In this document: in pieces, positions 1-64,000 of the stretch
How the letters are laid out: each line of letters begins with the position of its first letter
Numbering within the stretch: position 1 is the stretch's first letter
Assembly: GCF_015097055.1 (NCBI RefSeq)
Contig: NZ_AP023366.1
Location: 2,082,001 to 2,146,000, forward strand
Source: Effusibacillus dendaii
GTDB taxonomy: Bacteria > Bacillota > Bacilli > Tumebacillales > Effusibacillaceae
Reading direction: 5' to 3'
Length of the DNA: 64,000 nt
Position numbers and translations under genes: made by a program
The notes under the pieces: generated by a model
Database searches by the model: none
What the model saw: the letters and a program-made list of their open reading frames with translations, nothing else
What the model was told of the DNA's origin: nothing

Positions 1-198
1 TCTCCACTGTCTGATTTCGGGTAACTCTGCATCCTGCAGAACAGATTCTGGCAGCCGATCCACCAAAATCAACGTGACCTGATGGCGGTTTGATTGCCCG
101 AATCCGCCCGACTTGTCAGCTAATGCTGACGCTTGTCCCGCCATGATTCCTGCACACAGGCAGAGGGTGCAGAATCTTTTCCACCACGCAAGAATCAC
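1..198 (-). CDS. Secreted protein of unknown function (N-terminal part, runs off the window)
   Basis: This open frame reads from a GTG at 198 to the window edge (66 codons). An AGGTG ribosome-binding site lies five bases upstream, whereas the two ATGs just before the GTG are followed directly by TGA. The first ~26 residues look like a signal peptide (basic start WWKR, a hydrophobic stretch, then GQASA before a probable cleavage site). The mature part begins with a segment containing VTLILVDRLP, which resembles the first strand of alkaline-phosphatase-superfamily folds, but too little is visible to assign a family. The product is probably exported. Function unknown. Confidence 0.5.
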   Translation of the reverse strand, partial: MILAWWKRFCTLCLCAGIMAGQASALADKSGGFGQSNRHQVTLILVDRLPESVLQDAELPEIRQWR

Positions 199-270
199 AT
201 CATCACCTCAAGCAATTTTTCATTAGATTCACCAAAAATTGCCTTTTCTAATACAGTTCCCCCTATAAAA

Positions 271-317
271 TAAAGAAAACTTGGCATTCGCCAAGTCCCT
301 GGACTTGTGAACGCCAA
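271..317 (-). terminator. Rho-independent terminator, copy A of a dispersed hairpin
   Basis: Reading the minus strand after the gene ending at 320, a long imperfect hairpin (arms 302-317 and 281-297) contains a perfect short hairpin CTTGGC-GAAT-GCCAAG (280-295) followed by TTTTCTTTAT. The short hairpin and tail recur with one difference at 27377-27402. Confidence 0.75.
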
Positions 318-319
318 AT

Positions 320-894
320 TTATTCGATTCCCGTTTGATTGTTCCAAAACAGTTTCCAAGCTCCCCGTTCATCTTTGGCCAGGTGTACCAACCGTTTGCT
401 GCCATCGTTAAACTGCGCTTCCACAACCGCAATATCACTCAGCATCAATTGTGCACCTGCGAATTTATATTCATCCAATTTCCCGGTCTGTTTGACCGCA
501 GCCAACTTTGGGTGGGTCCCTTTCTGTAAGCCAAGAAACGATTTTTTGGTTAATGTGCCGGGCGCGTTTTGGTAAATGGCCGGATGGAACATGCTCCACG
601 CCGCTTCATAATCCATTCGCTCAGAGCGTTATAGTATTCTTTCACTGCCACATCTGCTTCCACTAGCGGCGGCGGATTCCCTATTACTTGAGACGGTTCG
701 ATTTCCCGTCCCACATCTACCACTGCCTGACCGACAGGACGATTGCCAATCGATATATCAAGCCGCCAGCGCCCCTCCGCCGGAAATTTCATAACGACCG
801 GCACATAATTGTCAATTCCTTTCAGAGGACCCCACAATGGACTGTCTTCCACGATCACAGCCTGCTGCCCGGAAGTTTTTTCGACGCCTGCCAC
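320..894 (-). pseudogene. DUF4871-like protein gene, frameshifted and lacking a proper N-terminus
   Basis: Two overlapping frames encode one protein. The upstream frame (894 to ~615) contains GPLKGIDNYVPVVMKFPAEG and ends in KEYYNALSE. The downstream frame (616 to 320) continues with MDYEAAWSMFHPAIYQ to an intact C-terminus. Restoring one A in a GAA-ATG context near 618 joins them. Upstream of the GTG at 894 the same frame carries credible protein sequence (WRFWGTNEQLAGNLHV) back to about 950, but no start codon or signal peptide is found before it runs into the kinase gene. Homologues as I recall them are lipoproteins or membrane-anchored, so the N-terminus appears lost. Real decay or sequencing errors are both possible. 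DUF4871 is a recognition by feel, not a search. Confidence 0.55.
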
Positions 895-965
895 ATGCAG
901 GTTTCCGGCAAGTTGTTCGTTCGTACCCCAAAAACGCCAAACGACAATCTTCTCCTGTTTTTTCC

Positions 966-2390
966 TTACGATTTCATGGCTAATGGCAAAATCACCCGGA
1001 AGGTGGCTCCCTCTCCTTCTCGCGTATCGACCAGAATATTTCCCCCATGATTTTGAATGATTCGATAGGACACGGTCAAACCAAGCCCCGTTCCTTCCGG
1101 TTTTGTGGTAAAAAACGGCTCGAATAATTTTGCGGCCGTGTCCGTTGGTATACCCGGCCCATTATCGGTAAACCGAATTTCGCACTGCCTGTTATCCGCC
1201 CGAACGGAGACCGCCAATCTGCCGTTCAAACCGATTGCTTCAAACGCATTCCGAATCAGATTAATAAACACCTGTTTGATTTGTTCCACATCCACCTCAC
1301 ATACAATGGGTGCCTGAGACAAATGGTATTCCAAATTAATGTTATGAAGAAGTGCATCGCTTGACATTAGAGTTTTTACATCTTCCAGTACATTGTTAAT
1401 ATCAATCAATCGCAAATTGGGTTCGGTCGGTTTGGACAGCAGGAGAAACTCCCGGATAATTTCGTTTACCCGATCCAACTCTGACAGGATAATCCGAAAG
1501 TACGCCTTCTCCGGCGATTCACTCGGATATTTTTGATCCAGCAGTTGGATAAACCCTTTGACAGATGTCAACGGATTCCGAATTTCATGCGCGGTTCCGG
1601 CCGCCAGTTCCCCGATCACCGCCAGCTTTTCCGATTGTCTCATCTGCGCTTCCAACATTTCCTGCAAAGTGATGTCTTTGTATGTGAGCATCACACCTAA
1701 ATCCTGTTCATTGCGGTTGCGCAGAACGCGCGTCGTAATCAAAAAATGTTTGTTTGTTCCCTCTCTGTCGACCAACTGTACTTTTAAGTCTTTAAATTCT
1801 CTGCCCGTAGTCAACGTTTCATGGATTTTATCCCGAATATCCCGCTCCGTCGGAAACACCTCTTCGAATTTCCGGTATTTTACTTCGGAGGCGTCCATCC
1901 CCAGCAGTTCTTCTGCCCCTTTGTTGAATCCGGTAATCACACAGGACGGGTCAAGGGTTATCACACCGTCGGTTATATGGTCCAAAATTAATGATGCATG
2001 CTCCTCCACACAACGCAATCGGTCAATTTCGGAATTGTCGATGAACGTAGCAACCGTTCCGATCTGTTCATTCCGTTCGTTTAACAAAGGTGCTATCGAG
2101 GTTACAACTGGAATTTCTTTTCCATCTCTGGAGGGACAATAGCTTTCAAATCCAAAAAAAGGCTGCCCTGATTGCAGCGTCTTCCAGAATAGTTCCCGAT
2201 CTCCTTCTAATACATGGTTGATTTTCTGAAATTCCCGTATTTCCGAAAGGCCGTAACCGGTCATGGTTTCAGCCACTTTATTCACATATGTAATATCTCC
2301 ATTAACATCATATGTAACGATTCCTACCGGAATGGAGTCCAAAATCTTTTCTTCCAATCGTTCATTTGTCTTGTATTTCAAATTTGACAC
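966..2390 (-). CDS. Soluble PAS-PAS sensor histidine kinase (sporulation-kinase type)
   Basis: This cytoplasmic histidine kinase of about 474 residues has no membrane segment. Two PAS domains (about residues 8-120 and 125-245) precede a HisKA domain with the phospho-acceptor His in AHEIRNPLTSVKGF and a HATPase domain with N box NLIRNAFEAI, G1 box DNGPGIP and GTGLGL. The HisKA sequence is the type found in Bacillus phosphorelay kinases KinA-KinE, so it may feed Spo0F/Spo0A; that is inference. No response regulator is adjacent, also typical of that class. The start may be the GTG at 2390 or a TTG at 2381, which is better spaced from a GGGGG ribosome-binding site. It lies downstream of a DnaA-box cluster and upstream of the broken DUF4871-like gene. 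Confidence 0.85.
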   Translation of the reverse strand: MSNLKYKTNERLEEKILDSIPVGIVTYDVNGDITYVNKVAETMTGYGLSEIREFQKINHVLEGDRELFWKTLQSGQPFFGFESYCPSRDGKEIPVVTSIAPLLNERNEQIGTVATFIDNSEIDRLRCVEEHASLILDHITDGVITLDPSCVITGFNKGAEELLGMDASEVKYRKFEEVFPTERDIRDKIHETLTTGREFKDLKVQLVDREGTNKHFLITTRVLRNRNEQDLGVMLTYKDITLQEMLEAQMRQSEKLAVIGELAAGTAHEIRNPLTSVKGFIQLLDQKYPSESPEKAYFRIILSELDRVNEIIREFLLLSKPTEPNLRLIDINNVLEDVKTLMSSDALLHNINLEYHLSQAPIVCEVDVEQIKQVFINLIRNAFEAIGLNGRLAVSVRADNRQCEIRFTDNGPGIPTDTAAKLFEPFFTTKPEGTGLGLTVSYRIIQNHGGNILVDTREGEGATFRVILPLAMKS

Positions 2391-2501
2391 CCCCGAATTC
2401 CCCGTTACGCTGTTGTATTCGATTTTGATACAAAAAATCCCTTCTTATCGGTCCTGATTTTTCCATAAAGTAACGAGTATACAGGAAAATGCCGCACATA
2501 T

Positions 2502-2689
2502 TTACCCACAATTACATGCATGGATAAGATCAGTCGTTTCATCGTTATCCACATTATCATCCATAAGGAATTCACATAATGTAACGCTTTTATGAAACCC
2601 TACTGCGCGCATTTTGCAATCGGTTTCAAATAGTTACCCACAACTTCTTGTGAATAATCAATGTTTGTTGTGGACAAGTCTGTGGATAG
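2502..2689. promoter_or_regulatory. Cluster of six DnaA boxes (not oriC)
   Basis: The 328-base gap between the kinase and tsaD holds a perfect DnaA box TTATCCACA (2545-2553) and five one-mismatch boxes: TTACCCACA at 2502-2510 and 2634-2642 on the plus strand, and TTATTCACA (2649-2657), TTGTCCACA (2669-2677) and CTATCCACA (2681-2689) on the minus strand. Four lie within 56 bases. No dnaA or dnaN is nearby, so this is more like an extra-origin DnaA-binding cluster that titrates DnaA or regulates neighbours. Confidence 0.65.
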
Positions 2690-2720
2690 ATAAAAACCGC
2701 CTGCCAAAAAACAGACGGTT
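2690..2720 (-). terminator. Terminator of the tsa operon
   Basis: AACCGTCTG and CAGGCGGTT form a hairpin on the minus strand starting at the tsaD stop codon, followed by a T tract. It closes the thiL-tsaE-tsaB-rimI-tsaD transcript. Confidence 0.8.
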
Positions 2721-3828
2721 ACACATCCCGACCCAATTCTTGAAATGGTCCTTCTTCCCACTTTATTAAGGGCAGACTGGCATACGCATTCAAATCCAAA
2801 TCATGAAACCAACCCTTTTTATAGAACGGATAGGCAGCAGCCGCAATCATCGCGGCATTGTCCGTGCAAAGCGGCAAGGGAGGAAATACGGCCACAAACC
2901 CTTCCTCCGCCGCCCGCTCTTCCATTCTTTTGCGCAAGCCCCGATTTGCCGCCACACCACCTGCCACGACCACGTGCTTGACATTTGTTTTACGAACCGC
3001 CAGCACCGTTTTTTCCACCAACACATCGATCACAGCAGCTTGAAACGCCTCTGCTATATCGGCCGGATTCAGAGTTTGTCCGCGCTGTTCCGCATTGTGC
3101 AAAAGATTCAACACAGCCGACTTCAAACCGGAAAAGCTGAAATCCATCGAACCTTCTTCTAACCAGGCGCGCGGCAGTACAATCGTGCCCGGAGTTCCTT
3201 CATGCGCTAAACGATCAATCGCAGGTCCTCCCGGATAAGGCAATCCCATGGAACGGGCCACCTTGTCATACGCCTCACCGGCCGCATCATCCCGGGTCCG
3301 TCCCAGGAACTCAAAAGTTCCATGCTCTTTCATATACACCAGTTCCGTATGTCCACCTGAAACGACAAGAGCTACTAACGGAGGGGTAATTCCTTCCGTT
3401 AAAAAATTCGCGTAAATATGACCTGCAATATGATGCACACCCAAAAGAGGAATTGATTTGGCGTAGGCGATCGATTTTGCCGCCGTAACACCGACCAATA
3501 AAGCACCCACAAGACCAGGACCATATGTAACGGCTATCGCCGACAGATCGGCCAATTGCACGTCCGCTTCCCGCAATGCCTGTTCGATTACACACGTTAT
3601 ATTCTCCACATGGCGGCGGGAAGCAACTTCCGGTACAACGCCGCCAAACTGTTGATGGATTTCCACTTGCGAGGAAACCACGTTGGAAAGAATCTGCCTG
3701 CCCCCTTTGACAACGGCAGCCGACGTTTCATCGCAACTCGTTTCAATTCCCAGAATCAAAGGAGTCACTCTCGCCGCTCTATCGTTCCGGTATTTTGTTT
3801 TGACTCGATCCAGCCAACCCATTCGCAT
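2719..3828 (-). CDS. tsaD: tRNA N6-threonylcarbamoyladenosine synthase subunit TsaD
   Basis: TsaD transfers the threonylcarbamoyl group to A37 of ANN-decoding tRNAs, working in a complex with TsaB and TsaE in the cytoplasm. Family signatures are [15 protein letters not shown] near the N-terminus, the metal-binding [10 protein letters not shown], and SGGHTELV with later [10 protein letters not shown]. The ATG at 3828 was chosen because GGAAGGG sits directly upstream, formed by the last codons of rimI; it gives about 369 residues with a ~20-residue N-terminal extension compared with Bacillus TsaD. An alternative start is the GTG just before TPLILGIE. It is the last gene of a five-gene operon whose other t6A genes overlap or abut, which supports coupled production. 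Confidence 0.95.
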
Positions 3829-3829
3829 C

Positions 3830-4312
3830 TTACCCTTCCATTCTGTCCAGTCCCTGTTGGTTCGGATCCAGATCCGCCCACATGATGATCGCATCTTCCT
3901 GATTGTCCGAATAATATTTTTTACGGATGCCGCAATTTACAAACCCCATTTTTTGATACAGGTTCTGAGCCACTTTGTTGGATACGCGCACTTCCAGCGT
4001 CATTCGTTCCGCCGAGTTCCATACGGCCAACACCATCATTTGCCGAAGCAGATGTTCGCCTATTTTTCGTCCTTGAAAATCAGGGTCCACCGCAATCGTA
4101 GTAATATGCGCCTCGTCCAAAATAATCCACATTCCGGAATAGCCAACAATTTGCCCACCCAACAGTATGACAATATATTTGGCAAAATGATTTCTCAACA
4201 GTTCCCCTTCAAACGCGACCCGCGACCAAGGGGCGGGAAATGATTTGTGCTCGATTTCCATGACCCGATCAATGTCGCTTAGCTGCATTTTTCGGTATGT
4301 CAAGCCACTCAT
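3830..4312 (-). CDS. rimI: Ribosomal-protein alanine N-acetyltransferase RimI
   Basis: This GNAT-fold acetyltransferase of 160 residues has the acetyl-CoA loop [11 protein letters not shown], preceded by the strand TTIAVDP and followed by [19 protein letters not shown]. RimI acetylates the N-terminus of ribosomal protein S18 and, in some bacteria, other proteins. Its position between tsaB and tsaD is the conserved Bacillales arrangement. The start overlaps the end of tsaB by four bases, and one base separates its stop from the tsaD start, so translation is probably coupled. Confidence 0.93.
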
Positions 4313-5091
4313 CGTACACCTTCCTTACGAATCTGACCGTCTGACGGCTGCTGAGCGAGCAGTTTCGCTTCCGCCTCCACCATCTGCAGATAGGCAGGTA
4401 CGAAACGTTCCGAGTCATCCGTATCACCCGCTTCGATTCGGTCGATTCCAACATCCAGCAGATAAGCGGCGCGAACTGAATATCCCGAACTGCTCTCCGG
4501 AAACAGGGCCCGGTCGGAAAACTCTTTGATCAACAGCTCCCTGTAGTTTTCCGCACCATTACCAAGAAAAACAACCTGCCCCGTTCTTCCCTTCTGATCC
4601 CGCTGCTGCAGCCTTTGATGAATCAACGGAAACAAGGTTTGCAGTTGCCGCAACGCGTCCGGTTCCGTCTTACAGAATCGGCCCCTTGCACCATTTGTTG
4701 CAGCGGATCGTTCATAAAGCGCGCAGTACGCCTGTTGGCGCCTCGCGTCAAACAGCGGACAGACCAGCAGATCGGACGATTGATACTGGTAAGCTAATCC
4801 ATCCAGACTTGAAACTCCAACCAATGGAATCTGCAAGGACCATGCCAGCATTTTACCGGTAGTGACACCAATCCGGACACCTGTATAGGATCCTGGTCCA
4901 TATCCCACCACAATCCCCTTCAATTGATCAGGGGAAAGCTCTGCATAGGAAAGTACAGATTCAATCATCGGCATTAATTTATTCGAATGGTTTTTCTCGA
5001 CAACGACTGCCGCTTCCGCATACAGCCGCTTTCTTTCCCCGACCGCCACCGCCAACGTTTGCGTAGCCGTATCAACCGCTAAATAGGGCAT
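4309..5091 (-). CDS. tsaB: t6A synthesis protease-like subunit TsaB
   Basis: This 260-residue protein starts with LAVDTATQTLAVAV and carries the family hallmark GYGPGSYTGVRIG around residue 65, followed by SLDGLAYQ. TsaB is an inactive paralogue of TsaD that scaffolds the TsaD-TsaB-TsaE complex. The gene overlaps tsaE by 13 bases and rimI by 4 bases. The C-terminal ~60 residues (after QQAYCALYERS) are more variable, as usual in this family. Confidence 0.93.
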   Translation of the reverse strand: MPYLAVDTATQTLAVAVGERKRLYAEAAVVVEKNHSNKLMPMIESVLSYAELSPDQLKGIVVGYGPGSYTGVRIGVTTGKMLAWSLQIPLVGVSSLDGLAYQYQSSDLLVCPLFDARRQQAYCALYERSAATNGARGRFCKTEPDALRQLQTLFPLIHQRLQQRDQKGRTGQVVFLGNGAENYRELLIKEFSDRALFPESSSGYSVRAAYLLDVGIDRIEAGDTDDSERFVPAYLQMVEAEAKLLAQQPSDGQIRKEGVR

Positions 5092-5558
5092 CGGTCATCT
5101 AACTCCTTTACCATACGTTGAAAACGTTCCCCAACGCCCGAAATGTGAATTGTCCGTTCCAAATCGCCGGTTTTCTGAATCTCAATCTGCAGCCATTCAT
5201 CCGGCAGCCAATTTTTTATAAAATCGGCCCATTCGACAACCGTCACACCGTTCCCGTAAAAATACTCATCCCACCCCAGATTCTCGCCACCCGCTTGTTC
5301 TCCCAGCCGGTAAACATCGATATGATAGAGCGGAATGCGACCTTCATATTCGCGTATCAGTGTAAAAGTGGGGGAACTTACTGCTTCTTCAATACCCAGT
5401 CCGCTCGCCAATCCCTGGGTAAATGTCGTTTTGCCGGCGCCAAGATCTCCCGCCAGTGTCAAAACATCACCCGCTCCCAGCAGTTCGGCAAGTGTTTTCG
5501 CAATCTGTTTCGTTTCTTCCGGCGTATGCGTGATTCGCTGGAACACGGCCCTCCCCAC
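5079..5558 (-). CDS. tsaE: t6A synthesis ATPase TsaE
   Basis: This 159-residue P-loop ATPase has Walker A GDLGAGKTTFTQGLASGLG and the family motif SSPTFTLIREYEG, then HIDVYRLG and VTVVEWADF. TsaE drives turnover of the TsaBD complex. It is the second gene of the operon, about 55 bases after thiL, and overlaps tsaB. Confidence 0.94.
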   Translation of the reverse strand: MGRAVFQRITHTPEETKQIAKTLAELLGAGDVLTLAGDLGAGKTTFTQGLASGLGIEEAVSSPTFTLIREYEGRIPLYHIDVYRLGEQAGGENLGWDEYFYGNGVTVVEWADFIKNWLPDEWLQIEIQKTGDLERTIHISGVGERFQRMVKELDDRCPI

Positions 5559-5613
5559 CTTCCATCGCGGCTACATGTATCGTTTGCCAGTTCACCGCTG
5601 AAATACTCCTGAT

Positions 5614-6624
5614 TTAAGTCGTGAAATGGTTATACCCACTCGCAGCAAGCGGTATTGTTTCACCTGATAAACGCTCCAGCAAGACGCCCGTCCCTTGCAC
5701 GACACGACCAACGATCGACATTTCAAGTCCGTGTAGCTGAAACTCCGTCAGGACCGATGCATATCCAAGCGGATTGATTGTACCTGTCAACTGGTAATCC
5801 TCACCGCCGTACAGTGCCCAATTTACTGGATCGCTGCCATCGATTCTGGCGAAATTGCGAACGGAGGAATCAATCGGCAGGCGGCTTTCCTCAATCCGAA
5901 TGGAAACCCCGCTGGCGGATGCAATCTCATGCAGTTCACTCGCCAAACCGTCTGAAATGTCATTACAGGATGAACAGAAACCGCTCCCTGCCAAAATTCG
6001 GCCCGCCTGCACCTGTGGCTGCGGCCTTTGATGAAAATGGAGCAGCTTGATCTGCTGGTCGGGTGTCAGTAGCGTTCGGCGGTCACTTTGCAAACAGGCC
6101 AATCCGGCAGCAGAACCACCGATACAGTTTGTAACAAACACAAGATCTCCCACCTGCGCTCCGGAACGGAGCAATGCCTGTCCCTGTTCGGTTTGGCCGG
6201 TCAGGGTAACGGAAATCACCAGCGGACCGTTTGTTTTTGTAATATCGCCTCCAATTATGCAGGTGTGATGGAGACGTCCTATTTCGGCGATTCCTTCATA
6301 CAGCTGTTCCAGCTTAAGAATTTCGTAAGAAGGGGGAATTGCCAGAGAAATCACCGCGTGTTTCGGAATCCCCCCCATCGCTGCAATGTCCGAAATGGAA
6401 GCGGCCATCGATTTCCATCCCAGAGACTGGAAATCAATTGTGTCTTCCCGAAAATGGATCCCTTCCACCAGCATATCGGTCGTCAGTAAGACGTTCATGG
6501 CAGCATCATAAGATAAAACGGCCGCATCATCTCCAATCCCTACGACAACCGATTGATCGACAGGTTGCAATTTGGCACGCAAAAGCTCGATCAGCCCGAA
6601 CTCCCCGACATCTTGCAGTTTCAT
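5614..6624 (-). CDS. thiL: Thiamine-monophosphate kinase ThiL
   Basis: This 336-residue ATP-dependent kinase converts thiamine phosphate to thiamine diphosphate. Seen motifs are the N-terminal GIGDDAAVLSY, TTDMLVEGIHF, the glycine-rich SISDIAAMGG and IIGGDITKT, and the C-terminal GGEDYQL. Full length for the family. It opens the operon that continues with tsaE-tsaB-rimI-tsaD, the same gene order as in Bacillus subtilis. No TPP riboswitch was seen upstream. Confidence 0.94.
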   Translation of the reverse strand: MKLQDVGEFGLIELLRAKLQPVDQSVVVGIGDDAAVLSYDAAMNVLLTTDMLVEGIHFREDTIDFQSLGWKSMAASISDIAAMGGIPKHAVISLAIPPSYEILKLEQLYEGIAEIGRLHHTCIIGGDITKTNGPLVISVTLTGQTEQGQALLRSGAQVGDLVFVTNCIGGSAAGLACLQSDRRTLLTPDQQIKLLHFHQRPQPQVQAGRILAGSGFCSSCNDISDGLASELHEIASASGVSIRIEESRLPIDSSVRNFARIDGSDPVNWALYGGEDYQLTGTINPLGYASVLTEFQLHGLEMSIVGRVVQGTGVLLERLSGETIPLAASGYNHFTT

Positions 6625-6702
6625 TTCCGACCACCCGCTAAACCCGACTTGTTTATTTTTCCATTATATCCTTGTAAACGGAGCGGAACAACTTCGGTGA
6701 AC

Positions 6703-6732
6703 ATAAAGAAAACCCGGCCCATGTAAGCCGGG
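6703..6732 (-). terminator. Terminator after cheY
   Basis: On the minus strand CCCGGC and GCCGGG (arms 6727-6732 and 6713-6718) form a hairpin followed by TTTTCTTT. Confidence 0.85.
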
Positions 6733-6756
6733 AAACAGTATGTTCATGGCAAATGA

Positions 6757-7116
6757 TTAACCCAACGCTTTTTTGATGGACTGAATGACACGTTCCTCTT
6801 CAAACGGCTTCACAATGAAATCTTTTGCACCGGATTGAATAGCATCCAACACCATGGCCTGCTGGCCCATTGCGGAACACATAACGATTTTCGCGTTCGG
6901 ATCGATCTTTCGGATTTCCTTTACCGCCTGAATTCCATCCATATCAGGCATCGTAATGTCCATTGTAACAAGGTCCGGCTGCAATTCCTTATATTTTTCG
7001 ACCGCAACGCGACCGTTGTCCGCTTCTCCCACCACAGTAAATCCGTTCTTCTCCAACATGTTTTTCAAGGCTACACGCATAAACATAGCATCATCTGTTA
7101 CTAAAATTTTCCCCAT
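6757..7116 (-). CDS. cheY: CheY-type response regulator
   Basis: This single receiver domain of 119 residues has no output domain. The acidic pair is in LVTDDAMFMR, the phospho-acceptor Asp in VTMDITMPDMDG, the conserved Ser in MCSAMG, and the Lys in FIVKPF. Sequence and size match Bacillus CheY, which switches flagellar motor direction when phosphorylated by CheA. It lies about 50 bases after a CheX-type phosphatase gene on the same strand, and a chemoreceptor gene is 1.5 kb upstream, so a chemotaxis role is likely. It ends at a strong terminator. Confidence 0.88.
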   Translation of the reverse strand: MGKILVTDDAMFMRVALKNMLEKNGFTVVGEADNGRVAVEKYKELQPDLVTMDITMPDMDGIQAVKEIRKIDPNAKIVMCSAMGQQAMVLDAIQSGAKDFIVKPFEEERVIQSIKKALG

Positions 7117-7164
7117 TGATTTGTCACTCTCCCCGTAGATTTACAACTTAACAACTGTATCTTT

Positions 7165-7617
7165 TTACTGCTCTTCCAACATCAGGATCACCTGACAATC
7201 ACCGACCCCTTCCACGGTGACAGGTATCTGCAATGCTTGGCTAAAACCGAACAGCTTTGTCTGACCCACCATCACAGTTGGAGGCGTAATATCAATGTCA
7301 ATTCCCTTCTGCGAAACATTGGTGCTCAGATTGCCGGCGATCATATTGCCAAGTTCACCGGTAAACGACTCTAACATCGCACCTTCCAGCGCCATTCCAT
7401 ACATTTTCTCTCCAATCTGGCCAAACACGTCAGCCGTTCCTTCAATAATCAACCGGCCGCGGACATTTCCCGTTATGCCGATTAATACACCCATTTCCGG
7501 TTGCATGATAGGAGCGGTAACAAGCGTCGGCCGATTCGCCGTAACAGGCACCGGAATCACATTGGTAACCGCCTGCAGCGTTCCGTTTAAAACTTCCGTA
7601 ATGTGCTGGTTGGTCAT
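7165..7617 (-). CDS. cheX: CheX-type CheY-P phosphatase
   Basis: This protein of about 150 residues resembles the CheC/CheX/FliY phosphatase group that dephosphorylates CheY-P. The catalytic ExxN pattern appears in GELGNMIAGN around residue 88. The start is placed at the ATG before TNQHITEVLNG (7617); the longer open frame upstream is unlike any CheX N-terminus and lacks a ribosome-binding site. Only one catalytic segment is visible, as in CheX. It is transcribed directly ahead of cheY, its presumed substrate. Confidence 0.82.
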   Translation of the reverse strand: MTNQHITEVLNGTLQAVTNVIPVPVTANRPTLVTAPIMQPEMGVLIGITGNVRGRLIIEGTADVFGQIGEKMYGMALEGAMLESFTGELGNMIAGNLSTNVSQKGIDIDITPPTVMVGQTKLFGFSQALQIPVTVEGVGDCQVILMLEEQ

Positions 7618-7770
7618 GCTGGTCTCACTCTTTTCCGATGGATTCTGTAATTGTATTTTACGGAATGTATGTAACAAAACCGTGATAACGATGTAACAAT
7701 CATGTAACAATATTCGACAAGAATCGCAAAAAACCTCCGACAAAATTGCAATTTAATAATGATTTAAAAA

Positions 7771-7801
7771 ATAAATAAAGAGTCTGTCGAGACAGACCCT
7801 T
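7771..7801 (-). terminator. Terminator after the CotF gene
   Basis: GTCTGTC and GACAGAC (7782-7797) form a tight hairpin followed on the minus strand by TTTATTTATTTTTT. It lies downstream of the coat protein gene ending at 7843 and upstream of the cheX open frame. Confidence 0.75.
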
Positions 7802-7842
7802 TAGTGAAGCTGTTTTCAGTCAGATTTGATTGTCAAATTTGA

Positions 7843-8505
7843 TTATTGATAATTTGGGTTGTTCATACCTGTTTGAAAAGTCCCCTGCTGCTGACCCGGA
7901 TTATTTCCGAATCCTGCCATGTTTCCGCCCATCATTCCCGCATTCATGCCGGTATTCATGCCGCCATGAGTGCTCGGTCCATAGGCATGCATAAGAGTAT
8001 GGGTGGTGTTCTCCTGCATAGTCGGGACTTGATACCATCCTTTCTGATTCATATACTGGAACACTTCATACGCTTGTTCCGAGCAGTTGATGGCGCCCTG
8101 CTGGATCATTCGGCGAAGCTGTGGATCAGCAAATTCCAGTGCCGCCATCATCTGTCTGCATGCCGATGCCTTATGGCAGCTTAACATTCCAAAGGCAATG
8201 TCACGGTCATCCAACTGGTCTACACCGACCGGAGTTCTTGTCTCCGGATTGCGCAGTCCCATTTGCGGGGACATATTTTTCATCGCCCGGTAGGGAACCG
8301 CCTGCGTCATACCGCGCTGGTTAGCCACCTGCAGCAGGTTGTTATATTCCTGCGTCATAAAATTCAGTTGCCTGTCCAACATCTGGTGAAGCTGCGGATC
8401 TTTGATATGCTCCCGATACAAATGCATCACATTGTTTGCATTGATCATCTCATTTAAAACTTCGTGCAGTTCCATCGTTTCATGCGCTCCAAATCTGGCC
8501 GTCAT
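7843..8505 (-). CDS. Spore coat protein, CotF family
   Basis: This 220-residue protein has the helical CotF domain (about residues 8-150; HEVLNEMINANNVMHLYREH, MLSCHKASACRQMMAALE, INCSEQAYEVFQYMNQKGWY). A low-complexity tail of Gly, Met, Asn and Gln follows, with repeats such as GGMNTGMNAGMMGG. CotF proteins are structural components of the spore coat. The repetitive hydrophilic tail is typical of coat proteins that cross-link or pack in layers. It appears monocistronic with its own terminator. Two more CotF-related genes lie at 63.2-63.8 kb. Confidence 0.85.
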   Translation of the reverse strand: MTARFGAHETMELHEVLNEMINANNVMHLYREHIKDPQLHQMLDRQLNFMTQEYNNLLQVANQRGMTQAVPYRAMKNMSPQMGLRNPETRTPVGVDQLDDRDIAFGMLSCHKASACRQMMAALEFADPQLRRMIQQGAINCSEQAYEVFQYMNQKGWYQVPTMQENTTHTLMHAYGPSTHGGMNTGMNAGMMGGNMAGFGNNPGQQQGTFQTGMNNPNYQ

Positions 8506-8592
8506 GCGTCATTTCCTCCCGTAGAAAAAATATGTAGGGTATCCCTCCAGAAAAGTATGCCCAGTGAATCCCCAATTATAAGTTCCCGAATT

Positions 8593-8625
8593 AAGAAAAA
8601 ATGCGTCCCCTGTGACAGGGACGCA
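8593..8625 (-). terminator. Terminator after the chemoreceptor gene
   Basis: TGCGTCCC and GGGACGCA (8602-8609 and 8618-8625) form a perfect 8-bp stem followed on the minus strand by a run of T. Confidence 0.85.
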
Positions 8626-8653
8626 CATTTAAGAGATACGCTGGGTGTAACTT

Positions 8654-10657
8654 TTACAACTTAAATCGAGTCAACAATTTTTTCAGATCTTCAGCTAAGC
8701 CGGCGAGCGATTGAGCTGATTTGGCCACTTCTTCCACTGCCGCCAGCTGTTCTTCCGAACCGGCTGCAATACTTTGGGAACTTGCCGCCGATTCTTTTGC
8801 GGAACGTGCCATTTCTTCCAACGAAGCCGTTACTTCTTCCGAGCTGGCTGACATTTGTTCAGAAGCGGCCGACACTTCTTGAATCTGTCCCGCCACTTTT
8901 TGGGAAGCAGAAACGATTTTGGCAAATGCGTTTCCTGCTTCGCGCACCATTTTCATACCCATTTCCACTTCGTGTGTACCGGTTTCCATGGCCTCTACCG
9001 AACGTTCCGTATCGGCTTGTATTTCTCTGATCAGAGCTGCAATTTGATGTGCGGATGAATCGGATTGCTCCGCCAGTTTCCGGACTTCATCCGCTACTAC
9101 AGCAAATCCCCTTCCGTGTTCTCCAGCTCGGGCCGCTTCAATCGCAGCATTTAATGCGAGCAAATTGGTCTGTGACGCGATCTCGGTAATTACCTCCAAG
9201 ATTTTTCCGATTTCTTTCGAACGTTCTCCCAAAAGTTTTACCACTTCTGTCGACCGATTGACAGAATTTCCAAGCGAGTTTATCTGACTTACAGCCTGTT
9301 GAATCGATTGGTTCCCTCTCTGGGCGTCGCCAGCCATTTCTGTTGACGTTTCCGCCACCAGTGCAGCAGATTCAGCAATTCTCTGAATTCCGACGGCCAT
9401 CTCTTCCATCGCCTGAACACTTTCTTCCGTTCCCGACAAATGAGATTCCGTAAGGTCAGCTACTGCTTGAATGGAAACCGCCATTTGGGAAGCAGACTGC
9501 TCCGTTTGCTCCGCTATGGTGCTTAGCCCTTCTGCAGTAGCCGCAACCTGTTGCGAATTCCGGTTGATTTGGGACAAGATTTGTTTTAAATTTCCGATCA
9601 TGACCGAAATATTCGCAGCCAAGGCGCCAATTTCATCTTTGTTTTGGATCTCCAGTTCACCGACTGTCAAATCACCGTTTGCCACACGTGTGACCTGGTC
9701 TGCAATCTGACCAACCGGCCGCGAAATATTGCGCGAAATCCAAAATGCAAGTAACGCCACCAGCAGAGCGGCCATACACACAACCGTCCAGACCGTGGTT
9801 TGGATTTTTGTTGACGACTGCAGCACATTGTCCATCGGTATATTCAAATACAGACGATAACCGGTTTGTGGAATGTTGGCGTTCGCGATCACATATTCCT
9901 TACCGTCTGCCTGATAGGAAACCACGCCAGGTTGTGTGGCTTTTGCTTTTAAAATATCAGCCAGTTGCGGCGACAAAGCGGCTTCCTCCACTTTTTTGCC
10001 GATCCATTCTTTTTTGGGCGCTACTTGAATTTTGCCAAAAGCGTCTACCAGTATCGGATCTCCTGTTCCATTTGCAGCGCTGAGTTCCTTTGTATAAGCA
10101 TTCACAAGCGCCTCCAGGTTCATCGATGCAGATAATACGCCAATAATAGCGCCCGCTTCATTTTTCACGGGTGTTGCAACTGCCACAATCCGGTTTCCAG
10201 TCGATTTGGATACCAGAATATCCGAGTAATTGGTCTTTCCCAACATCGCATTTTGAAAATAATCGCGGTCGCTTAGATTTAGCGTGCCAATTGCAGATTC
10301 TGTCGTATGCGCTCTTATCCAGCCGTCGGGAGCAGTAAAAATCACGCTTTCGTAAACATCCGACTGATCTTTGATCTGCTTTGCATATCTCACTTGCCGC
10401 TGCGAATTAAGCGACGTTATGATTTCCGTTTTGGCCGCTAACTCGATCTCTGCCCTTCTTCTCTGCAGCCATTCATCCATTCCCTGTGACTTACTGACCG
10501 CCAAATCCCTCATTGCATTTTTTTGTTTGTTCACCAGTTCGGAAGAACTCATGTTATAGATAATAAAAGAACTGACAATCAACGGGAGTAAAGAAACTAC
10601 CAGAAAAGACAGAAGAAGTTTGCTCCGAATCGACTGAAACAGTATGGACACTTGCAT
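8654..10657 (-). CDS. Methyl-accepting chemotaxis protein with dCache sensor
   Basis: This 667-residue chemoreceptor has a first membrane segment at about residues 13-33 ([20 protein letters not shown]), an extracellular double-Cache domain to about 280 ([28 protein letters not shown]), a second membrane segment ([16 protein letters not shown]), a HAMP linker and a long coiled-coil signalling domain. The hairpin tip [20 protein letters not shown] and [16 protein letters not shown] are the conserved CheA/CheW contact region. The ligand is unknown; dCache domains often bind amino acids or small organic acids. AGGAGG precedes the ATG, and a perfect 30-bp palindrome lies just upstream of it. Confidence 0.93.
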
Positions 10658-10666
10658 TCCTCCTAA

Positions 10667-10696
10667 AAGTTTAAAATTGGATCCAATTTTAAACTT
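10667..10696. repeat. Perfect 30-bp AT-rich palindrome between tex and the chemoreceptor gene
   Basis: The 30 bases are identical to their reverse complement, centred on GGATCC. The site follows the tex stop by ~25 bases and ends 3 bases before the chemoreceptor ribosome-binding site. It could be a weak tex terminator (a short T run follows on the minus strand) or an operator; the arms are unusually AT-rich for a terminator. Confidence 0.6.
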
Positions 10697-10721
10697 CGTC
10701 CGGTATGCCGTTGATTCCTGT

Positions 10722-12914
10722 TTACTGAATCCCCCGCATCGATAAGCCGACCCGACCTTTTTTCAAATCCACATGAATGACTTTTACGTTGACGATATCC
10801 CCAACAGACACTACATTCATGGGATGCCGTACAAAGCGGTCGGCCAGCTCGGAAACATGCACCAATCCGTCATTTTTCAGACCGATGTCAATGAATGCCC
10901 CGAAATCGACCACATTTCGAACCGTACCTTTCAAGATCATGCCTTCCGCCAAGTCCTCAATCTTCAAGACATCCGTGCGGAAAACGGGCGGTTCCAACTC
11001 TTCCCTTGGATCTCGCCCCGGCTTTTGCAGCGCTTCGACAATATCTCGTAATGTGGGCGCTCCAATCTGCAATTCATCCGCCATTTGCCCGACATTGACT
11101 TGTTGCAGCGCCTGTTTTAACGATTCACGTTGGTTTGCATCGTGTAACGAGTCAAGCGAAAACCCTAATTTTTTGATCAACGCCTCCGCCGCTTGATACG
11201 ATTCCGGGTGAATCGGTGTATTGTCCAGCGGATAATCTCCGTCCGGAATTCGCAAAAATCCGGCTGCCTGCTGAAACGTCTTCGGTCCCAATCGGGGAAC
11301 GCCCGCCAACTGTTCACGTCTGGCGAATTTCCCGTTTTTTTCACGATGGGCGACAATCGACTTGGCGATGCTTGCCGTAAGTCCCGATACATAGGAAAGC
11401 AAGGAAGCTGAAGATGTATTCAGATCCACCCCTACCTGGTTGACAGACGACTCCACAACGAACGTCAACTGTTCTTCCAGACGCTTCTGTGATACGTCGT
11501 GCTGATACTGGCCTACACCGACCGATTTCGGATCGATTTTTACCAGTTCGGCGAGCGGATCTTGCAGGCGGCGCGCGATGGAAATGGCGCTTCGCTCCGC
11601 CACATCCAGCGTCGGGAACTCTTCGCCTGCCAGTTTGGATGCGGAATAAACGCTGGCGCCCGCTTCCGACACAATCACATACATCAATTGACGTGGCAGT
11701 TGTTTCAGCAATTCCGCCACAAATTGTTCCGTTTCCCGCGACGCGGTTCCGTTTCCAATCGCAATCACATCAACCTGGTGCTTCTCAATCAATCCCGCAA
11801 GAATTCGTCTCGCTTCCTCCGTTTTGTTCTGCGGCGGTGTCGGATAGGTTACCGCGATGTCCAATAATTTTCCCGTTTCGTCGACGACCGCAATTTTACA
11901 TCCCGTCCGATACGCCGGATCGATCCCCATCACCGTTTTGCCGCGAACCGGCGGCTGTAACAGCAGTTGACGAAGATTCCCGGAAAATACTTTAATCGCC
12001 TGCTCTTCCGCCTTTTCTGTTAAAATTGCCCGCACTTCTCTCTCGACAGCAGGCGCAATCAACCGTTTGTAAGCATCTTCAACGGCTGCCTGCAGATAGG
12101 GAGTCACAAAATGCGGCAGATCAGCCGATCGATGTTGGTTTAATTTTGCAAAAAAACGCCGTTGCAACTGGGAAAGCAGCTCTTCCGCAGGAACTTTCAC
12201 AGAAACCTTTAAAAAATCTTCCCGTTCGCCCCGATTCATCGCTAAAATCCGGTGAGGCGGCACTTTTGCCAACGGTTCTTCGTAGTCATAATACGCTTCA
12301 TACACCGACTCCACCGACGAATCGGACGCCTTGCAGACAATCGCTCCTTTTTGCAGCGTGAATTCACGGACGAATTTGCGGTTTTCGATATCATCCGAGA
12401 CTTCTTCCGCCACAATATCAAGCGCGCCCTGCAGCGCCTCTTCCGCCGATTCGACACCTTTTTCCGGCACTATGTAATCCGCTGCCGCCAGCAATGGATC
12501 GGTTGTCCCATCCTGCAGCAGCCATTCGGCCAGCGGCTGCAGCCCTTTTTCCTTGGCTACGGATGCGCGCGTCTTTCGTTTCGGACGAAAAGGCCTGTAT
12601 ATATCCTCTACTTCTGTCAGGTTTTTTGCCTGCTGGATAGCCGCGCCAATTTCATCCGTCATTTTCTCCTGTTCGCTGATCAGCCGGTAAATTTCCTGCT
12701 TGCGACCATGCAGATTTCGAAGTGATGCCAATCGTTCCTGCACGACGCGGATTTGATTCTCATCCAATTCCCCCGTCATTTCTTTTCGGTAACGGGCTAT
12801 AAAGGGGACCGTATTCCCCTCGTCCAACAGGCCAATCGTGCGCTCTGCCTGCCCTTTTTTTAGTTTCAGCTCTTCCGCAATGATCTGTGCAAAATCGGGT
12901 GCTTCCATTACCAT
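10722..12914 (-). CDS. tex: Tex family S1-domain RNA-binding protein
   Basis: This protein of about 730 residues starts at the ATG at 12914, which has GGAGGG six bases upstream; the longer frame lacks one. Features in order are the N-terminal [19 protein letters not shown], the YqgF-like domain ([35 protein letters not shown]), helix-hairpin-helix motifs ([19 protein letters not shown]) and a C-terminal S1 domain ([21 protein letters not shown]). Tex binds RNA and influences transcription and ribosome-associated processes; its exact role in Bacillales is unsettled. It appears monocistronic. Confidence 0.93.
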
Positions 12915-13158
12915 GCATAACCCTCCGCCATGTTTCGCATACTGTTTTGGGACAAGTTTTCCGGTCCCTCTAATAATGGATTTTAAAAAAACCAACCATG
13001 TTCGTCCACTATTTATTCAGATTAACTGTTTTAAATTAGGCTAAATTAACCGAATTTTAAAGAAATGGATCTTTATTTTTTCAGCCAAATAAAGTATTAT
13101 ATGTATAAGCAAAGCAACGGAACTTGTTTTGCAAAATACGTTTAGGGGGGCGATCTTG

Positions 13159-13446
13159 GTGGATCAGATTCTGTTTGATGAGGTGGAAACCACCCGTACA
13201 CGGCATCTCGGATTTATCACGGGCGGTAAAAGGTATGATTTCTCACTGACCAATACGGAACACTTCTACGGAAAGACGATTGTTACCTGTCTTCAGTCCA
13301 ATCGCAGCGCCCTTCTGGATCGCGACGACATGGACAATATTGACTATCTGGCGAAATTTTACAATCTGAGTCTGGAAGACGCGCAGCATCTGTCAAATTT
13401 CCTGAGAGAATCACTAACCGATCCCGTGCGTCATGAACAATACTAA
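13159..13446 (+). CDS. DUF3055-like small conserved protein
   Basis: The protein has about 95 residues. I recognise the Bacillales DUF3055 pattern: an N-terminal acidic strand (ILFDEVETTRTRHLGFI), DFSLTNTEHFYGKTIVTCLQ, the invariant-looking QSNRSALLDRDD, and a C-terminal helix pair (NLSLEDAQHLSNFLRESL). Its function is unknown. The start is the GTG at 13159, eight bases after AGGGGGG; the adjacent TTG at 13156 is possible. It has its own terminator and is divergent from tex. Confidence 0.7.
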   Translation: MDQILFDEVETTRTRHLGFITGGKRYDFSLTNTEHFYGKTIVTCLQSNRSALLDRDDMDNIDYLAKFYNLSLEDAQHLSNFLRESLTDPVRHEQY

Positions 13447-13465
13447 TAGCACAAGCGTAAAATCA

Positions 13466-13494
13466 GCCCTTGCCTTGCAGGGGCCTATTTTTTT
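13466..13494 (+). terminator. Terminator after the DUF3055-like gene
   Basis: GCCCTTG and CAGGGGC form a hairpin, followed by seven T. Confidence 0.8.
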
Positions 13495-13638
13495 CTCCTT
13501 CCATTTGGGCGGCACCATTTACACGTCATATGTTCCGTTGATAAACCTTCCTTGCCCGTTTGTGCGATTCCCTTAGCCGTGACCAATTCAGCAAAATATG
13601 ATACCTTTAAGGGAATGGAGCAAGGAGGAGGAACACCA

Positions 13639-13881
13639 TTGGCTATCAGCAAACTGGACTATTGTTTAAACAACCTGCAAACTTGCGGTACAAGCCATTT
13701 ATATAACACTGTCGAAAAAGAGTTTCCCCACATTGAACAGCGCCGTTGGGGTTGCCTCAGCAACTGTTCCGAATGTATGAAGAAACCGTTTGTTTTAATT
13801 AACGATTCTGAGATTCTGGCTGGCGAGGATCCGAACGATCTGCTTGCCCAATTGCGAGCCAAAATGACAACCCCCGCTTGA
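13639..13881 (+). CDS. DUF1450 (YuzB family) protein
   Basis: This 80-residue protein belongs to the YuzB/DUF1450 family. Its cysteine pattern is conserved: YCLNNLQTCG near the N-terminus and WGCLSNCSECMKKPFVLIN in the middle, followed by GEDPNDLLAQL. The fold is probably thioredoxin-like/ferredoxin-like, but the role is unknown. The start is a TTG at 13639 eight bases after AGGAGGAG; the longer open frame to the left has no ribosome-binding site. It is monocistronic and converges with amj across a terminator. Confidence 0.8.
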   Translation: MAISKLDYCLNNLQTCGTSHLYNTVEKEFPHIEQRRWGCLSNCSECMKKPFVLINDSEILAGEDPNDLLAQLRAKMTTPA

Positions 13882-13900
13882 TCGCGGGGGTGTTTGTTTA
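13871..13900 (+). terminator. Terminator between DUF1450 gene and amj
   Basis: CCCCCGC and GCGGGGG form a GC-rich hairpin that includes the DUF1450 stop codon, followed by TGTTTGTTTA. It could act in both directions for the two convergent genes. Confidence 0.8.
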
Positions 13901-14740
13901 ATAGAATCTCGCCAAGAACGCCACAAACAAGGCAGCCGGGTATAGAAGCGCCAGGGAAAGCAACGTTCCGACCAAGCGGCTGGCTGTTAACAGGATCATA
14001 GAGGATTCGACAACCTGCATCGGAATTTTTCGTTGAATCCCCTGATCCATAAGGATCGCGCCGCGCGGATCTACCAGAAATAGCAACAGAAAAACGCCAA
14101 TCGAATTGATCGCCGGAGACAATCCCGTAACGGTAACGGCCACTTCCGGGCGTAAGGCAGCCGCAACATACGGCGCAATCGGCGCAATCGTCACAAAAGC
14201 GTACAGAATGACGTTTAACACGATCATATCTCGCGGTACCCCTTGCAGCCGGACATTTTTCCAAAAGCGGACACGGGGCGGCCGCCAACATCGCGCCAAG
14301 TCTTGCAAACCGCTTTTTTGCAAACAGATCGACTTGAACACACCCATCACATTCCCTGTCTTTTCCATCCGGTCAATGCCCAGTTCATAAAATTTCTCAA
14401 AAGCGGGCAAAAACAGAAGGCCACCGAGGGTTCCTGCCGCCGCTCCCAAAATGACGAACAGGAACGAATAGAACGGATTGAAATGAAGGCGGATGGACTG
14501 TTGCGCAATGCTTGCTATCGCAGGCATATATAAAAACGTTGCCGTACGCGAAGCGAATGAGATCATGGCAAAAAATGAATTTGCCAACGCCAGCTGTTGC
14601 GAACGCACACCCGCTATACGGGCCGCATACGAAGTGGTGTCAAAAAAATTGTTCACCGCAATCATTGCAAACACAAACCACAAATAGCCCATTCCGATTT
14701 CTCCGCCAGTTACCCTGTCAAGCCATTCCAACCGATTCAC
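13898..14740 (-). CDS. amj: Alternate lipid II flippase Amj
   Basis: This 280-residue polytopic membrane protein of the DUF2837 family, typified by Bacillus Amj (YdaH), flips lipid II across the membrane and can replace MurJ. Seen are about six to eight hydrophobic segments and family sequences FDTTSYAARIAGVRSQQLAL, FASRTATFLYMP and FLLLFLVDPRGAILMDQ. In B. subtilis amj is induced by cell-envelope stress through SigM; no such promoter was identified here. Length fits the family. Confidence 0.88.
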   Translation of the reverse strand: MNRLEWLDRVTGGEIGMGYLWFVFAMIAVNNFFDTTSYAARIAGVRSQQLALANSFFAMISFASRTATFLYMPAIASIAQQSIRLHFNPFYSFLFVILGAAAGTLGGLLFLPAFEKFYELGIDRMEKTGNVMGVFKSICLQKSGLQDLARCWRPPRVRFWKNVRLQGVPRDMIVLNVILYAFVTIAPIAPYVAAALRPEVAVTVTGLSPAINSIGVFLLLFLVDPRGAILMDQGIQRKIPMQVVESSMILLTASRLVGTLLSLALLYPAALFVAFLARFY

Positions 14741-14812
14741 TCTCCATACTTCCTGTTATGCGCCATACGCCTTACTTCCGCAAATACGCCGTACCCGTAG
14801 CCAGATTATCCG

Positions 14813-16084
14813 CTACTCCGCCCAACTGTCCAGATACCGTTTTTGTTCTTCCGTCAATTCATCCACTTGTATGCCCCATGTTTTAAGGCGCAAGCGTGCC
14901 ACATACTGGTCAAGATGATCAGGTACCGCGTACACTTTCGGTTCCAATTCGGCCCTCTTTTCCACCACATGCCGTAGCGCAAGAGCCTGCAGCGCGAATG
15001 TCATATCCATCACCTCTGCCGGGTGTCCGTCACCTGCCGCCAGATTGACCAGGCGCCCTTCCGCCAGCAGATACACTTTGCGACCGTCCGCAAAGGTGAA
15101 CTCTTCCACATTGTTGCGTACTTTGCGCACCGATTTTGCCATATTTTGCAGATCCTGCTTATTGATTTCCACGTCAAAATGGCCCGCATTGCAAAGGATG
15201 GCTCCGTCTTTCATCACATAGAAATGTTCTGCTGTAATGCAGTCCTTGTTACCCGTCACCGTAACGTAATAATCACCGACCCGGGCCGCATCAATCATCG
15301 GCATCACTTCAAAGCCGTCCATCACTGCTTCCACGGCTTTAATCGGATCTACTTCGGTGACAATCACTTTTGCGCCAAGGCCTTTCGCCCGCATGGCAAC
15401 CCCTTTGCCGCACCAGCCATAGCCGACAACGACAACCGTTTTACCGGCCACTACCAGATTGGTAGTGCGCATGATCGCATCCCAGACTGACTGCCCGGTT
15501 CCATACCGATTATCGAACAGGTACTTGCAGTATGCGTCATTCACCGCCATCATGGGAAACTCAAGCGTTCCTTCCTTTTCCATCGAACGCAGGCGGAGAA
15601 TTCCAGTGGTCGTCTCTTCGCAACCGCCAAGAATCGTTTTCGTCTGCTCAAGGCGCTCTGCATGCAGAGTGGAAACAAGATCCCCGCCGTCGTCAATCAA
15701 TGCATCCGGAGTAAAATCCAATGCGAGATTAATGTGTTTCTTGTATTCATCAGAACTTGCCCCGTACCAGGCATAGCCATAAATTCCCCCGTCGACGAGC
15801 GCTGCTACCACATCATCCTGAGTGGAAAGCGGATTCGATGCTACAACAGCCACATCCGCACCACCTGCCTGAACCACCTTTGCCAAATAGGCAGTTTTAG
15901 CCTCCAGGTGAAGGCAAATTGTGATTTTCTTTCCCTTAAATGGCTTGTCCTTCTCAAACTGATCCTTAATGGAATTAAGCAGCGGCATGTGCGCAGCCAC
16001 CCAATCAATTTTTAATTTCCCTTGCGGAGCCAGTTTCAGATCGCGAATTTGCGAGTCATTAGCTGTAAGCGACATATGTACCAC
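14813..16084 (-). CDS. ahcY: Adenosylhomocysteinase
   Basis: This 423-residue NAD-dependent hydrolase splits S-adenosylhomocysteine into homocysteine and adenosine, regenerating the methyl cycle. Visible are [13 protein letters not shown], the Cys/Glu region ETTTGILRL, the NAD-binding [21 protein letters not shown] and the C-terminal [15 protein letters not shown]. Most Bacillus species use Pfs/LuxS instead, so ahcY is a useful taxonomic hint. The length is that of the shorter bacterial/archaeal form without the 40-residue insertion. It lies downstream of codY on the same strand but behind the codY terminator. Confidence 0.95.
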
Positions 16085-16156
16085 CTTTCGATAGAACTGT
16101 TTTTCCGCTTTATTTTACCTTGTTGCCAACCCAATTACCATGGTTATCGCACACTT

Positions 16157-16188
16157 CGAAGTAAGAGTTTCTGGAAGTCAGAGTTTCT
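16157..16188. repeat. Tandem 16-bp direct repeat upstream of ahcY
   Basis: Two adjacent 16-base units (16157-16172 and 16173-16188) match at 14 of 16 positions and share AGAGTTTCT. They lie between the codY terminator and ahcY, in the ahcY promoter region, and could be an operator. Confidence 0.4.
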
Positions 16189-16194
16189 GATCGT

Positions 16195-16247
16195 ACAAAA
16201 AACAGGCCGCTCCGGAGCGTATCATCATTTCGCTCCAAGAACGGCCC
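16195..16247 (-). terminator. Terminator after codY
   Basis: On the minus strand GGCCG...GGAGCG pairs with CGCTCC...CGGCC around an 11-base loop, followed by TGTTTTTTG. Confidence 0.8.
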
Positions 16248-16260
16248 GTACGAAATTTTT

Positions 16261-17046
16261 TTAACTGCGAACTTGCAATTTTTCCAATTGTTCAAGGAAC
16301 AGCGGGTTGAGTACTTTGATGTATGTTCCTTTCATGCCAAGCGAACGGGATTCGATAACACCAGCCGATTCCAATTTACGTATTGCGTTTACAATTACAG
16401 AACGGGTGATACCCACACGGTCTGCCACTTTGCTGGCCACAAGCAGCCCTTCGCTGCCTTCCAGTTCTTGGAAAATGTGGTGGATCGCTTCCTGTTCGGA
16501 GAATGACAAGGATTCAAGCGCCATAGCCACAACCGTACGATTTCTGGTATTGACCTGCATTTCTTCCTGCTGCGCGTGAATAATTTCGATACCCACCACA
16601 GTTGCACCGTACTCACAAAGAATCAGGTCATCATTTGTAAACTGTTTGTTTAAACGCGCCAACAGCAGCGTACCCAAACGCTGTCCGCCGCCGCGAATCG
16701 GAACGACGGTCAGGTTCTTTTTCTTGAACACTTCATTTTCTTCTTCCGAGAACACGTAAAGCGCATCTTTGTCCTCAAGGTTTTTGACCGTTTCGTCAAA
16801 CTTGAGAAGGGTTTCGTTAAAGTTGCCCGGAAAACGTTTTTCGACGTTCATGATCTGGTTCCATTCGAGTGTCAGCTCGTATTCCGCCAAACCGTAGCCG
16901 AGAATTTTCCCGCTTTTGGCCACGATATATACGTTAGCCTTTACCATATCACTCAACAGTTGAGCCAACTCTTTAAAGTCGACACCCTTAACGGAAGACT
17001 TTTGGATCATTCGATTAAATTCTTGTATTTTCTCAAGAAGTGGCAC
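16261..17046 (-). CDS. codY: GTP-sensing global transcriptional repressor CodY
   Basis: This 261-residue regulator senses GTP and branched-chain amino acids and controls nutrient-stress, amino-acid and virulence genes. The N-terminal GAF domain (LLEKIQEFNRMIQ, KSGKILGYG, FPGNFNETLLK, VPIRGGGQRLGTLLLAR) is followed by a winged helix (SKVADRVGITRSVIVNAIRKLESAGVIE). It is essentially canonical. Here codY stands alone rather than at the end of the xerC-hslVU operon as in B. subtilis. A 12-of-15 match to the CodY box lies about 100 bases upstream. Confidence 0.96.
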   Translation of the reverse strand: MPLLEKIQEFNRMIQKSSVKGVDFKELAQLLSDMVKANVYIVAKSGKILGYGLAEYELTLEWNQIMNVEKRFPGNFNETLLKFDETVKNLEDKDALYVFSEEENEVFKKKNLTVVPIRGGGQRLGTLLLARLNKQFTNDDLILCEYGATVVGIEIIHAQQEEMQVNTRNRTVVAMALESLSFSEQEAIHHIFQELEGSEGLLVASKVADRVGITRSVIVNAIRKLESAGVIESRSLGMKGTYIKVLNPLFLEQLEKLQVRS

Positions 17047-17142
17047 TGCTCTTCACCTGCTTTTCATATTTTAATAACTCTAACTTACATATAAAGTATT
17101 CCAAAAAGAAAAAAAATTCAAGGGCTTTTCTCAGAATGTTCG

Positions 17143-17157
17143 AAATTTCATAAAATG
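17143..17157. promoter_or_regulatory. Possible CodY box upstream of codY
   Basis: AAATTTCATAAAATG matches the CodY consensus AATTTTCWGAAAATT at 12 of 15 positions and lies 97 bases upstream of the codY start. This suggests autoregulation, but the region is AT-rich and the match could be chance. Confidence 0.35.
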
Positions 17158-17255
17158 TTCAAATAATCTTATAAAAATTTACAATTGCGACAGGATATGT
17201 CACATTTCGACATCGTTGCCTTTTATCCTGCCACGCCTCATTTTTTGACATCCGC

Positions 17256-17609
17256 TTAGTGATCGCCATGGTTATTTTTACGGGGATTTGTAATCTTCCA
17301 ACCTTCCTCCGGGTACAGCAGATATTTCACTTGCACCCCGTCCAGCCACTCCGACTGTCTGCGATCAAGCAGCACTTCCAATCCGCCCGCGTCAACCACT
17401 TCATCATGGGCAGTGGGCGCCGACAGCGTAACGCTGTAATGCGCATGATCCCCGTGTACATGATTGACTACCAGGCGCACTTTCATCCCCTTTGCTTCCT
17501 GTCCTTCCATTGCTTCTTTTAACTTTCGGATTGCCAGTTGGTTAAATGTTACTTCCACTGCTGCTACCGCCCTTCTCATCTTTGTCTCTTTGTCGCGTAC
17601 TACAATCAT
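17256..17609 (-). CDS. HesB/IscA-fold protein lacking the cluster-binding cysteines
   Basis: This protein of up to 117 residues has the A-type carrier pattern: FNQLAIRKLKEAM, then VDAGGLEVLLDRRQSEWLDG and a C-terminal GWKITNP. The Cys residues that bind Fe-S clusters in IscA/SufA are absent; the usual C-G-C-S-G region reads VNHVHGDHAHYSV. It therefore belongs to the cysteine-less HesB-like group (YneR-like) and may bind metal through His instead; that is inference. The start is uncertain: the ATG at 17609 lies 14 bases after the chelatase gene, and a second ATG is at 17579. Probably co-transcribed with the gene upstream. Confidence 0.65.
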   Translation of the reverse strand: MIVVRDKETKMRRAVAAVEVTFNQLAIRKLKEAMEGQEAKGMKVRLVVNHVHGDHAHYSVTLSAPTAHDEVVDAGGLEVLLDRRQSEWLDGVQVKYLLYPEEGWKITNPRKNNHGDH

Positions 17610-17623
17610 TGACAGGGGATGAA

Positions 17624-17989
17624 CTATTTAGTCAGGCCCTCATCAATTCGATCGAGCAATACCTGCACAATGCGCGGATCTGCCCCGACAGGCTCACTTA
17701 CCCGAATCGTCATGCCGCGAAAATTGGCTTCTTCTTCCTTTGCAATTCGCACCGCTTTTCGCATCAAATAACCTTTTGACAAAAAATAAGGAACCATATG
17801 CAAACGGGTGACCCCTTTTTTCACACAAGTTAAAATAGCGGTTGGAATATCGGGTTCACACTGATCCAAAAAAGCTACTTCCACAACATCAATCGATTTC
17901 CGCCGCTTCATTTCTTCCGCCATTTCATACAGCGAATCGTTCGCATGAGCCATCAAGGATCCATGCCCGACCAGCAAAATGCCGTCCAT
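17624..17989 (-). CDS. CbiX/SirB-like sirohydrochlorin chelatase family protein
   Basis: This 121-residue small CbiX-type protein starts with ILLVGHGSLMAHAN, has the conserved FLDQCEPDIPTAI and RLHMVPYFLSKGYLMRK, and ends after SEPVGADPRIV. The active-site His of the chelatase family lies in VGHGS. Family members insert Co or Fe into sirohydrochlorin, but isolated short copies without cobalamin or sirohaem genes nearby may act on another tetrapyrrole. It precedes the HesB-like gene by 14 bases. Confidence 0.8.
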   Translation of the reverse strand: MDGILLVGHGSLMAHANDSLYEMAEEMKRRKSIDVVEVAFLDQCEPDIPTAILTCVKKGVTRLHMVPYFLSKGYLMRKAVRIAKEEEANFRGMTIRVSEPVGADPRIVQVLLDRIDEGLTK

Positions 17990-18016
17990 TCTCTTTCCCT
18001 CCAGCGTCCGCTTTTT

Positions 18017-19183
18017 TTAAATGATTCCCGTTCGTCTACGCGGTTTCACCTTCTGCAGAACGAACAGAACGGCAAGCAGCAATGCACCAGACAGAGAAGA
18101 CCACGCAAAATATTGATAGATCGAAAGCACACCGAACCGATCGTACAACCATCCAGCCGTATAACTGGCCGCCATCGTGCCTAAACCGTTAGCCATCGCT
18201 GCATAAATGGCCTGAGCGGTCACCTGTACACGTTCGGGAGCGGAATGTCGAATAAAATTGGCTGCTATCGGCAGGAACAAACCAACGGAAAATCCCTGCA
18301 GCAGGAAAAATGAAATCACCATAAGGGGGGACGGACCTGATGCATAAAAAAACCAGCGGGCCGCCGACACCAATCCTGCTAAAATGACCAATGTCAACAT
18401 CCCGATTCGTCCCATTAGCCAGTCGGCCATTTTCATAAAAGGCGCTTCCGAACCGGCAAACAGTAAAAACGCCAAGCCAACGCCGCTCACTGCTCCGCCA
18501 ATCGCTGTATAGAACAACGGAAAATACGAGTTGTTCGCGTAAATCGGGCCAAAGATCAGAAAAGCGGCAATCAAAAAGAGCAGATAGGACGGAATCCTCA
18601 ACAAACTGCCGACATCCGTCAGTATACCGGAAGAACGCCGCAGCTTCCGTTTCGGAAGCAGCAGAGCAAGGTACGCACAGGACACAAAGGCGCCTGCATA
18701 CAAGTAAAAGATTATCGTTAGCCCGAACCTCTCAGCCAACTGACCTGCCAGCCACACCGCGATGGCAAACCCAACCGCCCCGAACATCCGTATGCTGCCA
18801 TAATTGGTTTTTCTGCCTTGAAAAAAATCAAGTGTCATCGCGTCAATTACCGGAACGACCGCACTCTGAAAAACAATCAGCAGGATATAGAGCAAGAGCA
18901 GCCACCCATACCGGCCGTTCACCGAAGGGAACAGCAGACCCAGACTCGCACCTGCCAGCAACGCCCCTGCCAACACCTGTTTTTGCGCCTGAAAACGGTC
19001 TGTAATCATTCCCCAAACCGGCTGCACCAGGATGGAGACGATCGGACCGGCTGACAGCAGTATGCCAATCTCTACACCGGACAAACCAAACGATTTTAAA
19101 TACAGAGAAAACATCGGCAAATGGGCGCCAAATCCGAAAAACAGAAAAAAGTAAAACAGACAAAATCGAAAGGTCATTTTCAT
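18017..19183 (-). CDS. MFS transporter, PPP/nucleoside-symporter-like family
   Basis: This 388-residue membrane protein has about twelve hydrophobic segments. The first helix region FCLFYFFLFFGFGAHLPMFSLYLKSFGLS and the PVWGMITDRF loop match MFS_1-like transporters related to the 3-phenylpropionate permease group (as in Bacillus YwbF). The substrate cannot be deduced. An ATG two codons downstream (19177) is also well spaced from AAAGGGA. It lies just upstream of the chelatase gene on the same strand, with 27 bases between them. Confidence 0.78.
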   Translation of the reverse strand: MKMTFRFCLFYFFLFFGFGAHLPMFSLYLKSFGLSGVEIGILLSAGPIVSILVQPVWGMITDRFQAQKQVLAGALLAGASLGLLFPSVNGRYGWLLLLYILLIVFQSAVVPVIDAMTLDFFQGRKTNYGSIRMFGAVGFAIAVWLAGQLAERFGLTIIFYLYAGAFVSCAYLALLLPKRKLRRSSGILTDVGSLLRIPSYLLFLIAAFLIFGPIYANNSYFPLFYTAIGGAVSGVGLAFLLFAGSEAPFMKMADWLMGRIGMLTLVILAGLVSAARWFFYASGPSPLMVISFFLLQGFSVGLFLPIAANFIRHSAPERVQVTAQAIYAAMANGLGTMAASYTAGWLYDRFGVLSIYQYFAWSSLSGALLLAVLFVLQKVKPRRRTGII

Positions 19184-19267
19184 TCCCTTTCCTGAGTCAA
19201 TGACATTTTACATAATATAACGCGAAAAGAGAATAATTTTCACAAAATTGAAAAGAACTCAGTTGAT

Positions 19268-20164
19268 TTATTTTGAAGAAACAGACAATCGGTCGACAAT
19301 TCTTTTAAGGCGGTCATAGTGGGACAACAATCGAACCCGGGCCGCTTCCGCTTCCGAAGCAGCAGGCCGCAGACCCCGAATATTCCAGTAATCAATCAGT
19401 GTATCGACAACCTGGTTAAAATAATGGACCGGACTGTAGTTGGCATGTTTCGCAATGATTTTCTCCCGTTCCGAAAAATCAGGCATAACCGCCCCCGGCA
19501 TTTTGAAGTTCATGATAACGTCCGTCACCAGCATGATATAATTTGGCTCCAATTCGAGGTGAGTTTTCACCGCATCGCGATAAAACGTATAGTGGAGCGT
19601 CTCATCTTTCGCCAAACGCTTCAATAAAGTGGACAGTTCGGGGTCATACGGTTGAGCAGCTTTTGCCACATTCATGTAAAACACCATGGTAGCCAACTCC
19701 TGCACCGTCGTATAGACCATCGTTTCAAGCGGGGTTTCAAAATCGATTTCCCAACCGTTTTCAACCACCATCTTCCGCAACCGGTGAAGCTCTCGCGGAT
19801 CCCCGTTGCGCGTCACGATCAGATAGGTTTCCAACAGGCTGCTGTGCTGATCTTCTTCCGCCGTCCATGTATGGACAAAGTCCTGCAGCACCTGGAACGA
19901 TCCTCGAAACGTGGTGCTTAACCCGGTTGTAAACCAGGGCAAATTGACTTCTGTCAGCAAAGCCGTTTCAACCGCCGTATAAATTTCGTCCGGTACGATT
20001 CGTTGCTGCGGGAGCCACGGTTCCTTCTTAAAACAGCGCGCCTGCTCCCAGGGTATATATTCATGATAGCTCCAATCAATATTGGCCGCTTGTAATTTAT
20101 GCCGGTTGTACAATTCCTGGAGTTGTTTTTCCAACCTGGAGTTTGAATCGTTTAATAGTAGCAC
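19268..20164 (-). CDS. Soluble acyl-[acyl-carrier-protein] desaturase (diiron)
   Basis: This 298-residue protein of the stearoyl-ACP desaturase family uses O2 and reduced ferredoxin to introduce a double bond into acyl-ACP. The diiron ligands are visible as ExxH motifs: EEDQHSSLLETY near residue 122 and KDETLHYTFYRDAV near residue 205, plus upstream Glu in LLTEVNLPWF. No membrane segment is present. Such desaturases are common in plants and actinobacteria; most Bacillales use the membrane enzyme Des instead. It stands alone and diverges from the thioesterase gene. Confidence 0.85.
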   Translation of the reverse strand: MLLLNDSNSRLEKQLQELYNRHKLQAANIDWSYHEYIPWEQARCFKKEPWLPQQRIVPDEIYTAVETALLTEVNLPWFTTGLSTTFRGSFQVLQDFVHTWTAEEDQHSSLLETYLIVTRNGDPRELHRLRKMVVENGWEIDFETPLETMVYTTVQELATMVFYMNVAKAAQPYDPELSTLLKRLAKDETLHYTFYRDAVKTHLELEPNYIMLVTDVIMNFKMPGAVMPDFSEREKIIAKHANYSPVHYFNQVVDTLIDYWNIRGLRPAASEAEAARVRLLSHYDRLKRIVDRLSVSSK

Positions 20165-20337
20165 TCGAAAACCTCACTTTTTTCAGAAAACTAAAATAAC
20201 AATATTACCATATCATACAACAAAAAGTCAGTGATGAACAGTACGGATTTAACGGGTCAGTTGTTGCTTTCTATTTTTTGGTTTAGGATGAGTACAACAG
20301 AACCTGAACCAATCAAATCAAAAAGGAGAGAAACTCT

Positions 20338-20820
20338 ATGTCATTAACCCCTAAAAAACCTGCCGAATCGCAAGTGGAAATGGCAGATATTATACTCCCC
20401 GCCCAGACCAACGCATTGGGAACCATTTTTGGCGGGGAGGTCATGTCGTATGTGGACCGTATCGCATCGATCGCCGCTTCCCGTCATTCCGGCCAATCGG
20501 TTGTCACTGCTTCGTTTGACAGCTTGGATTTTCTGTCTCCTATCCGTCTGGGGGAAGTGATTTTACTGCGGGCAGTCGTTACCTGGACAGGCCGTACGTC
20601 AATGGAGATCATGGTGACAATTGAGGCAGAAAACAGCAGAACAGGGGAACGGCGCGTAACGGGCGTTTCTTTTTTGACATTCGTCGCGGTAGACCACGCA
20701 GGGCGCCCCGTCGAAGTACCCCCGCTTGAACCGGAAACGGATGCGGAAAAATACCAGTTCGAGCTTGCCAAAGATCGCGCTGCTCATCGCAAACAAAGAC
20801 GAGAAAAGTTCGTATATTGA
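20338..20820 (+). CDS. Acyl-CoA thioesterase, hotdog fold (YkhA type)
   Basis: This 160-residue protein hydrolyses acyl-CoA thioesters. The signature is NALGTIFGGEVMSYVDRIASIAASRHSG followed by DSLDFLSPIRLGEVILLRAVVTWTGRTSMEI, the usual N-terminal pattern of the BFIT/YkhA group. AGGAGAG precedes the ATG. It ends at its own terminator and faces the desaturase gene divergently, so both may serve membrane-lipid adjustment; that is inference. Confidence 0.9.
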   Translation: MSLTPKKPAESQVEMADIILPAQTNALGTIFGGEVMSYVDRIASIAASRHSGQSVVTASFDSLDFLSPIRLGEVILLRAVVTWTGRTSMEIMVTIEAENSRTGERRVTGVSFLTFVAVDHAGRPVEVPPLEPETDAEKYQFELAKDRAAHRKQRREKFVY

Positions 20821-20823
20821 AAG

Positions 20824-20866
20824 AAAGCACCGCATCCGGGTTGGAATACCGGCGCGGTGCTTTTTA
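20824..20866 (+). terminator. Terminator after the thioesterase gene
   Basis: AGCACCGC and GCGGTGCT form a perfect stem around a 20-base loop, followed by five T. It may serve alaS from the other strand as well. Confidence 0.85.
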
Positions 20867-20904
20867 ACAGCAGTTCTTTTTACAGCAGTTCCTGACAATC
20901 CTAT

Positions 20905-23547
20905 TTATTTTGCATTCACCAATTGGTTTTTCAAAATTTCCGGCACCTGGCCGATAGCGTCCGTTAACTTGGCAACATCCCGTCCGCCCGCTTGCGCCAG
21001 TTCGGGTCTGCCACCGCCGCCACCGCCAGTAATCGCCGCCACCTCTTTGACGATCTTGCCTGCCTGCAAACCTTTGCCTACAAGATCCTTTGAAACCGCC
21101 ACGACGAAGTTCAGCTTGTCATCGTTGGCGCCGCCCACCACGACGATGCCCGAACCGATTCGGTTGCGGAGATCTTCCGCCACACTGCGCAGACTCTCCA
21201 TGTCGAGCCCTGACAGTTCCGCTGCAATGAACGGGATGCCATCCACCTGCTGCACCTTGTCAAGCAGGCCTTTTACTTCGTAGGAAGCGAGCTTGCCTTT
21301 CAGACTTTCTATTTCTTTCGTCAGTTCCTTCACGTTAGACTGCAGAATGTCAATCCGGAACGGAATGTCCTGCACATTCGACTTCAGCCTGCTTGCCACT
21401 TCTTCCAGCAACTGGGTCTGTTGCTTCATGTATTCATACGCACCGCGCCCGGTTACCGCCTCAATACGACGCACTCCTGCGCCAATTGAAGATTCGGAGA
21501 CGATTTTGAACAGGCCGATCTCACCCGTCCGGTTTACATGACAGCCGCCACACAGCTCAATTGAATAGTCGCCCGCCTTTACAACGCGTACAACATCGCC
21601 ATATTTTTCACCAAACAGGGCCATCGCACCCATTTTTTTCGCTTCATCAATCGGCATCTCACGGATTTCAACCGGTTCATTCGCCCAAATCTGCTCATTC
21701 ACTTTTTGTTCCACCGCTGCCAATTCCTGCGGAGTCATGGCGCTTAGATGAGAGAAGTCAAACCGGAGACGATCCGCTTCCACCAACGAACCTGCCTGCG
21801 CCACATGCTCACCGAGCACTTCTCGCAGCGCTTTATGCAACAAGTGGGTGCCTGTATGGTTTTTCACGGTATCTGCCCGTTTTTCCGTGTCGATGGAAGC
21901 TTCCACCGTATCAAATACATCCACTTCACCGGAGATCACTTTCACTTTGTGGACATGATAGCCATTTGGCGCCTTTTGCACGTCAAGCACCTGCATCTGT
22001 GCCTTTTCTCCCACGGAGATAATCCCTTTATCGGCTACCTGTCCGCCCGATTCAGCATAAAACGGAGTATAGTCAAGAATCACGTCGACCTGGTCGCCTT
22101 CCTGAGCCGATTTTACAATTTGATTGTCTTTAATAATCGCCAATATTTTACCGGCGGCAGCCAGGTTGTTGTATCCGACAAAGCTGGACGTCAACTGACC
22201 AAGCTCATCAAATACAGTATTTTGAACCTGCATGGAAGAAACGTCCTTACGCGCAGCGCGGGCACGCTCCCGTTGTTCCTGCAAGGCTCGTTCAAATCCT
22301 TCACGGTCAACCGACAATCCATGCTCCATCGCAATATCTTCTGTCAAATCGATCGGGAAACCGTATGTGTCGTAAAGCCGGAATACCTCTTCGCCCGGGA
22401 TTTCCGACTTTTTCTCCGATTGTACCCGTTTTATCACGTCTGCCAGAATCGCTTCCCCTTCATGCAGCGTTTCAGAGAAACGTTCTTCTTCCGCTTTGAT
22501 CACCCGTTCGATAAACTCCCGCTTTTGCAGCACTTCCTGATAGTAGCCGCCCATGATGTCGCCAACCACTTTCACCAACTGATACAGAAACGGCTTCTCA
22601 ATTCCCAGCACTTTTCCGTACCGAACAGCGCGGCGAAGCAACCGGCGGATCACATAGCCACGTCCTTCGTTGGATGGCAAAGCGCCGTCTCCGATTGAAA
22701 ACGTAACGGTTCTTACATGGTCCGCGATCACTTTGAACGCGACATCCCATTCCTCTTTTTGGCGATAGGGTTTGCCAGCCAACCGGCTTGTCTCCTCAAT
22801 CACCGGCAGAAACAAATCGGTGTCAAAATTGGTTTCCCCGTTTTGCAGCAGGGAACACAGCCGTTCCAAGCCAGCCCCCGTATCAATGTTTTTCTTCGGA
22901 AGTTCCGTATAGGTGCCATCCGGATTATGGTTGAATTGTGAAAATACAAGGTTCCACACTTCCAGAAAGCGGGTTCCGCCATCCAGATCCGGATGGAATT
23001 GTTCCGGCTGGCCTTTTTCCGGATTTCGATCGTAAAAAATTTCCGAACAGGGGCCGCACGGTCCTTCCCCGATATCCCAGAAATTGTCCTCTTCTGTACG
23101 GGCAATTCTATTGTCGGGCAGGCCGATTTCCTCGTGCCACAACTTGTACGCCTCTTCATCCTCATGATAGATGGTGACATACAACCGTTCTTTATCAAAT
23201 CCGATCCACTCTGGAGAAGTCAAAAACTCCCACGCCCAATGAATCGCTTCCCGTTTAAAGTAGTCACCGATCGAAAAATTGCCCAGCATCTCAAAAAACG
23301 TATGGTGCCTTGCTGTCTTCCCTACGTTTTCAATGTCATTTGTGCGAATGCATTTTTGCGAGTTGGTCATTCGCGGATTTTTGGGGATTTCGCTGCCGTC
23401 AAAATATTTCTTGAGCGGTGCCATTCCCGCGTTAATCCACAGCAGCGACGGATCATTGTAGGGCACCAGACTGGCACTGGGCATGATGTCGTGCCCTTTC
23501 GATTCAAAAAAACGAAGGAACTTTTCGCGAACTTCTGCCGATTTCAT
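20905..23547 (-). CDS. alaS: Alanyl-tRNA synthetase
   Basis: This 880-residue class II synthetase charges tRNA-Ala. The catalytic domain starts with [38 protein letters not shown] (motif region) and [31 protein letters not shown]. The editing domain has the zinc-binding [16 protein letters not shown] and [13 protein letters not shown]. The C-terminal DHHA1-like domain ends with [17 protein letters not shown]. Full length. Expression is controlled by the T-box leader immediately upstream. Confidence 0.97.
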
Positions 23548-23574
23548 AATTTCCTCCTGATTTTTGGTAGTAAA

Positions 23575-23853
23575 TAAAAAAATCCTCCGTCCACTGCAGG
23601 GACGAAAGGATTTGCTCTCGCGGTACCACCCTGATTATCTGCCTGGCCACATACCGAGTAAAATGGCTTTCGATGGCAGATCGCCTTGATGTGCAGTAAC
23701 GGACACAAACCGAAAAGGATGAATTTGCCTGGAAGCAGCATTCAGACACCCTTCACAGAGCAACCTTTTCAGCCTGGAGGTTCCCTCTCTGACTGTGGAC
23801 TGCGTCTTACTTCACTTCCGCATCGCTTTTGGAAGATCTCACACTTTTTATTC
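23575..23853 (-). ncRNA. T-box riboswitch controlling alaS
   Basis: The minus strand carries the T-box core AGGGTGGTACCGCG (23619-23632) followed by a terminator hairpin (AATCCTTTCGTCC with GGACGGAGGATT, then seven T) at 23576-23612. A long stem I region precedes it and contains a GCT triplet (23737-23739), a suitable alanine specifier. Uncharged tRNA-Ala would stabilise the antiterminator and switch on alaS. Confidence 0.92.
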
Positions 23854-23859
23854 TCAACT

Positions 23860-23888
23860 ATTATAGCGATGTAAAATGGCATCGTCAA
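23860..23888 (-). promoter_or_regulatory. SigA-type promoter of the alaS T-box leader
   Basis: On the minus strand TTGACG (23883-23888) and TATAAT (23860-23865) are separated by 17 bases. Transcription should start near 23853, giving a leader of about 300 bases. The rest of the gap to 24002 holds the sigma gene promoter. Confidence 0.85.
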
Positions 23889-23929
23889 CAAGGTGCACCA
23901 TATGTTTCCAGTTTTGTGCGAAAATGGTC

Positions 23930-23956
23930 TGTAACCTTTTTCCGCTTTTTTTCGTC
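23930..23956 (+). promoter_or_regulatory. Possible ECF-type promoter upstream of the sigma factor gene
   Basis: TGTAACC (from 23930) followed by a T-rich stretch and CGTC (23953-23956) at 17-base spacing resembles SigW/SigX-type promoters (TGAAAC, 16 bases, CGTA/CGTC). It lies 47 bases ahead of the ECF sigma gene, as expected for autoregulation. Confidence 0.5.
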
Positions 23957-24002
23957 AGACGGATTAGAATGGTTGTAAAATGGCAGGAAGGAGGATGTTG
24001 CC

Positions 24003-24518
24003 ATGGAGGAATTTATCAGACAAGCGCTGATTGATGAAGAAGCGATGACTTCCCTTTTAAAAGAATTGGAACCGTTTGTCTATCGTCTTTCCTACCATTT
24101 AACACGCCATCAACACGATGCGGAAGATTTGGCTCAGGAAGTGCTCTACAAAATATGTACCAAGCTCTCGTTATATCGAGGCGACAGTTCACTTCAGACG
24201 TGGGTATATTCCTTGGTGTTAAACACATATAAGGATACTCTGCGAAAAAGAAAAGTGCGGCAGTTTGAAGAACTGACCGAAACCGCCGCAACCCAGTCGT
24301 TTGAAAACGCATCGAATTCAAAAATTTTGCTGGAAAGTTTATTGGAAGATCTGCCGGAAATTGATCGCCATATTTTGATACTTCGTTTTCAAAACGATTT
24401 GTCTGTGCGAGAAGTGGCCGACATTATGAATATTTCCGAAGCCAATGTAAAAACAAGGGTGTTCCGGCTAAAAGACCGGCTGCGCAATCTGTTTCGACAA
24501 GGAGGTGAAGTTCTGTGA
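24003..24518 (+). CDS. ECF-family RNA polymerase sigma factor
   Basis: This 171-residue sigma factor has only regions 2 and 4. Region 2 is YRLSYHLTRHQHDAEDLAQEVLYKICTK with the downstream TWVYSLVLNTYKD; region 4 is LPEIDRHILILRFQNDLSVREVADIMNISEANVKTRVFRLKDRLR. AGGAGG precedes the ATG. It overlaps the next gene, its presumed anti-sigma factor, by four bases, so they are co-translated. The group resembles SigW/SigX/SigV of Bacillus, which respond to envelope stress; the exact regulon cannot be read here. Confidence 0.93.
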   Translation: MEEFIRQALIDEEAMTSLLKELEPFVYRLSYHLTRHQHDAEDLAQEVLYKICTKLSLYRGDSSLQTWVYSLVLNTYKDTLRKRKVRQFEELTETAATQSFENASNSKILLESLLEDLPEIDRHILILRFQNDLSVREVADIMNISEANVKTRVFRLKDRLRNLFRQGGEVL

Positions 24519-25906
24519 AGTGCGCCGATGTTTTAAACGAATTATGGTCAGGCAAAAAATCGGAAGAGATCCGTTTGCATCTTGAAATTTGTTCCTCATG
24601 CTCGCAAGAAGCGTTTGAGATTCAGCAAATTGTGAAAAGCCTTCGTTCGATTGAATATCCGAAGCCCAGCCGTTCGTTGCTTCCCAACCGCGATACAATC
24701 CGACAGATCGTTCAGAAAAACCGCAAAAAACCTTGGCAGAGCATATCCAATGTGGCTGCTGTGGCAACTATACTGCTCGCCGTTGGAACTGGCGTTCTGA
24801 TTAACCATTTCCAAAATCGCTCGACCGGGTTCACGACCGGCTCGCCTGTCGCTTTAAGCAATCCATCTGCGACAACCGGACTCGCTTCCGCTCCCGGTTC
24901 ATCGAATACGGAACCTGCGAAACCGCCAGCCATTTCGGACAGCACAGGGGATAGTGAAGGAAGCAAACTGCCCGACGCTGTGAAGGGATTATTAAACAAT
25001 CCCGCTCTTAAAGGTGACGACAAGTCGGCAGCCCGAGTACGTCCCAGCGACCTGCCCATTCCGCCAAACAACGGAACTGACAGCACTCTGTCTGTTGAAG
25101 TTCCTGCCGATGCCGCCAAAGCAGCAAAAGTTGCGAAGAGCCCAGCCAGAATGCAGGGAATCGCAGCGGCAAAACCGGACAACACCAACGCAACCGCCGA
25201 CACACAGGCAACCCCGGATCCGCAGCAATCTGAATTTGCAAAAAGTATTTCAGCCTATTTTAACGGACCCCATAAACCTGCCGGCACGAAAGAAATAACC
25301 GTTGAGAGTTTTACGGCCGATCCGCAAACAGAAGATCGGGTATTGACAGGTAAAGCCGTTTTGAATGTTACATTGGAACCGAATGCAAAATCCGACTTTC
25401 AGGCAGGCAAAAACGAAGTATTTGTTCTGTTTGTTCTGCGGCAGGAAGTTTGGGAAGTCGAAAAAACGTCAACTTCCCCGTTAACGACGGATGATGCGCC
25501 GCCCTATTACTTAAGTCTCGATAAAATCGGTCAAACGATAGGCGGACGTGTAACTGAAATCTACATCTCCGAGTATCGGGATGACAAGTTTGTTCAACAA
25601 ATACACAGCATCAGAATCCTAACCGATCCAGACCAAGCTCCTAACGGAACGATTCGACCTTCTTCCTTTATCAATATCGATTTTAATCAAGACATGCCAG
25701 AAGGGCTTCGATTGGCCCTTAATAAAGGGGATCGGGTGATTGTAACCGTTGGGCCGCTTGATCCGAAGGTTGTAAAGGAAGAGAACCGCTGGTACAGTAC
25801 GCTTGATCGGTTTTTCATTTATCATGGCGGCAAATATTATGATTTCAAAGGAAATGTCGTCAATCTAAAAGACATCAATCCGCAGCAAGCAAACCCTCAA
25901 AAATAA
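24515..25906 (+). CDS. Zinc-finger anti-sigma factor with long extracytoplasmic domain
   Basis: This 463-residue protein has an N-terminal ZAS domain with the motif HLEICSSCS (His-x3-Cys-x2-Cys), which holds the cognate ECF sigma. One membrane segment follows at about residues 74-96 (VAAVATILLAVGTGVLI). The outer part begins with a ~150-residue Ser/Thr/Ala/Pro-rich low-complexity linker, then a folded domain of ~220 residues (ITVESFTADPQTEDRVLTGKAV, FVLFVLRQEVWEVEKTST, RILTDPDQAPNG). The C-terminal domain is not recognised; it is much longer than RsiW and may sense an envelope signal or control regulated proteolysis. It is coupled to the sigma gene by a four-base overlap. Confidence 0.82.
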   Translation: MKCADVLNELWSGKKSEEIRLHLEICSSCSQEAFEIQQIVKSLRSIEYPKPSRSLLPNRDTIRQIVQKNRKKPWQSISNVAAVATILLAVGTGVLINHFQNRSTGFTTGSPVALSNPSATTGLASAPGSSNTEPAKPPAISDSTGDSEGSKLPDAVKGLLNNPALKGDDKSAARVRPSDLPIPPNNGTDSTLSVEVPADAAKAAKVAKSPARMQGIAAAKPDNTNATADTQATPDPQQSEFAKSISAYFNGPHKPAGTKEITVESFTADPQTEDRVLTGKAVLNVTLEPNAKSDFQAGKNEVFVLFVLRQEVWEVEKTSTSPLTTDDAPPYYLSLDKIGQTIGGRVTEIYISEYRDDKFVQQIHSIRILTDPDQAPNGTIRPSSFINIDFNQDMPEGLRLALNKGDRVIVTVGPLDPKVVKEENRWYSTLDRFFIYHGGKYYDFKGNVVNLKDINPQQANPQK

Positions 25907-25931
25907 ACCGTCAGGATAATCATTGAGTAAG

Positions 25932-25966
25932 AAGGCTCCCGTTTCACCGAAACGGGAGCCTTCTTT
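25932..25966. terminator. Bidirectional terminator between the anti-sigma and permease genes
   Basis: AAGGCTCCCGTTTC and GAAACGGGAGCCTT form a perfect 14-bp stem with a three-base loop, with T-rich sequence on the plus side and A-rich sequence before it. It lies between convergent genes. Confidence 0.9.
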
Positions 25967-25970
25967 CATT

Positions 25971-27225
25971 TTAGATACGGAAAACCGCAAAAGTTACGGC
26001 TGCAATTCCGATCACGATCAGCGCAAACAGACCGATTTTCCTCATCAATTTCGCTTCTTTGTCGGCAGATCCCGCAATCACAGCCGCTAATACAACGCGG
26101 GATGGGGAAGCCATAGTTTGCCAACCACCCGGCGATCGAACCAATCATGCCCGCGTCTTTCATGACCATCCCAAGCGCCACAAAGCAAATCGTCGAGATA
26201 ACGGTCGGTCGCGATTGCCGCCAGGTGTCCCGCACACTGTTTGAAACCTCGCCGATGGAAATTTTGTATAACCGCAACAGAATCAGGCATGTAATCAACA
26301 TGACCGTGCCCGGACTGTCCAGAATAGAACCGGAGAGCCACTTTGCAGCTTCCGGAATTCGATGGAGCAGTTGATCACTCAGGAGAAAAAGCAAAAAAAC
26401 AAGATAAGGCAACAGCGTCTGCCACGTATCCCGCAAAGGCTGTTTACCCGAATCGCTTTTCTGTTGCTTCCTTCTCCAAACGATTGCTAACAGGAATCCG
26501 GTTATCAGCCCCGCTGTCACCCCTGCGGTTGGAACTTGCAAGTATCGGTTGGAAACATACAAACTCCCGCCCAAAAGTCCCGCTGTTAAAAATACATCCG
26601 GAAGTTGTCGAAGCGCCAAACGCCATCCAACTGCCGTCAGAGCTGCTGTAAAAATCCAAAACAGCAGAAGAGGCAATGAAAATATCGTGCACAATACGCC
26701 GACCGTTTGCAAGGGAACGTTTGCGATTTCCGATCCCAGTACAGTCCCGACAGCCATCGCTCCCCATGGGACCGCATTTTGTGTGAGCAGGGCAAGTACA
26801 GCTGCCTGCATGCCCCGGTAACCGAGCGCCAAAACAAGCGGCCCAGTCAACACAATTCCTGCCCCAAATCCGCTTACCGCTTCAAAAAACGGCCCCATCA
26901 CCGCCACTACGAACAACGTCCGCCGCAAAGGATTCTCTGATAAGCGATCAATCAGATCGGGGAATTTGTCAAACACTCCGGTACGACGAAGCAATTGATA
27001 GAACCACAAGCCCATAACCACTACATAAACGACCCGAAAAGCGGGAGAAAGTCCGTGCGATAAAGAAACAAGCGACTGCTTCCAGGACAATCCAAAAACA
27101 AAAACTGCGATCAGTAAAGTTATACCGAGTCCGTACAAGCTGGTTTCAGCTGTCCCCCTTTTTTTCACGAGCAGCAGGAACAGCACAGCAAGAAACGGAA
27201 TGGCGGCAAAAAGCACGGGCGACAA
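25971..27225 (-). pseudogene. L-lactate permease family gene with a C-terminal frameshift
   Basis: The first ~370 codons encode a LctP/LutP-type lactate permease with about twelve membrane segments (FFEAVSGFGAGIVLTGPLVLALGY, LLTQNAVPWGAMAVGT). After WLANYGFPIP the frame continues into a cysteine-rich, unlikely tail. In the neighbouring frame the expected last helix appears (VLAAVIAGSADKEAKL, then GLFALIVIGIAAVTFAVFRI) and ends with TAA at 25971-25973. Two lost G (CCGGCG to CCGCG and TTGGTA to TTGTA near 26100) would restore P-A-L-V-L. The gene is either mis-sequenced or recently broken. Without repair it would lack its last membrane helix. It is divergent from an XRE-cupin regulator. Confidence 0.75.
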
Positions 27226-27268
27226 CCGAATCCCCCTCTCCTCACTTGGCTACCGTTTGTTTTCTTTG

Positions 27269-27302
27269 GTCGATAGGAATTTATAAATTTTATCCTATCG
27301 AC
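27269..27302. promoter_or_regulatory. Palindromic site upstream of the lactate permease gene
   Basis: GTCGATAGGA and TCCTATCGAC form perfect 10-bp arms around a 14-base AT-rich centre, 44 bases upstream of the permease start. This is a likely operator, perhaps for the divergent regulator at 27499 or a GntR-type lactate regulator. Confidence 0.5.
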
Positions 27303-27318
27303 ATAAGGTCAAGAGGAT

Positions 27319-27347
27319 CCCACCAAAGTGCTTGCCACTTTGGTGGG
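27319..27347 (+). other. Strong hairpin in the permease/regulator intergenic region
   Basis: CCCACCAAAGTG and CACTTTGGTGGG form a perfect 12-bp stem with a five-base loop. No T tract follows directly. Together with the next hairpin it could be part of a small RNA or leader. Confidence 0.5.
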
Positions 27348-27376
27348 TGGAACTTTGCTTCCGCCTGCGCCAAAGG

Positions 27377-27402
27377 CTTGGCGAAAGCCAAGTTTTCTTT
27401 AT
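27377..27402 (+). terminator. Rho-independent terminator, copy B of the dispersed hairpin
   Basis: CTTGGC-GAAA-GCCAAG is followed by TTTTCTTTAT. The 26 bases match the element at 270-295 (opposite strand) with a single change in the loop. No gene ends here on the plus strand, so it may terminate a short untranslated RNA or act as an attenuator ahead of the regulator gene. Confidence 0.65.
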
Positions 27403-27498
27403 ATACTATAGTAAATCAATTTCTATTATAGTGTGTAAATTATGTAAAATTCAAGAAATTTTCTACTATAGCGGAAACAAGGAAAGGAGATTCCTTTG

Positions 27499-28053
27499 AT
27501 GAGTTTTGGAACCCATGTACGAAAAGCAAGAATCGAAAAAGGGCTCACCTTACAGGATCTTTCCGCACGCAGTCGGGTAAGCCGCTCCATGTTATCCCAA
27601 ATCGAACGGGGAGAAAAAAACCCGACGCTGCAGGTCGCTTGTCAAATCGCGGAGGGATTGGACACTACATTATCACGTTTATTAGGAGAACCTGAGACGG
27701 ATCAAGTTGTGGTGATTCGTAAGGAACAGCGGCAGGTTTACCGGGACGCTTCCTCCGGTTTTGAACGGCATCTGCTGTCCCCTGCTTTCCCCGCACGGGG
27801 CATTGAGTTTATTTTAAACATTATTCCTCCCGGCGGCGATTCCGGTACCTTTCCGCCGCACAAATCGGGCGTCAAAGAATATATCACCGTTGCGAAAGGG
27901 AGTTTGCAGGCCATTTTAAATAACCAAACCTATTTGTTGCAGAAAGGCGATTCCATTTTTTTTGAGGCGAATGTGGAACACCGTTTTATTAACATCGGAG
28001 AAGCGGAATGTCATTATTATCTGGTGATCGATTCCAACACAGCGGGAGGATGA
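27499..28053 (+). CDS. XRE-family transcriptional regulator with cupin sensor domain
   Basis: This 184-residue regulator has an N-terminal helix-turn-helix (VRKARIEKGLTLQDLSARSRVSRSMLSQIERGEKNPTL) and a C-terminal cupin domain (HKSGVKEYITVAKGSLQAIL, FFEANVEHRFIN) that probably binds a small ligand. The start is the ATG at 27499, eight bases after GGAGA; a TTG directly precedes it. Such regulators often control adjacent transport or catabolic genes; the neighbours are the divergent lactate permease and, downstream, a convergent MFS transporter. Confidence 0.87.
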   Translation: MSFGTHVRKARIEKGLTLQDLSARSRVSRSMLSQIERGEKNPTLQVACQIAEGLDTTLSRLLGEPETDQVVVIRKEQRQVYRDASSGFERHLLSPAFPARGIEFILNIIPPGGDSGTFPPHKSGVKEYITVAKGSLQAILNNQTYLLQKGDSIFFEANVEHRFINIGEAECHYYLVIDSNTAGG

Positions 28054-28059
28054 TCTGTA

Positions 28060-29274
28060 TCAGCTTACAGACACCCGGTCGTTTCGGGAATGTGCCTGGC
28101 GCTCCTTTTGCATTTTGAACGTAAAGCCAATGCCGAGCAAAAGCATCAGGAACGCAAATAAGAACGCTTGGTTAAAACCGCCTAAGTGGTCAATAATCCA
28201 GCCGGCAGATCCAGGACCGAGCAGCTGACCGGCCGCAAAAAATAATGTCACGTAACCGAGCGCCACCGGCGCCAAAGAAGTGGGGACTTGCTCCGTTGAA
28301 GCAGCCTGAATCAATGCCAACATGCCGCCGACTGTGCTGCCAAGCAGGATTTGGCAGATGATAAAACTGGCCAGACCGGGAAGCAAGATGGGCAGCAACG
28401 TCCCGATTGCCACTACGGTTAACGATAACAGGAGAGACATTCGTCTGCCGACTCGATCGGAGAAAACTCCCCATACCGGGCCGCTGAAAACCGATAAAAA
28501 TCCGCCAATTGCCATGACAATGCCAGCTACTTTCGGATCAACCTGATGCTCCAGCATGAAGCCCGGCAAAAAGGTGGGCGGTATGATATAAGCCACACCA
28601 ATACACATATAAATATAGGCCACCAGCAAAACTTCTTTTTTTCTGTAAACGGCCGATAACAGATTGGGCCGCTTCTCTTTTGAGTATGATGCTGCTGCAG
28701 GGGGATTTTTTAAAATAAAAGCGGCCATTGCCCCGACAATCAGACCATAAACGCCAAACGATTCCCACGCAATCCGCCATCCGGAATTTGAAAACAAATC
28801 GACTAACCAAGGTACTACCAGCCCTGCAATGAAAGCCCCAAGCCCTAAGCCATTGGCAAGAAAGCCGATCATAAGGCCTCGTCGATTAGGGAACCAGGAA
28901 ACAAGCAGAGAAGCCAATGGCGTATATGTAAAGGCTGTTCCCACACCGGCCAGGAACATCCATACGGCCGCTGCATGAAATGAAGACACCCACGCCAACG
29001 CCAATAAAGAAAGTCCCGTTAAACCGGTTCCCAACATTACGACCTGTTTACTCCCCCAGCGGGCAGCCAACCATCCGGCAATCGCGACCATGACAAAATA
29101 CCCAAACGCGGTGGATGTACCCAACAGCCCCGCATTCACATAACTTAAATGGAGACTGTCTCGCATAAACGGCATCACCACTCCGTATGCCATTCTGCCG
29201 AAACCAGTCGTCGCGATCGTCAACAATGTTCCTATAACGGCATACTGCCAAATTTGACTGCGTTGTTTGCCCAT
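28060..29274 (-). CDS. MFS transporter (CynX/YbfB-like)
   Basis: This 404-residue membrane protein has about twelve hydrophobic segments. The first helices TTGFGRMAYGVVMPFMRDSLHLSYVNAGLLGTS and the loop FPNRRGLMIGFLANGLGLGAFIAG are typical of the YbfB/CynX-related MFS group. The substrate is unknown. GGAGGC precedes the ATG. It converges with the XRE-cupin regulator, only 6 bases apart. Confidence 0.8.
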   Translation of the reverse strand: MGKQRSQIWQYAVIGTLLTIATTGFGRMAYGVVMPFMRDSLHLSYVNAGLLGTSTAFGYFVMVAIAGWLAARWGSKQVVMLGTGLTGLSLLALAWVSSFHAAAVWMFLAGVGTAFTYTPLASLLVSWFPNRRGLMIGFLANGLGLGAFIAGLVVPWLVDLFSNSGWRIAWESFGVYGLIVGAMAAFILKNPPAAASYSKEKRPNLLSAVYRKKEVLLVAYIYMCIGVAYIIPPTFLPGFMLEHQVDPKVAGIVMAIGGFLSVFSGPVWGVFSDRVGRRMSLLLSLTVVAIGTLLPILLPGLASFIICQILLGSTVGGMLALIQAASTEQVPTSLAPVALGYVTLFFAAGQLLGPGSAGWIIDHLGGFNQAFLFAFLMLLLGIGFTFKMQKERQAHSRNDRVSVS

Positions 29275-29328
29275 ATTCCGCCTCCTGTTCCCGTACGATT
29301 GCTTTCAATTCGATTGTATGGCAACGGC

Positions 29329-29361
29329 AAAAAAATAAACAGCCCGTTCCCACGAGCTGTT
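29329..29361 (-). terminator. Terminator after ndoA
   Basis: On the minus strand AACAGC and GCTGTT form a hairpin followed by TTTATTTTTTT. Confidence 0.78.
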
Positions 29362-29375
29362 GTTGTATTTTAAAA

Positions 29376-29726
29376 TTAAAATTCAATCAATCCAAGCGAA
29401 ATCAATAATGCATCATTCACACGAGACATCAATTCATCGTCCAGATGCGTAATTTTATCTGTTAACCGCTGTTTGTCAATAGTGCGAATCTGTTCCAGAA
29501 GAATAACCGAATCTCTTTCCAGTCCGTCTTTATCAGCTTTGATCTCTACATGGGTAGGGAGTTTCGCTTTTTGAATTTGGGCGGTAATAGCAGCCACAAT
29601 TACAGTAGGACTGAATCGATTGCCGATGTCATTTTGGAGAATGAGCACGGGGCGGAACCCACCCTGTTCGGAACCGACCACGGGTGATAATTCAGCAAAG
29701 AAAACATCCCCACGCTTGACACTCAA
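29376..29726 (-). CDS. ndoA: mRNA interferase toxin NdoA (MazF/EndoA family)
   Basis: This 116-residue ribosome-independent endoribonuclease cleaves mRNA at short specific sites (UACAU in B. subtilis). The PemK fold is seen in [52 protein letters not shown] and [15 protein letters not shown]. It is three bases after its antitoxin gene on the same strand, the conserved alr-ndoAI-ndoA order of Bacillales. Confidence 0.95.
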
Positions 29727-29729
29727 GGG

Positions 29730-30005
29730 CTACACCCCGCTTACAAGCCGTTCTAGTGTTGTCTCCGCTTCTTCTTCCGCCAGGAACGCCTCCGAGGCAA
29801 TGTTTAAATTGATTTTGGCCATTTCCATATAACCGCGCTGCATGGTTTCTCGGATGAATCGTTTCTTCCGCTCATTTAAATACAAACGCATTGCTTGGCG
29901 AATCAGTTCGCTGCGGTTTGATTTCTCCTGCTCCACGATACCGTCCATTTCCTGCAGAAGATGATTCGGAATACTGACCATTATCCTTTTTTTATTTGAC
30001 AACAT
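29730..30005 (-). CDS. ndoAI: Antitoxin NdoAI (ribbon-helix-helix)
   Basis: This protein of about 91 residues has an N-terminal RHH DNA-binding segment (KKRIMVSIPNHLLQEMDGIVEQEKSNRSELIRQAMRLYL) and a C-terminal part that neutralises NdoA. The start is the ATG at 30005, preceded by GGGGGTG; a longer frame exists but is not like the family. It is directly upstream of ndoA and 90 bases downstream of alr. Confidence 0.92.
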   Translation of the reverse strand: MLSNKKRIMVSIPNHLLQEMDGIVEQEKSNRSELIRQAMRLYLNERKKRFIRETMQRGYMEMAKINLNIASEAFLAEEEAETTLERLVSGV

Positions 30006-30094
30006 CCGGCACCCCCGACAATGACCTATTGCCCACTCTGGTATTATACCCAAGTTTCTCTATCGCTGTCAAAAGTCTGAAATCTCCTTTAGTT

Positions 30095-31216
30095 TTACTC
30101 AAATCTGTACAGCCTGGGCACCCGTTTTCCCAAATCGCAAGCCACTTCATAGGAGATAGTTCCAATTAAATCAGCAATCTCATCCAATGAAATAAACTCG
30201 TCGCCTTGTTCGCCGTACAACACCACCTGATCGCCTACGGAAACCCCTTTAATATCCGTCACATCAATCATGCATTGATCCATACAGATACGGCCTATGA
30301 TCGGAGCCCGTTGACCGCGAACCAATACGGACGATTTATTGGACAAAAGCCGTGAATATCCATCTGCATATCCGACAGGGAGGGTAGCAATCAACGCCTG
30401 CTCCCGTTCCACCGGTGTTGCACCGTATGATACCCCCGCCCCGCGCGGCAACATTTTCAAATGCACAATCTTCGTAACAAACTGCATGGCCTGGCGAAGA
30501 TCTATAAGGGATCGGTCAACCTGTTTGCCCGGATAAAGTCCGTACAACGAAATGCCAATCCGAACCATATCATATGCCATTTCCGGAAATTTTATGGCCG
30601 CCGCACTGTTTGCCAAGTGCCGCAGCGGAATCTGTATCAGATGATCATCCAATTCTTGCAACAACCGTTCCCATCTGGAAAATTGGCTCCTTACATAGCG
30701 CGGATCCGGATCATCAGCGGTAGCCAGGTGGGAAAACACACCTTCCAGTTCAATCCATTCCCGCCGCGCCAAATCTCTTATAAACCCAATCGCCTCTTCC
30801 GCCTGCAGCCCGATTCGCCCCATACCCGTATCGATCTTTACATGGACACGCGCTTTGGTTCCCGTTCGCTTGGCGGCGGCCTCCAAAGCGTCCACCAGAT
30901 CATTTTGAAATACGGTTTGCGTCAAATTCCAGCGAATGACTTGTTCTGCCGCTTCCGGAGGGGTATATCCCAATATCAAAATCGGTTCTTCAATTCCTGC
31001 CTCCCGCAGCGGGATTGCTTCTTCCACGCTGGCTACGGCCAAATAGTCGACCCCGCTGGCAATTGCCTGTTTGGCGACCGGGATGGCACCGTGTCCATAT
31101 CCGTCTCCTTTGACAGCTGCCAGGATGCGGGTAGTCGAGGGAAGAACTCTACGAAATTCCTGAACATTATGGGCAATATTCGAAAGATTGATTTCCGCCC
31201 ACGTCGGTCGAATCAT
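30095..31216 (-). CDS. alr: Alanine racemase
   Basis: This 373-residue PLP enzyme converts L- to D-alanine for peptidoglycan and can also act on spore germinants. The PLP-lysine motif is ILAAVKGDGYGHGA, and the second catalytic Tyr lies in GAGVSYGAT. The C-terminal beta domain contains RICMDQCMIDVTD. Full length. It sits between the ydcC-like gene and ndoAI on the same strand, an arrangement conserved in Bacillus. Confidence 0.95.
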   Translation of the reverse strand: MIRPTWAEINLSNIAHNVQEFRRVLPSTTRILAAVKGDGYGHGAIPVAKQAIASGVDYLAVASVEEAIPLREAGIEEPILILGYTPPEAAEQVIRWNLTQTVFQNDLVDALEAAAKRTGTKARVHVKIDTGMGRIGLQAEEAIGFIRDLARREWIELEGVFSHLATADDPDPRYVRSQFSRWERLLQELDDHLIQIPLRHLANSAAAIKFPEMAYDMVRIGISLYGLYPGKQVDRSLIDLRQAMQFVTKIVHLKMLPRGAGVSYGATPVEREQALIATLPVGYADGYSRLLSNKSSVLVRGQRAPIIGRICMDQCMIDVTDIKGVSVGDQVVLYGEQGDEFISLDEIADLIGTISYEVACDLGKRVPRLYRFE

Positions 31217-31311
31217 ATAAGGTCACGCTCGTTTCCCGTTTTCCCAAGCGTATCAACGTACAAGCATGGCGTCAAGCGCCGCTGTCTTTCCCCTACACGA
31301 AATATACATGC

Positions 31312-31350
31312 AAAAAACAGCCATGCCGATGCAATATGGCTGTTTTTTTA
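31312..31350 (-). terminator. Terminator after the YdcC-like lipoprotein gene
   Basis: AAAAAACAGCCAT and ATGGCTGTTTTTT form a hairpin able to act in both directions, between the lipoprotein gene and alr. Confidence 0.8.
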
Positions 31351-31376
31351 TTTACCGGGATGATTGACCTCACATC

Positions 31377-32384
31377 CTATTTGCCAATCGCTGACATGGT
31401 GGACTGCGCCATTTTCGTCATTTCCTGAACCGGCAAGGAAGATGTAAGCGAGAACTCCAGATTTTGGTGTGTCCAATACAGCGTCTTCACATTTCCACTG
31501 CCCGTTACGATGGCAGGCGTGCCGAGCAGATCCTGCATTTTACCGGATGGCAAAGCGACTGCGCCCGGTTCCGCCCTTGCTTCCGTAATCGTTGCCACAT
31601 TTCCTTGTGCATCTGTATAAACCAGATAGATGGTTTGATCCTGCTCTTTTACGTCTTTCAACGTCATCCCCTTCGGCAGATAGGCAGGTTCTATCACGCC
31701 AAAATCGGATTTCCCCCCCGCCACCGCCACCGTACCATCCGTATTGGCTAACGCCATTGCCGCTTCCGGAGTAAACGCATCCTTCTGGAAATTCATTCCT
31801 GTATCAAACGACTCGTAATCGACGGTGACAATCGGTTGATTCTCCTTATTGAAGAGTACCATCTGTTTCGGATATAATTTCCGGTCATCAAGCAGCACTT
31901 GCTGTTTCGTTATGATCGGATTTTCCGGCAGCATAGACATGTTAATAAGCACTGAATCTTTCCGAATTGACAACTCCTTATCCTTTGCCTGCAAAATCCG
32001 GTCAACCAATGCATGATAGAGGTACACATGCCCGCCTTGATTTTCCGACCAATCGCCTCGGAAACGGTAACTCTTTTTTAACTGCGGATTGACGACATAG
32101 ATCCCATCCTCATTCCGCAATATAACTTGCGAGATCTCTTTCTTCTCATTGCCCAGCGCGATGCGGTAATTGCCTGGCGCCTGATACCACGTTTCAATAT
32201 AATATTTGCTTGTGGATGATGGCGTCTGCACCGTCATGGTGGCGGTGCTCTTATAGGACTTCAGATTCTTCTGCACACTCTGCAAATTTTTTACCACATC
32301 ATCCGCCGACCGGATTCCACAACCGGCCAATCCCACGCATATGGCAAATACCATTACCCATACTACCCTTAATGATTTGCGCAT
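31377..32384 (-). CDS. LolA-like sporulation lipoprotein (YdcC family)
   Basis: This 335-residue exported lipoprotein has a signal peptide with lipobox LAGC-G at about residues 19-23. The mature part is a LolA/LppX-like beta fold (VVKNLQSVQKNLKSYKSTATMTVQTP, YYIETWYQAPGNYRIAL, QQVLLDDRKLYPKQMVLFN) followed by a second domain with EPAYLPKGMTLK, the DUF4367 pattern. B. subtilis ydcC occupies the same place before alr and belongs to the SigE regulon. No promoter was assigned here. Confidence 0.82.
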   Translation of the reverse strand: MRKSLRVVWVMVFAICVGLAGCGIRSADDVVKNLQSVQKNLKSYKSTATMTVQTPSSTSKYYIETWYQAPGNYRIALGNEKKEISQVILRNEDGIYVVNPQLKKSYRFRGDWSENQGGHVYLYHALVDRILQAKDKELSIRKDSVLINMSMLPENPIITKQQVLLDDRKLYPKQMVLFNKENQPIVTVDYESFDTGMNFQKDAFTPEAAMALANTDGTVAVAGGKSDFGVIEPAYLPKGMTLKDVKEQDQTIYLVYTDAQGNVATITEARAEPGAVALPSGKMQDLLGTPAIVTGSGNVKTLYWTHQNLEFSLTSSLPVQEMTKMAQSTMSAIGK

Positions 32385-32524
32385 AGCACCACCCCTTTAT
32401 CGGCTGTCCCCGTGATCTGATTTCAAGATATTCGGCAAGTCCGAAAAATAGTACAAGTCAACTGAAAAACGGAAGGGTTCCGAGAAGTGCATAGCGAACG
32501 TTTTATAAATAGGGAGGGGTAAGA

Positions 32525-33307
32525 ATGAATATGGAAAAAGCATTACAGGGACAGGTGGCGATAGTTACCGGTGGAGCGACTGGACTTGGCCGAGCGATGG
32601 CCCTGCAGTTTGCCGAGATGGGAGCCACCCTTGTAATTGCCAGCCGAAATATGGCAAACTTGCAAAAAACAGCATCCGAAATTGAACAGCGAGGCGTTTC
32701 AGCACTGCCTGTTCAATGTGACGTACGCCATCCTGAGCAGGTTGAACATTTAGTAACGGAAGCGATTTCCCGCTTTGGCAAAATCGATATCCTGGTCAAC
32801 AATGCGGCAGGCAACTTTATCTGCCCGACAGAAAACCTTTCGTTCAACGGTTGGAATTCGGTAGTCAACATTGTCCTGAACGGGACATTCTACTGCTCGC
32901 AAACGGTCGGAAAACGTTGGATTGAGGAAGGCCGGGGCGGCAGCATCTTGAATATCGTTGCGACATACGCTTGGACCGGCAGCCCTGGCGTCATTCACTC
33001 CGCATCCGCCAAGGCCGGAGTTGTCGCGATGACCCGCACATTGGGGGCCGAGTGGGGAAAATATGGAATCCGCGTCAATGCCATCGCACCCGGACCCATC
33101 GAAAATACGGGCGGTGCCGATCGGTTGTGGGGGGACCCGCAAGCGGAGCAGCAAGTGAAAGCGGGCATTCCGCTTGGAAGATTGGGAAAACCGGAGGAAG
33201 TGGCGCATCTTGCCGCATTTATGGTATCTCCTTATGCCTCCTACATGAGCGGCGAAGTGGTGACATTGGACGGAGCCGCTTGGTTGAACAGAGGACTGCT
33301 TCGGTAG
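32525..33307 (+). CDS. fadH: 2,4-dienoyl-CoA reductase (SDR family)
   Basis: This 260-residue short-chain dehydrogenase has the NADP-binding TGGATGLGRAMALQF and NNAAGNFICPTENLSFNGW. The usual YxxxK catalytic pair is changed to S-A-S-A-K (HSASAKAGV), the replacement characteristic of dienoyl-CoA reductases such as Bacillus FadH. It removes double bonds at even positions during unsaturated fatty acid oxidation. GGGAGGGG precedes the ATG. No other beta-oxidation gene is adjacent. Confidence 0.88.
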   Translation: MNMEKALQGQVAIVTGGATGLGRAMALQFAEMGATLVIASRNMANLQKTASEIEQRGVSALPVQCDVRHPEQVEHLVTEAISRFGKIDILVNNAAGNFICPTENLSFNGWNSVVNIVLNGTFYCSQTVGKRWIEEGRGGSILNIVATYAWTGSPGVIHSASAKAGVVAMTRTLGAEWGKYGIRVNAIAPGPIENTGGADRLWGDPQAEQQVKAGIPLGRLGKPEEVAHLAAFMVSPYASYMSGEVVTLDGAAWLNRGLLR

Positions 33308-33393
33308 TCCCCCTTTTTTGTAAGTACTTGAAATTATTGGTTGTCTATGCGTTAATATTTGTAGTATCCGTTTGTAGTCGGAGGCTTTTTCCT

Positions 33394-35634
33394 ATGCAGT
33401 TTACCTCTAAAAAACTGATCATTCCCCTCGTCTGCCTGGTCGGGTTGTTAGGCGGCTTTTTCCCATATTATTTCTTGAGTCAGTCTGAACGGCAATTCTT
33501 TCTTGCCCAAACAAACGAAACCTTAACGCAGATCTCAGGGGCGGCAAGGCAGCAATTGAAAGGGGTGACGTTCGATGAAATGCTGGAGGCCGCACAGCTG
33601 TCAACCCATCCCGCAGATATCCAACTTTCTTATCTCAACACTGCTTTGCAACCACTCGCGGAATCGTTTTCCGAAAACGGCATTTATGTGATGTTTTACG
33701 ATACAACGCGGGATTGTGTTGTCGCATCTGCGCCTGCAAGCGAAACGAAAAATTCCTGGTTTAAGCGCCTGCCTGCCGATTACCCCAGTCGTATTGTATC
33801 GGAAACCAAACATCCTGATTTTCGGTTGGTGGATAATTCGACACGGGGACCTATGTATGTATTGACAAACCCGCTAAACAAAGGAGGGCAATTGTACGGT
33901 TTGCTTGTGGTCAGCATCCCTCAGCAGATCATCGACGAGAAGATCAAAGAACGCGAACGCTACTATCTGGTAGTCTCTTCCATTCTGGCAGCACTCGCAG
34001 TATCTTTTATAACTCTGGCCTATCTTGTCATCTATTTCCAATTGGGCGGGGCCGCTCAAAATCGATTTTTACGGTCATGGCCGAAATGGCTCTTCACCGA
34101 GCAAAGCGAATTATCCCTGCATCAGTTTGAACAAGCTCATCGCTCCCCTTTCATCCGACCCATGATTGAATCGATCTATTCTTTTCAGAAATGGGTTCTC
34201 CATATTTTTCAAGACCTGCCGACAGCCATTCTGGCAATCGACCATGAACGACACATTACATATATCAATCCGGCCTTTGAAAAAATGTCCGGATACACAC
34301 TTCAAGAACTAAAAGACATGTCGCCTGAACAACTCAGTCAGCTGTTTCAGCCAGTCGGCAAATCCAACGACCTGCAGAATCTGTTTGAAAGCAAATCGAA
34401 TAAGGAAATAAAAGGTGAATATCAAATCGATTCGAAAAACGGACAGGCAATCCCTGTTCAATTACAGTCCTATAACCTGGTTGTGCAAAACCGTATCGGA
34501 AGAATCGTTCTCTTTATCTTTGACAGCCAGGCACATCATCTCTTGCAGCAACTTCAGGCGCAAAACAGATTACTGTTGGAATCCTTGAACGAAGGAGTTT
34601 TGATTCTCGATAAACAAGGGACCATCCGTTATATGAACCATGCGTTTGAATCCATTTTATCCACCAACCGAAACGACTGGCTGGGGCAGTCTATTTTCGA
34701 AACCAATATGGAAAAATCGGTTTCCGAACTGCTGCGCCTCATTTTATCAAATCGTTCGGCACGCGCTCATTCGATGCCGGGTAAATTTTTGAACCGGCAG
34801 TTGTCTCATTTATCTCTCGATATCATTCCACTCGGCAGCGAATCCTCCAATTCGCAGGGGGCTTTGTTAATCGGTCGGGACTTGACGACCGAATGGCAAT
34901 GGAGTGAATTGTCCAAACAGGCCGATCTCGTTCATTCTCTTAGCCAAATCGCCGCCTCTATGGCGCATGAAGTACGCAATCCGTTAACAGCGGTAAGCGG
35001 GTTTCTGCAACTGATCGCCAGGGATTCTCCGTCCGGGGACAAACTTGAAACCTATGTTCAGGTCATGCTGGAAGAGTTGGAACGAGCTTTGGGAATTATC
35101 AGCGAATATTTGAGTATGTCACGAAAGAACCTGAGCGAACGACAGCCCGTCAGTCTGCGGATGATACTCGACGATGTCCGTATACTGATGGAAAGCGAAG
35201 CGATTCTAAAAGGGGTAAATCTCCATTTTTATCTGCTTGATCAAACGATAGTTTGTGATATTACAAAAATGAAACAAGTGATGATCAATCTTGTGCGAAA
35301 CGCTTTAGAAGCAACTCCACGCGGCGGTGTAGTAACCGTTTCAGTTGAAAAATCGCTGCCCGAACATGCGGTGCTGATTCAAGTGTCCGATACGGGGATT
35401 GGCATATCGGCAGACGATCTGTCAGAAATTTTCAATCCGTTTTTTACGACCAAAAAGGGTGGAACCGGTTTAGGTTTATCTGTCTGCAAACAGATTGTAG
35501 AGGAACATGGGGGAACCTTGGAGGCAACCAGTATCGAGTCGGCAGGCAGCACATTTACGATTCGGATGCCTCTTCCCGATACCACGGATTTAGGTGAACC
35601 AATACTTCTTCCACATCTGGATTCTCCTGTTTAA
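33394..35634 (+). CDS. Membrane-bound PAS sensor histidine kinase
   Basis: This 746-residue kinase has two membrane segments (about residues 8-28 and 198-222) flanking an extracellular sensor of ~165 residues, probably Cache-like (TRGPMYVLTNPLNKGGQLYGLLVVSIPQ). Two PAS domains follow (about 280-390, 395-510). HisKA has the phospho-His in AHEVRNPLTAVSGFLQLI; HATPase has NLVRNALEAT, DTGIGISADD and GTGLGLSV. The start is the ATG at 33394 after GGAGG; the open frame continues upstream antisense-like through fadH and is not coding there. No response regulator is adjacent, so it may be a phosphorelay (Kin-type) kinase. Its 3' end overlaps the convergent CDF gene by 80 bases. Confidence 0.88.
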   Translation: MQFTSKKLIIPLVCLVGLLGGFFPYYFLSQSERQFFLAQTNETLTQISGAARQQLKGVTFDEMLEAAQLSTHPADIQLSYLNTALQPLAESFSENGIYVMFYDTTRDCVVASAPASETKNSWFKRLPADYPSRIVSETKHPDFRLVDNSTRGPMYVLTNPLNKGGQLYGLLVVSIPQQIIDEKIKERERYYLVVSSILAALAVSFITLAYLVIYFQLGGAAQNRFLRSWPKWLFTEQSELSLHQFEQAHRSPFIRPMIESIYSFQKWVLHIFQDLPTAILAIDHERHITYINPAFEKMSGYTLQELKDMSPEQLSQLFQPVGKSNDLQNLFESKSNKEIKGEYQIDSKNGQAIPVQLQSYNLVVQNRIGRIVLFIFDSQAHHLLQQLQAQNRLLLESLNEGVLILDKQGTIRYMNHAFESILSTNRNDWLGQSIFETNMEKSVSELLRLILSNRSARAHSMPGKFLNRQLSHLSLDIIPLGSESSNSQGALLIGRDLTTEWQWSELSKQADLVHSLSQIAASMAHEVRNPLTAVSGFLQLIARDSPSGDKLETYVQVMLEELERALGIISEYLSMSRKNLSERQPVSLRMILDDVRILMESEAILKGVNLHFYLLDQTIVCDITKMKQVMINLVRNALEATPRGGVVTVSVEKSLPEHAVLIQVSDTGIGISADDLSEIFNPFFTTKKGGTGLGLSVCKQIVEEHGGTLEATSIESAGSTFTIRMPLPDTTDLGEPILLPHLDSPV

Positions 35635-36460
35635 TACGGTCCCGGATTGCACTTGCCACATCATGGCCTTCCTGGACCGTAATCGTCCCTGGCACGGCCA
35701 CTCGGACATCAACCAAGATGTAGTGGCCATGTGCCCGTGCACGCAGCCGGTCAAGTCTTTTCACATACGGAACAGATAAAATGGTACGGGCAAACGACTC
35801 CACTTTGTCCGGTTCCACCGTTCTTTCCATCAACACTTCGACCGCTTCTTTTCCGGTCTCATAAGCCAGTTTGAAAATTAACAACGCCACTATAAAAGCG
35901 GCCACTGAGTCTGCGTAGTACAAGGAAGGCATTTGCAGCCAGTTGCCTGCAAGCGCAATCCCGATTCCTGCAAATGCAAAAACAGACGCAATCACATCTG
36001 CCTTATGGTCTACCGCCGTTGCTACCAATCCTGCTGAATTATATTTTTTCCCCAGCCGCATCGTATAGGAATATAACACCTGTTTGAGTATCCATGAAAA
36101 TACGGCTGCCGCAAACGCGATCCAATGCGGCGCATGCGGCGTTTCGAAGAAAGCCTTAACGGACCCCACCGCAATTTCCAAAGCCGCAACCGCCAGGATG
36201 CCCGCCACGATTCCCGAAGCAACCACCTCAGCCTTACCGTGTCCATAAGGATGTTCCTCATCAGCCGGTTGATTGGAAATTCGCATGGCAAAGAGAACCG
36301 CGACCGAAGCCAACACATCCGCAGCAGAATGAAAACCGTCCGCGATCAACGCATTGCTGAGAAACCAATATCCAACCGCCAGCTTCATTATGGTTAACAT
36401 CACGTTGGAAACAACAGAAATCCAAGCGGCTTGTTTACCTGCTCTCTCGCGCTGGTTCAA
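35555..36460 (-). CDS. Cation diffusion facilitator (CDF) metal exporter
   Basis: This 301-residue transporter has six membrane segments with the metal-site motifs DGFHSAADV (segment II) and DHKADVIAS (segment V), and a cytoplasmic C-terminal domain (VPYVKRLDRLRARAHGHYILVDVRV). Such proteins export Zn, Mn, Fe or Co by proton antiport; the second site DHKAD resembles the Mn/Fe/Zn MamM/FieF type. It converges with the histidine kinase gene, overlapping by 80 bases. Confidence 0.92.
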   Translation of the reverse strand: MNQRERAGKQAAWISVVSNVMLTIMKLAVGYWFLSNALIADGFHSAADVLASVAVLFAMRISNQPADEEHPYGHGKAEVVASGIVAGILAVAALEIAVGSVKAFFETPHAPHWIAFAAAVFSWILKQVLYSYTMRLGKKYNSAGLVATAVDHKADVIASVFAFAGIGIALAGNWLQMPSLYYADSVAAFIVALLIFKLAYETGKEAVEVLMERTVEPDKVESFARTILSVPYVKRLDRLRARAHGHYILVDVRVAVPGTITVQEGHDVASAIRDRIKQENPDVEEVLVHLNPWYREEASES

Positions 36461-36633
36461 TCCGGCACCTCCTCATCACTCACTCATTATATCCTGTATT
36501 TCTGTCTGTTCATGCACCATTTCCCAAACATTTCAACTGTCTATCAAAAAGCAGTGAATTCTAGCAATCCCGGGTATAAATTAAAAGATTGTTGCCTAGA
36601 CTATAGAAAAGCGGTAAAAGGAGGAAAAACCGG

Positions 36634-36732
36634 ATGAAAACAATCGGGCAATTTATCCAAAATAATCATGTGGATCTGCGAGCCTATTTACACTATTTAT
36701 TCACATTGTCAGGAACGCGTCAAACTAAATGA
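36634..36732 (+). CDS. Possible 32-residue small protein
   Basis: In the 345-base gap upstream of the moaD-like gene, AGGAGG lies eight bases before an ATG that opens a 32-codon frame (start MKTIGQFIQNNHVDLRAYLH). The excellent ribosome-binding site argues for translation; I recognise no family. It could be a leader peptide for the moaD-like unit or a remnant of a longer gene. The rest of the gap (36461-36633) holds only the CDF promoter side and no gene I can see. Confidence 0.45.
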   Translation: MKTIGQFIQNNHVDLRAYLHYLFTLSGTRQTK

Positions 36733-36805
36733 TAAACCGTTCCAGATCCACGGCAGTTCCCTCGATTTCTGTTCTATGATAATCTAAAATCAAGGGGGAT
36801 GCGAT

Positions 36806-37081
36806 ATGGTAATAAAAGTATTTGCCACATTCCGGCAAATTGTAAAGGGCAAGCAGGTTTCCGTTGAATTTAAGGATGGGCAAACGATCGGCCAGTTATT
36901 GCAAAGTCTAATCGAGCAGTTTCCAGCTTTTCAAAATGAGTTGTTCGATGAAGAAAACCAGTTGCATCAACATGTTCATGTATTTATAAACGGAAAAAAC
37001 ATTATTCACGGACAGGGTCTCGATACCATATTGTCGGAAACCGATGAAGTGGCTCTAATCCCTCCCGTTGGAGGCGGTTAA
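36806..37081 (+). CDS. MoaD/ThiS-family sulfur carrier protein
   Basis: This 91-residue ubiquitin-like sulfur carrier has VIKVFATFRQIVKGKQVSVEF at the start, VFINGKNIIHGQGLDTILSETDEVALIPPVGGG at the end and the C-terminal Gly-Gly needed for thiocarboxylate formation. MoaD transfers sulfur to the pterin precursor of molybdenum and tungsten cofactors. It is three bases ahead of a second GG-tailed small protein and faces a tungsten-type AOR gene, so it probably serves the AOR cofactor. Confidence 0.88.
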   Translation: MVIKVFATFRQIVKGKQVSVEFKDGQTIGQLLQSLIEQFPAFQNELFDEENQLHQHVHVFINGKNIIHGQGLDTILSETDEVALIPPVGGG

Positions 37082-37084
37082 TTG

Positions 37085-37354
37085 ATGCGGTTGGAATTTC
37101 GGGGATCTTATCAGTATGTGTACAAACAATTTCTGCTGGAAATGGGCGGGAGAGAGGTGGATGACGCTCACTTGTCTGAAGATGTTGTGATCGCGGGAGA
37201 GGGGTGGACGGCTCACTTATCGCCGGAAGATTGGGTGGAAATCACGAAAGTCATCCGTATCCCAAGGACATTCATCACGTTTTCAGGAGATCCGGAAAAA
37301 GTGGACCGACTGATTGCCCAATTTCGTCTAAAAGCGCTGCGCGGCGGAGGATAA
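37085..37354 (+). CDS. Small protein of unknown function with C-terminal GGG, paired with MoaD
   Basis: This 89-residue protein starts MRLEFRGSYQYVYKQFLLEM and ends in ALRGGG. I do not recognise a domain. The acidic middle (EDVVIAGEGWTAHLSPEDWVEI) and the terminal sequence IPRTFITFSGDPEKVDRLI suggest a compact alpha/beta fold. The terminal L-R-G-G-G resembles the tail of ubiquitin-like carriers, but the body is not obviously a beta-grasp. It directly follows the MoaD-like gene and converges with AOR, so a role in tungsten cofactor assembly or AOR maturation is likely. Confidence 0.7.
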   Translation: MRLEFRGSYQYVYKQFLLEMGGREVDDAHLSEDVVIAGEGWTAHLSPEDWVEITKVIRIPRTFITFSGDPEKVDRLIAQFRLKALRGGG

Positions 37355-37366
37355 ACAGGTCGCATA

Positions 37367-37410
37367 GAAAAAAGCGGAAGACCGAGTATGACCGGTCCAC
37401 CGCTTTTTTC
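37367..37410. terminator. Bidirectional terminator between the GG-tail gene and AOR
   Basis: GAAAAAAGCGG and CCGCTTTTTTC form a hairpin with an inner ACCG/CGGT stem, giving T tracts in both directions between convergent genes. Confidence 0.85.
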
Positions 37411-37415
37411 ACCTG

Positions 37416-39218
37416 TTACGAAATAATTTGCAGTTCGCGAAGTTTGGCTTCCGGCACTTTGCCGTTTTCCCAATTGCGAACCTGATAGTATTCTTTCAGC
37501 ATTTCATCCAGTTTTACAACCTCACCCGCACTGCCTCCTGTTCCTCCTTCTGTCAGGAAGCGCTTCGGCAGGGTGTCCGCTTCCCCGTCAAATCCAGCCA
37601 GATTGTTGAAATAACGTTCCAAGTTGTAAATTCGCTCGCCAATTGTCAATACATCTTCCGGTGTAAGTTCGATCCCAACAACAGACGAGTACTGTTCCGC
37701 ATATTCGGGCAAACCTTCTGCGAAAGAAGAGAATTTGCAAATATCGAGCGAATCGGAGAATGCGTGCATGTCTTGGAAAATCTTCAACAAGGCGCCTTTC
37801 CCTTCCGGCTTCAGACGATCAGTCGGTTCGGGGATACCCATAATTTCACTGGCCACTGTGTACCCGCGCAGGTGGCAAGCCCCCCGGTTGCTGGTTGCAT
37901 ATGCAAGACCCATTCCCTGAATCCCACGCGGGTCGTAAGCCGGGATGGATTGCCCTTTAACCGCCATCGCCAGATCCTTATCTCCGAATGCGGCAGCAGC
38001 ACGGGCTCCACCTTCGGCAAGAATGTTGCCTACGCCTTCCCGTTTTGCAGTCTTCTCAATCCAATCGATCATGACGTCCACGTCGCCCCAATCGATACGG
38101 TCCTTAGACAATCCTTTTTCGTAAGCTTCCATGGCAACTGACAGCGTGTTCCCCATTTCGATGGTATCCATGCCATATTCATTGCATTGGTCAAGCATGT
38201 AAGCAATCGCTTCTTTATTGTTGTGACCGCAATTCGCGCCAAGCGCCCAGGCGGTTTCATACTCATAACTTTCCACTCGGGTTTTGTATTTTCCATCCGG
38301 CACTTCGACAAGTTTTTTGCAGGCAACCGGACAGGCATGACAGGTCGGTTCTTCTACCAGAATCGTATCCCGGATCGTTTCACCGCTAATTTCGTCAGCC
38401 CCCTCCCAATGCGAAACTTGTGAGTTTTTGCCTGGCAATGCGCCGACCGTATTGGTTACGTTCATCAGAACGTTGGTTCCATACAGGGACAGACCTCCCT
38501 TGTTGGGGGCCGTAACAGGAGAATCCATCAGCGTTTTCAAGGCGTTTCTGACAGCCGTTTTGTATTTTTCTTCGTCTGCCGGTTTCGGCATGTTCGATTT
38601 AGCTTTTACCACGATTGCTTTTAGATTCTTGGCGCCCATTACCGCACCGGTGCCTCCGCGTCCGGCAGAACGGTCGTTTTCGTTGAGAATGGCCGCAAAC
38701 TTTACCAATTTCTCCCCCGCAACGCCAATCGCCATGACCGCCAAATCTTCTGCTCCATAACGGTCCTGCAGCACTTTAATTGTCGCCCGCGTAGACTTGC
38801 CCCACAGATCGGACGCGTCACGCAGTTCTACATTCCCATCCTCTACATACAGGTAGACCGGTTTATTGCTTTTGCCTTTAAAAATGAGTCCGTCCAGATT
38901 TGCCCACTTCAATCTGGCAGCCGTCCATCCCCCCATATGTGAATCGGTAACAGTGCCAGTCAGAGGCGACTTTGTGACAACAGCCAACCGGCCGCTCATA
39001 TTGATACGAGTTCCGGTCAGCGGACCCGTCATGACGCAAAGCAGGTTATCTGGGGAAAGGGGATCAACTTGTGCACCATTGTCAAGCACATATTTAACAC
39101 CCAATCCGCGTCCACCTACATATTTCCTGGCATTTTCCTCACCGATCGGACGGTAGTCAATATTTCCGTCGGTTAAATTGACCCAGGCAATTCGATCACG
39201 GTATCCACCCAATTTCAT
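37416..39218 (-). CDS. aor: Aldehyde:ferredoxin oxidoreductase (tungsten enzyme)
   Basis: This enzyme of 600 residues oxidises aldehydes to acids with ferredoxin as acceptor, or reduces acids in reverse. The N-terminal pterin-binding region has VGGRGLGVKYVLDNG and GPLTGTRINMSGR; the 4Fe-4S ligands are TCHACPVACKKL (C-x2-C-x3-C) and the distal Cys in SLDICKFSSF. The start is the ATG at 39218, preceded by GGAGGGG; the longer frame has no ribosome-binding site. It is 40 bases from a convergent pair encoding MoaD and a GG-tail protein. An Fsr-type exporter gene lies upstream. Confidence 0.93.
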   Translation of the reverse strand: MKLGGYRDRIAWVNLTDGNIDYRPIGEENARKYVGGRGLGVKYVLDNGAQVDPLSPDNLLCVMTGPLTGTRINMSGRLAVVTKSPLTGTVTDSHMGGWTAARLKWANLDGLIFKGKSNKPVYLYVEDGNVELRDASDLWGKSTRATIKVLQDRYGAEDLAVMAIGVAGEKLVKFAAILNENDRSAGRGGTGAVMGAKNLKAIVVKAKSNMPKPADEEKYKTAVRNALKTLMDSPVTAPNKGGLSLYGTNVLMNVTNTVGALPGKNSQVSHWEGADEISGETIRDTILVEEPTCHACPVACKKLVEVPDGKYKTRVESYEYETAWALGANCGHNNKEAIAYMLDQCNEYGMDTIEMGNTLSVAMEAYEKGLSKDRIDWGDVDVMIDWIEKTAKREGVGNILAEGGARAAAAFGDKDLAMAVKGQSIPAYDPRGIQGMGLAYATSNRGACHLRGYTVASEIMGIPEPTDRLKPEGKGALLKIFQDMHAFSDSLDICKFSSFAEGLPEYAEQYSSVVGIELTPEDVLTIGERIYNLERYFNNLAGFDGEADTLPKRFLTEGGTGGSAGEVVKLDEMLKEYYQVRNWENGKVPEAKLRELQIIS

Positions 39219-39325
39219 TCTTTTTCCCCTCCTAATAGACAAATTTTTCAGAATCAATGCTACTCTTATTATACTATATGAACGTTTCAAATTCCTTCTA
39301 GTAATGTATGCCTATATAAGTTAAG

Positions 39326-40531
39326 TTATGAAGCTCTTAATTTGGCACGGTCATTCGGTAAGAAACTGCCAATCCCCCAAGCTGCAATCGGAAGAATTGC
39401 TAGAAAGCGGAGAGCCGATGTTATTCCGAAGCTGTCTGCCAAATGGCCGAATACAGAAGCTCCAATCCCCCCGGCCCCTAATCCCAATCCAATCATCAGT
39501 CCGGAAATCATGCCTACTTTACCCGGCACAAGTTCCTGCGCATATACAACCGTGACTGCAAAACTGCACAAGCCGAAAAATCCGCAGAAAAAAATATTAA
39601 TGAATGCCCAAACGCCTGATAGATAGGGAATCAGCAGAATAAACGGCAGCGACAGTACAAGTGAGTATACCAACACCTGTTTTTTTCCGAAACGATCGGC
39701 CAACGCGCCGCCAAAATAGGTGCCTACCGCACCCGCCATCAAAAACACGAACAAAACCATTTCGGACAACGTGACTGATGCTTTGTTGACATCGACAAAG
39801 TATACCGGAAGAAAGCTGGCAATCCCGCTTTGTAAAGCGGAACGGATCAGGACGATCGCCACCAAAAGAAGTAACGGCCCGTAGCGGAAGGTAACCGTTT
39901 CGGCCGCCGCTTGCTTTTTGACCGATGTGCGATCTTTATACCAGACAGAGACCGCCCAAAGAGTCACAGCCGACAAAGCGGCAGGAACTACCAACCAAAA
40001 AGAACCGTGCATCCCTAGCGGAATCAGCAAAGCGGCCACAAACAGCGGCCCGCTTGCCTGCCCGGCATTGCCGCCCATCTGAAAAATCGACTGTGCTGTG
40101 TTTTTTTTAGGTCCTGCAGCAAGATGGGCTACTCTTGACGCCTCCGGGTGAAACGTAGCAGACGCCAGTCCGATCAACGCCACCATCCAAAGAACCTGGG
40201 CATAACTGCTGGCCAGCCCCATTCCTACGAAACCTGCCCCGGCTATCACGGCAGCCAGCGGCAACAACCACGGATATGGTTTTTTGTCAGTGGCAAACCC
40301 AATGGCCGGCTGAAAAACGGAAGATATGGCAGTCGTCACCAGAACGACTATCCCCAACTGTGTATAGCTCAGATCGAACGCATTTTTTAAAACCGGCAGC
40401 ATGGACTGCACCAAAGATGTCAACAAGTCTTGCAAAAAATGCGCCGCACAGATAAAGTATAAAATCCGGTAATGCGTTTTACTCCCCTGTCCTTGTAAAA
40501 CCGTCTCCTTCCCTCTGATAACCGTCTGCAT
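39326..40531 (-). CDS. MFS transporter, fosmidomycin-resistance (Fsr) family
   Basis: This 401-residue protein has twelve predicted membrane segments. The first segment region CAAHFLQDLLTSLVQSMLPVLKNAFDLSYTQLG and PHASRVAHLAAG-like sequence FHPEASRVAHLAAGPKKNTAQSIFQMGGN are hallmarks of Fsr exporters. The natural substrate is unknown; family members pump out fosmidomycin or organic compounds. GGAGGC precedes the ATG. Confidence 0.88.
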   Translation of the reverse strand: MQTVIRGKETVLQGQGSKTHYRILYFICAAHFLQDLLTSLVQSMLPVLKNAFDLSYTQLGIVVLVTTAISSVFQPAIGFATDKKPYPWLLPLAAVIAGAGFVGMGLASSYAQVLWMVALIGLASATFHPEASRVAHLAAGPKKNTAQSIFQMGGNAGQASGPLFVAALLIPLGMHGSFWLVVPAALSAVTLWAVSVWYKDRTSVKKQAAAETVTFRYGPLLLLVAIVLIRSALQSGIASFLPVYFVDVNKASVTLSEMVLFVFLMAGAVGTYFGGALADRFGKKQVLVYSLVLSLPFILLIPYLSGVWAFINIFFCGFFGLCSFAVTVVYAQELVPGKVGMISGLMIGLGLGAGGIGASVFGHLADSFGITSALRFLAILPIAAWGIGSFLPNDRAKLRAS

Positions 40532-40562
40532 TTCTTATGCCTCCCAGTAACGGAACTCCTTA

Positions 40563-41039
40563 TCACAAAGCACGCGGGGACAGAATGACCCCGTCTTCAT
40601 CCGCATACACAAAATGGCCCGGCGTCCATTTGACACCGCCAAACTCAAGCACAACGTCCCGTTTACCCTTGCCTTCTTTCTTACTTTTTAGCGGATTGCT
40701 GCCAATTGCCAACACACCGATTTTTTGCAGGGCAAGATCGGCTACGTCACGCGCACACCCGTTAATAATCACACCCGCCAAACCGCGTGATTCGGCGATT
40801 GCACCCAAAACGTCTCCCAGCAGGGCGCACCGTTTCGACCCGCCGCCGTCAACTACCAGTACAGTTCCTGCCGGAAGCGTTTCCAATGCTTGTCGAACCA
40901 GTACGTTGTCCTCATACACTTGAAGCGTCGCAATCGGACCTGAAAAACGGCGGTTGCCTCCATAGGATTGAAACCCAATCTCGCACACCTGCAGTTCTTC
41001 CGAAAACTCATCGCACAGATCAGCCGTTTTGAAACTCAT
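40563..41039 (-). CDS. RraA-like protein / 4-hydroxy-4-methyl-2-oxoglutarate aldolase family
   Basis: This 158-residue RraA-fold protein contains the typical VLVVDGGGSKRCALLGDVLGAIAESRGLAGVIINGCARDV with the catalytic-type R-D pair. In proteobacteria RraA inhibits RNase E; in organisms without RNase E the family more often has class II aldolase/oxaloacetate decarboxylase activity. Which applies here cannot be decided from sequence. It follows the Fsr-type gene's region on the same strand and is 31 bases upstream of it. Confidence 0.85.
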   Translation of the reverse strand: MSFKTADLCDEFSEELQVCEIGFQSYGGNRRFSGPIATLQVYEDNVLVRQALETLPAGTVLVVDGGGSKRCALLGDVLGAIAESRGLAGVIINGCARDVADLALQKIGVLAIGSNPLKSKKEGKGKRDVVLEFGGVKWTPGHFVYADEDGVILSPRAL

Positions 41040-41090
41040 ATTTTTTTATACTCCCCCACTTTAATTTTGTAGTTAGTGTAACACGCTTTA

Positions 41091-41120
41091 TGAAAACAAA
41101 CGAGTCCCTAAACGGGACCC
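41091..41120 (-). terminator. Terminator after spoVAE
   Basis: GGGTCCC and GGGACTC (41114-41120 and 41102-41108) pair on the minus strand, followed by TTTGTTTTC. It ends the spoVA operon. Confidence 0.75.
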
Positions 41121-41139
41121 GTTCTCTGTTCCTCTGCCT

Positions 41140-41490
41140 TTATCCTTTCGGGCGAAATGCAAGTGCCCCCAACAATCCGAATATGATAGCAGCTGAAATA
41201 CCAGCGCTTGTCACTTCAAAAATCCCTGTTATCACCCCGATGATTCCATCATGTTCCGCCTCTGCCATCGCTCCGTGCACCAAAGCGTTGCCAAAACTTG
41301 TGATCGGCACCGAAGCACCTGCGCCGGCAAATTTAATCATCGGATCATACAGGCCGAATCCATCCAGCACGGCACCTACCACGACGAGCGTTGACATGGC
41401 ATGCGCCGGAGTCAGCTTCATTACATCGAGCAAAAATTGGCCAATTATACAGATCGCGCCTCCCACCAAAAATGCCCACAAATACGTCAT
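41140..41490 (-). CDS. spoVAE: Stage V sporulation protein AE (SpoVAEb)
   Basis: This 116-residue inner-membrane protein ([42 protein letters not shown]) is part of the channel that moves Ca-dipicolinic acid into the forespore and out at germination. The start is the ATG at 41490 after AAGGAGG. It closely resembles SpoVAC in fold. It is the last gene of a DUF1657-2Duf-spoVAC-spoVAD-spoVAE operon. Confidence 0.92.
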
Positions 41491-41507
41491 CCTGATCCTC
41501 CTTAAGC

Positions 41508-42512
41508 TCATTCCGTTTCGATTGAAACCGCATGGGCGATACAAGGAATGCTTTCTCCCTGCTGATAGGACAGCGGAGAGAGCAATGCGCCGGTAGCTAC
41601 CACCAGAATTTTTTTCCAGGTGCCTTCCTTCATCTTCCGCAGTAAATGTCCGTATGTAACAGCAGCCGAACAGCCGCATCCACTGGCTCCCGACCATACG
41701 TCAGGGTTGTCGCCGTACAGGATGATGCCGCAGTCCTGATAACGGTCAAGCGGAATCTCGATTTGATGTTTGGGCAGCAATTCGGAAAGGATCGAATGAC
41801 CCACTCGCCCCAAATCGCCCGTCACCACCAAATCATAATAATCGTAGGGCAACTGGCGATCACGAAAATGGGCTTCGATTGTATTCAGGGCAGCAGGCGC
41901 CATAGCGCCTCCCATGTTGAACGGATCCTTCAATCCCATATCCACTACGCGTCCGATTGTGGCAGACGTAACACGCAGCCCTTCCCCGTTTGCGGAGACA
42001 ACCGCCGCCCCTGATGCTGTCGCCGTCCACTGGGCAGTCGGCGGTTTTTGCGAACCGTATTCGGTTGGATACCGATACTGTTTTTCAGCGGACGCGTTGT
42101 GGCTGCATGTAGCGGCCAGCACATATTCGGCCGACTGGCTGTCTACCATCAATGCAGCCAGAGCCAAACCTTCCATGGATGTGGAACACGCGCCGAACAA
42201 GCCGAGAAACGGGATTGTCAAGGTCCGTGCACCGAAACTGGAAGAAACAATCTGGTTCATTAAATCGCCGCTCAGAAAGAAGTTAATGGTTTCTTTTGTG
42301 AGACCCGCTTTTTCGATCGCCTTGTCACACGCTTCTTCCAGCAGCGTGCGTTCCGCCTTTTCCCAGCTGTCCTGACCTATCATCAAATCGCTGTGCAGCG
42401 TGTCAAAATCTTCCGCGATCGGGCCCTTCGCTTCAAACGGACCACCGATGGCGGATGCCGAACGAATCACTGGTTTACTGGCAAACACCCAGGTTTGATG
42501 ACCTTTCAGCAT
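41508..42512 (-). CDS. spoVAD: Stage V sporulation protein AD
   Basis: This 334-residue thiolase-fold protein binds dipicolinic acid on the forespore membrane surface. Visible are [45 protein letters not shown], and [17 protein letters not shown]. It is full length and lies two bases after spoVAC, indicating translational coupling. Confidence 0.95.
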
Positions 42513-42514
42513 GG

Positions 42515-42988
42515 CTATCCCCCCATTTTTATCAGCGTTTTGATGATCCCAATCACAAAGGCTGCCACCGAACCAAATACAATGACCGATCCTGCCAATT
42601 TGAACATATTGCCGCCAATCCCCAACACCATCCCTTCGCTGCGATGTTCAATCGCCGCAGAAACGATAGAATTGGCAAATCCGGTCACCGGGACTGCCGT
42701 TCCCGCTCCCGCCCATTGGGCAATCCGGTCATATATGCCAAGCCCCGTTAAAATAACGGACAGAAGGATTAGCACAGCGACCATCGGATTGCTTGCTGTT
42801 TTCTGCGTGAAATGAAAATATCGGATAAAAAAATCCTGAATGGCTTGTCCGATCAAACAAATCAGCCCCCCTACAAGAAAAGCTGCCGTAAAATTACGCA
42901 GCAGCGGGCGGGGCGGCTCATGACGTTTTGCGACAGCCTGATATTTTTGCTGGACAGGCGTCAATTTCTTTTTCTTCTGGTTAGCCAC
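42515..42988 (-). CDS. spoVAC: Stage V sporulation protein AC
   Basis: This 157-residue membrane protein has a basic, Lys-rich N-terminus (NQKKKKLTPVQQKYQAVAKRHEP) and membrane segments with FLVGGLICLIGQAIQDFF and WAGAGTAVPVTGFANSIVSAA. In B. subtilis SpoVAC is a mechanosensitive channel involved in dipicolinic acid release. The next gene, spoVAD, begins two bases later; a DUF421 protein gene is 22 bases upstream. Confidence 0.95.
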   Translation of the reverse strand: MANQKKKKLTPVQQKYQAVAKRHEPPRPLLRNFTAAFLVGGLICLIGQAIQDFFIRYFHFTQKTASNPMVAVLILLSVILTGLGIYDRIAQWAGAGTAVPVTGFANSIVSAAIEHRSEGMVLGIGGNMFKLAGSVIVFGSVAAFVIGIIKTLIKMGG

Positions 42989-43010
42989 TTGCGTCTCCTC
43001 CTGTATCGGA

Positions 43011-43871
43011 TTATCGCGTCATCAATGGGGTCAACTGCTCAATCATTTCCTGCATCCGTTTGGCGTCTCGCTCAAACGTCTGTTTGACGGTCTGATCTTG
43101 CGCAGCTAACGCGTACAGTTCCAAGTCTGCCTGGCATTTCTTCAACACCGCATGAACCTGTTTCAAAATTTGCGGCTGCGGAACCTGAATTTTATCATCA
43201 TACAAGTCCACGTAGAGTTGACCGTTGCCATCTACCTGTCCCAAAAACACATTTTCCAGGGCAACCCCCGTTTTTTCCAGTTCCGTCTTTAACCACTGCC
43301 GGTTGAACCCGATCGTTGCAAGCGGTTCATCCATAATTTCACCGTCCAGAATAACCGTTTGCGGCTCTTTTACCGGCGCCACCTGCTGTCCCATATGTTT
43401 CGGGGTGATCGGCTGGTTATCCGATTTAAGCAATGCACTGACGGAACCGTTCGCTTCTAATACAGCAAACTCCACATCGGCCGCCTGAAACGCATTTTTC
43501 ATACGGAGATGCTGCATCAGTTCCTCAACGGACATCCTCTCTTTCCTAAGATTATCCTCCATAATTTTGCCGTTTTTAATCAGTACTGTAGAGCGGCCCC
43601 CAATCAAATCCCGCAGCCATTTGCTCTTCAGCGCCAACCATGCCAAAAGAATCGGCACCAGTCCGTAAATCGTCATTGCCAATAAGCCATATATGATAGG
43701 ACCATCCAGATCGGTTGCAATGACAGCCGCGATAGAACCGATTGTAATCCCGACCGTATATTCAAAAAACGTCATCTGTGACAGTTGCCGTTTACCGATC
43801 AACCTGGTCAAAAAAAGCAGATAGGCAAGCGACACAACGGACCGAATCAGAATATTCAACCATTCAGGCAT
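43011..43871 (-). CDS. 2Duf-like protein (DUF421 membrane protein with DUF1657-like tail)
   Basis: This 286-residue protein has three N-terminal membrane segments (LIRSVVSLAYLLFLTRLIG, YTVGITIGSIAAVIATDL, YGLLAMTIYGLVPILLAWLAL) and a DUF421 cytoplasmic domain (GRSTVLIKNGKIMEDNLRKERM, DVEFAVLEANGSVSALLKSD). Its last ~60 residues (QVHAVLKKCQADLELYALAAQDQTVKQTFERD) resemble the DUF1657 protein encoded next door. That DUF421-DUF1657 fusion is the architecture called 2Duf, reported as the main spore heat-resistance factor of the mobile spoVA2mob operon. It stands ahead of spoVAC in one transcription unit. Confidence 0.85.
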   Translation of the reverse strand: MPEWLNILIRSVVSLAYLLFLTRLIGKRQLSQMTFFEYTVGITIGSIAAVIATDLDGPIIYGLLAMTIYGLVPILLAWLALKSKWLRDLIGGRSTVLIKNGKIMEDNLRKERMSVEELMQHLRMKNAFQAADVEFAVLEANGSVSALLKSDNQPITPKHMGQQVAPVKEPQTVILDGEIMDEPLATIGFNRQWLKTELEKTGVALENVFLGQVDGNGQLYVDLYDDKIQVPQPQILKQVHAVLKKCQADLELYALAAQDQTVKQTFERDAKRMQEMIEQLTPLMTR

Positions 43872-43898
43872 AAACAGATCCTCCTCAAAGGGGTGGGA

Positions 43899-43919
43899 GA
43901 GGGATCTCCTCTCCCCTTT
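43899..43919 (-). other. Hairpin between the DUF1657 and 2Duf genes
   Basis: GGGGAGAGG and CCTCTCCC form a stem on the minus strand without a following T tract. It could be an RNA-processing or partial attenuation site. Confidence 0.4.
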
Positions 43920-43929
43920 TACACCGGAA

Positions 43930-44136
43930 TTAGAAACCTTTAAATTGCGGCTCCTCTTTCTCCAGTTGCGTTACCCGTTGTTCCAGCGTATCAACAACCG
44001 ACTGAGTAGTTTGGGCAGCCTGCGAAAACACCTGTTTCGCCTGTTTGTTTTGAGTGTTTAACGCAAACGATTCCAGATTGGCTTGTGCGCTTTTCAAAGA
44101 CGCCAGCGTGGTTTTCACCTGTGTAGCAATCGTCAT
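43930..44136 (-). CDS. DUF1657 small protein
   Basis: This 68-residue protein (start TIATQVKTTLASLKSAQANL, end EKEEPQFKGF) is a Gln-, Thr- and Ala-rich helical protein. The start is the ATG at 44136, eight bases after AGGGGG; an ATG two codons upstream is too close to that site. DUF1657 proteins flank spoVA genes in many spore formers and are forespore proteins by context. It is the first gene of the operon that continues with 2Duf and spoVAC-AD-AE. Confidence 0.88.
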   Translation of the reverse strand: MTIATQVKTTLASLKSAQANLESFALNTQNKQAKQVFSQAAQTTQSVVDTLEQRVTQLEKEEPQFKGF

Positions 44137-44285
44137 CTCCATCACCCCCTCACGTCCTTTAGATTCAGCAAAAAACAAAAGGATATGCGCTGCATTGCGC
44201 GCGAAAAAAAATAAAAAACAGGCATGAAACTGCTGCCTGTTGGATATGCTCCGGCCCTTCACCGGCCCATCACTTTACTTACTCC

Positions 44286-45275
44286 CTACTTTTTCAAAAA
44301 CTCTTTGAGTCGGATCTTCTCTCCTTGTTCGTTCCTTCGGCTCCAACCCAAATACTGATTCTCGACATGGCCATCCGGTGTCATTTCGACGATCGCCGAA
44401 AAGGGAAAGGAATCGCCGAATCGAAACCGCAGATCGGTCAGCTTCAGGCGGATTTTGCCATCCGTTTCTTCCACCTGACGGTATACCGACTGTGCAAAAT
44501 ACAGAAATGCGTCCGCCACTTCACTTTTCATATTCAACGGATAGTCAAGACCATCCACCAATTTCTGCAACGTCATCTCTTTCACAAAGGAGCCATTTTG
44601 GATTTTGCCGAGCAAAAACTGCTCTTCTGTCTCCACAATCACCTGCCAGCCCCAAAAACGAAATGTCGGGATTACCCGAACAAACGGTGTTCCACCCGGT
44701 GCCATCTGGTTAGCCACCATACGAACCAGCCGCCGGTGATACACGGCGCGAATCAGGATATAAACCAATGTAACGCCGTCAATCCAACCAAACATCGGAC
44801 CTGGTGAAAATATGCCAAACGCCCACAGTAAAATACCTGCCAGTTGCGTGATAAAGATAAACGGATCCAGGATCATCAAAATATCTTTCGACAGCCATTT
44901 CTCCGAAAAGGGACGTAACGCCTGAGTACCATATGTATTTAATACATCAAGCCCGACATGGATGCAGACGGCAATCAGACACCATAGCCAGAGTAACCAT
45001 CCATCAATCCCTGTAAAAAAAGGGAGCATGCAAAATGTAATCACCGTCGGCCAAATCAGTAAGGCCGGTATGGAATGCGTAATACCGCGATGATTTTTCA
45101 GATAGGCAGCCTGCCCTTTCCACTTGTACACATAATCAAAATCAGGCGCTTCCGATGCGATCACAGTGCCAATTGTAATCGCCGTCCCGAGTACAGGATT
45201 CGTTGCTACTAATGGTGAAAGATGAGCCAATCCCCCCAGTCCCACACCGATGAGAAAATGACTGGCTGTATCCAT
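44286..45275 (-). CDS. Inner-membrane metal-dependent hydrolase (YfhP/DUF457 type)
   Basis: This 329-residue protein begins MDTASHFLIGVGLGGL and carries the conserved His/Asp residues DFDYVYKW, NHRGITHSIPALL and HVGLDVLNTYGTQAL, typical of the YdjM/YfhP membrane hydrolase family. About five membrane segments are followed by a C-terminal soluble domain (~120 residues). The start is the ATG at 45275 after GGAGG; the longer frame upstream is not family-like. The cellular substrate is not known. Sequence length matches Bacillus YfhP. Confidence 0.87.
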   Translation of the reverse strand: MDTASHFLIGVGLGGLAHLSPLVATNPVLGTAITIGTVIASEAPDFDYVYKWKGQAAYLKNHRGITHSIPALLIWPTVITFCMLPFFTGIDGWLLWLWCLIAVCIHVGLDVLNTYGTQALRPFSEKWLSKDILMILDPFIFITQLAGILLWAFGIFSPGPMFGWIDGVTLVYILIRAVYHRRLVRMVANQMAPGGTPFVRVIPTFRFWGWQVIVETEEQFLLGKIQNGSFVKEMTLQKLVDGLDYPLNMKSEVADAFLYFAQSVYRQVEETDGKIRLKLTDLRFRFGDSFPFSAIVEMTPDGHVENQYLGWSRRNEQGEKIRLKEFLKK

Positions 45276-45469
45276 ATCGAACCTCCAGTTTGAAAGTGTA
45301 TGACCAGTATAGGAAACCGACCAGGCCACGTCAAGAAATCGCCTTTTGTCTGTAATCGGGATCACCCGTTACCATTTGACAGGAAGAAAACGGAGAGCCC
45401 ATAATAGGTAAGTGCGCATGAATATCCGCTTTTTGCACAATAAATGAACTGTAAGGGGGGGCGGCAATT

Positions 45470-46456
<987 letters not shown>

Positions 46457-46465
46457 ACAGGATTA

Positions 46466-46524
46466 AAAACCCGTTTCGCATGGAGGAGCTGGTTTCAACC
46501 GTTCTTCCATGGAAACGGGTTTTG
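46466..46524 (+). terminator. Terminator after the aldo/keto reductase gene
   Basis: AAAACCCGTTTC and GAAACGGGTTTT form a long stem, extended by TGGA/TCCA inner pairing, ending in a T tract. Confidence 0.85.
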
Positions 46525-46557
46525 GTTATTGGGTAAGCAACCAGATTTTTTCACGGT

Positions 46558-47454
46558 TTATACAAGTACTTTCTGCAGAAAATTCAGCGTCTGCACAAAT
46601 GCATCGCGCGCCGCCTCCACCTGATAGGAAGCACGGGTATCGTTAAAGAATGCATGATGCGCCTTCGGGTAGATCTTATATTCGAACGATTTGCCAGCCG
46701 CTTTCATTTGCTCGGCGAAACCGGGTACGGCATCTGTAATCCGAGCATCCAGTTCCCCATACAAACCGAGTACCGGGCAGTTGATATTTTGGATCAGTTC
46801 CTGCTTGGGAGCCGTTCCATAGAATATGATGGCTCCGCGCAATTGAGGATCTTGCGTGGCCAAATAAGCGGACATGGCGCCTCCCATGCAAAAGCCCATC
46901 GAAGCGATGCCTTGCTCTTTCGTGATTTCATGCTGATTTCGCAGAAAATCGGTTGTGGCAATCAATTGCTTCGTATAATTGTCAGGAGACAATTGGCTGA
47001 ACATGGCAGCAAACGTTTCGCTGATCCGAGTCTTCGAATCTTCCGGTCGTTTTGCCAGTTCCTCTTCACGTTGCGCCGGATCGTTCCATACAGTCGGCGG
47101 CACGCTCTCCAAAAATTGAAGCACTTCCGCAATCCGTTCGTCCGTCATATTTCCCGGACGTTTTCCGTACCGCGCGTACAAATCGGGAGCAAAAGCCAGG
47201 TACCCCGCGTTTGCAATCCGGTTCGTGACGTCTTGAATATGTGCGTCAACACCCCAAATTTCCTGGAATACAAGCACAGCAGGCAGTTGGCCGTTTACCT
47301 GCTTAGGTTGAGCCAAATAACCCATAAACTCTCTATCTGTTCCGTACGACACCCACTCTGTATGCAGATTGATTTTAACCCCTCCCTCTTTACGGTCATG
47401 GTACCGTAACACAGCTTTAGTTTGGCTGTTCTGTAGGACGCACCATAATTTCAT
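46558..47454 (-). CDS. Dienelactone hydrolase family protein
   Basis: This alpha/beta hydrolase of about 270-298 residues has the Cys nucleophile in SMGFCMGGAMSAYLA, Asp in GLYGELDARI and His in YPKAHHAFFND. PAVLVFQEIWGVDAHIQDVTNRIANAGY is the family N-terminal region. The start is unclear: an ATG at 47454 overlaps the SDR gene and lacks a good ribosome-binding site, while a strong GGGAGGGG sits just before the family-like N-terminus KINLHTEWVSY, where no ATG, GTG or TTG is available. It shares a minus-strand cluster with an SDR and a quinone reductase. Confidence 0.85.
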   Translation of the reverse strand: MKLWCVLQNSQTKAVLRYHDRKEGGVKINLHTEWVSYGTDREFMGYLAQPKQVNGQLPAVLVFQEIWGVDAHIQDVTNRIANAGYLAFAPDLYARYGKRPGNMTDERIAEVLQFLESVPPTVWNDPAQREEELAKRPEDSKTRISETFAAMFSQLSPDNYTKQLIATTDFLRNQHEITKEQGIASMGFCMGGAMSAYLATQDPQLRGAIIFYGTAPKQELIQNINCPVLGLYGELDARITDAVPGFAEQMKAAGKSFEYKIYPKAHHAFFNDTRASYQVEAARDAFVQTLNFLQKVLV

Positions 47455-48154
47455 TCACGTTCACATGTTGCGGTTGGCTGACCGCGTAAACGATCGCATT
47501 TGCGATATCCTCCGAAGTTAATGGAGTTAAACTCCGCTTGGCAACCGACTGCTGAACATCCGGATCGGTGATGTGATGAGTCAATTCTGTCTGCACGATA
47601 CCTGGTGAAATAATCGTGACGCGAATGCCCGACTGAGGCGACAGTTCCATGCGCAGCCCTTCCGAAATTGCCCGAACGGCAAATTTGGTACCGCAATACA
47701 CAGACGCGGCCGGAATCACCCGGTGACCGGCAATCGATGCCACATTGACAATATGACCGTTTTTTTGCTCTTTCATGATGGGAATCACAGCTGCCGCTCC
47801 ATACAGCACACCTTTGATGTTAACGTCGATCATGCGGTCCCACTCTTCCACATGCAGCTTATCCAGGAAAGAAAGCAGCATAACACCCGCGTTGTTGATG
47901 AGGATATCGACTTTTCCGTATGTATCCTTCGTGGTTTTAACTAAATTCTCCACATCGGACCGATTTGACACGTCAGTGGGAACGAGCAGACAATCCCCTT
48001 TTATCCGTTCCTTCAGCTGCTGCAAACGGTCTGTGCGACGCGCTGCCAATACGACTTTGGCACCCGCCTCCGCCAATGCAATTGCTGTTGCCTCACCAAT
48101 TCCGCTGCTCGCACCTGTTACAATCGCTACTTTGTCTTTTAAATGATTCACCAT
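47417..48154 (-). CDS. Short-chain dehydrogenase/reductase
   Basis: This SDR of about 245 residues has the cofactor motif VTGASSGIGEATAIALAEAG, NNAGVM, and the catalytic Ser/Tyr/Lys in NVASIAGHR and YCGTKFAV. The C-terminus ends NEIMVRPTEQ, typical of the YdfG/serine-dehydrogenase-like clade. The start is the ATG at 48154 after AAGGAG. It overlaps the dienelactone hydrolase frame and is 11 bases after the quinone reductase gene, suggesting one transcript. Confidence 0.9.
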   Translation of the reverse strand: MVNHLKDKVAIVTGASSGIGEATAIALAEAGAKVVLAARRTDRLQQLKERIKGDCLLVPTDVSNRSDVENLVKTTKDTYGKVDILINNAGVMLLSFLDKLHVEEWDRMIDVNIKGVLYGAAAVIPIMKEQKNGHIVNVASIAGHRVIPAASVYCGTKFAVRAISEGLRMELSPQSGIRVTIISPGIVQTELTHHITDPDVQQSVAKRSLTPLTSEDIANAIVYAVSQPQHVNVNEIMVRPTEQPN

Positions 48155-48171
48155 ACACACTCCTTTTCTCT

Positions 48172-49158
48172 TCAGTCGGTTACACGCAAAATGATTTTCC
48201 CAACATTTGCATTAGACTCCATGTAGGCGTGCGCTTTGGCCGCGTCTTTCCAGTCGTATACCGAATCGATGATCGGCTGCAGACGCCCGTCTGCAAAACG
48301 CTGCCAAGCAAAATCACTAAATTCCTTTGTCAACCGGATTTTGTCCTGTACACTGCGAGAGCGCAAGGCGGTTCCAATAATCTGCAGACGGCGTGCCAGA
48401 ATATAGCCCAGGTTCAGATCGTTTACATTTGAACCGCCCATCGTCCCGATAATAACCAATCGCCCGTCCACCGCAAGTGAAGCCAGATTGTCGGCGAAAT
48501 AAGAAGCCCCTACAAAATCAAGAATGATGTTGACACCTTTCCCGTCCGTCTGTTCCTTGACCCAGGGAGCAAAGGAGCCTTCCTTGTAGTTCCAACCGGC
48601 CGCCGCTCCCAATTCAAAGCAACGCTGCAATTTCTCCGGTGCACCTGCTGTTACGATTGAAACGGCGCCTGCTTCCCGAATCAGTTGGATCGCTGCCGTA
48701 CCGACACCGCTTGCTCCCGCATGCACCAGCACTTTCTGTCCTGGTTGCAGCCCGCCCAACCAAAACAGATTCAGATAGGCAGTCAGAAATACTTCCGGAA
48801 TGGCAGCCCCCTGTTCAAAACTAAACGAATCGGGCAGACGAATCGCCATATCGGCTGGAATCGAAACCAACTCTGCATAACCGCCACCCGGCAGCAATGC
48901 GCATACGCGATCTCCTGGCTTCCAACCCGTGACAGCCGCTCCAACAGAAACTACTTCTCCCGCCATCTCCAAGCCCAAAATCTCCGATGCGCCTGGCGGC
49001 GGCGGATATAATCCCCTTCGCTGCAGTAGGTCGGCGCGATTCAACGCGGTGGCCCTAACACGCACCAATAAATCTTGCTCACCCATAATGGGGTCCGGAT
49101 GTTCCCCAATATAAAGCACATCACTGTCGCCGAACCCGTTCATCAGTACCGCTTTCAT
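48172..49158 (-). CDS. NAD(P)H:quinone oxidoreductase, PIG3/QOR type
   Basis: This 328-residue zinc-free member of the medium-chain dehydrogenase family has LVRVRATALNRADLLQRRGLYPPPPGAS, KVLVHAGASGVGTAAIQLIREAG and LVIIGTMGGSNV. It reduces quinones or other electrophiles with NADPH. The start is the ATG at 49158 after GAGAGGTG. It is 36 bases downstream of the DsbA-like selenoprotein candidate and ahead of the SDR and dienelactone hydrolase genes. Confidence 0.92.
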   Translation of the reverse strand: MKAVLMNGFGDSDVLYIGEHPDPIMGEQDLLVRVRATALNRADLLQRRGLYPPPPGASEILGLEMAGEVVSVGAAVTGWKPGDRVCALLPGGGYAELVSIPADMAIRLPDSFSFEQGAAIPEVFLTAYLNLFWLGGLQPGQKVLVHAGASGVGTAAIQLIREAGAVSIVTAGAPEKLQRCFELGAAAGWNYKEGSFAPWVKEQTDGKGVNIILDFVGASYFADNLASLAVDGRLVIIGTMGGSNVNDLNLGYILARRLQIIGTALRSRSVQDKIRLTKEFSDFAWQRFADGRLQPIIDSVYDWKDAAKAHAYMESNANVGKIILRVTD

Positions 49159-49194
49159 ACCAACACCTCTCTTCAACTCACATTATCTAAGATT

Positions 49195-49773
49195 TTATAA
49201 GATTTTTCGAATTTCTCCCACATCAGGCATTTCCCGAAAATCATGCACCAGAATAGCCCCATGCGCCCCGATGTAAGAGGGTATTGTGCTGATTTCCAAA
49301 TCATGCGCCAACTCATAATTACGTTCGACTGCCCGCCGCCATGAATCATCCTGCAAGGCCCCATCAAATTCTTTTACTGGCAGGCCTGCCCGTTCAGCTG
49401 CCTGCAGGATTGCCTCGCGAGTTGAAATGTCCTTGCTTTCCGCGAAACGAATGGCGAACACCTGCTTGACGAACTCCAACTGTTTCCCAAACTTTCCGGC
49501 AATTTCCGTGCCAATATGTGCCCACGTAGTATCCGCTTTTTCCGCAGGGGGATGAAACGGCAGGTTGCGTTCTTCCATCAGCTTCGGCAACGCTTCTTTC
49601 GCCGCTCTCCCGTATCCTTCCGGTTTCGGCGGCGGTGGTGTTATGCCTTCTGGCATCTTCCAGCCGATCCATTGGATGTTCACATTCCCGTCTTGATATA
49701 ACGGTTGCAGAGACACCGTCTCCGTGTAACAAAACGGTCAGTTGAAATCAAAAAACAGCTTCATCTCTTTCAT
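49195..49773 (-). CDS. DsbA-family (FrnE-like) oxidoreductase, candidate selenoprotein with U-P-F-C active site
   Basis: A 192-residue frame starts at ATG 49773 after GGGGGG (six bases spacing) and reads MKEMKLFFDFN-TGA-PFCYTETVSLQ. The TGA at 49738-49740 replaces the first Cys of the thioredoxin-fold CxxC motif; everything else is intact, including KMPEGITPPPPKPEGYG, the insert helices and the cis-Pro loop ISTIPSYIG. A hairpin with a GGU loop lies at SECIS distance downstream. Without readthrough, initiation at GTG 49716 would remove the first strand and the entire active site. Family members are FrnE/DsbA thiol oxidoreductases of the cytoplasm (no signal peptide). The upstream gene in the cluster direction is absent; the quinone reductase follows. 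Alternatives are a recent nonsense mutation or a base-calling error. Confidence 0.75.
49704..49730 (-). promoter_or_regulatory. SECIS-like hairpin in the DsbA-family gene
   Basis: Counting U of the UGA as 1, CGGAGAC (17-23) pairs with GUCUCUG (27-33) around the loop GGU (24-26); GUU (11-13) and AAC (35-37) add an outer stem. The loop lies 20 bases after UGA and has G in its first two positions, as in the general bacterial SECIS model (16-37 bases). E. coli fdhF has GGU at 22-24. Confidence 0.65.
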
Positions 49774-49916
49774 ACAAGGCCCCCCAATGTATAATTCATC
49801 ATTGAATAGAACGCATTTTCTTCCACTAGAGTACACCATTCACTGAAAACCACCAAATACTGGCTGCTTTTTTGAGTATACAATTACATCCCGCTTCCGT
49901 CTGTCAGGCAGGTCAC

Positions 49917-49943
49917 AAAAAATACTCCTCCTCACGGAAGAGT
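49917..49943 (-). terminator. Terminator after the CNNM/CorC-like gene
   Basis: ACTCTTCC and GGAGGAGT pair (one G-U) on the minus strand, followed by ATTTTTT. Confidence 0.75.
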
Positions 49944-51271
49944 CAGACGGCCTTCTTGATATTGATTCGTTGAATACGACGGTCATCTATCTTTTCGATT
50001 GTGAAAACATACGGATCTTTCCGTACGGAAACTCCCACTTCCGGCTTGCGGTCCAATACGGAGTACATCCAGCCGCCAATCGTGTCTACTTCTTCATTGT
50101 CAATATCCAGGACAAGCAGGGCATTAATCTCCTCAATGAGCACCAATCCATCGACCGAATACCCATCATCTGTCAGGACAATCGGTGGCTGCTGGTCCAC
50201 ATCGAACTCGTCCCGAATATCGCCGACCAATTCCTCCATAATGTCTTCCATTGTGATAAGACCTGCCGTCCCGCCATACTCATCGATCACCACGGCAATC
50301 TGTGTGCGGTTTTTCTGCATCTGTTTCAGCACGGCGCTGATTTCCGCCGCTTCCGAAACCGTCACGACTTTCCGTAAAATATCCTGTACTGAAAATTCAT
50401 GCTGGCGGCTCATATGCAGGTACAGATCTTTTACGTGGACAAAACCGACAATATGATCTTTGTCCCCTTGCGATACCGGATATCGGGTATGCCGATTCTG
50501 TTCAATCGTCTGCAGCACGGTTTCATAGGAATCGTCCAAATCAATGACAGTCATATCGACACGAGGAATCATGATTTCACGGGCAATTCGATCTGTAAAA
50601 TCGAATACGCTGTCAAACAGAAACATTTCCGTGTTATCGATCAATCCGCTGCGATGGCTTTGATTCACCAAAATGCGGATTTCTTCTTCCGTATGCGCCA
50701 ACTCCCCTTCCTTCGCCGGTTCAATTCCCATCCAACGGAGCAGCGCATTGGCCGTTCCGTTTAATACCCATATCGCCGGATACATCACTTTCCGGAACCA
50801 GACCAAAGGTCTTGCCGCACGTAAAACCGTACCTTCCGACCGATGAATGGCCAGCGATTTGGGCGCCAACTCGCCGAGCACAATATGTAAAAACGTAATC
50901 ACGGCAAATCCGATCACAAATGAGATGGAATGAATGGCAATCTCAGGAACGTGTAAGAAGAGGAGCGGCTTTTCGATGAGACTTGCGACAGCAGGCTCCC
51001 CCACCCAGCCCAGTCCAAGCGATGCCAATGTGATCCCCAATTGACAAGCTGACAAATACGCATCCAGATGATCGGTTACCTGCTGCGCCACTTTTGCTTT
51101 TCGATTCCCTTCCGTAACCAACTGACTGATTCGACTGGTACGGATTCTCACCATCGCAAATTCAGCAGCAACAAAAAAACCATTCATAAACACAAGAAAG
51201 AACACTAAGATCAGATTGAAAACGACCGTTCCCGCATCATTCAATGGAATTGTCCCTGTAAAGGGACACAC
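49943..51271 (-). CDS. CNNM/CorC-family transporter-associated protein (hemolysin-like)
   Basis: This 442-residue protein has an N-terminal CNNM membrane domain (VFFLVFMNGFFVAAEFAMVRIRTSR, FLHIVLGELAPKSLAIHRSE), two CBS domains (MIPRVDMTVIDLDDSYETVLQ, DILRKVVTVSEAAEISAVLKQM) and a C-terminal CorC_HlyC domain (DDGYSVDGLVLIEEINALL). The family (YhdP/YugS/MpfA) is linked to magnesium efflux. The start is the GTG at 51271 with GGAG eight bases upstream. A TGTCCCT/AGGGACA hairpin lies within its first codons (51251-51268). Confidence 0.9.
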   Translation of the reverse strand: MCPFTGTIPLNDAGTVVFNLILVFFLVFMNGFFVAAEFAMVRIRTSRISQLVTEGNRKAKVAQQVTDHLDAYLSACQLGITLASLGLGWVGEPAVASLIEKPLLFLHVPEIAIHSISFVIGFAVITFLHIVLGELAPKSLAIHRSEGTVLRAARPLVWFRKVMYPAIWVLNGTANALLRWMGIEPAKEGELAHTEEEIRILVNQSHRSGLIDNTEMFLFDSVFDFTDRIAREIMIPRVDMTVIDLDDSYETVLQTIEQNRHTRYPVSQGDKDHIVGFVHVKDLYLHMSRQHEFSVQDILRKVVTVSEAAEISAVLKQMQKNRTQIAVVIDEYGGTAGLITMEDIMEELVGDIRDEFDVDQQPPIVLTDDGYSVDGLVLIEEINALLVLDIDNEEVDTIGGWMYSVLDRKPEVGVSVRKDPYVFTIEKIDDRRIQRINIKKAV

Positions 51272-51494
51272 CCCCTTCTCCGTACATCATGCACACATTC
51301 AAAATCGTTCTGTTCTATATCATACAATGTGACAAATAAAGCTGGCTCTGTCAAATTTGCCCTGTCAGGCCCCCAGCTATGTAACAGTTTTGGTTCAGAA
51401 GAATTGATTTTTTGTTGAATCCGTACTAAGTTGAAGAAAGGCAGTCGAAACCAACATCAGAATTTTGGGAAATGGAAGTGGAGGGAAGAGAATT

Positions 51495-52169
51495 TTGTAC
51501 CGTAAAGACCTTTATGTATTTGACGGGAACCGTCCGGTCAGGGCACTTGTCCGGAATTATACAGAAGCCGATTTTAATCAACTGATCGAAATTCAACAGG
51601 AATGTTTCCCGCCCCCTTTTCCGTCTGAATTGTGGTGGAATAGGCAGCAGCTGCAAAACCACGTCACACTCTTCCCAGACGGCGCTCTTTGTATCGAAAT
51701 CAATGAAAAATTGGCCGGATCCATGACGGGGCTTTTGGTCCATTTCGATCCTGATCACCCGAACCACACGTGGGAAGAGATCACCGATGCCGGATACATT
51801 CGCAATCACGATCCGAACGGCAACACCTTATACGTGGTGGATATCAGCGTCCGCCCTTCGTACCGCAAACTGGGCTTAGGAAAATGGTTGATGCAGTCCA
51901 TGTATGAACTGGTCGTTGAGAAAAGGCTGACCCGTCTGCTTGGCGGCGGTCGGATGCCTGGCTACCACAAAGTGGCTGACCGGATGTCACCCGAACAATA
52001 CCTGGCTGCTGTCCTAAACGGCGATTTGCAGGACCCGGTCATCACGTTTCTGCTCCGCTGCGGGCGCACACCCTTGCGCGTGGCAGAAAACTATCTGGAC
52101 GATGCGGAATCCTGCCATTATGCCGTTTTAATGGAGTGGAAAAATCCTTTTTTAAACCGTTTTCGGTGA
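51495..52169 (+). CDS. GNAT-family N-acetyltransferase
   Basis: This acetyltransferase of about 224 residues has the acetyl-CoA motif VRPSYRKLGLGKWLMQSM preceded by TLYVVDISV. The C-terminal part (GGGRMPGYHKVADRMSPEQYL, DPVITFLLRCGRTPLRVAENYLDDAESCHYAVLMEW) matches a subgroup often found fused to carbon-nitrogen hydrolases. The start is a TTG at 51495 after GGAGGGAAG. The substrate is not known. Its end overlaps the convergent MFS gene by 18 bases. Confidence 0.82.
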   Translation: MYRKDLYVFDGNRPVRALVRNYTEADFNQLIEIQQECFPPPFPSELWWNRQQLQNHVTLFPDGALCIEINEKLAGSMTGLLVHFDPDHPNHTWEEITDAGYIRNHDPNGNTLYVVDISVRPSYRKLGLGKWLMQSMYELVVEKRLTRLLGGGRMPGYHKVADRMSPEQYLAAVLNGDLQDPVITFLLRCGRTPLRVAENYLDDAESCHYAVLMEWKNPFLNRFR

Positions 52170-53390
52170 TTCCGTTTTTCGCCTTGCAAACAATAGGCCG
52201 CAAAGAATGGCAAACAGGAGGGTGGACAGTGTCGACGCTTCTAACAAACCGTTCATTCCCGTAAGGTCGTACACTTCCCCCAGCCAAACCGGCCCCAGTC
52301 CTGTCCCCAGAAACAGACAAAAAGCGAATACCGACATGGCTGTCGCCCTTGCCTGCGGCAGCAGTTCGGTAGCAAACGTTTGCAGCGCAGAATGGCAGAA
52401 GCTGTACCCCACGCCCAGCAGCACAAAGCCAATGGTTAAAGCGGTGACCGTCGGCAACAGCCAAATCACGCCATACCCCAAAGCCATCAACAAGCCGCCA
52501 AACAGGGGCATCTGCGGTTGGCCGATTTTTCGAACCATGACAGATATCAGAAAACTGCCGCCGAACGCCCCCGCACTATATAGGGCGGTCAACAGACCGA
52601 TCGTGAAAAAGTTAAGGCCAAGCGATAAATGGCCGTATAAGCCAAGAAATGTAAACGCCCCGAAAAAAGTGGCCCCTTCCAGAAAGATCATCGCATAAAT
52701 CGCCCAGCTTCTCTTCTTGGAAAAAATCAATCGGTATCTCTCGCGCAGCGGAATCAGGGCCTTTTCTTCCACAGAGTGCGTCGAACGCTGCCGGAAGAAC
52801 AGCAGAACCGCCGGTACAGCCAATACACCGGTCATCACAAACAGCATTTTCCAACTCACGAACTGCGAAACTATACCCCCAATCACGATCCCTAATGCCT
52901 GCCCGGATGTGGACATCGACATAAAGAACGCAATCGCTTTCGGCCGTTCCTGAATCGGGAAGCTGTCCCCAATTTGTGCCAATGCAATTGGAATGATGCC
53001 GGCTGCAAACATACCGGTGACAATGCGCATCACAAACATCCAGTTAAACGAACTCATAAACGAACAGGAAAACGTACTGATCGCAAACAAAGAAAAAGCA
53101 AGCGTAATCGTGCGGATTTTACCAATCCGATCCGCTAAGGGACCATAGAATAACTGAAACAATCCGTAAGGAATCGAGTAAGCCGTTATCAACAGACCGG
53201 CTGTCGATTCCCCGACATGCAGATCGCTTGCCACTGCAGGCAAAATAGGTGACAGAGACCGGTTGTCTGCGTTTACAAGAAAACCGGACAATCCGAGCGC
53301 CCACAGCAAAGCAATCAACACGTTTCGGCCAAGCGCTGTATCCCTCTGAACTGTTGTATGGGGCAACGAGGGCGACAAATCTGATTTCAT
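52152..53390 (-). CDS. MFS transporter (multidrug/YceJ-like)
   Basis: This 412-residue membrane protein has twelve predicted segments. Conserved MFS elements are LSPILPAVASDLHVGESTAGLLITAYSIPYGLFQLFYGPLADRIGKIRT with the GPLADRIG loop motif, and the second-half loop FLISVMVRKIGQP. It resembles drug/sugar efflux transporters of the DHA1 type. The substrate is unknown. It overlaps the end of the GNAT gene convergently. Confidence 0.82.
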   Translation of the reverse strand: MKSDLSPSLPHTTVQRDTALGRNVLIALLWALGLSGFLVNADNRSLSPILPAVASDLHVGESTAGLLITAYSIPYGLFQLFYGPLADRIGKIRTITLAFSLFAISTFSCSFMSSFNWMFVMRIVTGMFAAGIIPIALAQIGDSFPIQERPKAIAFFMSMSTSGQALGIVIGGIVSQFVSWKMLFVMTGVLAVPAVLLFFRQRSTHSVEEKALIPLRERYRLIFSKKRSWAIYAMIFLEGATFFGAFTFLGLYGHLSLGLNFFTIGLLTALYSAGAFGGSFLISVMVRKIGQPQMPLFGGLLMALGYGVIWLLPTVTALTIGFVLLGVGYSFCHSALQTFATELLPQARATAMSVFAFCLFLGTGLGPVWLGEVYDLTGMNGLLEASTLSTLLFAILCGLLFARRKTESPKTV

Positions 53391-53559
53391 AGCAAGACTC
53401 CTTTTTCATAATGTTCACGCGAATGATGGCATCCAACTCGTTACTAGATCCACTATAGTACAGATTGTAAAATCAGGGGAGCCATATTCACCCAATTTTG
53501 TTGATGATCGGTGGATATACTCATTTCCGAAGGGAACATTTACGAACGGGGGAACGGAT

Positions 53560-54136
53560 ATGACGATCGATTACACACCGACAATCTGGCCGGAAGAACC
53601 GCCTCTAATCGATGCGGTCAATTGCCAAAAATGTGAACTTGCGATGCAGCGTAAACGGGTCATATGGGGAGAAGGAGATCCGAACGCTCCCATCATGGTG
53701 CTCCCGGACAATCCGGGAGCACGGGAAACGCCGTCCGGCGAGTCGTTTGTATGTGGAACGCGGCAAACGTTGCAGATAGCCGTCCATCAAGTCGGTTTAC
53801 AAAAAGAGAACCTGTACATCACGTCTATTCTGAAATGCCGTCCCATTCGGGCCTATCAAAAAGACACAGCCTGTTCCGCCTGTCTATCCCACCTGAATCG
53901 ACAAATCCTTGAAAAATCGCCGCAAATGTCATTCTGTCTCGGCAATGTGGCGGTTCAATCTTTTTGGGACGACCCTACTTCGGACATCAAACCCCTGCAG
54001 GGTACCTGGCACACGGTTCGGGGTATTCCGACTGCAGTTTCCTATCACCGCTGGTTATCCGCCGCAGGCCGAATCTTCTTGGCGTTTTTATGGAGGATTG
54101 GCAACAGGTAGCCGAGCGGTATCGTACGCTTGATTA
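53560..54136 (+). pseudogene. Uracil-DNA glycosylase family gene with a C-terminal frameshift
   Basis: The frame starts at ATG 53560 and encodes a family 4-like Fe-S uracil-DNA glycosylase: cluster Cys in NCQKCELAMQ and LKCRP...TACSAC, motif A as VLPDNPGARETPSGESFVCGTRQTL (the Bacillales NPGARE variant) and LGNVAVQSFW. After TAVSYH the frame drifts. The expected end is found one base over: LVIRRRPNLLGVFMEDWQQV, ending in ERYRTLD and TAA at 54134-54136. Restoring one C (CACCCGCTGG versus CACCGCTGG at about 54049) repairs it and restores the catalytic H-P motif. The product as written would lack its last helix. Confidence 0.78.
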
Positions 54137-54180
54137 ACACTCTTGCCAAGTTACATTTTGAAAAGAAAAAAGCCACCCCT

Positions 54181-54504
54181 CTACGGCGCCAAGTTCACTT
54201 CGACCCATACTTCAGACCATTTTTGAATGCCGCGAATGATCGGCTCCAAGGCGTTCCCTTTTTCCGTTAAGGAGTACTCGACACGTATAGGTACTTCCGC
54301 GTATATTTGACGGTTTACGAGACCTTCCTCTTCCAATTCTTTGAGTCGTTCCGAGAGAAGTCTTCCGCTCACGGGAAGCGCTGATTCAATTTCAGAAAAT
54401 CTTTGGGGCCCGGAAAGAAGCTGATATAGGATCAAAACGGTCCACCGCTTGCCAAGCAACTGCATGGCTTTTTCAAATCTGGGTCAGAGATGAGAACCGT
54501 GCAT
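54181..54504 (-). CDS. HxlR-family redox regulator, candidate selenoprotein with Sec at the sensing Cys position
   Basis: A 107-residue frame starts at ATG 54504 with AAGGGGG seven bases upstream and reads MHGSHL-TGA-PRFEKAMQLLGKRWTVL. The TGA at 54484-54486 sits at residue 7, where the paralogue at 55194-55523 has Cys (MEHETLCPKFESAFNLLGKRW) and where YodB Cys6 and CatR Cys7 of B. subtilis sense quinones and diamide. The rest is a normal winged helix (LSGPQRFSEIESAL, LSERLKELEEEGLV, VEYSLTEKGNAL). A SECIS-like hairpin follows the TGA. An internal ATG at 54465 has no ribosome-binding site and would remove the conserved N-terminus. A well-spaced SigA promoter precedes the gene. Alternatives are a nonsense mutation or a sequence error. 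Confidence 0.72.
54451..54468 (-). promoter_or_regulatory. SECIS-like hairpin in the HxlR gene
   Basis: Counting U of UGA as 1, GCCA (19-22) pairs with UGGC (33-36) and GC (24-25) with GC (30-31) across one U-U mismatch; the loop is AGUU (26-29). The loop begins 22 bases after the UGA and has G at its second position, meeting the general bacterial SECIS model. Confidence 0.55.
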
Positions 54505-54530
54505 ATACTTACCCCCTTACTCGTAAATTC

Positions 54531-54559
54531 AGTATACTCTTCCCCTAAGTCCTTTTCAA
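54531..54559 (-). promoter_or_regulatory. SigA-type promoter of the HxlR gene
   Basis: On the minus strand TTGAAA (54554-54559) and TATACT (54531-54536) are 17 bases apart, with AAGGGGG and the ATG about 25 bases downstream. An intact promoter argues that the gene is still expressed. Confidence 0.7.
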
Positions 54560-54620
54560 AAAACAGTTTTCCTGAATCGCATAATCCGAATCTACCGTTA
54601 AAATTACATCCGTCCCGATT

Positions 54621-54659
54621 GTAAAAAATTACGGTTAAGCACCAGTAAGTGCCTAACCG
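54621..54659 (-). terminator. Terminator after the first doxX gene
   Basis: CGGTTAGGCAC and GTGCTTAACCG pair on the minus strand (one bulge each), followed by TAATTTTTTAC. Confidence 0.8.
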
Positions 54660-54710
54660 CTAATATTGTCTTTGATTGCCCAAAGACGATTGGTCTCCTG
54701 CTAATTACAA

Positions 54711-55097
54711 TTATGCGGATTTGTTAGCCTTCTGCAAAGCCCATGCGCCCGGACCGCTCAAAAAGACAGAAACAGCGCCGGCCAGTAAAAGCAGCTCCAA
54801 CTCGTACCCGCCAACATATCCCTTCCCTACTTTCGTGAGAAGAATTGCCAGCAGCATATCGATCGCCAAAAGAGGGGATACAAATCGTGTACCTGACCCA
54901 ATGAATAGCAAAATCCCTCCGGCAACTTCCAGCAACCCAATGAAAATCACAGCCTGATAAGGCAGCGGAATGCCAATTTTCTCGAAAAATGGAGCCACTT
55001 GTGCCGCGTTTGTGAGCTTTGGCAACCCGTGCAGAATAAATGATAGCGCAAGTACAAAACGGATGACCGTTGGAGCAAACCTCGAAAGTTTATCCAA
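54711..55097 (-). CDS. DoxX family membrane protein (copy 1)
   Basis: This membrane protein of about 128 residues has four hydrophobic segments (VIRFVLALSFILHGLPKLTNA, VIFIGLLEVAGGILLFIGSG, LLAIDMLLAILLTKVG, ELLLLAGAVSVFLSGPGAWAL). DoxX/MhqP-like proteins in Bacillus are induced by quinones under HxlR/MarR-type regulators and are thought to help thiol-stress resistance at the membrane. The start is a TTG at 55097, 7-8 bases after AGGGGA; a TTG at 55118 is also possible. A perfect 12-bp inverted repeat lies just upstream. Confidence 0.88.
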   Translation of the reverse strand: MDKLSRFAPTVIRFVLALSFILHGLPKLTNAAQVAPFFEKIGIPLPYQAVIFIGLLEVAGGILLFIGSGTRFVSPLLAIDMLLAILLTKVGKGYVGGYELELLLLAGAVSVFLSGPGAWALQKANKSA

Positions 55098-55120
55098 AAA
55101 TAAACTCCCCTTCCACAAAA

Positions 55121-55151
55121 TTACGTTAAGTAATGTACTTACTTAACGTAA
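55121..55151. promoter_or_regulatory. Perfect inverted repeat, probable HxlR operator
   Basis: TTACGTTAAGTA and TACTTAACGTAA are perfect 12-base arms separated by seven bases, 24 bases upstream of the doxX start and 43 bases past the end of the second hxlR gene. The TACTTA/TAAGTA core recurs in the promoter of the second doxX gene, so an HxlR protein is the likely binder. Confidence 0.6.
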
Positions 55152-55193
55152 CGAATAATACTTTAGTAACAAAATTTAATCAAGTATTATTTT

Positions 55194-55523
55194 TTAGTCG
55201 ATCGGATTCGTGTTGTTTACCCAGGTTTCAGCCCATTTCTGTACTTGTTCCATTACAGGTTGAAGCGCTCGTCCTTTATCAGTCAATTCATATTCTATTC
55301 TTACCGGAATTTCCGGATAAACCGTCCGTTTGATAATATCCTCTGCTTCCAACTCCTTGATTCGCTCCGTCAACATCCGATCGCTCATGTTCGGGATCAC
55401 TTCGGAGATTTCTTTGAAACGCTTGGGTCCGCTTAGAAGCACTTGGATAATCAGTCCACTCCAACGTTTTCCCAATAAATTAAAAGCCGATTCAAACTTT
55501 GGGCACAATGTTTCATGTTCCAT
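55194..55523 (-). CDS. HxlR-family transcriptional regulator with N-terminal sensing Cys
   Basis: This 109-residue regulator (LLSGPKRFKEISEVIPNMSDRMLTERIKELEAEDIIKR) is a winged-helix protein of the HxlR family. Its Cys7 in MEHETLCPKFE aligns with the redox-sensing Cys of YodB/CatR, and it is close to YodB overall (MESAFSLLGKRW-like region FESAFNLLGKRW). It is divergent from the second doxX gene and probably represses it. It also serves as the internal control for the UGA at residue 7 of its neighbour at 54181-54504. Confidence 0.93.
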   Translation of the reverse strand: MEHETLCPKFESAFNLLGKRWSGLIIQVLLSGPKRFKEISEVIPNMSDRMLTERIKELEAEDIIKRTVYPEIPVRIEYELTDKGRALQPVMEQVQKWAETWVNNTNPID

Positions 55524-55538
55524 TGAGATATCACCTCT

Positions 55539-55612
55539 CGCTACTTATTTTATCATAGTCACTTGACAAAAGTAAGTTATTGTTTGTATTATACTGACAT
55601 AAAGTAAGTAGC
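55539..55612 (+). promoter_or_regulatory. Promoter and likely HxlR operator of the doxX-pirin operon
   Basis: TTGACA (55563-55568) and TATTAT (55587-55592) with 18-base spacing form a promoter. It is flanked by GCTACTTA (upstream) and TAAGTAGC (downstream), with a further AAGTAAG inside, matching the TACTTA/TAAGTA element of the site at 55121-55151. Confidence 0.6.
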
Positions 55613-55646
55613 AAACATTTTGTATAACAGAGGAGGAATATTAGAA

Positions 55647-56024
55647 ATGAGCGCAGGTCTGCTTATTATTCGTTTAATTGTGGGGTTGACTTTTATGGGA
55701 CACGGCGCCCAAAAACTTTTCGGTTGGTTCGGCGGATATGGTCTGAAAGGAACCGGCGGATGGATGGAATCAATCGGATTTAAGCCGGGGGTTCTGATGG
55801 CTGCCTTAGCCGGTATTGCCGAATTGCTGGGTGGACTCCTGCTGGCTTCCGGCGTTTGGTTTACATTAGGCGCCGCACTTATTGTCATTACGATGTTAGG
55901 TGCGATTCCTGTGCATATTAAAAATGGATACTGGGCTGATAAAGGCGGATTTGAGTATCCATTCATTCTAATCGCAATCGCTGTCGGCTTGGCACTAATC
56001 GGACCAGGAGGTTACACACTATGA
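55647..56024 (+). CDS. DoxX family membrane protein (copy 2)
   Basis: This 125-residue DoxX protein has four membrane segments (LLIIRLIVGLTFMGHGAQKLFGWFGGYG, LMAALAGIAELLGGLLLASGVWF, ALIVITMLGAIPVHI, FILIAIAVGLALIGPG). The MGHGAQKLFGWFGG segment is the typical MhqP/YfiD type. The start is the ATG at 55647 after AGGAGG. Its stop overlaps the pirin start (ATGA), so the two are translationally coupled. Confidence 0.93.
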   Translation: MSAGLLIIRLIVGLTFMGHGAQKLFGWFGGYGLKGTGGWMESIGFKPGVLMAALAGIAELLGGLLLASGVWFTLGAALIVITMLGAIPVHIKNGYWADKGGFEYPFILIAIAVGLALIGPGGYTL

Positions 56025-56725
56025 TTAAGGTATACCCTGCGGAGTCGCGGTTTAACGCGAACCACGGGTGGCTGCAAAGTTACTTCAGCTTTTCGTTTGC
56101 AGAATATTACGATCCCACCAACATGAATTTCGGCCCCATGCGTGTCCTAAACGATGATACGGTGCAACCTAAAGAAGGATTTGGAGACCATCCGCATCGC
56201 GAAATGGAGATTGTCACGATTGTGCTGAAAGGACAGTTGCAACACCGGGACAGCGTTGGGAACACCGAGATATTGAGATTCGGAGAAGTGCAGCGAATGA
56301 CCGCTGGAACAGGTGTCATTCACTCAGAAGTAAATCCGTCCGAAACGGAAGAAGTAAACCTGCTGCAGATGTGGTTTGAACCCATGCAAAGAGGGCTGCA
56401 CCCTTCTTACGAGCAAAAGGCATATAATAAGTCAGACATGAAAAATCGCCTGTTGCCGGTTGTTTCAAACCAGCATCACTCCGAGAATGTGACCCATATT
56501 CATCAGGATATGACGATCTATCTTTCGGAACTGGATGCAGGCAGCTCCCTTTCGTTTACACAAGCCCCCAATCGGCGAATCTTCTTTTTTGTAATCGAAG
56601 GGGAAGTAAATTTGAATCAGACTGATAAGTTAAAAAGACGTGACTCGGCAAGAATCACCGCCACCCCAACATTAGACATTCAAACAGATACCGGGGCGTT
56701 TATCATGTTAATTGATTTGCCATAA
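56021..56725 (+). CDS. Pirin family protein (YhhW-like)
   Basis: This 234-residue bicupin has the metal ligands in FGDHPHREMEIVTIVLKG and the downstream His/Glu in GTGVIHSEVNPS. Some pirins have quercetin 2,3-dioxygenase activity; others are regulators. Its coupling to doxX and nearness to wrbA suggests a role in quinone or electrophile handling. Length and motifs are normal. Confidence 0.93.
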   Translation: MIKVYPAESRFNANHGWLQSYFSFSFAEYYDPTNMNFGPMRVLNDDTVQPKEGFGDHPHREMEIVTIVLKGQLQHRDSVGNTEILRFGEVQRMTAGTGVIHSEVNPSETEEVNLLQMWFEPMQRGLHPSYEQKAYNKSDMKNRLLPVVSNQHHSENVTHIHQDMTIYLSELDAGSSLSFTQAPNRRIFFFVIEGEVNLNQTDKLKRRDSARITATPTLDIQTDTGAFIMLIDLP

Positions 56726-56782
56726 GTTCGGTTAATACACATTTTAAATACAATACCTACATTTGAATGGAGGATCCTTCAC

Positions 56783-57394
56783 ATGGCCAATGTAAAGCTT
56801 GCAATTATCTACTACAGCTCGACAGGCACTAACTACAAGCTCGCTCAAACAGCTGCTGAAGCGGCAAGAGAAATAGGCGCGGATGTAAAAGTTTTGAAGG
56901 TACAGGAACTGGCACCAGAATCCGCAATCGAAAGCAACCCGGCATGGAAAGCTCATTATGATGCGACGAAAGATGTGCCCGTCGCAACACCTGATGACAT
57001 CGTATGGGCCGATGCAGTGATCTTCTGTACACCGACTCGTTTCGGGAATGTGGCATCACAAATGAAGCAATTTCTGGATACTACCGGTGGGATTTGGTTT
57101 CAAGGCAAAACCGCTAATAAAGTAGTAAGTGCAATGTCTTCCGCAAGCAACTCTCACGGCGGCCACGAACAGACAATTCTCGCTCTATACGCCACGATGT
57201 ACCATTGGGGTGCTATTGTTGTGGCTCCAGGCTATACAGACCCTTCTGCATATAAGGCGGGGGGAAATCCATATGGAACAAGTGTAACGGTCGATAACAA
57301 CGGCAACTGGATAGAGGACGTGACGGATGCGGTACGCCATCAGGCTAAACGGGTTGTAACGGTAGCAGATTGGATAAAGAAAGGTCAGGCCTGA
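56783..57394 (+). CDS. wrbA: NAD(P)H:quinone oxidoreductase WrbA
   Basis: This 203-residue flavodoxin-fold enzyme has FMN-binding IIYYSSTGTNYKLAQTAAEA, FCTPTRFGNVASQMKQFLD and GGHEQTILALYATMYHWGAIVV. It carries out two-electron reduction of quinones, avoiding semiquinone radicals. GGAGGATC precedes the ATG. It lies 57 bases after the pirin gene and ends at a terminator, so it is probably in the same stress operon. Confidence 0.93.
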   Translation: MANVKLAIIYYSSTGTNYKLAQTAAEAAREIGADVKVLKVQELAPESAIESNPAWKAHYDATKDVPVATPDDIVWADAVIFCTPTRFGNVASQMKQFLDTTGGIWFQGKTANKVVSAMSSASNSHGGHEQTILALYATMYHWGAIVVAPGYTDPSAYKAGGNPYGTSVTVDNNGNWIEDVTDAVRHQAKRVVTVADWIKKGQA

Positions 57395-57416
57395 ATCAAT
57401 CGCGTACAATAATTTA

Positions 57417-57466
57417 CGAGGCTGCCCAAAGTAGTTTTTCTACTGGAAGGCAGCCTCTCGTTTATT
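57417..57466 (+). terminator. Terminator after wrbA
   Basis: GAGGCTGCC and GGCAGCCTC form a stem with an inner AGTAG/CTACT stem, followed by TCGTTTATTAATTTTT. Confidence 0.85.
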
Positions 57467-57489
57467 AATTTTTAGTCATATAGAAAGCA

Positions 57490-58322
57490 TTAAGAGGATA
57501 ACTGATTGGGATAAGATCTACTCATAAACAAACCGGCTCCCACCACCACAGATGAACAGAGCGCCCATAACCCAATCATGTCCACCAATCCCAAACGAAT
57601 TGCATGGCTGATCGCAGCGGCCAAACGGTGATCGATGACGCCCCGTGCAGAATGCAGTTTTCGTTGCGCCATTCCTCAATCATATACTGAGGACTGCGGC
57701 TTAAGTAGCGGATGAGAATCAACACAACGCCGATAACATAAAAAAACGAATCCCAAGCGATATGAGCAACACTGACCCCAGCGACGGAAAAGCGGATCCA
57801 AACAGAGAACTTCCTGCAATTACGATCGACTGTGTCGTAACACACGTCAATAAAATTCCGCCATGCACTTGATCCCACAGCTTCTCCCTTATGATCATCC
57901 TAAAGTTCCGAAATGCTTGAAAAAGATAAATGATCCAGAGCAGCACATTCACACTAAACATGACCAGCGCCCCATTCGAATCGCAGGCAGTTCTTTTGTT
58001 ATCGAAACAATGGTTACAGATATTTCGGCGACCCATATGCCGATGGCAAAACTGGAAATTGGGTTTGTAAAATGACGTTCATAGAATGTTCCTTGCAATA
58101 CTTCCCTCCATATCCGACACATAGCCGGACAACCATCGTAAACAGCAGAATGGCGAGATAAGGTCCGGCGTAATGAAGCAGGGGATGGATTTGTCGGACG
58201 GCTCCGCTTATCAGGATTCCAAAAGCCATGGCTATCGCGCCGTCTCCCGTCTGGACGGGTTCCCGATAGAAGGACGCGATCATTAATGCGATAAAGAAAA
58301 TAACAGCATAGCACCAAACCAT
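57490..58322 (-). pseudogene. Multi-frameshifted polytopic membrane protein gene
   Basis: Five frame segments on the minus strand together describe one membrane protein of about 275 residues with seven to nine hydrophobic segments: VIFFIALMIASFYREPVQTG, LHYAGPYLAILLFTMVVRLC, FTNPISSFAIGIWVAEISVT, VMFSVNVLLWIIYLFQAFRN, FFYVIGVVLILIRYLS and LVDMIGLWALCSSVVVGAGL. Frames switch near 58115, 57974, 57745 and 57627. Three switches are explained by one lost base in a run (GGGGG, TTTTTTTT, GG). The sequence FTNPISSFAIGIW recalls TehA/SLAC1-like transporters, but I cannot assign it. It is between the wrbA terminator and the hmp promoter. Confidence 0.6.
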
Positions 58323-58364
58323 CCCGCCACCACCTCCATCAGCATGCCGGATTTCCCCAGTTGA

Positions 58365-58380
58365 TGTGATTTATGTCACA
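58365..58380. promoter_or_regulatory. FNR-type box upstream of hmp
   Basis: TGTGATTTATGTCACA matches the CRP/FNR consensus TGTGA-N6-TCACA perfectly. Its centre (58372.5) lies 41.5 bases before the transcription start (about 58414) predicted from the TATAAT at 58402-58407, the spacing of class II activation. Confidence 0.7.
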
Positions 58381-58401
58381 AGGGTGGCATGAGTTCTTCT
58401 T

Positions 58402-58407
58402 TATAAT
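58402..58407 (+). promoter_or_regulatory. -10 element of the hmp promoter
   Basis: TATAAT lies 56 bases before the hmp ATG. No -35 element is visible at the usual distance; the FNR box takes its place, as at activator-dependent promoters. Confidence 0.6.
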
Positions 58408-58463
58408 CATTCTGTGTTGGACCTGCTTATTAGATTAAAACTTGTGGAAGAGGGGAATTCAAG

Positions 58464-59708
58464 ATGCTTAGTTCTGAAACAATCCAAATTATCAAGTCAA
58501 CCGTACCCGTATTGCAAGTCCATGGCAACGCCATTACAACCCGCTTTTATCAGCTTCTTTTTACAAATCATCCGGAATTGCTGAACGTTTTCAACCATGC
58601 GAACCAAAAACAGGGCAGACAACAAACTGCGCTCGCCAATGCGGTTTATGCCGCTGCCGCTAATATTGACAATCTGGAAGCGATTTTGCCAGTCGTCAAA
58701 CAAATCGCCCACAAACATAGAAGCTTGGGGATCAAACCGGAACAATATCCGATTGTCGGCGAAAATCTGCTGGCTGCCATCAAAGACGTGCTGGGCGATG
58801 CGGCAACCGATGAAATCATTCAAGCATGGGCGGAAGCGTATAACGTAATTGCGGACGCTTTTATCAGTGTGGAACATGATTTGTATCAACAAGCGGAACA
58901 ACAAACAGGCGGTTGGAAAGACTTCCGTGATTTTGTAGTAACGAAAAAGGTGAAAGAGAGCAGCGTGATTACTTCTTTCTATTTGAAACCGGCGGACGGC
59001 AAGGCAGTCCCTCATTTTCAGGCCGGTCAATATCTTGGCATCAAGGCCACTATTCCCGGCGAGAAAAATACGCATATCCGCCAATACAGTTTATCCGATG
59101 CACCGGGCAAAGATTATTACCGGATTAGTGTAAAACGGGAAGATGCCATGCCGAACAAATCAGCAGGTATCGTTTCCACTTACCTCCACAATCAAGTGCA
59201 AGAAGGCGATATTTTACAAATCAGCGCGCCTGCCGGAGTCTTTACTCTCGATACGGAAAAGGAAATTCCGGTTGTTCTCCTGAGCGGTGGAGTCGGATTG
59301 ACCCCGATGGTAAGCATGTTGAATACCCTGATTGAATTCTACCCCGACCGAAAAGTGACTTATGTCCATGCCGCAATCAACAGTAACTATCACGCAATGA
59401 AAGAGCACGTGGCAAAGCTTGCTGCTGAGAATGAGAACGTGAAGTCTTTCGTTTGCTATGAAAAACCGACGAAACAAGACCGAATAGCAAAAAACTTTGA
59501 TAAAGAAGGCTTCATTGATTTGCAATGGCTGAAATCAATACTTCCGAACAACGAGGCAGACTTCTATTTCTGCGGACCCGTTCCCTTCATGAAAGCCGTT
59601 TATCGCGCTTTGAAAGAATGGGGTGTTCCGGAAGAACGCATTCACTTTGAATTCTTCGGTCCAGCCGGTTCTTTGGAAGAAGAGGCTGCTTCGGCAATTG
59701 CTCGCTAG
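58464..59708 (+). CDS. hmp: Flavohaemoglobin (nitric oxide dioxygenase) Hmp
   Basis: This 414-residue protein has an N-terminal globin domain (Tyr B10 in TTRFYQLLF, Gln E7 region KQGRQQTALA, proximal His in IAHKHRSLGI), an FAD domain (IRQYSLSDAPGKDYYRISVKRE) and an NAD domain (VVLLSGGVGLTPMVSMLN, FYFCGPVPFMKAVYRAL). It converts NO and O2 to nitrate and defends against nitrosative stress. GGAG precedes the ATG. The FNR-type box at -41.5 suggests induction under oxygen limitation, where NO arises from nitrate or nitrite respiration. Confidence 0.96.
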   Translation: MLSSETIQIIKSTVPVLQVHGNAITTRFYQLLFTNHPELLNVFNHANQKQGRQQTALANAVYAAAANIDNLEAILPVVKQIAHKHRSLGIKPEQYPIVGENLLAAIKDVLGDAATDEIIQAWAEAYNVIADAFISVEHDLYQQAEQQTGGWKDFRDFVVTKKVKESSVITSFYLKPADGKAVPHFQAGQYLGIKATIPGEKNTHIRQYSLSDAPGKDYYRISVKREDAMPNKSAGIVSTYLHNQVQEGDILQISAPAGVFTLDTEKEIPVVLLSGGVGLTPMVSMLNTLIEFYPDRKVTYVHAAINSNYHAMKEHVAKLAAENENVKSFVCYEKPTKQDRIAKNFDKEGFIDLQWLKSILPNNEADFYFCGPVPFMKAVYRALKEWGVPEERIHFEFFGPAGSLEEEAASAIAR

Positions 59709-59718
59709 CCCCGATAGC

Positions 59719-59757
59719 AAAAAAATCCCGATGGTTGCATGATTCCATCGGGATTTG
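59719..59757 (+). terminator. Bidirectional terminator between hmp and threonine synthase
   Basis: AAATCCCGATGG and CCATCGGGATTT form a 12-bp stem; A-rich and T-rich flanks allow use by both convergent genes. Confidence 0.88.
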
Positions 59758-59765
59758 CTTTTCTT

Positions 59766-60938
59766 TTAATCTGCTTTCAACCCCGCACCGCATAAAGGGA
59801 TAACCACTTTTTCAGCATCAGACGCGAACGGATTGCTTTTGAAAAGCGGCTCGTGCTTTGATGACATCTTTCCGCTTAGACAGTGGTTTACATATTCGAT
59901 AAACCCCGCATAAGTGGCAGCCGTTGTCGGTTCGACAAAAAAACCTTGCTTGGCCAGTTCAAGCCGGGCGCTCTGAATCGACTTTTCCGGAGCCGTAACG
60001 ATCACACCATTCGTATCGCGAATAGCGGCCAAAATTTGGCGGCTGCGCGGCGGATCGGCAATCGCGATCCCTTCTGCTTCCGTACCGGTATTGACAACCG
60101 GCTCCGCCACTTCTTTTTCCGATTCGAAAGCATGGGCAAGTGGAGCACAGCCTTCCGCTTGCACAGCCAGGAAACGAGGCATTCTGTTTATCAGTCCCAA
60201 ACTGAGCAATTCTTTGCATCCATAATAGGCGCCCAATACAAGGGTGCCGTTTCCGACCGGGATTACCAACACTTCGGGTACGTTTCCACCTAACTGTTCC
60301 CATATTTCAAACGCATACGTTTTGGTCCCTTGGTAGAAGAAGGGATTGTATACATGGCTGGCGTAAAAAACATCTCCTTTTTCGACAGCCGATTTTGCAG
60401 CGGCCGCTGTATCCTCTCTGCTTCCAGGAATCGTGTGGACCTTGGCTCCATGCGCAGAAATCTGTTTGATTTTCTTTGCGGACGTACTTTCCGGCACATA
60501 GATATCACATGCCATACCTGCCCGGTTCGCATAGGCTGCAATTGACGTTCCGGCATTTCCGCTGCTGTCAGCCGCCACCTTGGTGGCTCCCAGTTCCTGC
60601 GCTTTTGCAATCAGCACGGCCGCTCCCCTGTCTTTAAAAGACAAGGTTGGCATGATATAGTCTAATTTCAGGAGGACACCGGGTGACTCCGCACGGAACT
60701 GTATGAGCGGTGTAAATCCTTCCCCCATTGTGATAGACTGCCAGGCGTTATACTCCGGATCGAAAGGAAGAGCTTCCTTGTAGCGCCATAAGGTAGCGGA
60801 TCTTTGTTGAATATTTTCGATCGGGAACTCGATTTTAAATGCTTCCAGATCAAGCAGTCCGCCACACTCACAACGCCACACAAACGTTTTGGGATCATAT
60901 TTCTTTCCGCAATCACTGCATTCAAACTGCAAATCCAT
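59766..60938 (-). CDS. thrC: Threonine synthase
   Basis: This 390-residue PLP enzyme has an N-terminal zinc ribbon (CSDCGKKYDPKTFVWRCECGG), the PLP-lysine motif TLSFKDRGAAVLIAK, the phosphate loop DSSGNAGTSIAAYANRAG and VIPVGNGTLVLGAYYG. The zinc-ribbon form is of the archaeal/plant-like class II type. It converts O-phosphohomoserine to threonine. It is not next to hom or thrB here, so it may be a second copy or act in a related beta-elimination; the assignment of thrC is therefore tentative. Confidence 0.85.
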   Translation of the reverse strand: MDLQFECSDCGKKYDPKTFVWRCECGGLLDLEAFKIEFPIENIQQRSATLWRYKEALPFDPEYNAWQSITMGEGFTPLIQFRAESPGVLLKLDYIMPTLSFKDRGAAVLIAKAQELGATKVAADSSGNAGTSIAAYANRAGMACDIYVPESTSAKKIKQISAHGAKVHTIPGSREDTAAAAKSAVEKGDVFYASHVYNPFFYQGTKTYAFEIWEQLGGNVPEVLVIPVGNGTLVLGAYYGCKELLSLGLINRMPRFLAVQAEGCAPLAHAFESEKEVAEPVVNTGTEAEGIAIADPPRSRQILAAIRDTNGVIVTAPEKSIQSARLELAKQGFFVEPTTAATYAGFIEYVNHCLSGKMSSKHEPLFKSNPFASDAEKVVIPLCGAGLKAD

Positions 60939-61125
60939 ACAGACTTCCTTCTTTCGCCAATTTTCATATCAAACTCTTTTATAGGGTCTCTATCTTCGAT
61001 TATCATTAGCATAAGCAACTGCGTTTTAGACTTCAAGAAAAATCAGTCCCTTTCCATTTTCGCGAGTAATTATCGTATATAAACAAAAGCATGAATCAAA
61101 ATTTTCGTAATCGGAGGAATCACTC

Positions 61126-61932
61126 ATGATCAAGATTCATCATCATGAAGATGTCGTTTGTGCAGAAGGAATCGTACAGATGGGAGAACGGAATTCGAGC
61201 GTTTATGTTTTCTTTGTCGATGGATTATTAGTGGACACCGGGCCGCAAAGCCTGGAAAATGACCTGATTTCGTTTTATCAGTCGATTGATTTTGATTCGG
61301 TCGTTCTCACACACAGCCATGAGGATCACGTGGGTACCGCCTCCTGGATCGAAAAAAACAGAAATGTGCCTATCTTTATCCATGCCTCGGGAGTGGATTT
61401 TTGTTCGCAACCGGCCGACTATCCAAAATACCGGCAAATCAGATGGGGAATCCGAAAGGAATTCACAGCTCAACCATTGGGACAGTCTATACAATCACAA
61501 TCCCACACCTGGAAGGTCATTTACACACCCGGTCATGCGAGTGACCACGTTGCGCTTCTCAATGAGAATACGGGGATTTTGTTTTCTGGAGATCTGTTTC
61601 TGACTCCGAAAACAAAGGTGATTATGCGTGATGAATCCGTTCCTGTCATCATGAATTCGATTCGATCCGTACTTTCGTATGACTTTCAAACCATGTTTTG
61701 CTCTCACGCGGGATATATAGCCGATGGTAAAACGATGTTGAAAATCAAATTGGACGATCTGGAAAATCTCAGTGGAGACATTATGCATCTGCATAAGCTC
61801 GGCCTCTCCCTTACAGAAATCGATAAACAGCTATTCCCGAAAAAATATCCGATTGTTTTGGCTTCTGAAGGTGAGTTTGACTCCTTGCATATTGTTCGGT
61901 CCGTCATTGGAAATCAGGAGAATGATTGGTAA
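61126..61932 (+). CDS. MBL-fold metallo-hydrolase
   Basis: This 268-residue metallo-beta-lactamase-fold protein has the binuclear metal motif LTHSHEDHVGTA, later His in YTPGHASDHVALL and Asp in FSGDLFLTPK, and a final His in CSHAGY. GGAGGA precedes the ATG. It resembles the group of glyoxalase II-like hydrolases of unknown substrate. No partner genes are obvious: it is divergent from threonine synthase and convergent with a dehydrogenase gene. Confidence 0.88.
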   Translation: MIKIHHHEDVVCAEGIVQMGERNSSVYVFFVDGLLVDTGPQSLENDLISFYQSIDFDSVVLTHSHEDHVGTASWIEKNRNVPIFIHASGVDFCSQPADYPKYRQIRWGIRKEFTAQPLGQSIQSQSHTWKVIYTPGHASDHVALLNENTGILFSGDLFLTPKTKVIMRDESVPVIMNSIRSVLSYDFQTMFCSHAGYIADGKTMLKIKLDDLENLSGDIMHLHKLGLSLTEIDKQLFPKKYPIVLASEGEFDSLHIVRSVIGNQENDW

Positions 61933-62037
61933 GCCCCCTAGAATATATCCGTATGGAAGGATGTTTTCTCGATCTCTATTCTAAGGGGCACACTCTATCC
62001 GACTTGCTTTTTTCCTGTTCGATTTTTTCTTATTCGG

Positions 62038-63174
62038 TTATGGCTTCAGCAGAACTTTGATGCATCCATCTGTTTTGGTATCAAAAATTTCATATCCTTT
62101 TTTTGCTTGATCCAGCGGCAGTACATGCGTAAACACGTCGCTCGAATCAACCTTTCCTTCGGCAATCAATTTGTACAGGTAGGGCATATAGTGGATAACC
62201 GGCGCCTGTCCCGTTCTGATGTTAATATTGCGTTGGAATAGATCCCCCAGCGGGAAGCCATTATACCTCATACCGTAAACCCCTGTTATTTGAATGGTGC
62301 CGCCTTTTCGAACAGCTTGACTGGCAATCACGAGAGCGCCCAAGGCACCGCCTTGCAGGTGCAATCCCGTTGCAAGAAATTCCATCGGGGTCATCTTCCC
62401 ATCCATGCCGACCGCGTCGATGACGACATCCGCCCCGCCTTGGGTTATTTCTTTCAGATGATTCCCAATATTTTGCTCCTGTTCAAAATTGACCGTTTCC
62501 ACCTTATTGGTGCGTTTTGCATGTTCCAACCGGTAATCGACATAATCGACGGCAATTACCCGTTTTGCACCTTTCAGCCAGCAAAATTTTTGCGCGAACA
62601 GTCCGACGGGACCACATCCGAGGACAATCACTGTATCCCCGTCTTTCACTCCGGCATTATCGACACTCCAGTACCCAGTCGACATTGCGTCGGCCAGTGG
62701 CGCCAATTTTTCATCTTCCAGCTCACTCTCCTCAGGAACCTTAAAATGGGTGAAATTCGCGAAGGGAACTCGCAAATACTCGGCCTGCCCACCCGCGTAC
62801 CCGCCGGTCGTTTCGGCATAGCCGAAATAGCCCCCCATGTCGCCATGCGGGTTCGAGTTGTCACATTGACTTTCCAACTCATGCTTACAATACCAACATT
62901 CGCCACAACTGATGTTGAACGGGATGATGACTCGATCCCCTTTTTTTACTTTGGTAACCTCCGGCCCCACTTCCTCCACAATTCCCATCGGTTCATGTCC
63001 GATAATAAAGTTTTCGGGAAAATTGGGAATCATTCCGTGAATGAGATGCAAATCCGATCCACAGATGGCTGTACTTGTGATCTTGACGATCATATCATCC
63101 GGTTTTTCGATTTTGGGATTCTGGACCTCTTTGACCTCCACATCTTTTATGCCTTGATACGTAACGGCTTTCAT
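62038..63174 (-). CDS. Zinc-dependent alcohol dehydrogenase, formaldehyde-dehydrogenase-like
   Basis: This 378-residue medium-chain dehydrogenase has the catalytic zinc ligand in STAICGSDLHLIHG and GHEPMGIVEEVG, the structural zinc Cys in SCGECWYCKHELESQCDN, and the NAD motif VIVLGCGPVGLFAQ. The insert GGYFGYAETTGGYAGGQAEYLRVPFA is typical of glutathione-independent formaldehyde dehydrogenases. It likely oxidises formaldehyde or another aldehyde/alcohol. Two CotF-type genes lie just upstream on the same strand. Confidence 0.92.
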   Translation of the reverse strand: MKAVTYQGIKDVEVKEVQNPKIEKPDDMIVKITSTAICGSDLHLIHGMIPNFPENFIIGHEPMGIVEEVGPEVTKVKKGDRVIIPFNISCGECWYCKHELESQCDNSNPHGDMGGYFGYAETTGGYAGGQAEYLRVPFANFTHFKVPEESELEDEKLAPLADAMSTGYWSVDNAGVKDGDTVIVLGCGPVGLFAQKFCWLKGAKRVIAVDYVDYRLEHAKRTNKVETVNFEQEQNIGNHLKEITQGGADVVIDAVGMDGKMTPMEFLATGLHLQGGALGALVIASQAVRKGGTIQITGVYGMRYNGFPLGDLFQRNINIRTGQAPVIHYMPYLYKLIAEGKVDSSDVFTHVLPLDQAKKGYEIFDTKTDGCIKVLLKP

Positions 63175-63189
63175 GATCAGTTTGTCCTC

Positions 63190-63558
63190 CTAAATGTTTT
63201 TTTCTAACGTGTCGAATGTGCCGAGTCGAGAGGTATGGTCCGGGAACAGCTTTAATTCTGCAATCTTAAGCGTTGTGTCTGCTGATTTCATATCCAATTG
63301 AAATTGCTCACTCAGATTATAGGGATGAAACCATCCTTTACTGATCATGAGGTCGCTAATCTTCTCGTGCATCGCAAGAGCTTCTTCCATGTGATTACGT
63401 ACGGTTGCCCGAACTTCAGGGGTTGCAATTTCTGTTAACGCAATCGCACAATTCCTTACCCCGTTTTTTGCCGCCATCAGAAAATCAAGCGCTATCGTTG
63501 AATCCGCAAGTTCGGGCATGCCTTTCGCGTTTATAGGGTCTAAAAAATCATTATTCAT
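63190..63558 (-). CDS. CotF-family spore coat protein
   Basis: This 122-residue helical protein (ADSTIALDFLMAAKNGVRNCAIALTEIATPEVRATVRNHMEEALAMHEKISDLMISKGWFHPYN) carries the core of the CotF domain, shorter than the copy at 7843-8505 and without a low-complexity tail. CotF proteins build the spore coat. It follows a 70-residue companion by 12 bases and precedes the dehydrogenase gene by 15 bases, so the three are probably co-transcribed. Confidence 0.85.
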   Translation of the reverse strand: MNNDFLDPINAKGMPELADSTIALDFLMAAKNGVRNCAIALTEIATPEVRATVRNHMEEALAMHEKISDLMISKGWFHPYNLSEQFQLDMKSADTTLKIAELKLFPDHTSRLGTFDTLEKNI

Positions 63559-63570
63559 TCAGCTTTCACC

Positions 63571-63783
63571 TCAGATCGATTGGATTGGAGCTTTGGCGTA
63601 ATGGCTTTTCAGTTCATTTATTTGTTTGATCGATTGTTGTACGTCCTGCTGCATCAATTCTTTAAGATCTTTATCAAACACTACACCTTGCATCAGTTTC
63701 GATTTGGCTAAGCAAATGGTTTTAAAGTTGAGAAGTTCGTGTATTTCCATCGATTCGTGAAATGCTAACCCTTGCGTTTCCAT
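63571..63783 (-). CDS. Small CotF-associated helical protein
   Basis: This 70-residue protein (METQGLAFHESMEIHELLNF, LMQQDVQQSIKQINELKSHY) begins at the ATG 63783 after GGAGGTG. HESMEIHELLNFKTICLAKSKLMQG resembles the first helices of CotF proteins (HETMELHEVLNEM in the copy at 8.5 kb). Together with the downstream 122-residue CotF it may represent a CotF domain divided over two genes. A longer upstream frame has no ribosome-binding site. Confidence 0.7.
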   Translation of the reverse strand: METQGLAFHESMEIHELLNFKTICLAKSKLMQGVVFDKDLKELMQQDVQQSIKQINELKSHYAKAPIQSI

Positions 63784-63875
63784 ATGTGCTTCACCTCCCA
63801 TTTTTGCGCAATCGCACGTATTTTCTCCTGCCGGTGCCGGTTTATACGAAAATCCAGTCCGGCCCGTATCGTTCA

Positions 63876-63911
63876 ATAAAAAAGATGCCCCTTGCGATTT
63901 TAGGGAGCATC
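63876..63911 (-). terminator. Terminator of a gene beyond the right edge
   Basis: GATGCTCCCT and AGGGGCATC pair on the minus strand around ATCG, followed by TTTTTT. It lies before the small CotF gene and after a minus-strand frame ending at 63959. Confidence 0.8.
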
Positions 63912-63958
63912 CCGTTGCTATATTTTCTCTTAATAAATAACATCGTTTGAGCTACACT

Positions 63959-64000
63959 TTAAACTTTCCAAGAAGAACTGATTTCTTCCATCGAAGCCAT
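63959..64000 (-). CDS. C-terminal end of a gene entering from the right edge
   Basis: A minus-strand frame is open from the edge and ends with TAA at 63959-63961; only 13 codons are visible (end EEISSSWKV). The terminator 50 bases further on supports a gene ending here. Nothing can be said of its function. Confidence 0.35.
   Translation of the reverse strand: MASMEEISSSWKV

Follow-up and report, generated by a model that had tools for sequence, protein, structure and literature searches.

A candidate selenocysteine-containing HxlR repressor of the YodB/CatR type in Effusibacillus dendaii and two Ammoniphilus genomes

Background

In Bacillus subtilis, the redox-switch residues of the repressors YodB and CatR are Cys6 and Cys7, respectively (PMC6798810). 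Cys6 of YodB is the residue alkylated by quinones, and the operator of this protein is TACT-N7-AGTA (PMC8063818); YodB and CatR both repress catDE, the catechol dioxygenase operon (PMC6212828). Enzymes, redox carriers, transport proteins, and proteins without a known role make up most of the prokaryotic selenoproteins listed at present, and a 2026 table of 119 prokaryotic selenoprotein families and subfamilies includes no HxlR or other helix-turn-helix repressor (PMC13188914). From Methanosarcina, a TetR-family candidate of the pyrrolysine (TAG) type has been listed (PMC1914089). No HxlR selenoprotein was found in the literature that we searched, which left out preprints and most subscription papers, and the relevant passages of PMC9312934, PMC1914089, PMC12013277, and PMC1088965 contain no selenocysteine (Sec) repressor of such a type. 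Absence from print is thus unproven, and within these limits a statement to the same effect in an earlier note, made without database searches, stands.

Here we analyze a gene, termed Sec-HxlR below, in a 64,000-nucleotide stretch of the Effusibacillus dendaii genome (the window). Among solved structures, that of B. subtilis YodB is closest in sequence to the gene product (E = 2.2e-27), and the cysteine of its MCPKME segment aligns with residue 7 of our protein (U7), in support of the earlier proposal that U7 occupies the redox-sensing position of the YodB family. We consider it very likely that Sec-HxlR is a genuine selenoprotein, a YodB/CatR-type repressor with a single selenocysteine, because a Sec-decoding machinery, the recurrence of the UGA in three genera, the coding constraint downstream of it, a constrained hairpin, and homology to YodB all point the same way. 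This conclusion is drawn from sequence alone, with no protein or selenium data, and the evidence base comprises only three Sec sequences.

Gene structure of Sec-HxlR

The gene and its immediate signals are as follows.

54181..54504 (-): Sec-HxlR gene, 107 residues with U7; PF01638 over residues 16-102
54484..54486 (-): UGA codon 7, at the position of YodB Cys6, inferred to be read as selenocysteine
54512..54518 (-): ribosome-binding site AAGGGGG, read directly, 7 bases 5' of the ATG
54531..54559 (-): sigma-A-like promoter site TTGAAA-17-TATACT, 10/12 matches
54172..54187 (-): terminator-like stem-loop with a T run, overlapping the Sec-HxlR stop codon

The frame runs on the minus strand from an ATG (54504-54502) through TGA at codon 7 (54486-54484) and 100 further sense codons to a TAG ending at 54181, i.e., MHGSHL-TGA-PRFEKAMQLLGKRW..., with the product MHGSHLUPRFEKAMQLLGKRW... 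if TGA is taken as Sec. The HxlR winged helix-turn-helix domain is present (Pfam PF01638, 110 bits versus a cut-off of 20.8), and not one cysteine occurs in the whole product. The promoter-like site, the ribosome-binding site, and the terminator-like stem are positioned as in an ordinary gene. Equally good promoter-like sites number 9 in a 2.2-kb region against 3.2 expected, and therefore the promoter site is weak evidence by itself. The earlier note had described an intact promoter, ribosome-binding site, and ATG, followed by TGA at codon 7 and 100 open codons, as well as a paralogue 0.7 kb away with Cys7 in the context L-C-P-K-F-E; both descriptions held (the paralogue lies at 55523-55194), with the reservation just given for the promoter.

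Conservation of the UGA codon

A protein search for homologues gave matches in 89 of 101 genomes (the window genome and its relatives). We aligned 62 HxlR-search loci to the query without imposing any motif, and 54 of them align through residue 7: the position is cysteine in 51 and TGA in 3, namely, the window gene and two Ammoniphilus genes. This is the outcome of a search, proposed in the earlier note, for homologues with UGA or Cys at this residue. The conserved N-terminal redox cysteine is thus absent from Sec-HxlR as such and is satisfied only as a Sec/Cys pair. The other eight loci (L001, L004, L005, L053, L054, and L109-L111) are divergent and do not align at residue 7; none has a cysteine at the ungapped position, and five have one a single residue later. 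The motif-free alignment replaces an earlier count made with a motif that demanded Cys or stop, which had given the same 51 Cys and 3 TGA.

We searched a collection of 84,980 species, each represented by a single genome, for the degenerate DNA pattern TGA-P-(K/R)-...-(G/S)-K-(K/R)-W. Among the 16 matching stretches, two, from Ammoniphilus resinae (L061) and Ammoniphilus sp. YIM 78166 (L068), are HxlR genes whose TGA falls on the same codon; the remaining 14, unrelated frames containing stops, were discarded. With a looser pattern, 3 of 398 genomes in a sample of the class match, all of them in HxlR genes (the window genome, G144, and G173), and the G144 and G173 matches are the same 45 bases as those of L061 and L068. 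By group codes, G144 and G173 belong to a family different from that of the window genome and to two genera, and the TGA form occurs in 2 of the 15 genomes of the order of G173. The same UGA is therefore conserved over three genera, as defined by these codes.

Three sister species from the genus of the window genome were examined: none matches the TGA pattern, and their best HxlR matches are only 46-50% identical, for which reason it is possible that the gene has moved horizontally. In the order of G066, a genome with a Cys-containing relative (see below), the pattern is found in none of five genomes. On viral contigs, 24 stretches matched a peptide pattern and none is a relative; three matches there to the TGA pattern lie in frames full of stops and were dismissed. 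On plasmids, tblastn returned 593 records (best, 72%; the cysteine position was not read), and blastn with the Sec-HxlR gene itself gave no match.

Internal TGA codons were also checked in a partial set of the other homologue matches. Those in the HxlR matches of G002, G085, and G024 proved to be the genes' own stops. A separate case is the HxlR gene of G007 (L150, G007:C1:3828300-3829100; 41% identical), whose internal TGA falls on a different codon, within a frameshifted-looking stretch. This gene is probably a damaged relative and not a Sec form; hence, damaged HxlR genes do occur.

Coding constraint downstream of the UGA

Downstream of the UGA, divergence among the three Sec genes is 61-84% at synonymous sites and 7-13% at nonsynonymous ones. 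The dN/dS ratio is 0.11 for the window and A. resinae genes and 0.04 between the two Ammoniphilus genes; in the third pair dS is saturated, so that ratios are given for two pairs only. Strong purifying selection acts on the codons that follow the TGA, which would not be seen in a dead gene. Between the UGA and codon 12, the residues P, R, and E are unchanged while each of their codons varies synonymously; one F/I change is seen, and codon 12 is free.

A constrained SECIS-like hairpin

One further feature lies downstream of the UGA.

54451..54468 (-): SECIS-like hairpin GCCA-U-GC-AGUU-GC-U-UGGC, loop AGUU at 54461-54458

The predicted stem is short (-8.8 kcal/mol), with a U-U mismatch below two G-C pairs. 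In all three Sec genes the distance from the UGA to the loop is 22 nt and G occupies loop position 2. Under the published bacterial SECIS rule, the loop has 3-9 nt, carries G within its first two positions, and lies at a distance of 16-37 nt from the UGA (PMC13188914). The AGUU hairpin meets it, but the rule is loose and is also passed by 17 of the 51 Cys homologues. Against shuffled sequences the hairpin alone gives z = -1.06, with 24 of 200 shuffles folding as well. We accordingly rejected it as stand-alone evidence, since comparable hairpins occur in shuffles and Cys homologues. The earlier description of an AGUU hairpin at 22 bases with G second thus held as a prediction, with a fold that by itself is within chance. 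An Rfam search over 53500-56000 gave no match.

The hairpin counts because of its conservation, not its fold alone. Over its codons (13-19), five of the six conserved degenerate codons are identical in the three Sec genes, compared to 12 of 64 elsewhere (Fisher P = 0.0026); when the Cys gene of G066 is added, the figures are 5/6 versus 6/56 (P = 0.0004). Codons 13-19 form the most conserved synonymous window in both comparisons, ranking first of 79 with the three Sec genes and first of 69 with G066 included. The only variable pair has changed on both sides, from A-U to U-A, ATG or TTG at codon 14 pairing with CTT or CTA, and over the three Sec genes and the G066 gene it is A-U in two and U-A in two. 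This single two-sided change is statistically weak, because the covariation score is reached by 75 of 500 shuffles. Taken together, the conservation of the hairpin goes beyond coding needs.

Phylogeny and a Cys relative with the same hairpin

In a tree of 51 rows, the three Sec genes form one clade (support 90/82, 94% of 200 bootstrap trees), nested inside Cys genes and next to the Cys gene of G066 (81/78). This gene (L026 1489-1821) has a TGT codon and a hairpin identical letter for letter to that of the window gene, with which it shares an unbroken run of 33 identical bases at an overall identity of 71%. The simplest reading is that a Sec ancestor reverted to Cys in G066, where the hairpin would be a possible fossil; alternatively, the hairpin could be older than the Sec codon.

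Sec-decoding machinery

The window genome is a single contig of 3.45 Mb that encodes SelA (610 bits), SelB (401 bits, above the cut-off), SelD, and a tRNA-Sec (selC) with anticodon UCA (66 bits versus a gathering score of 47, with ARAGORN in agreement). With selABCD all present, the refutation that absence of selA, selB, or selC would have provided fails. The selD gene itself has an in-frame TGA (KAG-U-GCK; L021 1399-2532), as does an fdhA-like gene (ENQARI-U-HSSTVPG; G000:C1:1313835-1316636, part of it covered by L133), which has a hairpin with a GGUCU loop. Given the machinery and the UGA codons in these two genes, we infer, again from sequence alone, that other genes of this genome use UGA as a Sec codon. 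The fdhA-like hairpins were tried as a loop template and set aside: they are mostly GGUCU, not AGUU, and therefore the AGUU loop fits the general rule only.

The two Ammoniphilus genomes likewise contain selA and a selD with UGA, and in one of them (YIM 78166) tRNA-Sec is beside selA; SelB was looked for in the window genome only. The G066 genome, too, has selA.

Some further observations were made on these components. The hairpin predicted for the window genome's selD has no G in its first two loop positions. Similar UGA-containing fdhA-like genes are seen in G173 (three), G154, G066, and G002. The YIM 78166 genome has two complete selA copies (L080 and L081), one of them directly behind the tRNA-Sec gene.

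Neighboring genes and putative operators

The gene neighborhood in the window includes the following.

54711..55118 (-): DoxX-family membrane protein gene, possibly coregulated
55194..55523 (-): Cys-containing HxlR paralogue (Cys7 its only cysteine), about 0.7 kb from Sec-HxlR
55592..55606 (+): exact YodB-type operator TACT-N7-AGTA (putative), between the Cys paralogue and the next three genes
55647..57394 (+): DoxX, pirin (quercetinase-type), and NADPH-FMN reductase/WrbA-like genes

The last three are probably quinone/redox stress genes. The window, L061 (3758-3772), and L068 (488-502) contain a single exact TACT-N7-AGTA box apiece, every one of them preceding one neighbor gene, with chance expectations over the whole stretches of 0.10, 0.03, and 0.08, respectively. 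The promoter of Sec-HxlR itself has no exact YodB box. A box with one mismatch (55136-55150) lies between the start of the DoxX gene at 54711..55118 and the promoter-like site of that gene; such boxes are no more frequent in the window than chance predicts (6 versus 6.85 expected). The exact box of the window and a one-mismatch box lie within 55560-55606, where the DoxX-pirin-FMN reductase genes beside the Cys paralogue have their promoter-like site.

In A. resinae, YIM 78166, and G066, the HxlR gene is divergent from a gene for a LigB-type dioxygenase (PF02900 in all three). The nearest NCBI model of the A. resinae enzyme is 4,5-DOPA-extradiol-dioxygenase, below its cut-off. A DoxX gene follows the ring-opening dioxygenase in A. 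resinae and G066.

Alternative explanations

One objection is that the TGA is a recent nonsense mutation in a pseudogene or a sequencing error for TGC or TGT. A single base change from a Cys codon would suffice, the G066 relative has TGT, and G007 provides a damaged HxlR gene with an internal TGA, albeit at another codon. Against this, the same TGA occurs in three genomes at 61-84% synonymous divergence with dN/dS values of 0.11 and 0.04, and of the 58 single-base changes that could create a nonsense codon in the Cys relative, only 1 puts TGA on the cysteine. We regard this explanation as all but excluded. Another possibility is that UGA is decoded as a different residue, with a mischarged or specialized tRNA inserting Cys, or readthrough giving Trp. 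Such readings of UGA occur elsewhere; however, SelA, SelB, SelD, and a UCA tRNA-Sec are present here, and UGA is also found in selD and the fdhA-like gene, both among listed Sec families (PMC13188914), which makes this alternative very unlikely.

It could also be argued that the functional product is a truncated repressor started at internal codon 14, lacking the sensing residue, with the UGA a relic. There is indeed an ATG at 54465, and the HxlR domain match begins only at residue 16. However, only the window gene has ATG at codon 14; the two Ammoniphilus genes have TTG there, and all three lack, ahead of this codon, a purine-rich ribosome-binding site such as those found before the ATGs. Moreover, the Shine-Dalgarno sequence, ATG, and UGA remain in frame in all three genes, P, R, and E between the UGA and codon 12 are kept with synonymous changes, and the synonymous conservation of the hairpin would be left unexplained. 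Translation from the internal ATG only, which would have refuted the proposal as first made, thus has the sequence evidence against it, and we hold this rival, too, to be very unlikely.

Proposed mechanism and its implications

On the selenoprotein reading, UGA codon 7 would be read as Sec through SelB, tRNA-Sec, and the SECIS hairpin, the actual insertion being inferred. As Sec-HxlR has no cysteine, Sec7 is inferred to be its only redox-active chalcogen residue apart from methionine. A dimer would most likely bind a TACT-N7-AGTA-like operator, which is inferred without binding data. Alkylation of Sec7 by a quinone or electrophile, or its oxidation, would then most likely release the DNA; both the ligand and the redox dependence of binding are inferences. 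With no cysteine available, the product would be an inter-subunit Sec7-Sec7' diselenide, a mixed selenylsulfide, or an alkyl adduct. Release is predicted to derepress the DoxX, ring-opening dioxygenase, and quinone reductase genes, which are inferred targets. Under a lack of selenium, synthesis would stop at residue 6 and the same targets would be derepressed.

We also lean, with much less assurance, towards a bolder inference, namely, that the selenol sensor responds faster or at a lower dose to quinones or oxidants than the Cys paralogue and that its synthesis depends on selenium. Faster selenol chemistry and selenium as a signal had both been put forward in the earlier note, and both remain inference. 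If the bolder reading is true, the same genes receive input from both a shortage of selenium and electrophile stress. DNA-binding redox sensors would join the kinds of proteins known to use selenium, and a one-component repressor with Sec as its sensor would demonstrate that gene control can read the redox state through selenium chemistry. With a Cys paralogue in the same cluster and a Cys relative elsewhere that keeps the hairpin, the system offers a natural Sec/Cys pair for testing the benefit of selenium to a thiol switch.

Comparison with known systems

Two described systems link selenium to regulation in other ways. The FmdB-family "putative regulatory protein" is a selenoprotein named as regulatory in the 119-family table (PMC13188914), but it has a UxxU motif and a different fold, a zinc ribbon. 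LysR_Se/HrsM is a selenium-linked transcriptional regulator of the LysR family (PMC9312934); it is described as a selenium-specific regulator of other genes and not as a selenoprotein.

Closer parallels are found among thiol sensors. QsrR of Staphylococcus aureus is, like Sec-HxlR, a repressor of the YodB family; it senses quinones and has Cys5 and no Sec. In CatR of B. subtilis the sensing residue is likewise at position 7, but it is Cys7. CatR controls the catechol ring-cleavage operon catDE, and the Ammoniphilus Sec genes adjoin a ring-opening dioxygenase gene of the LigB type, with DoxX in one; this likeness rests on the sensor position and the targets, without a sequence comparison. YodB (PDB codes 5HS7-5HS9) is likewise an HxlR/DUF24 repressor with its reactive cysteine at the position of U7, but where YodB combines the thiol of Cys6 with Cys101 and Cys108, Sec-HxlR would have a selenocysteine and no cysteine at all.
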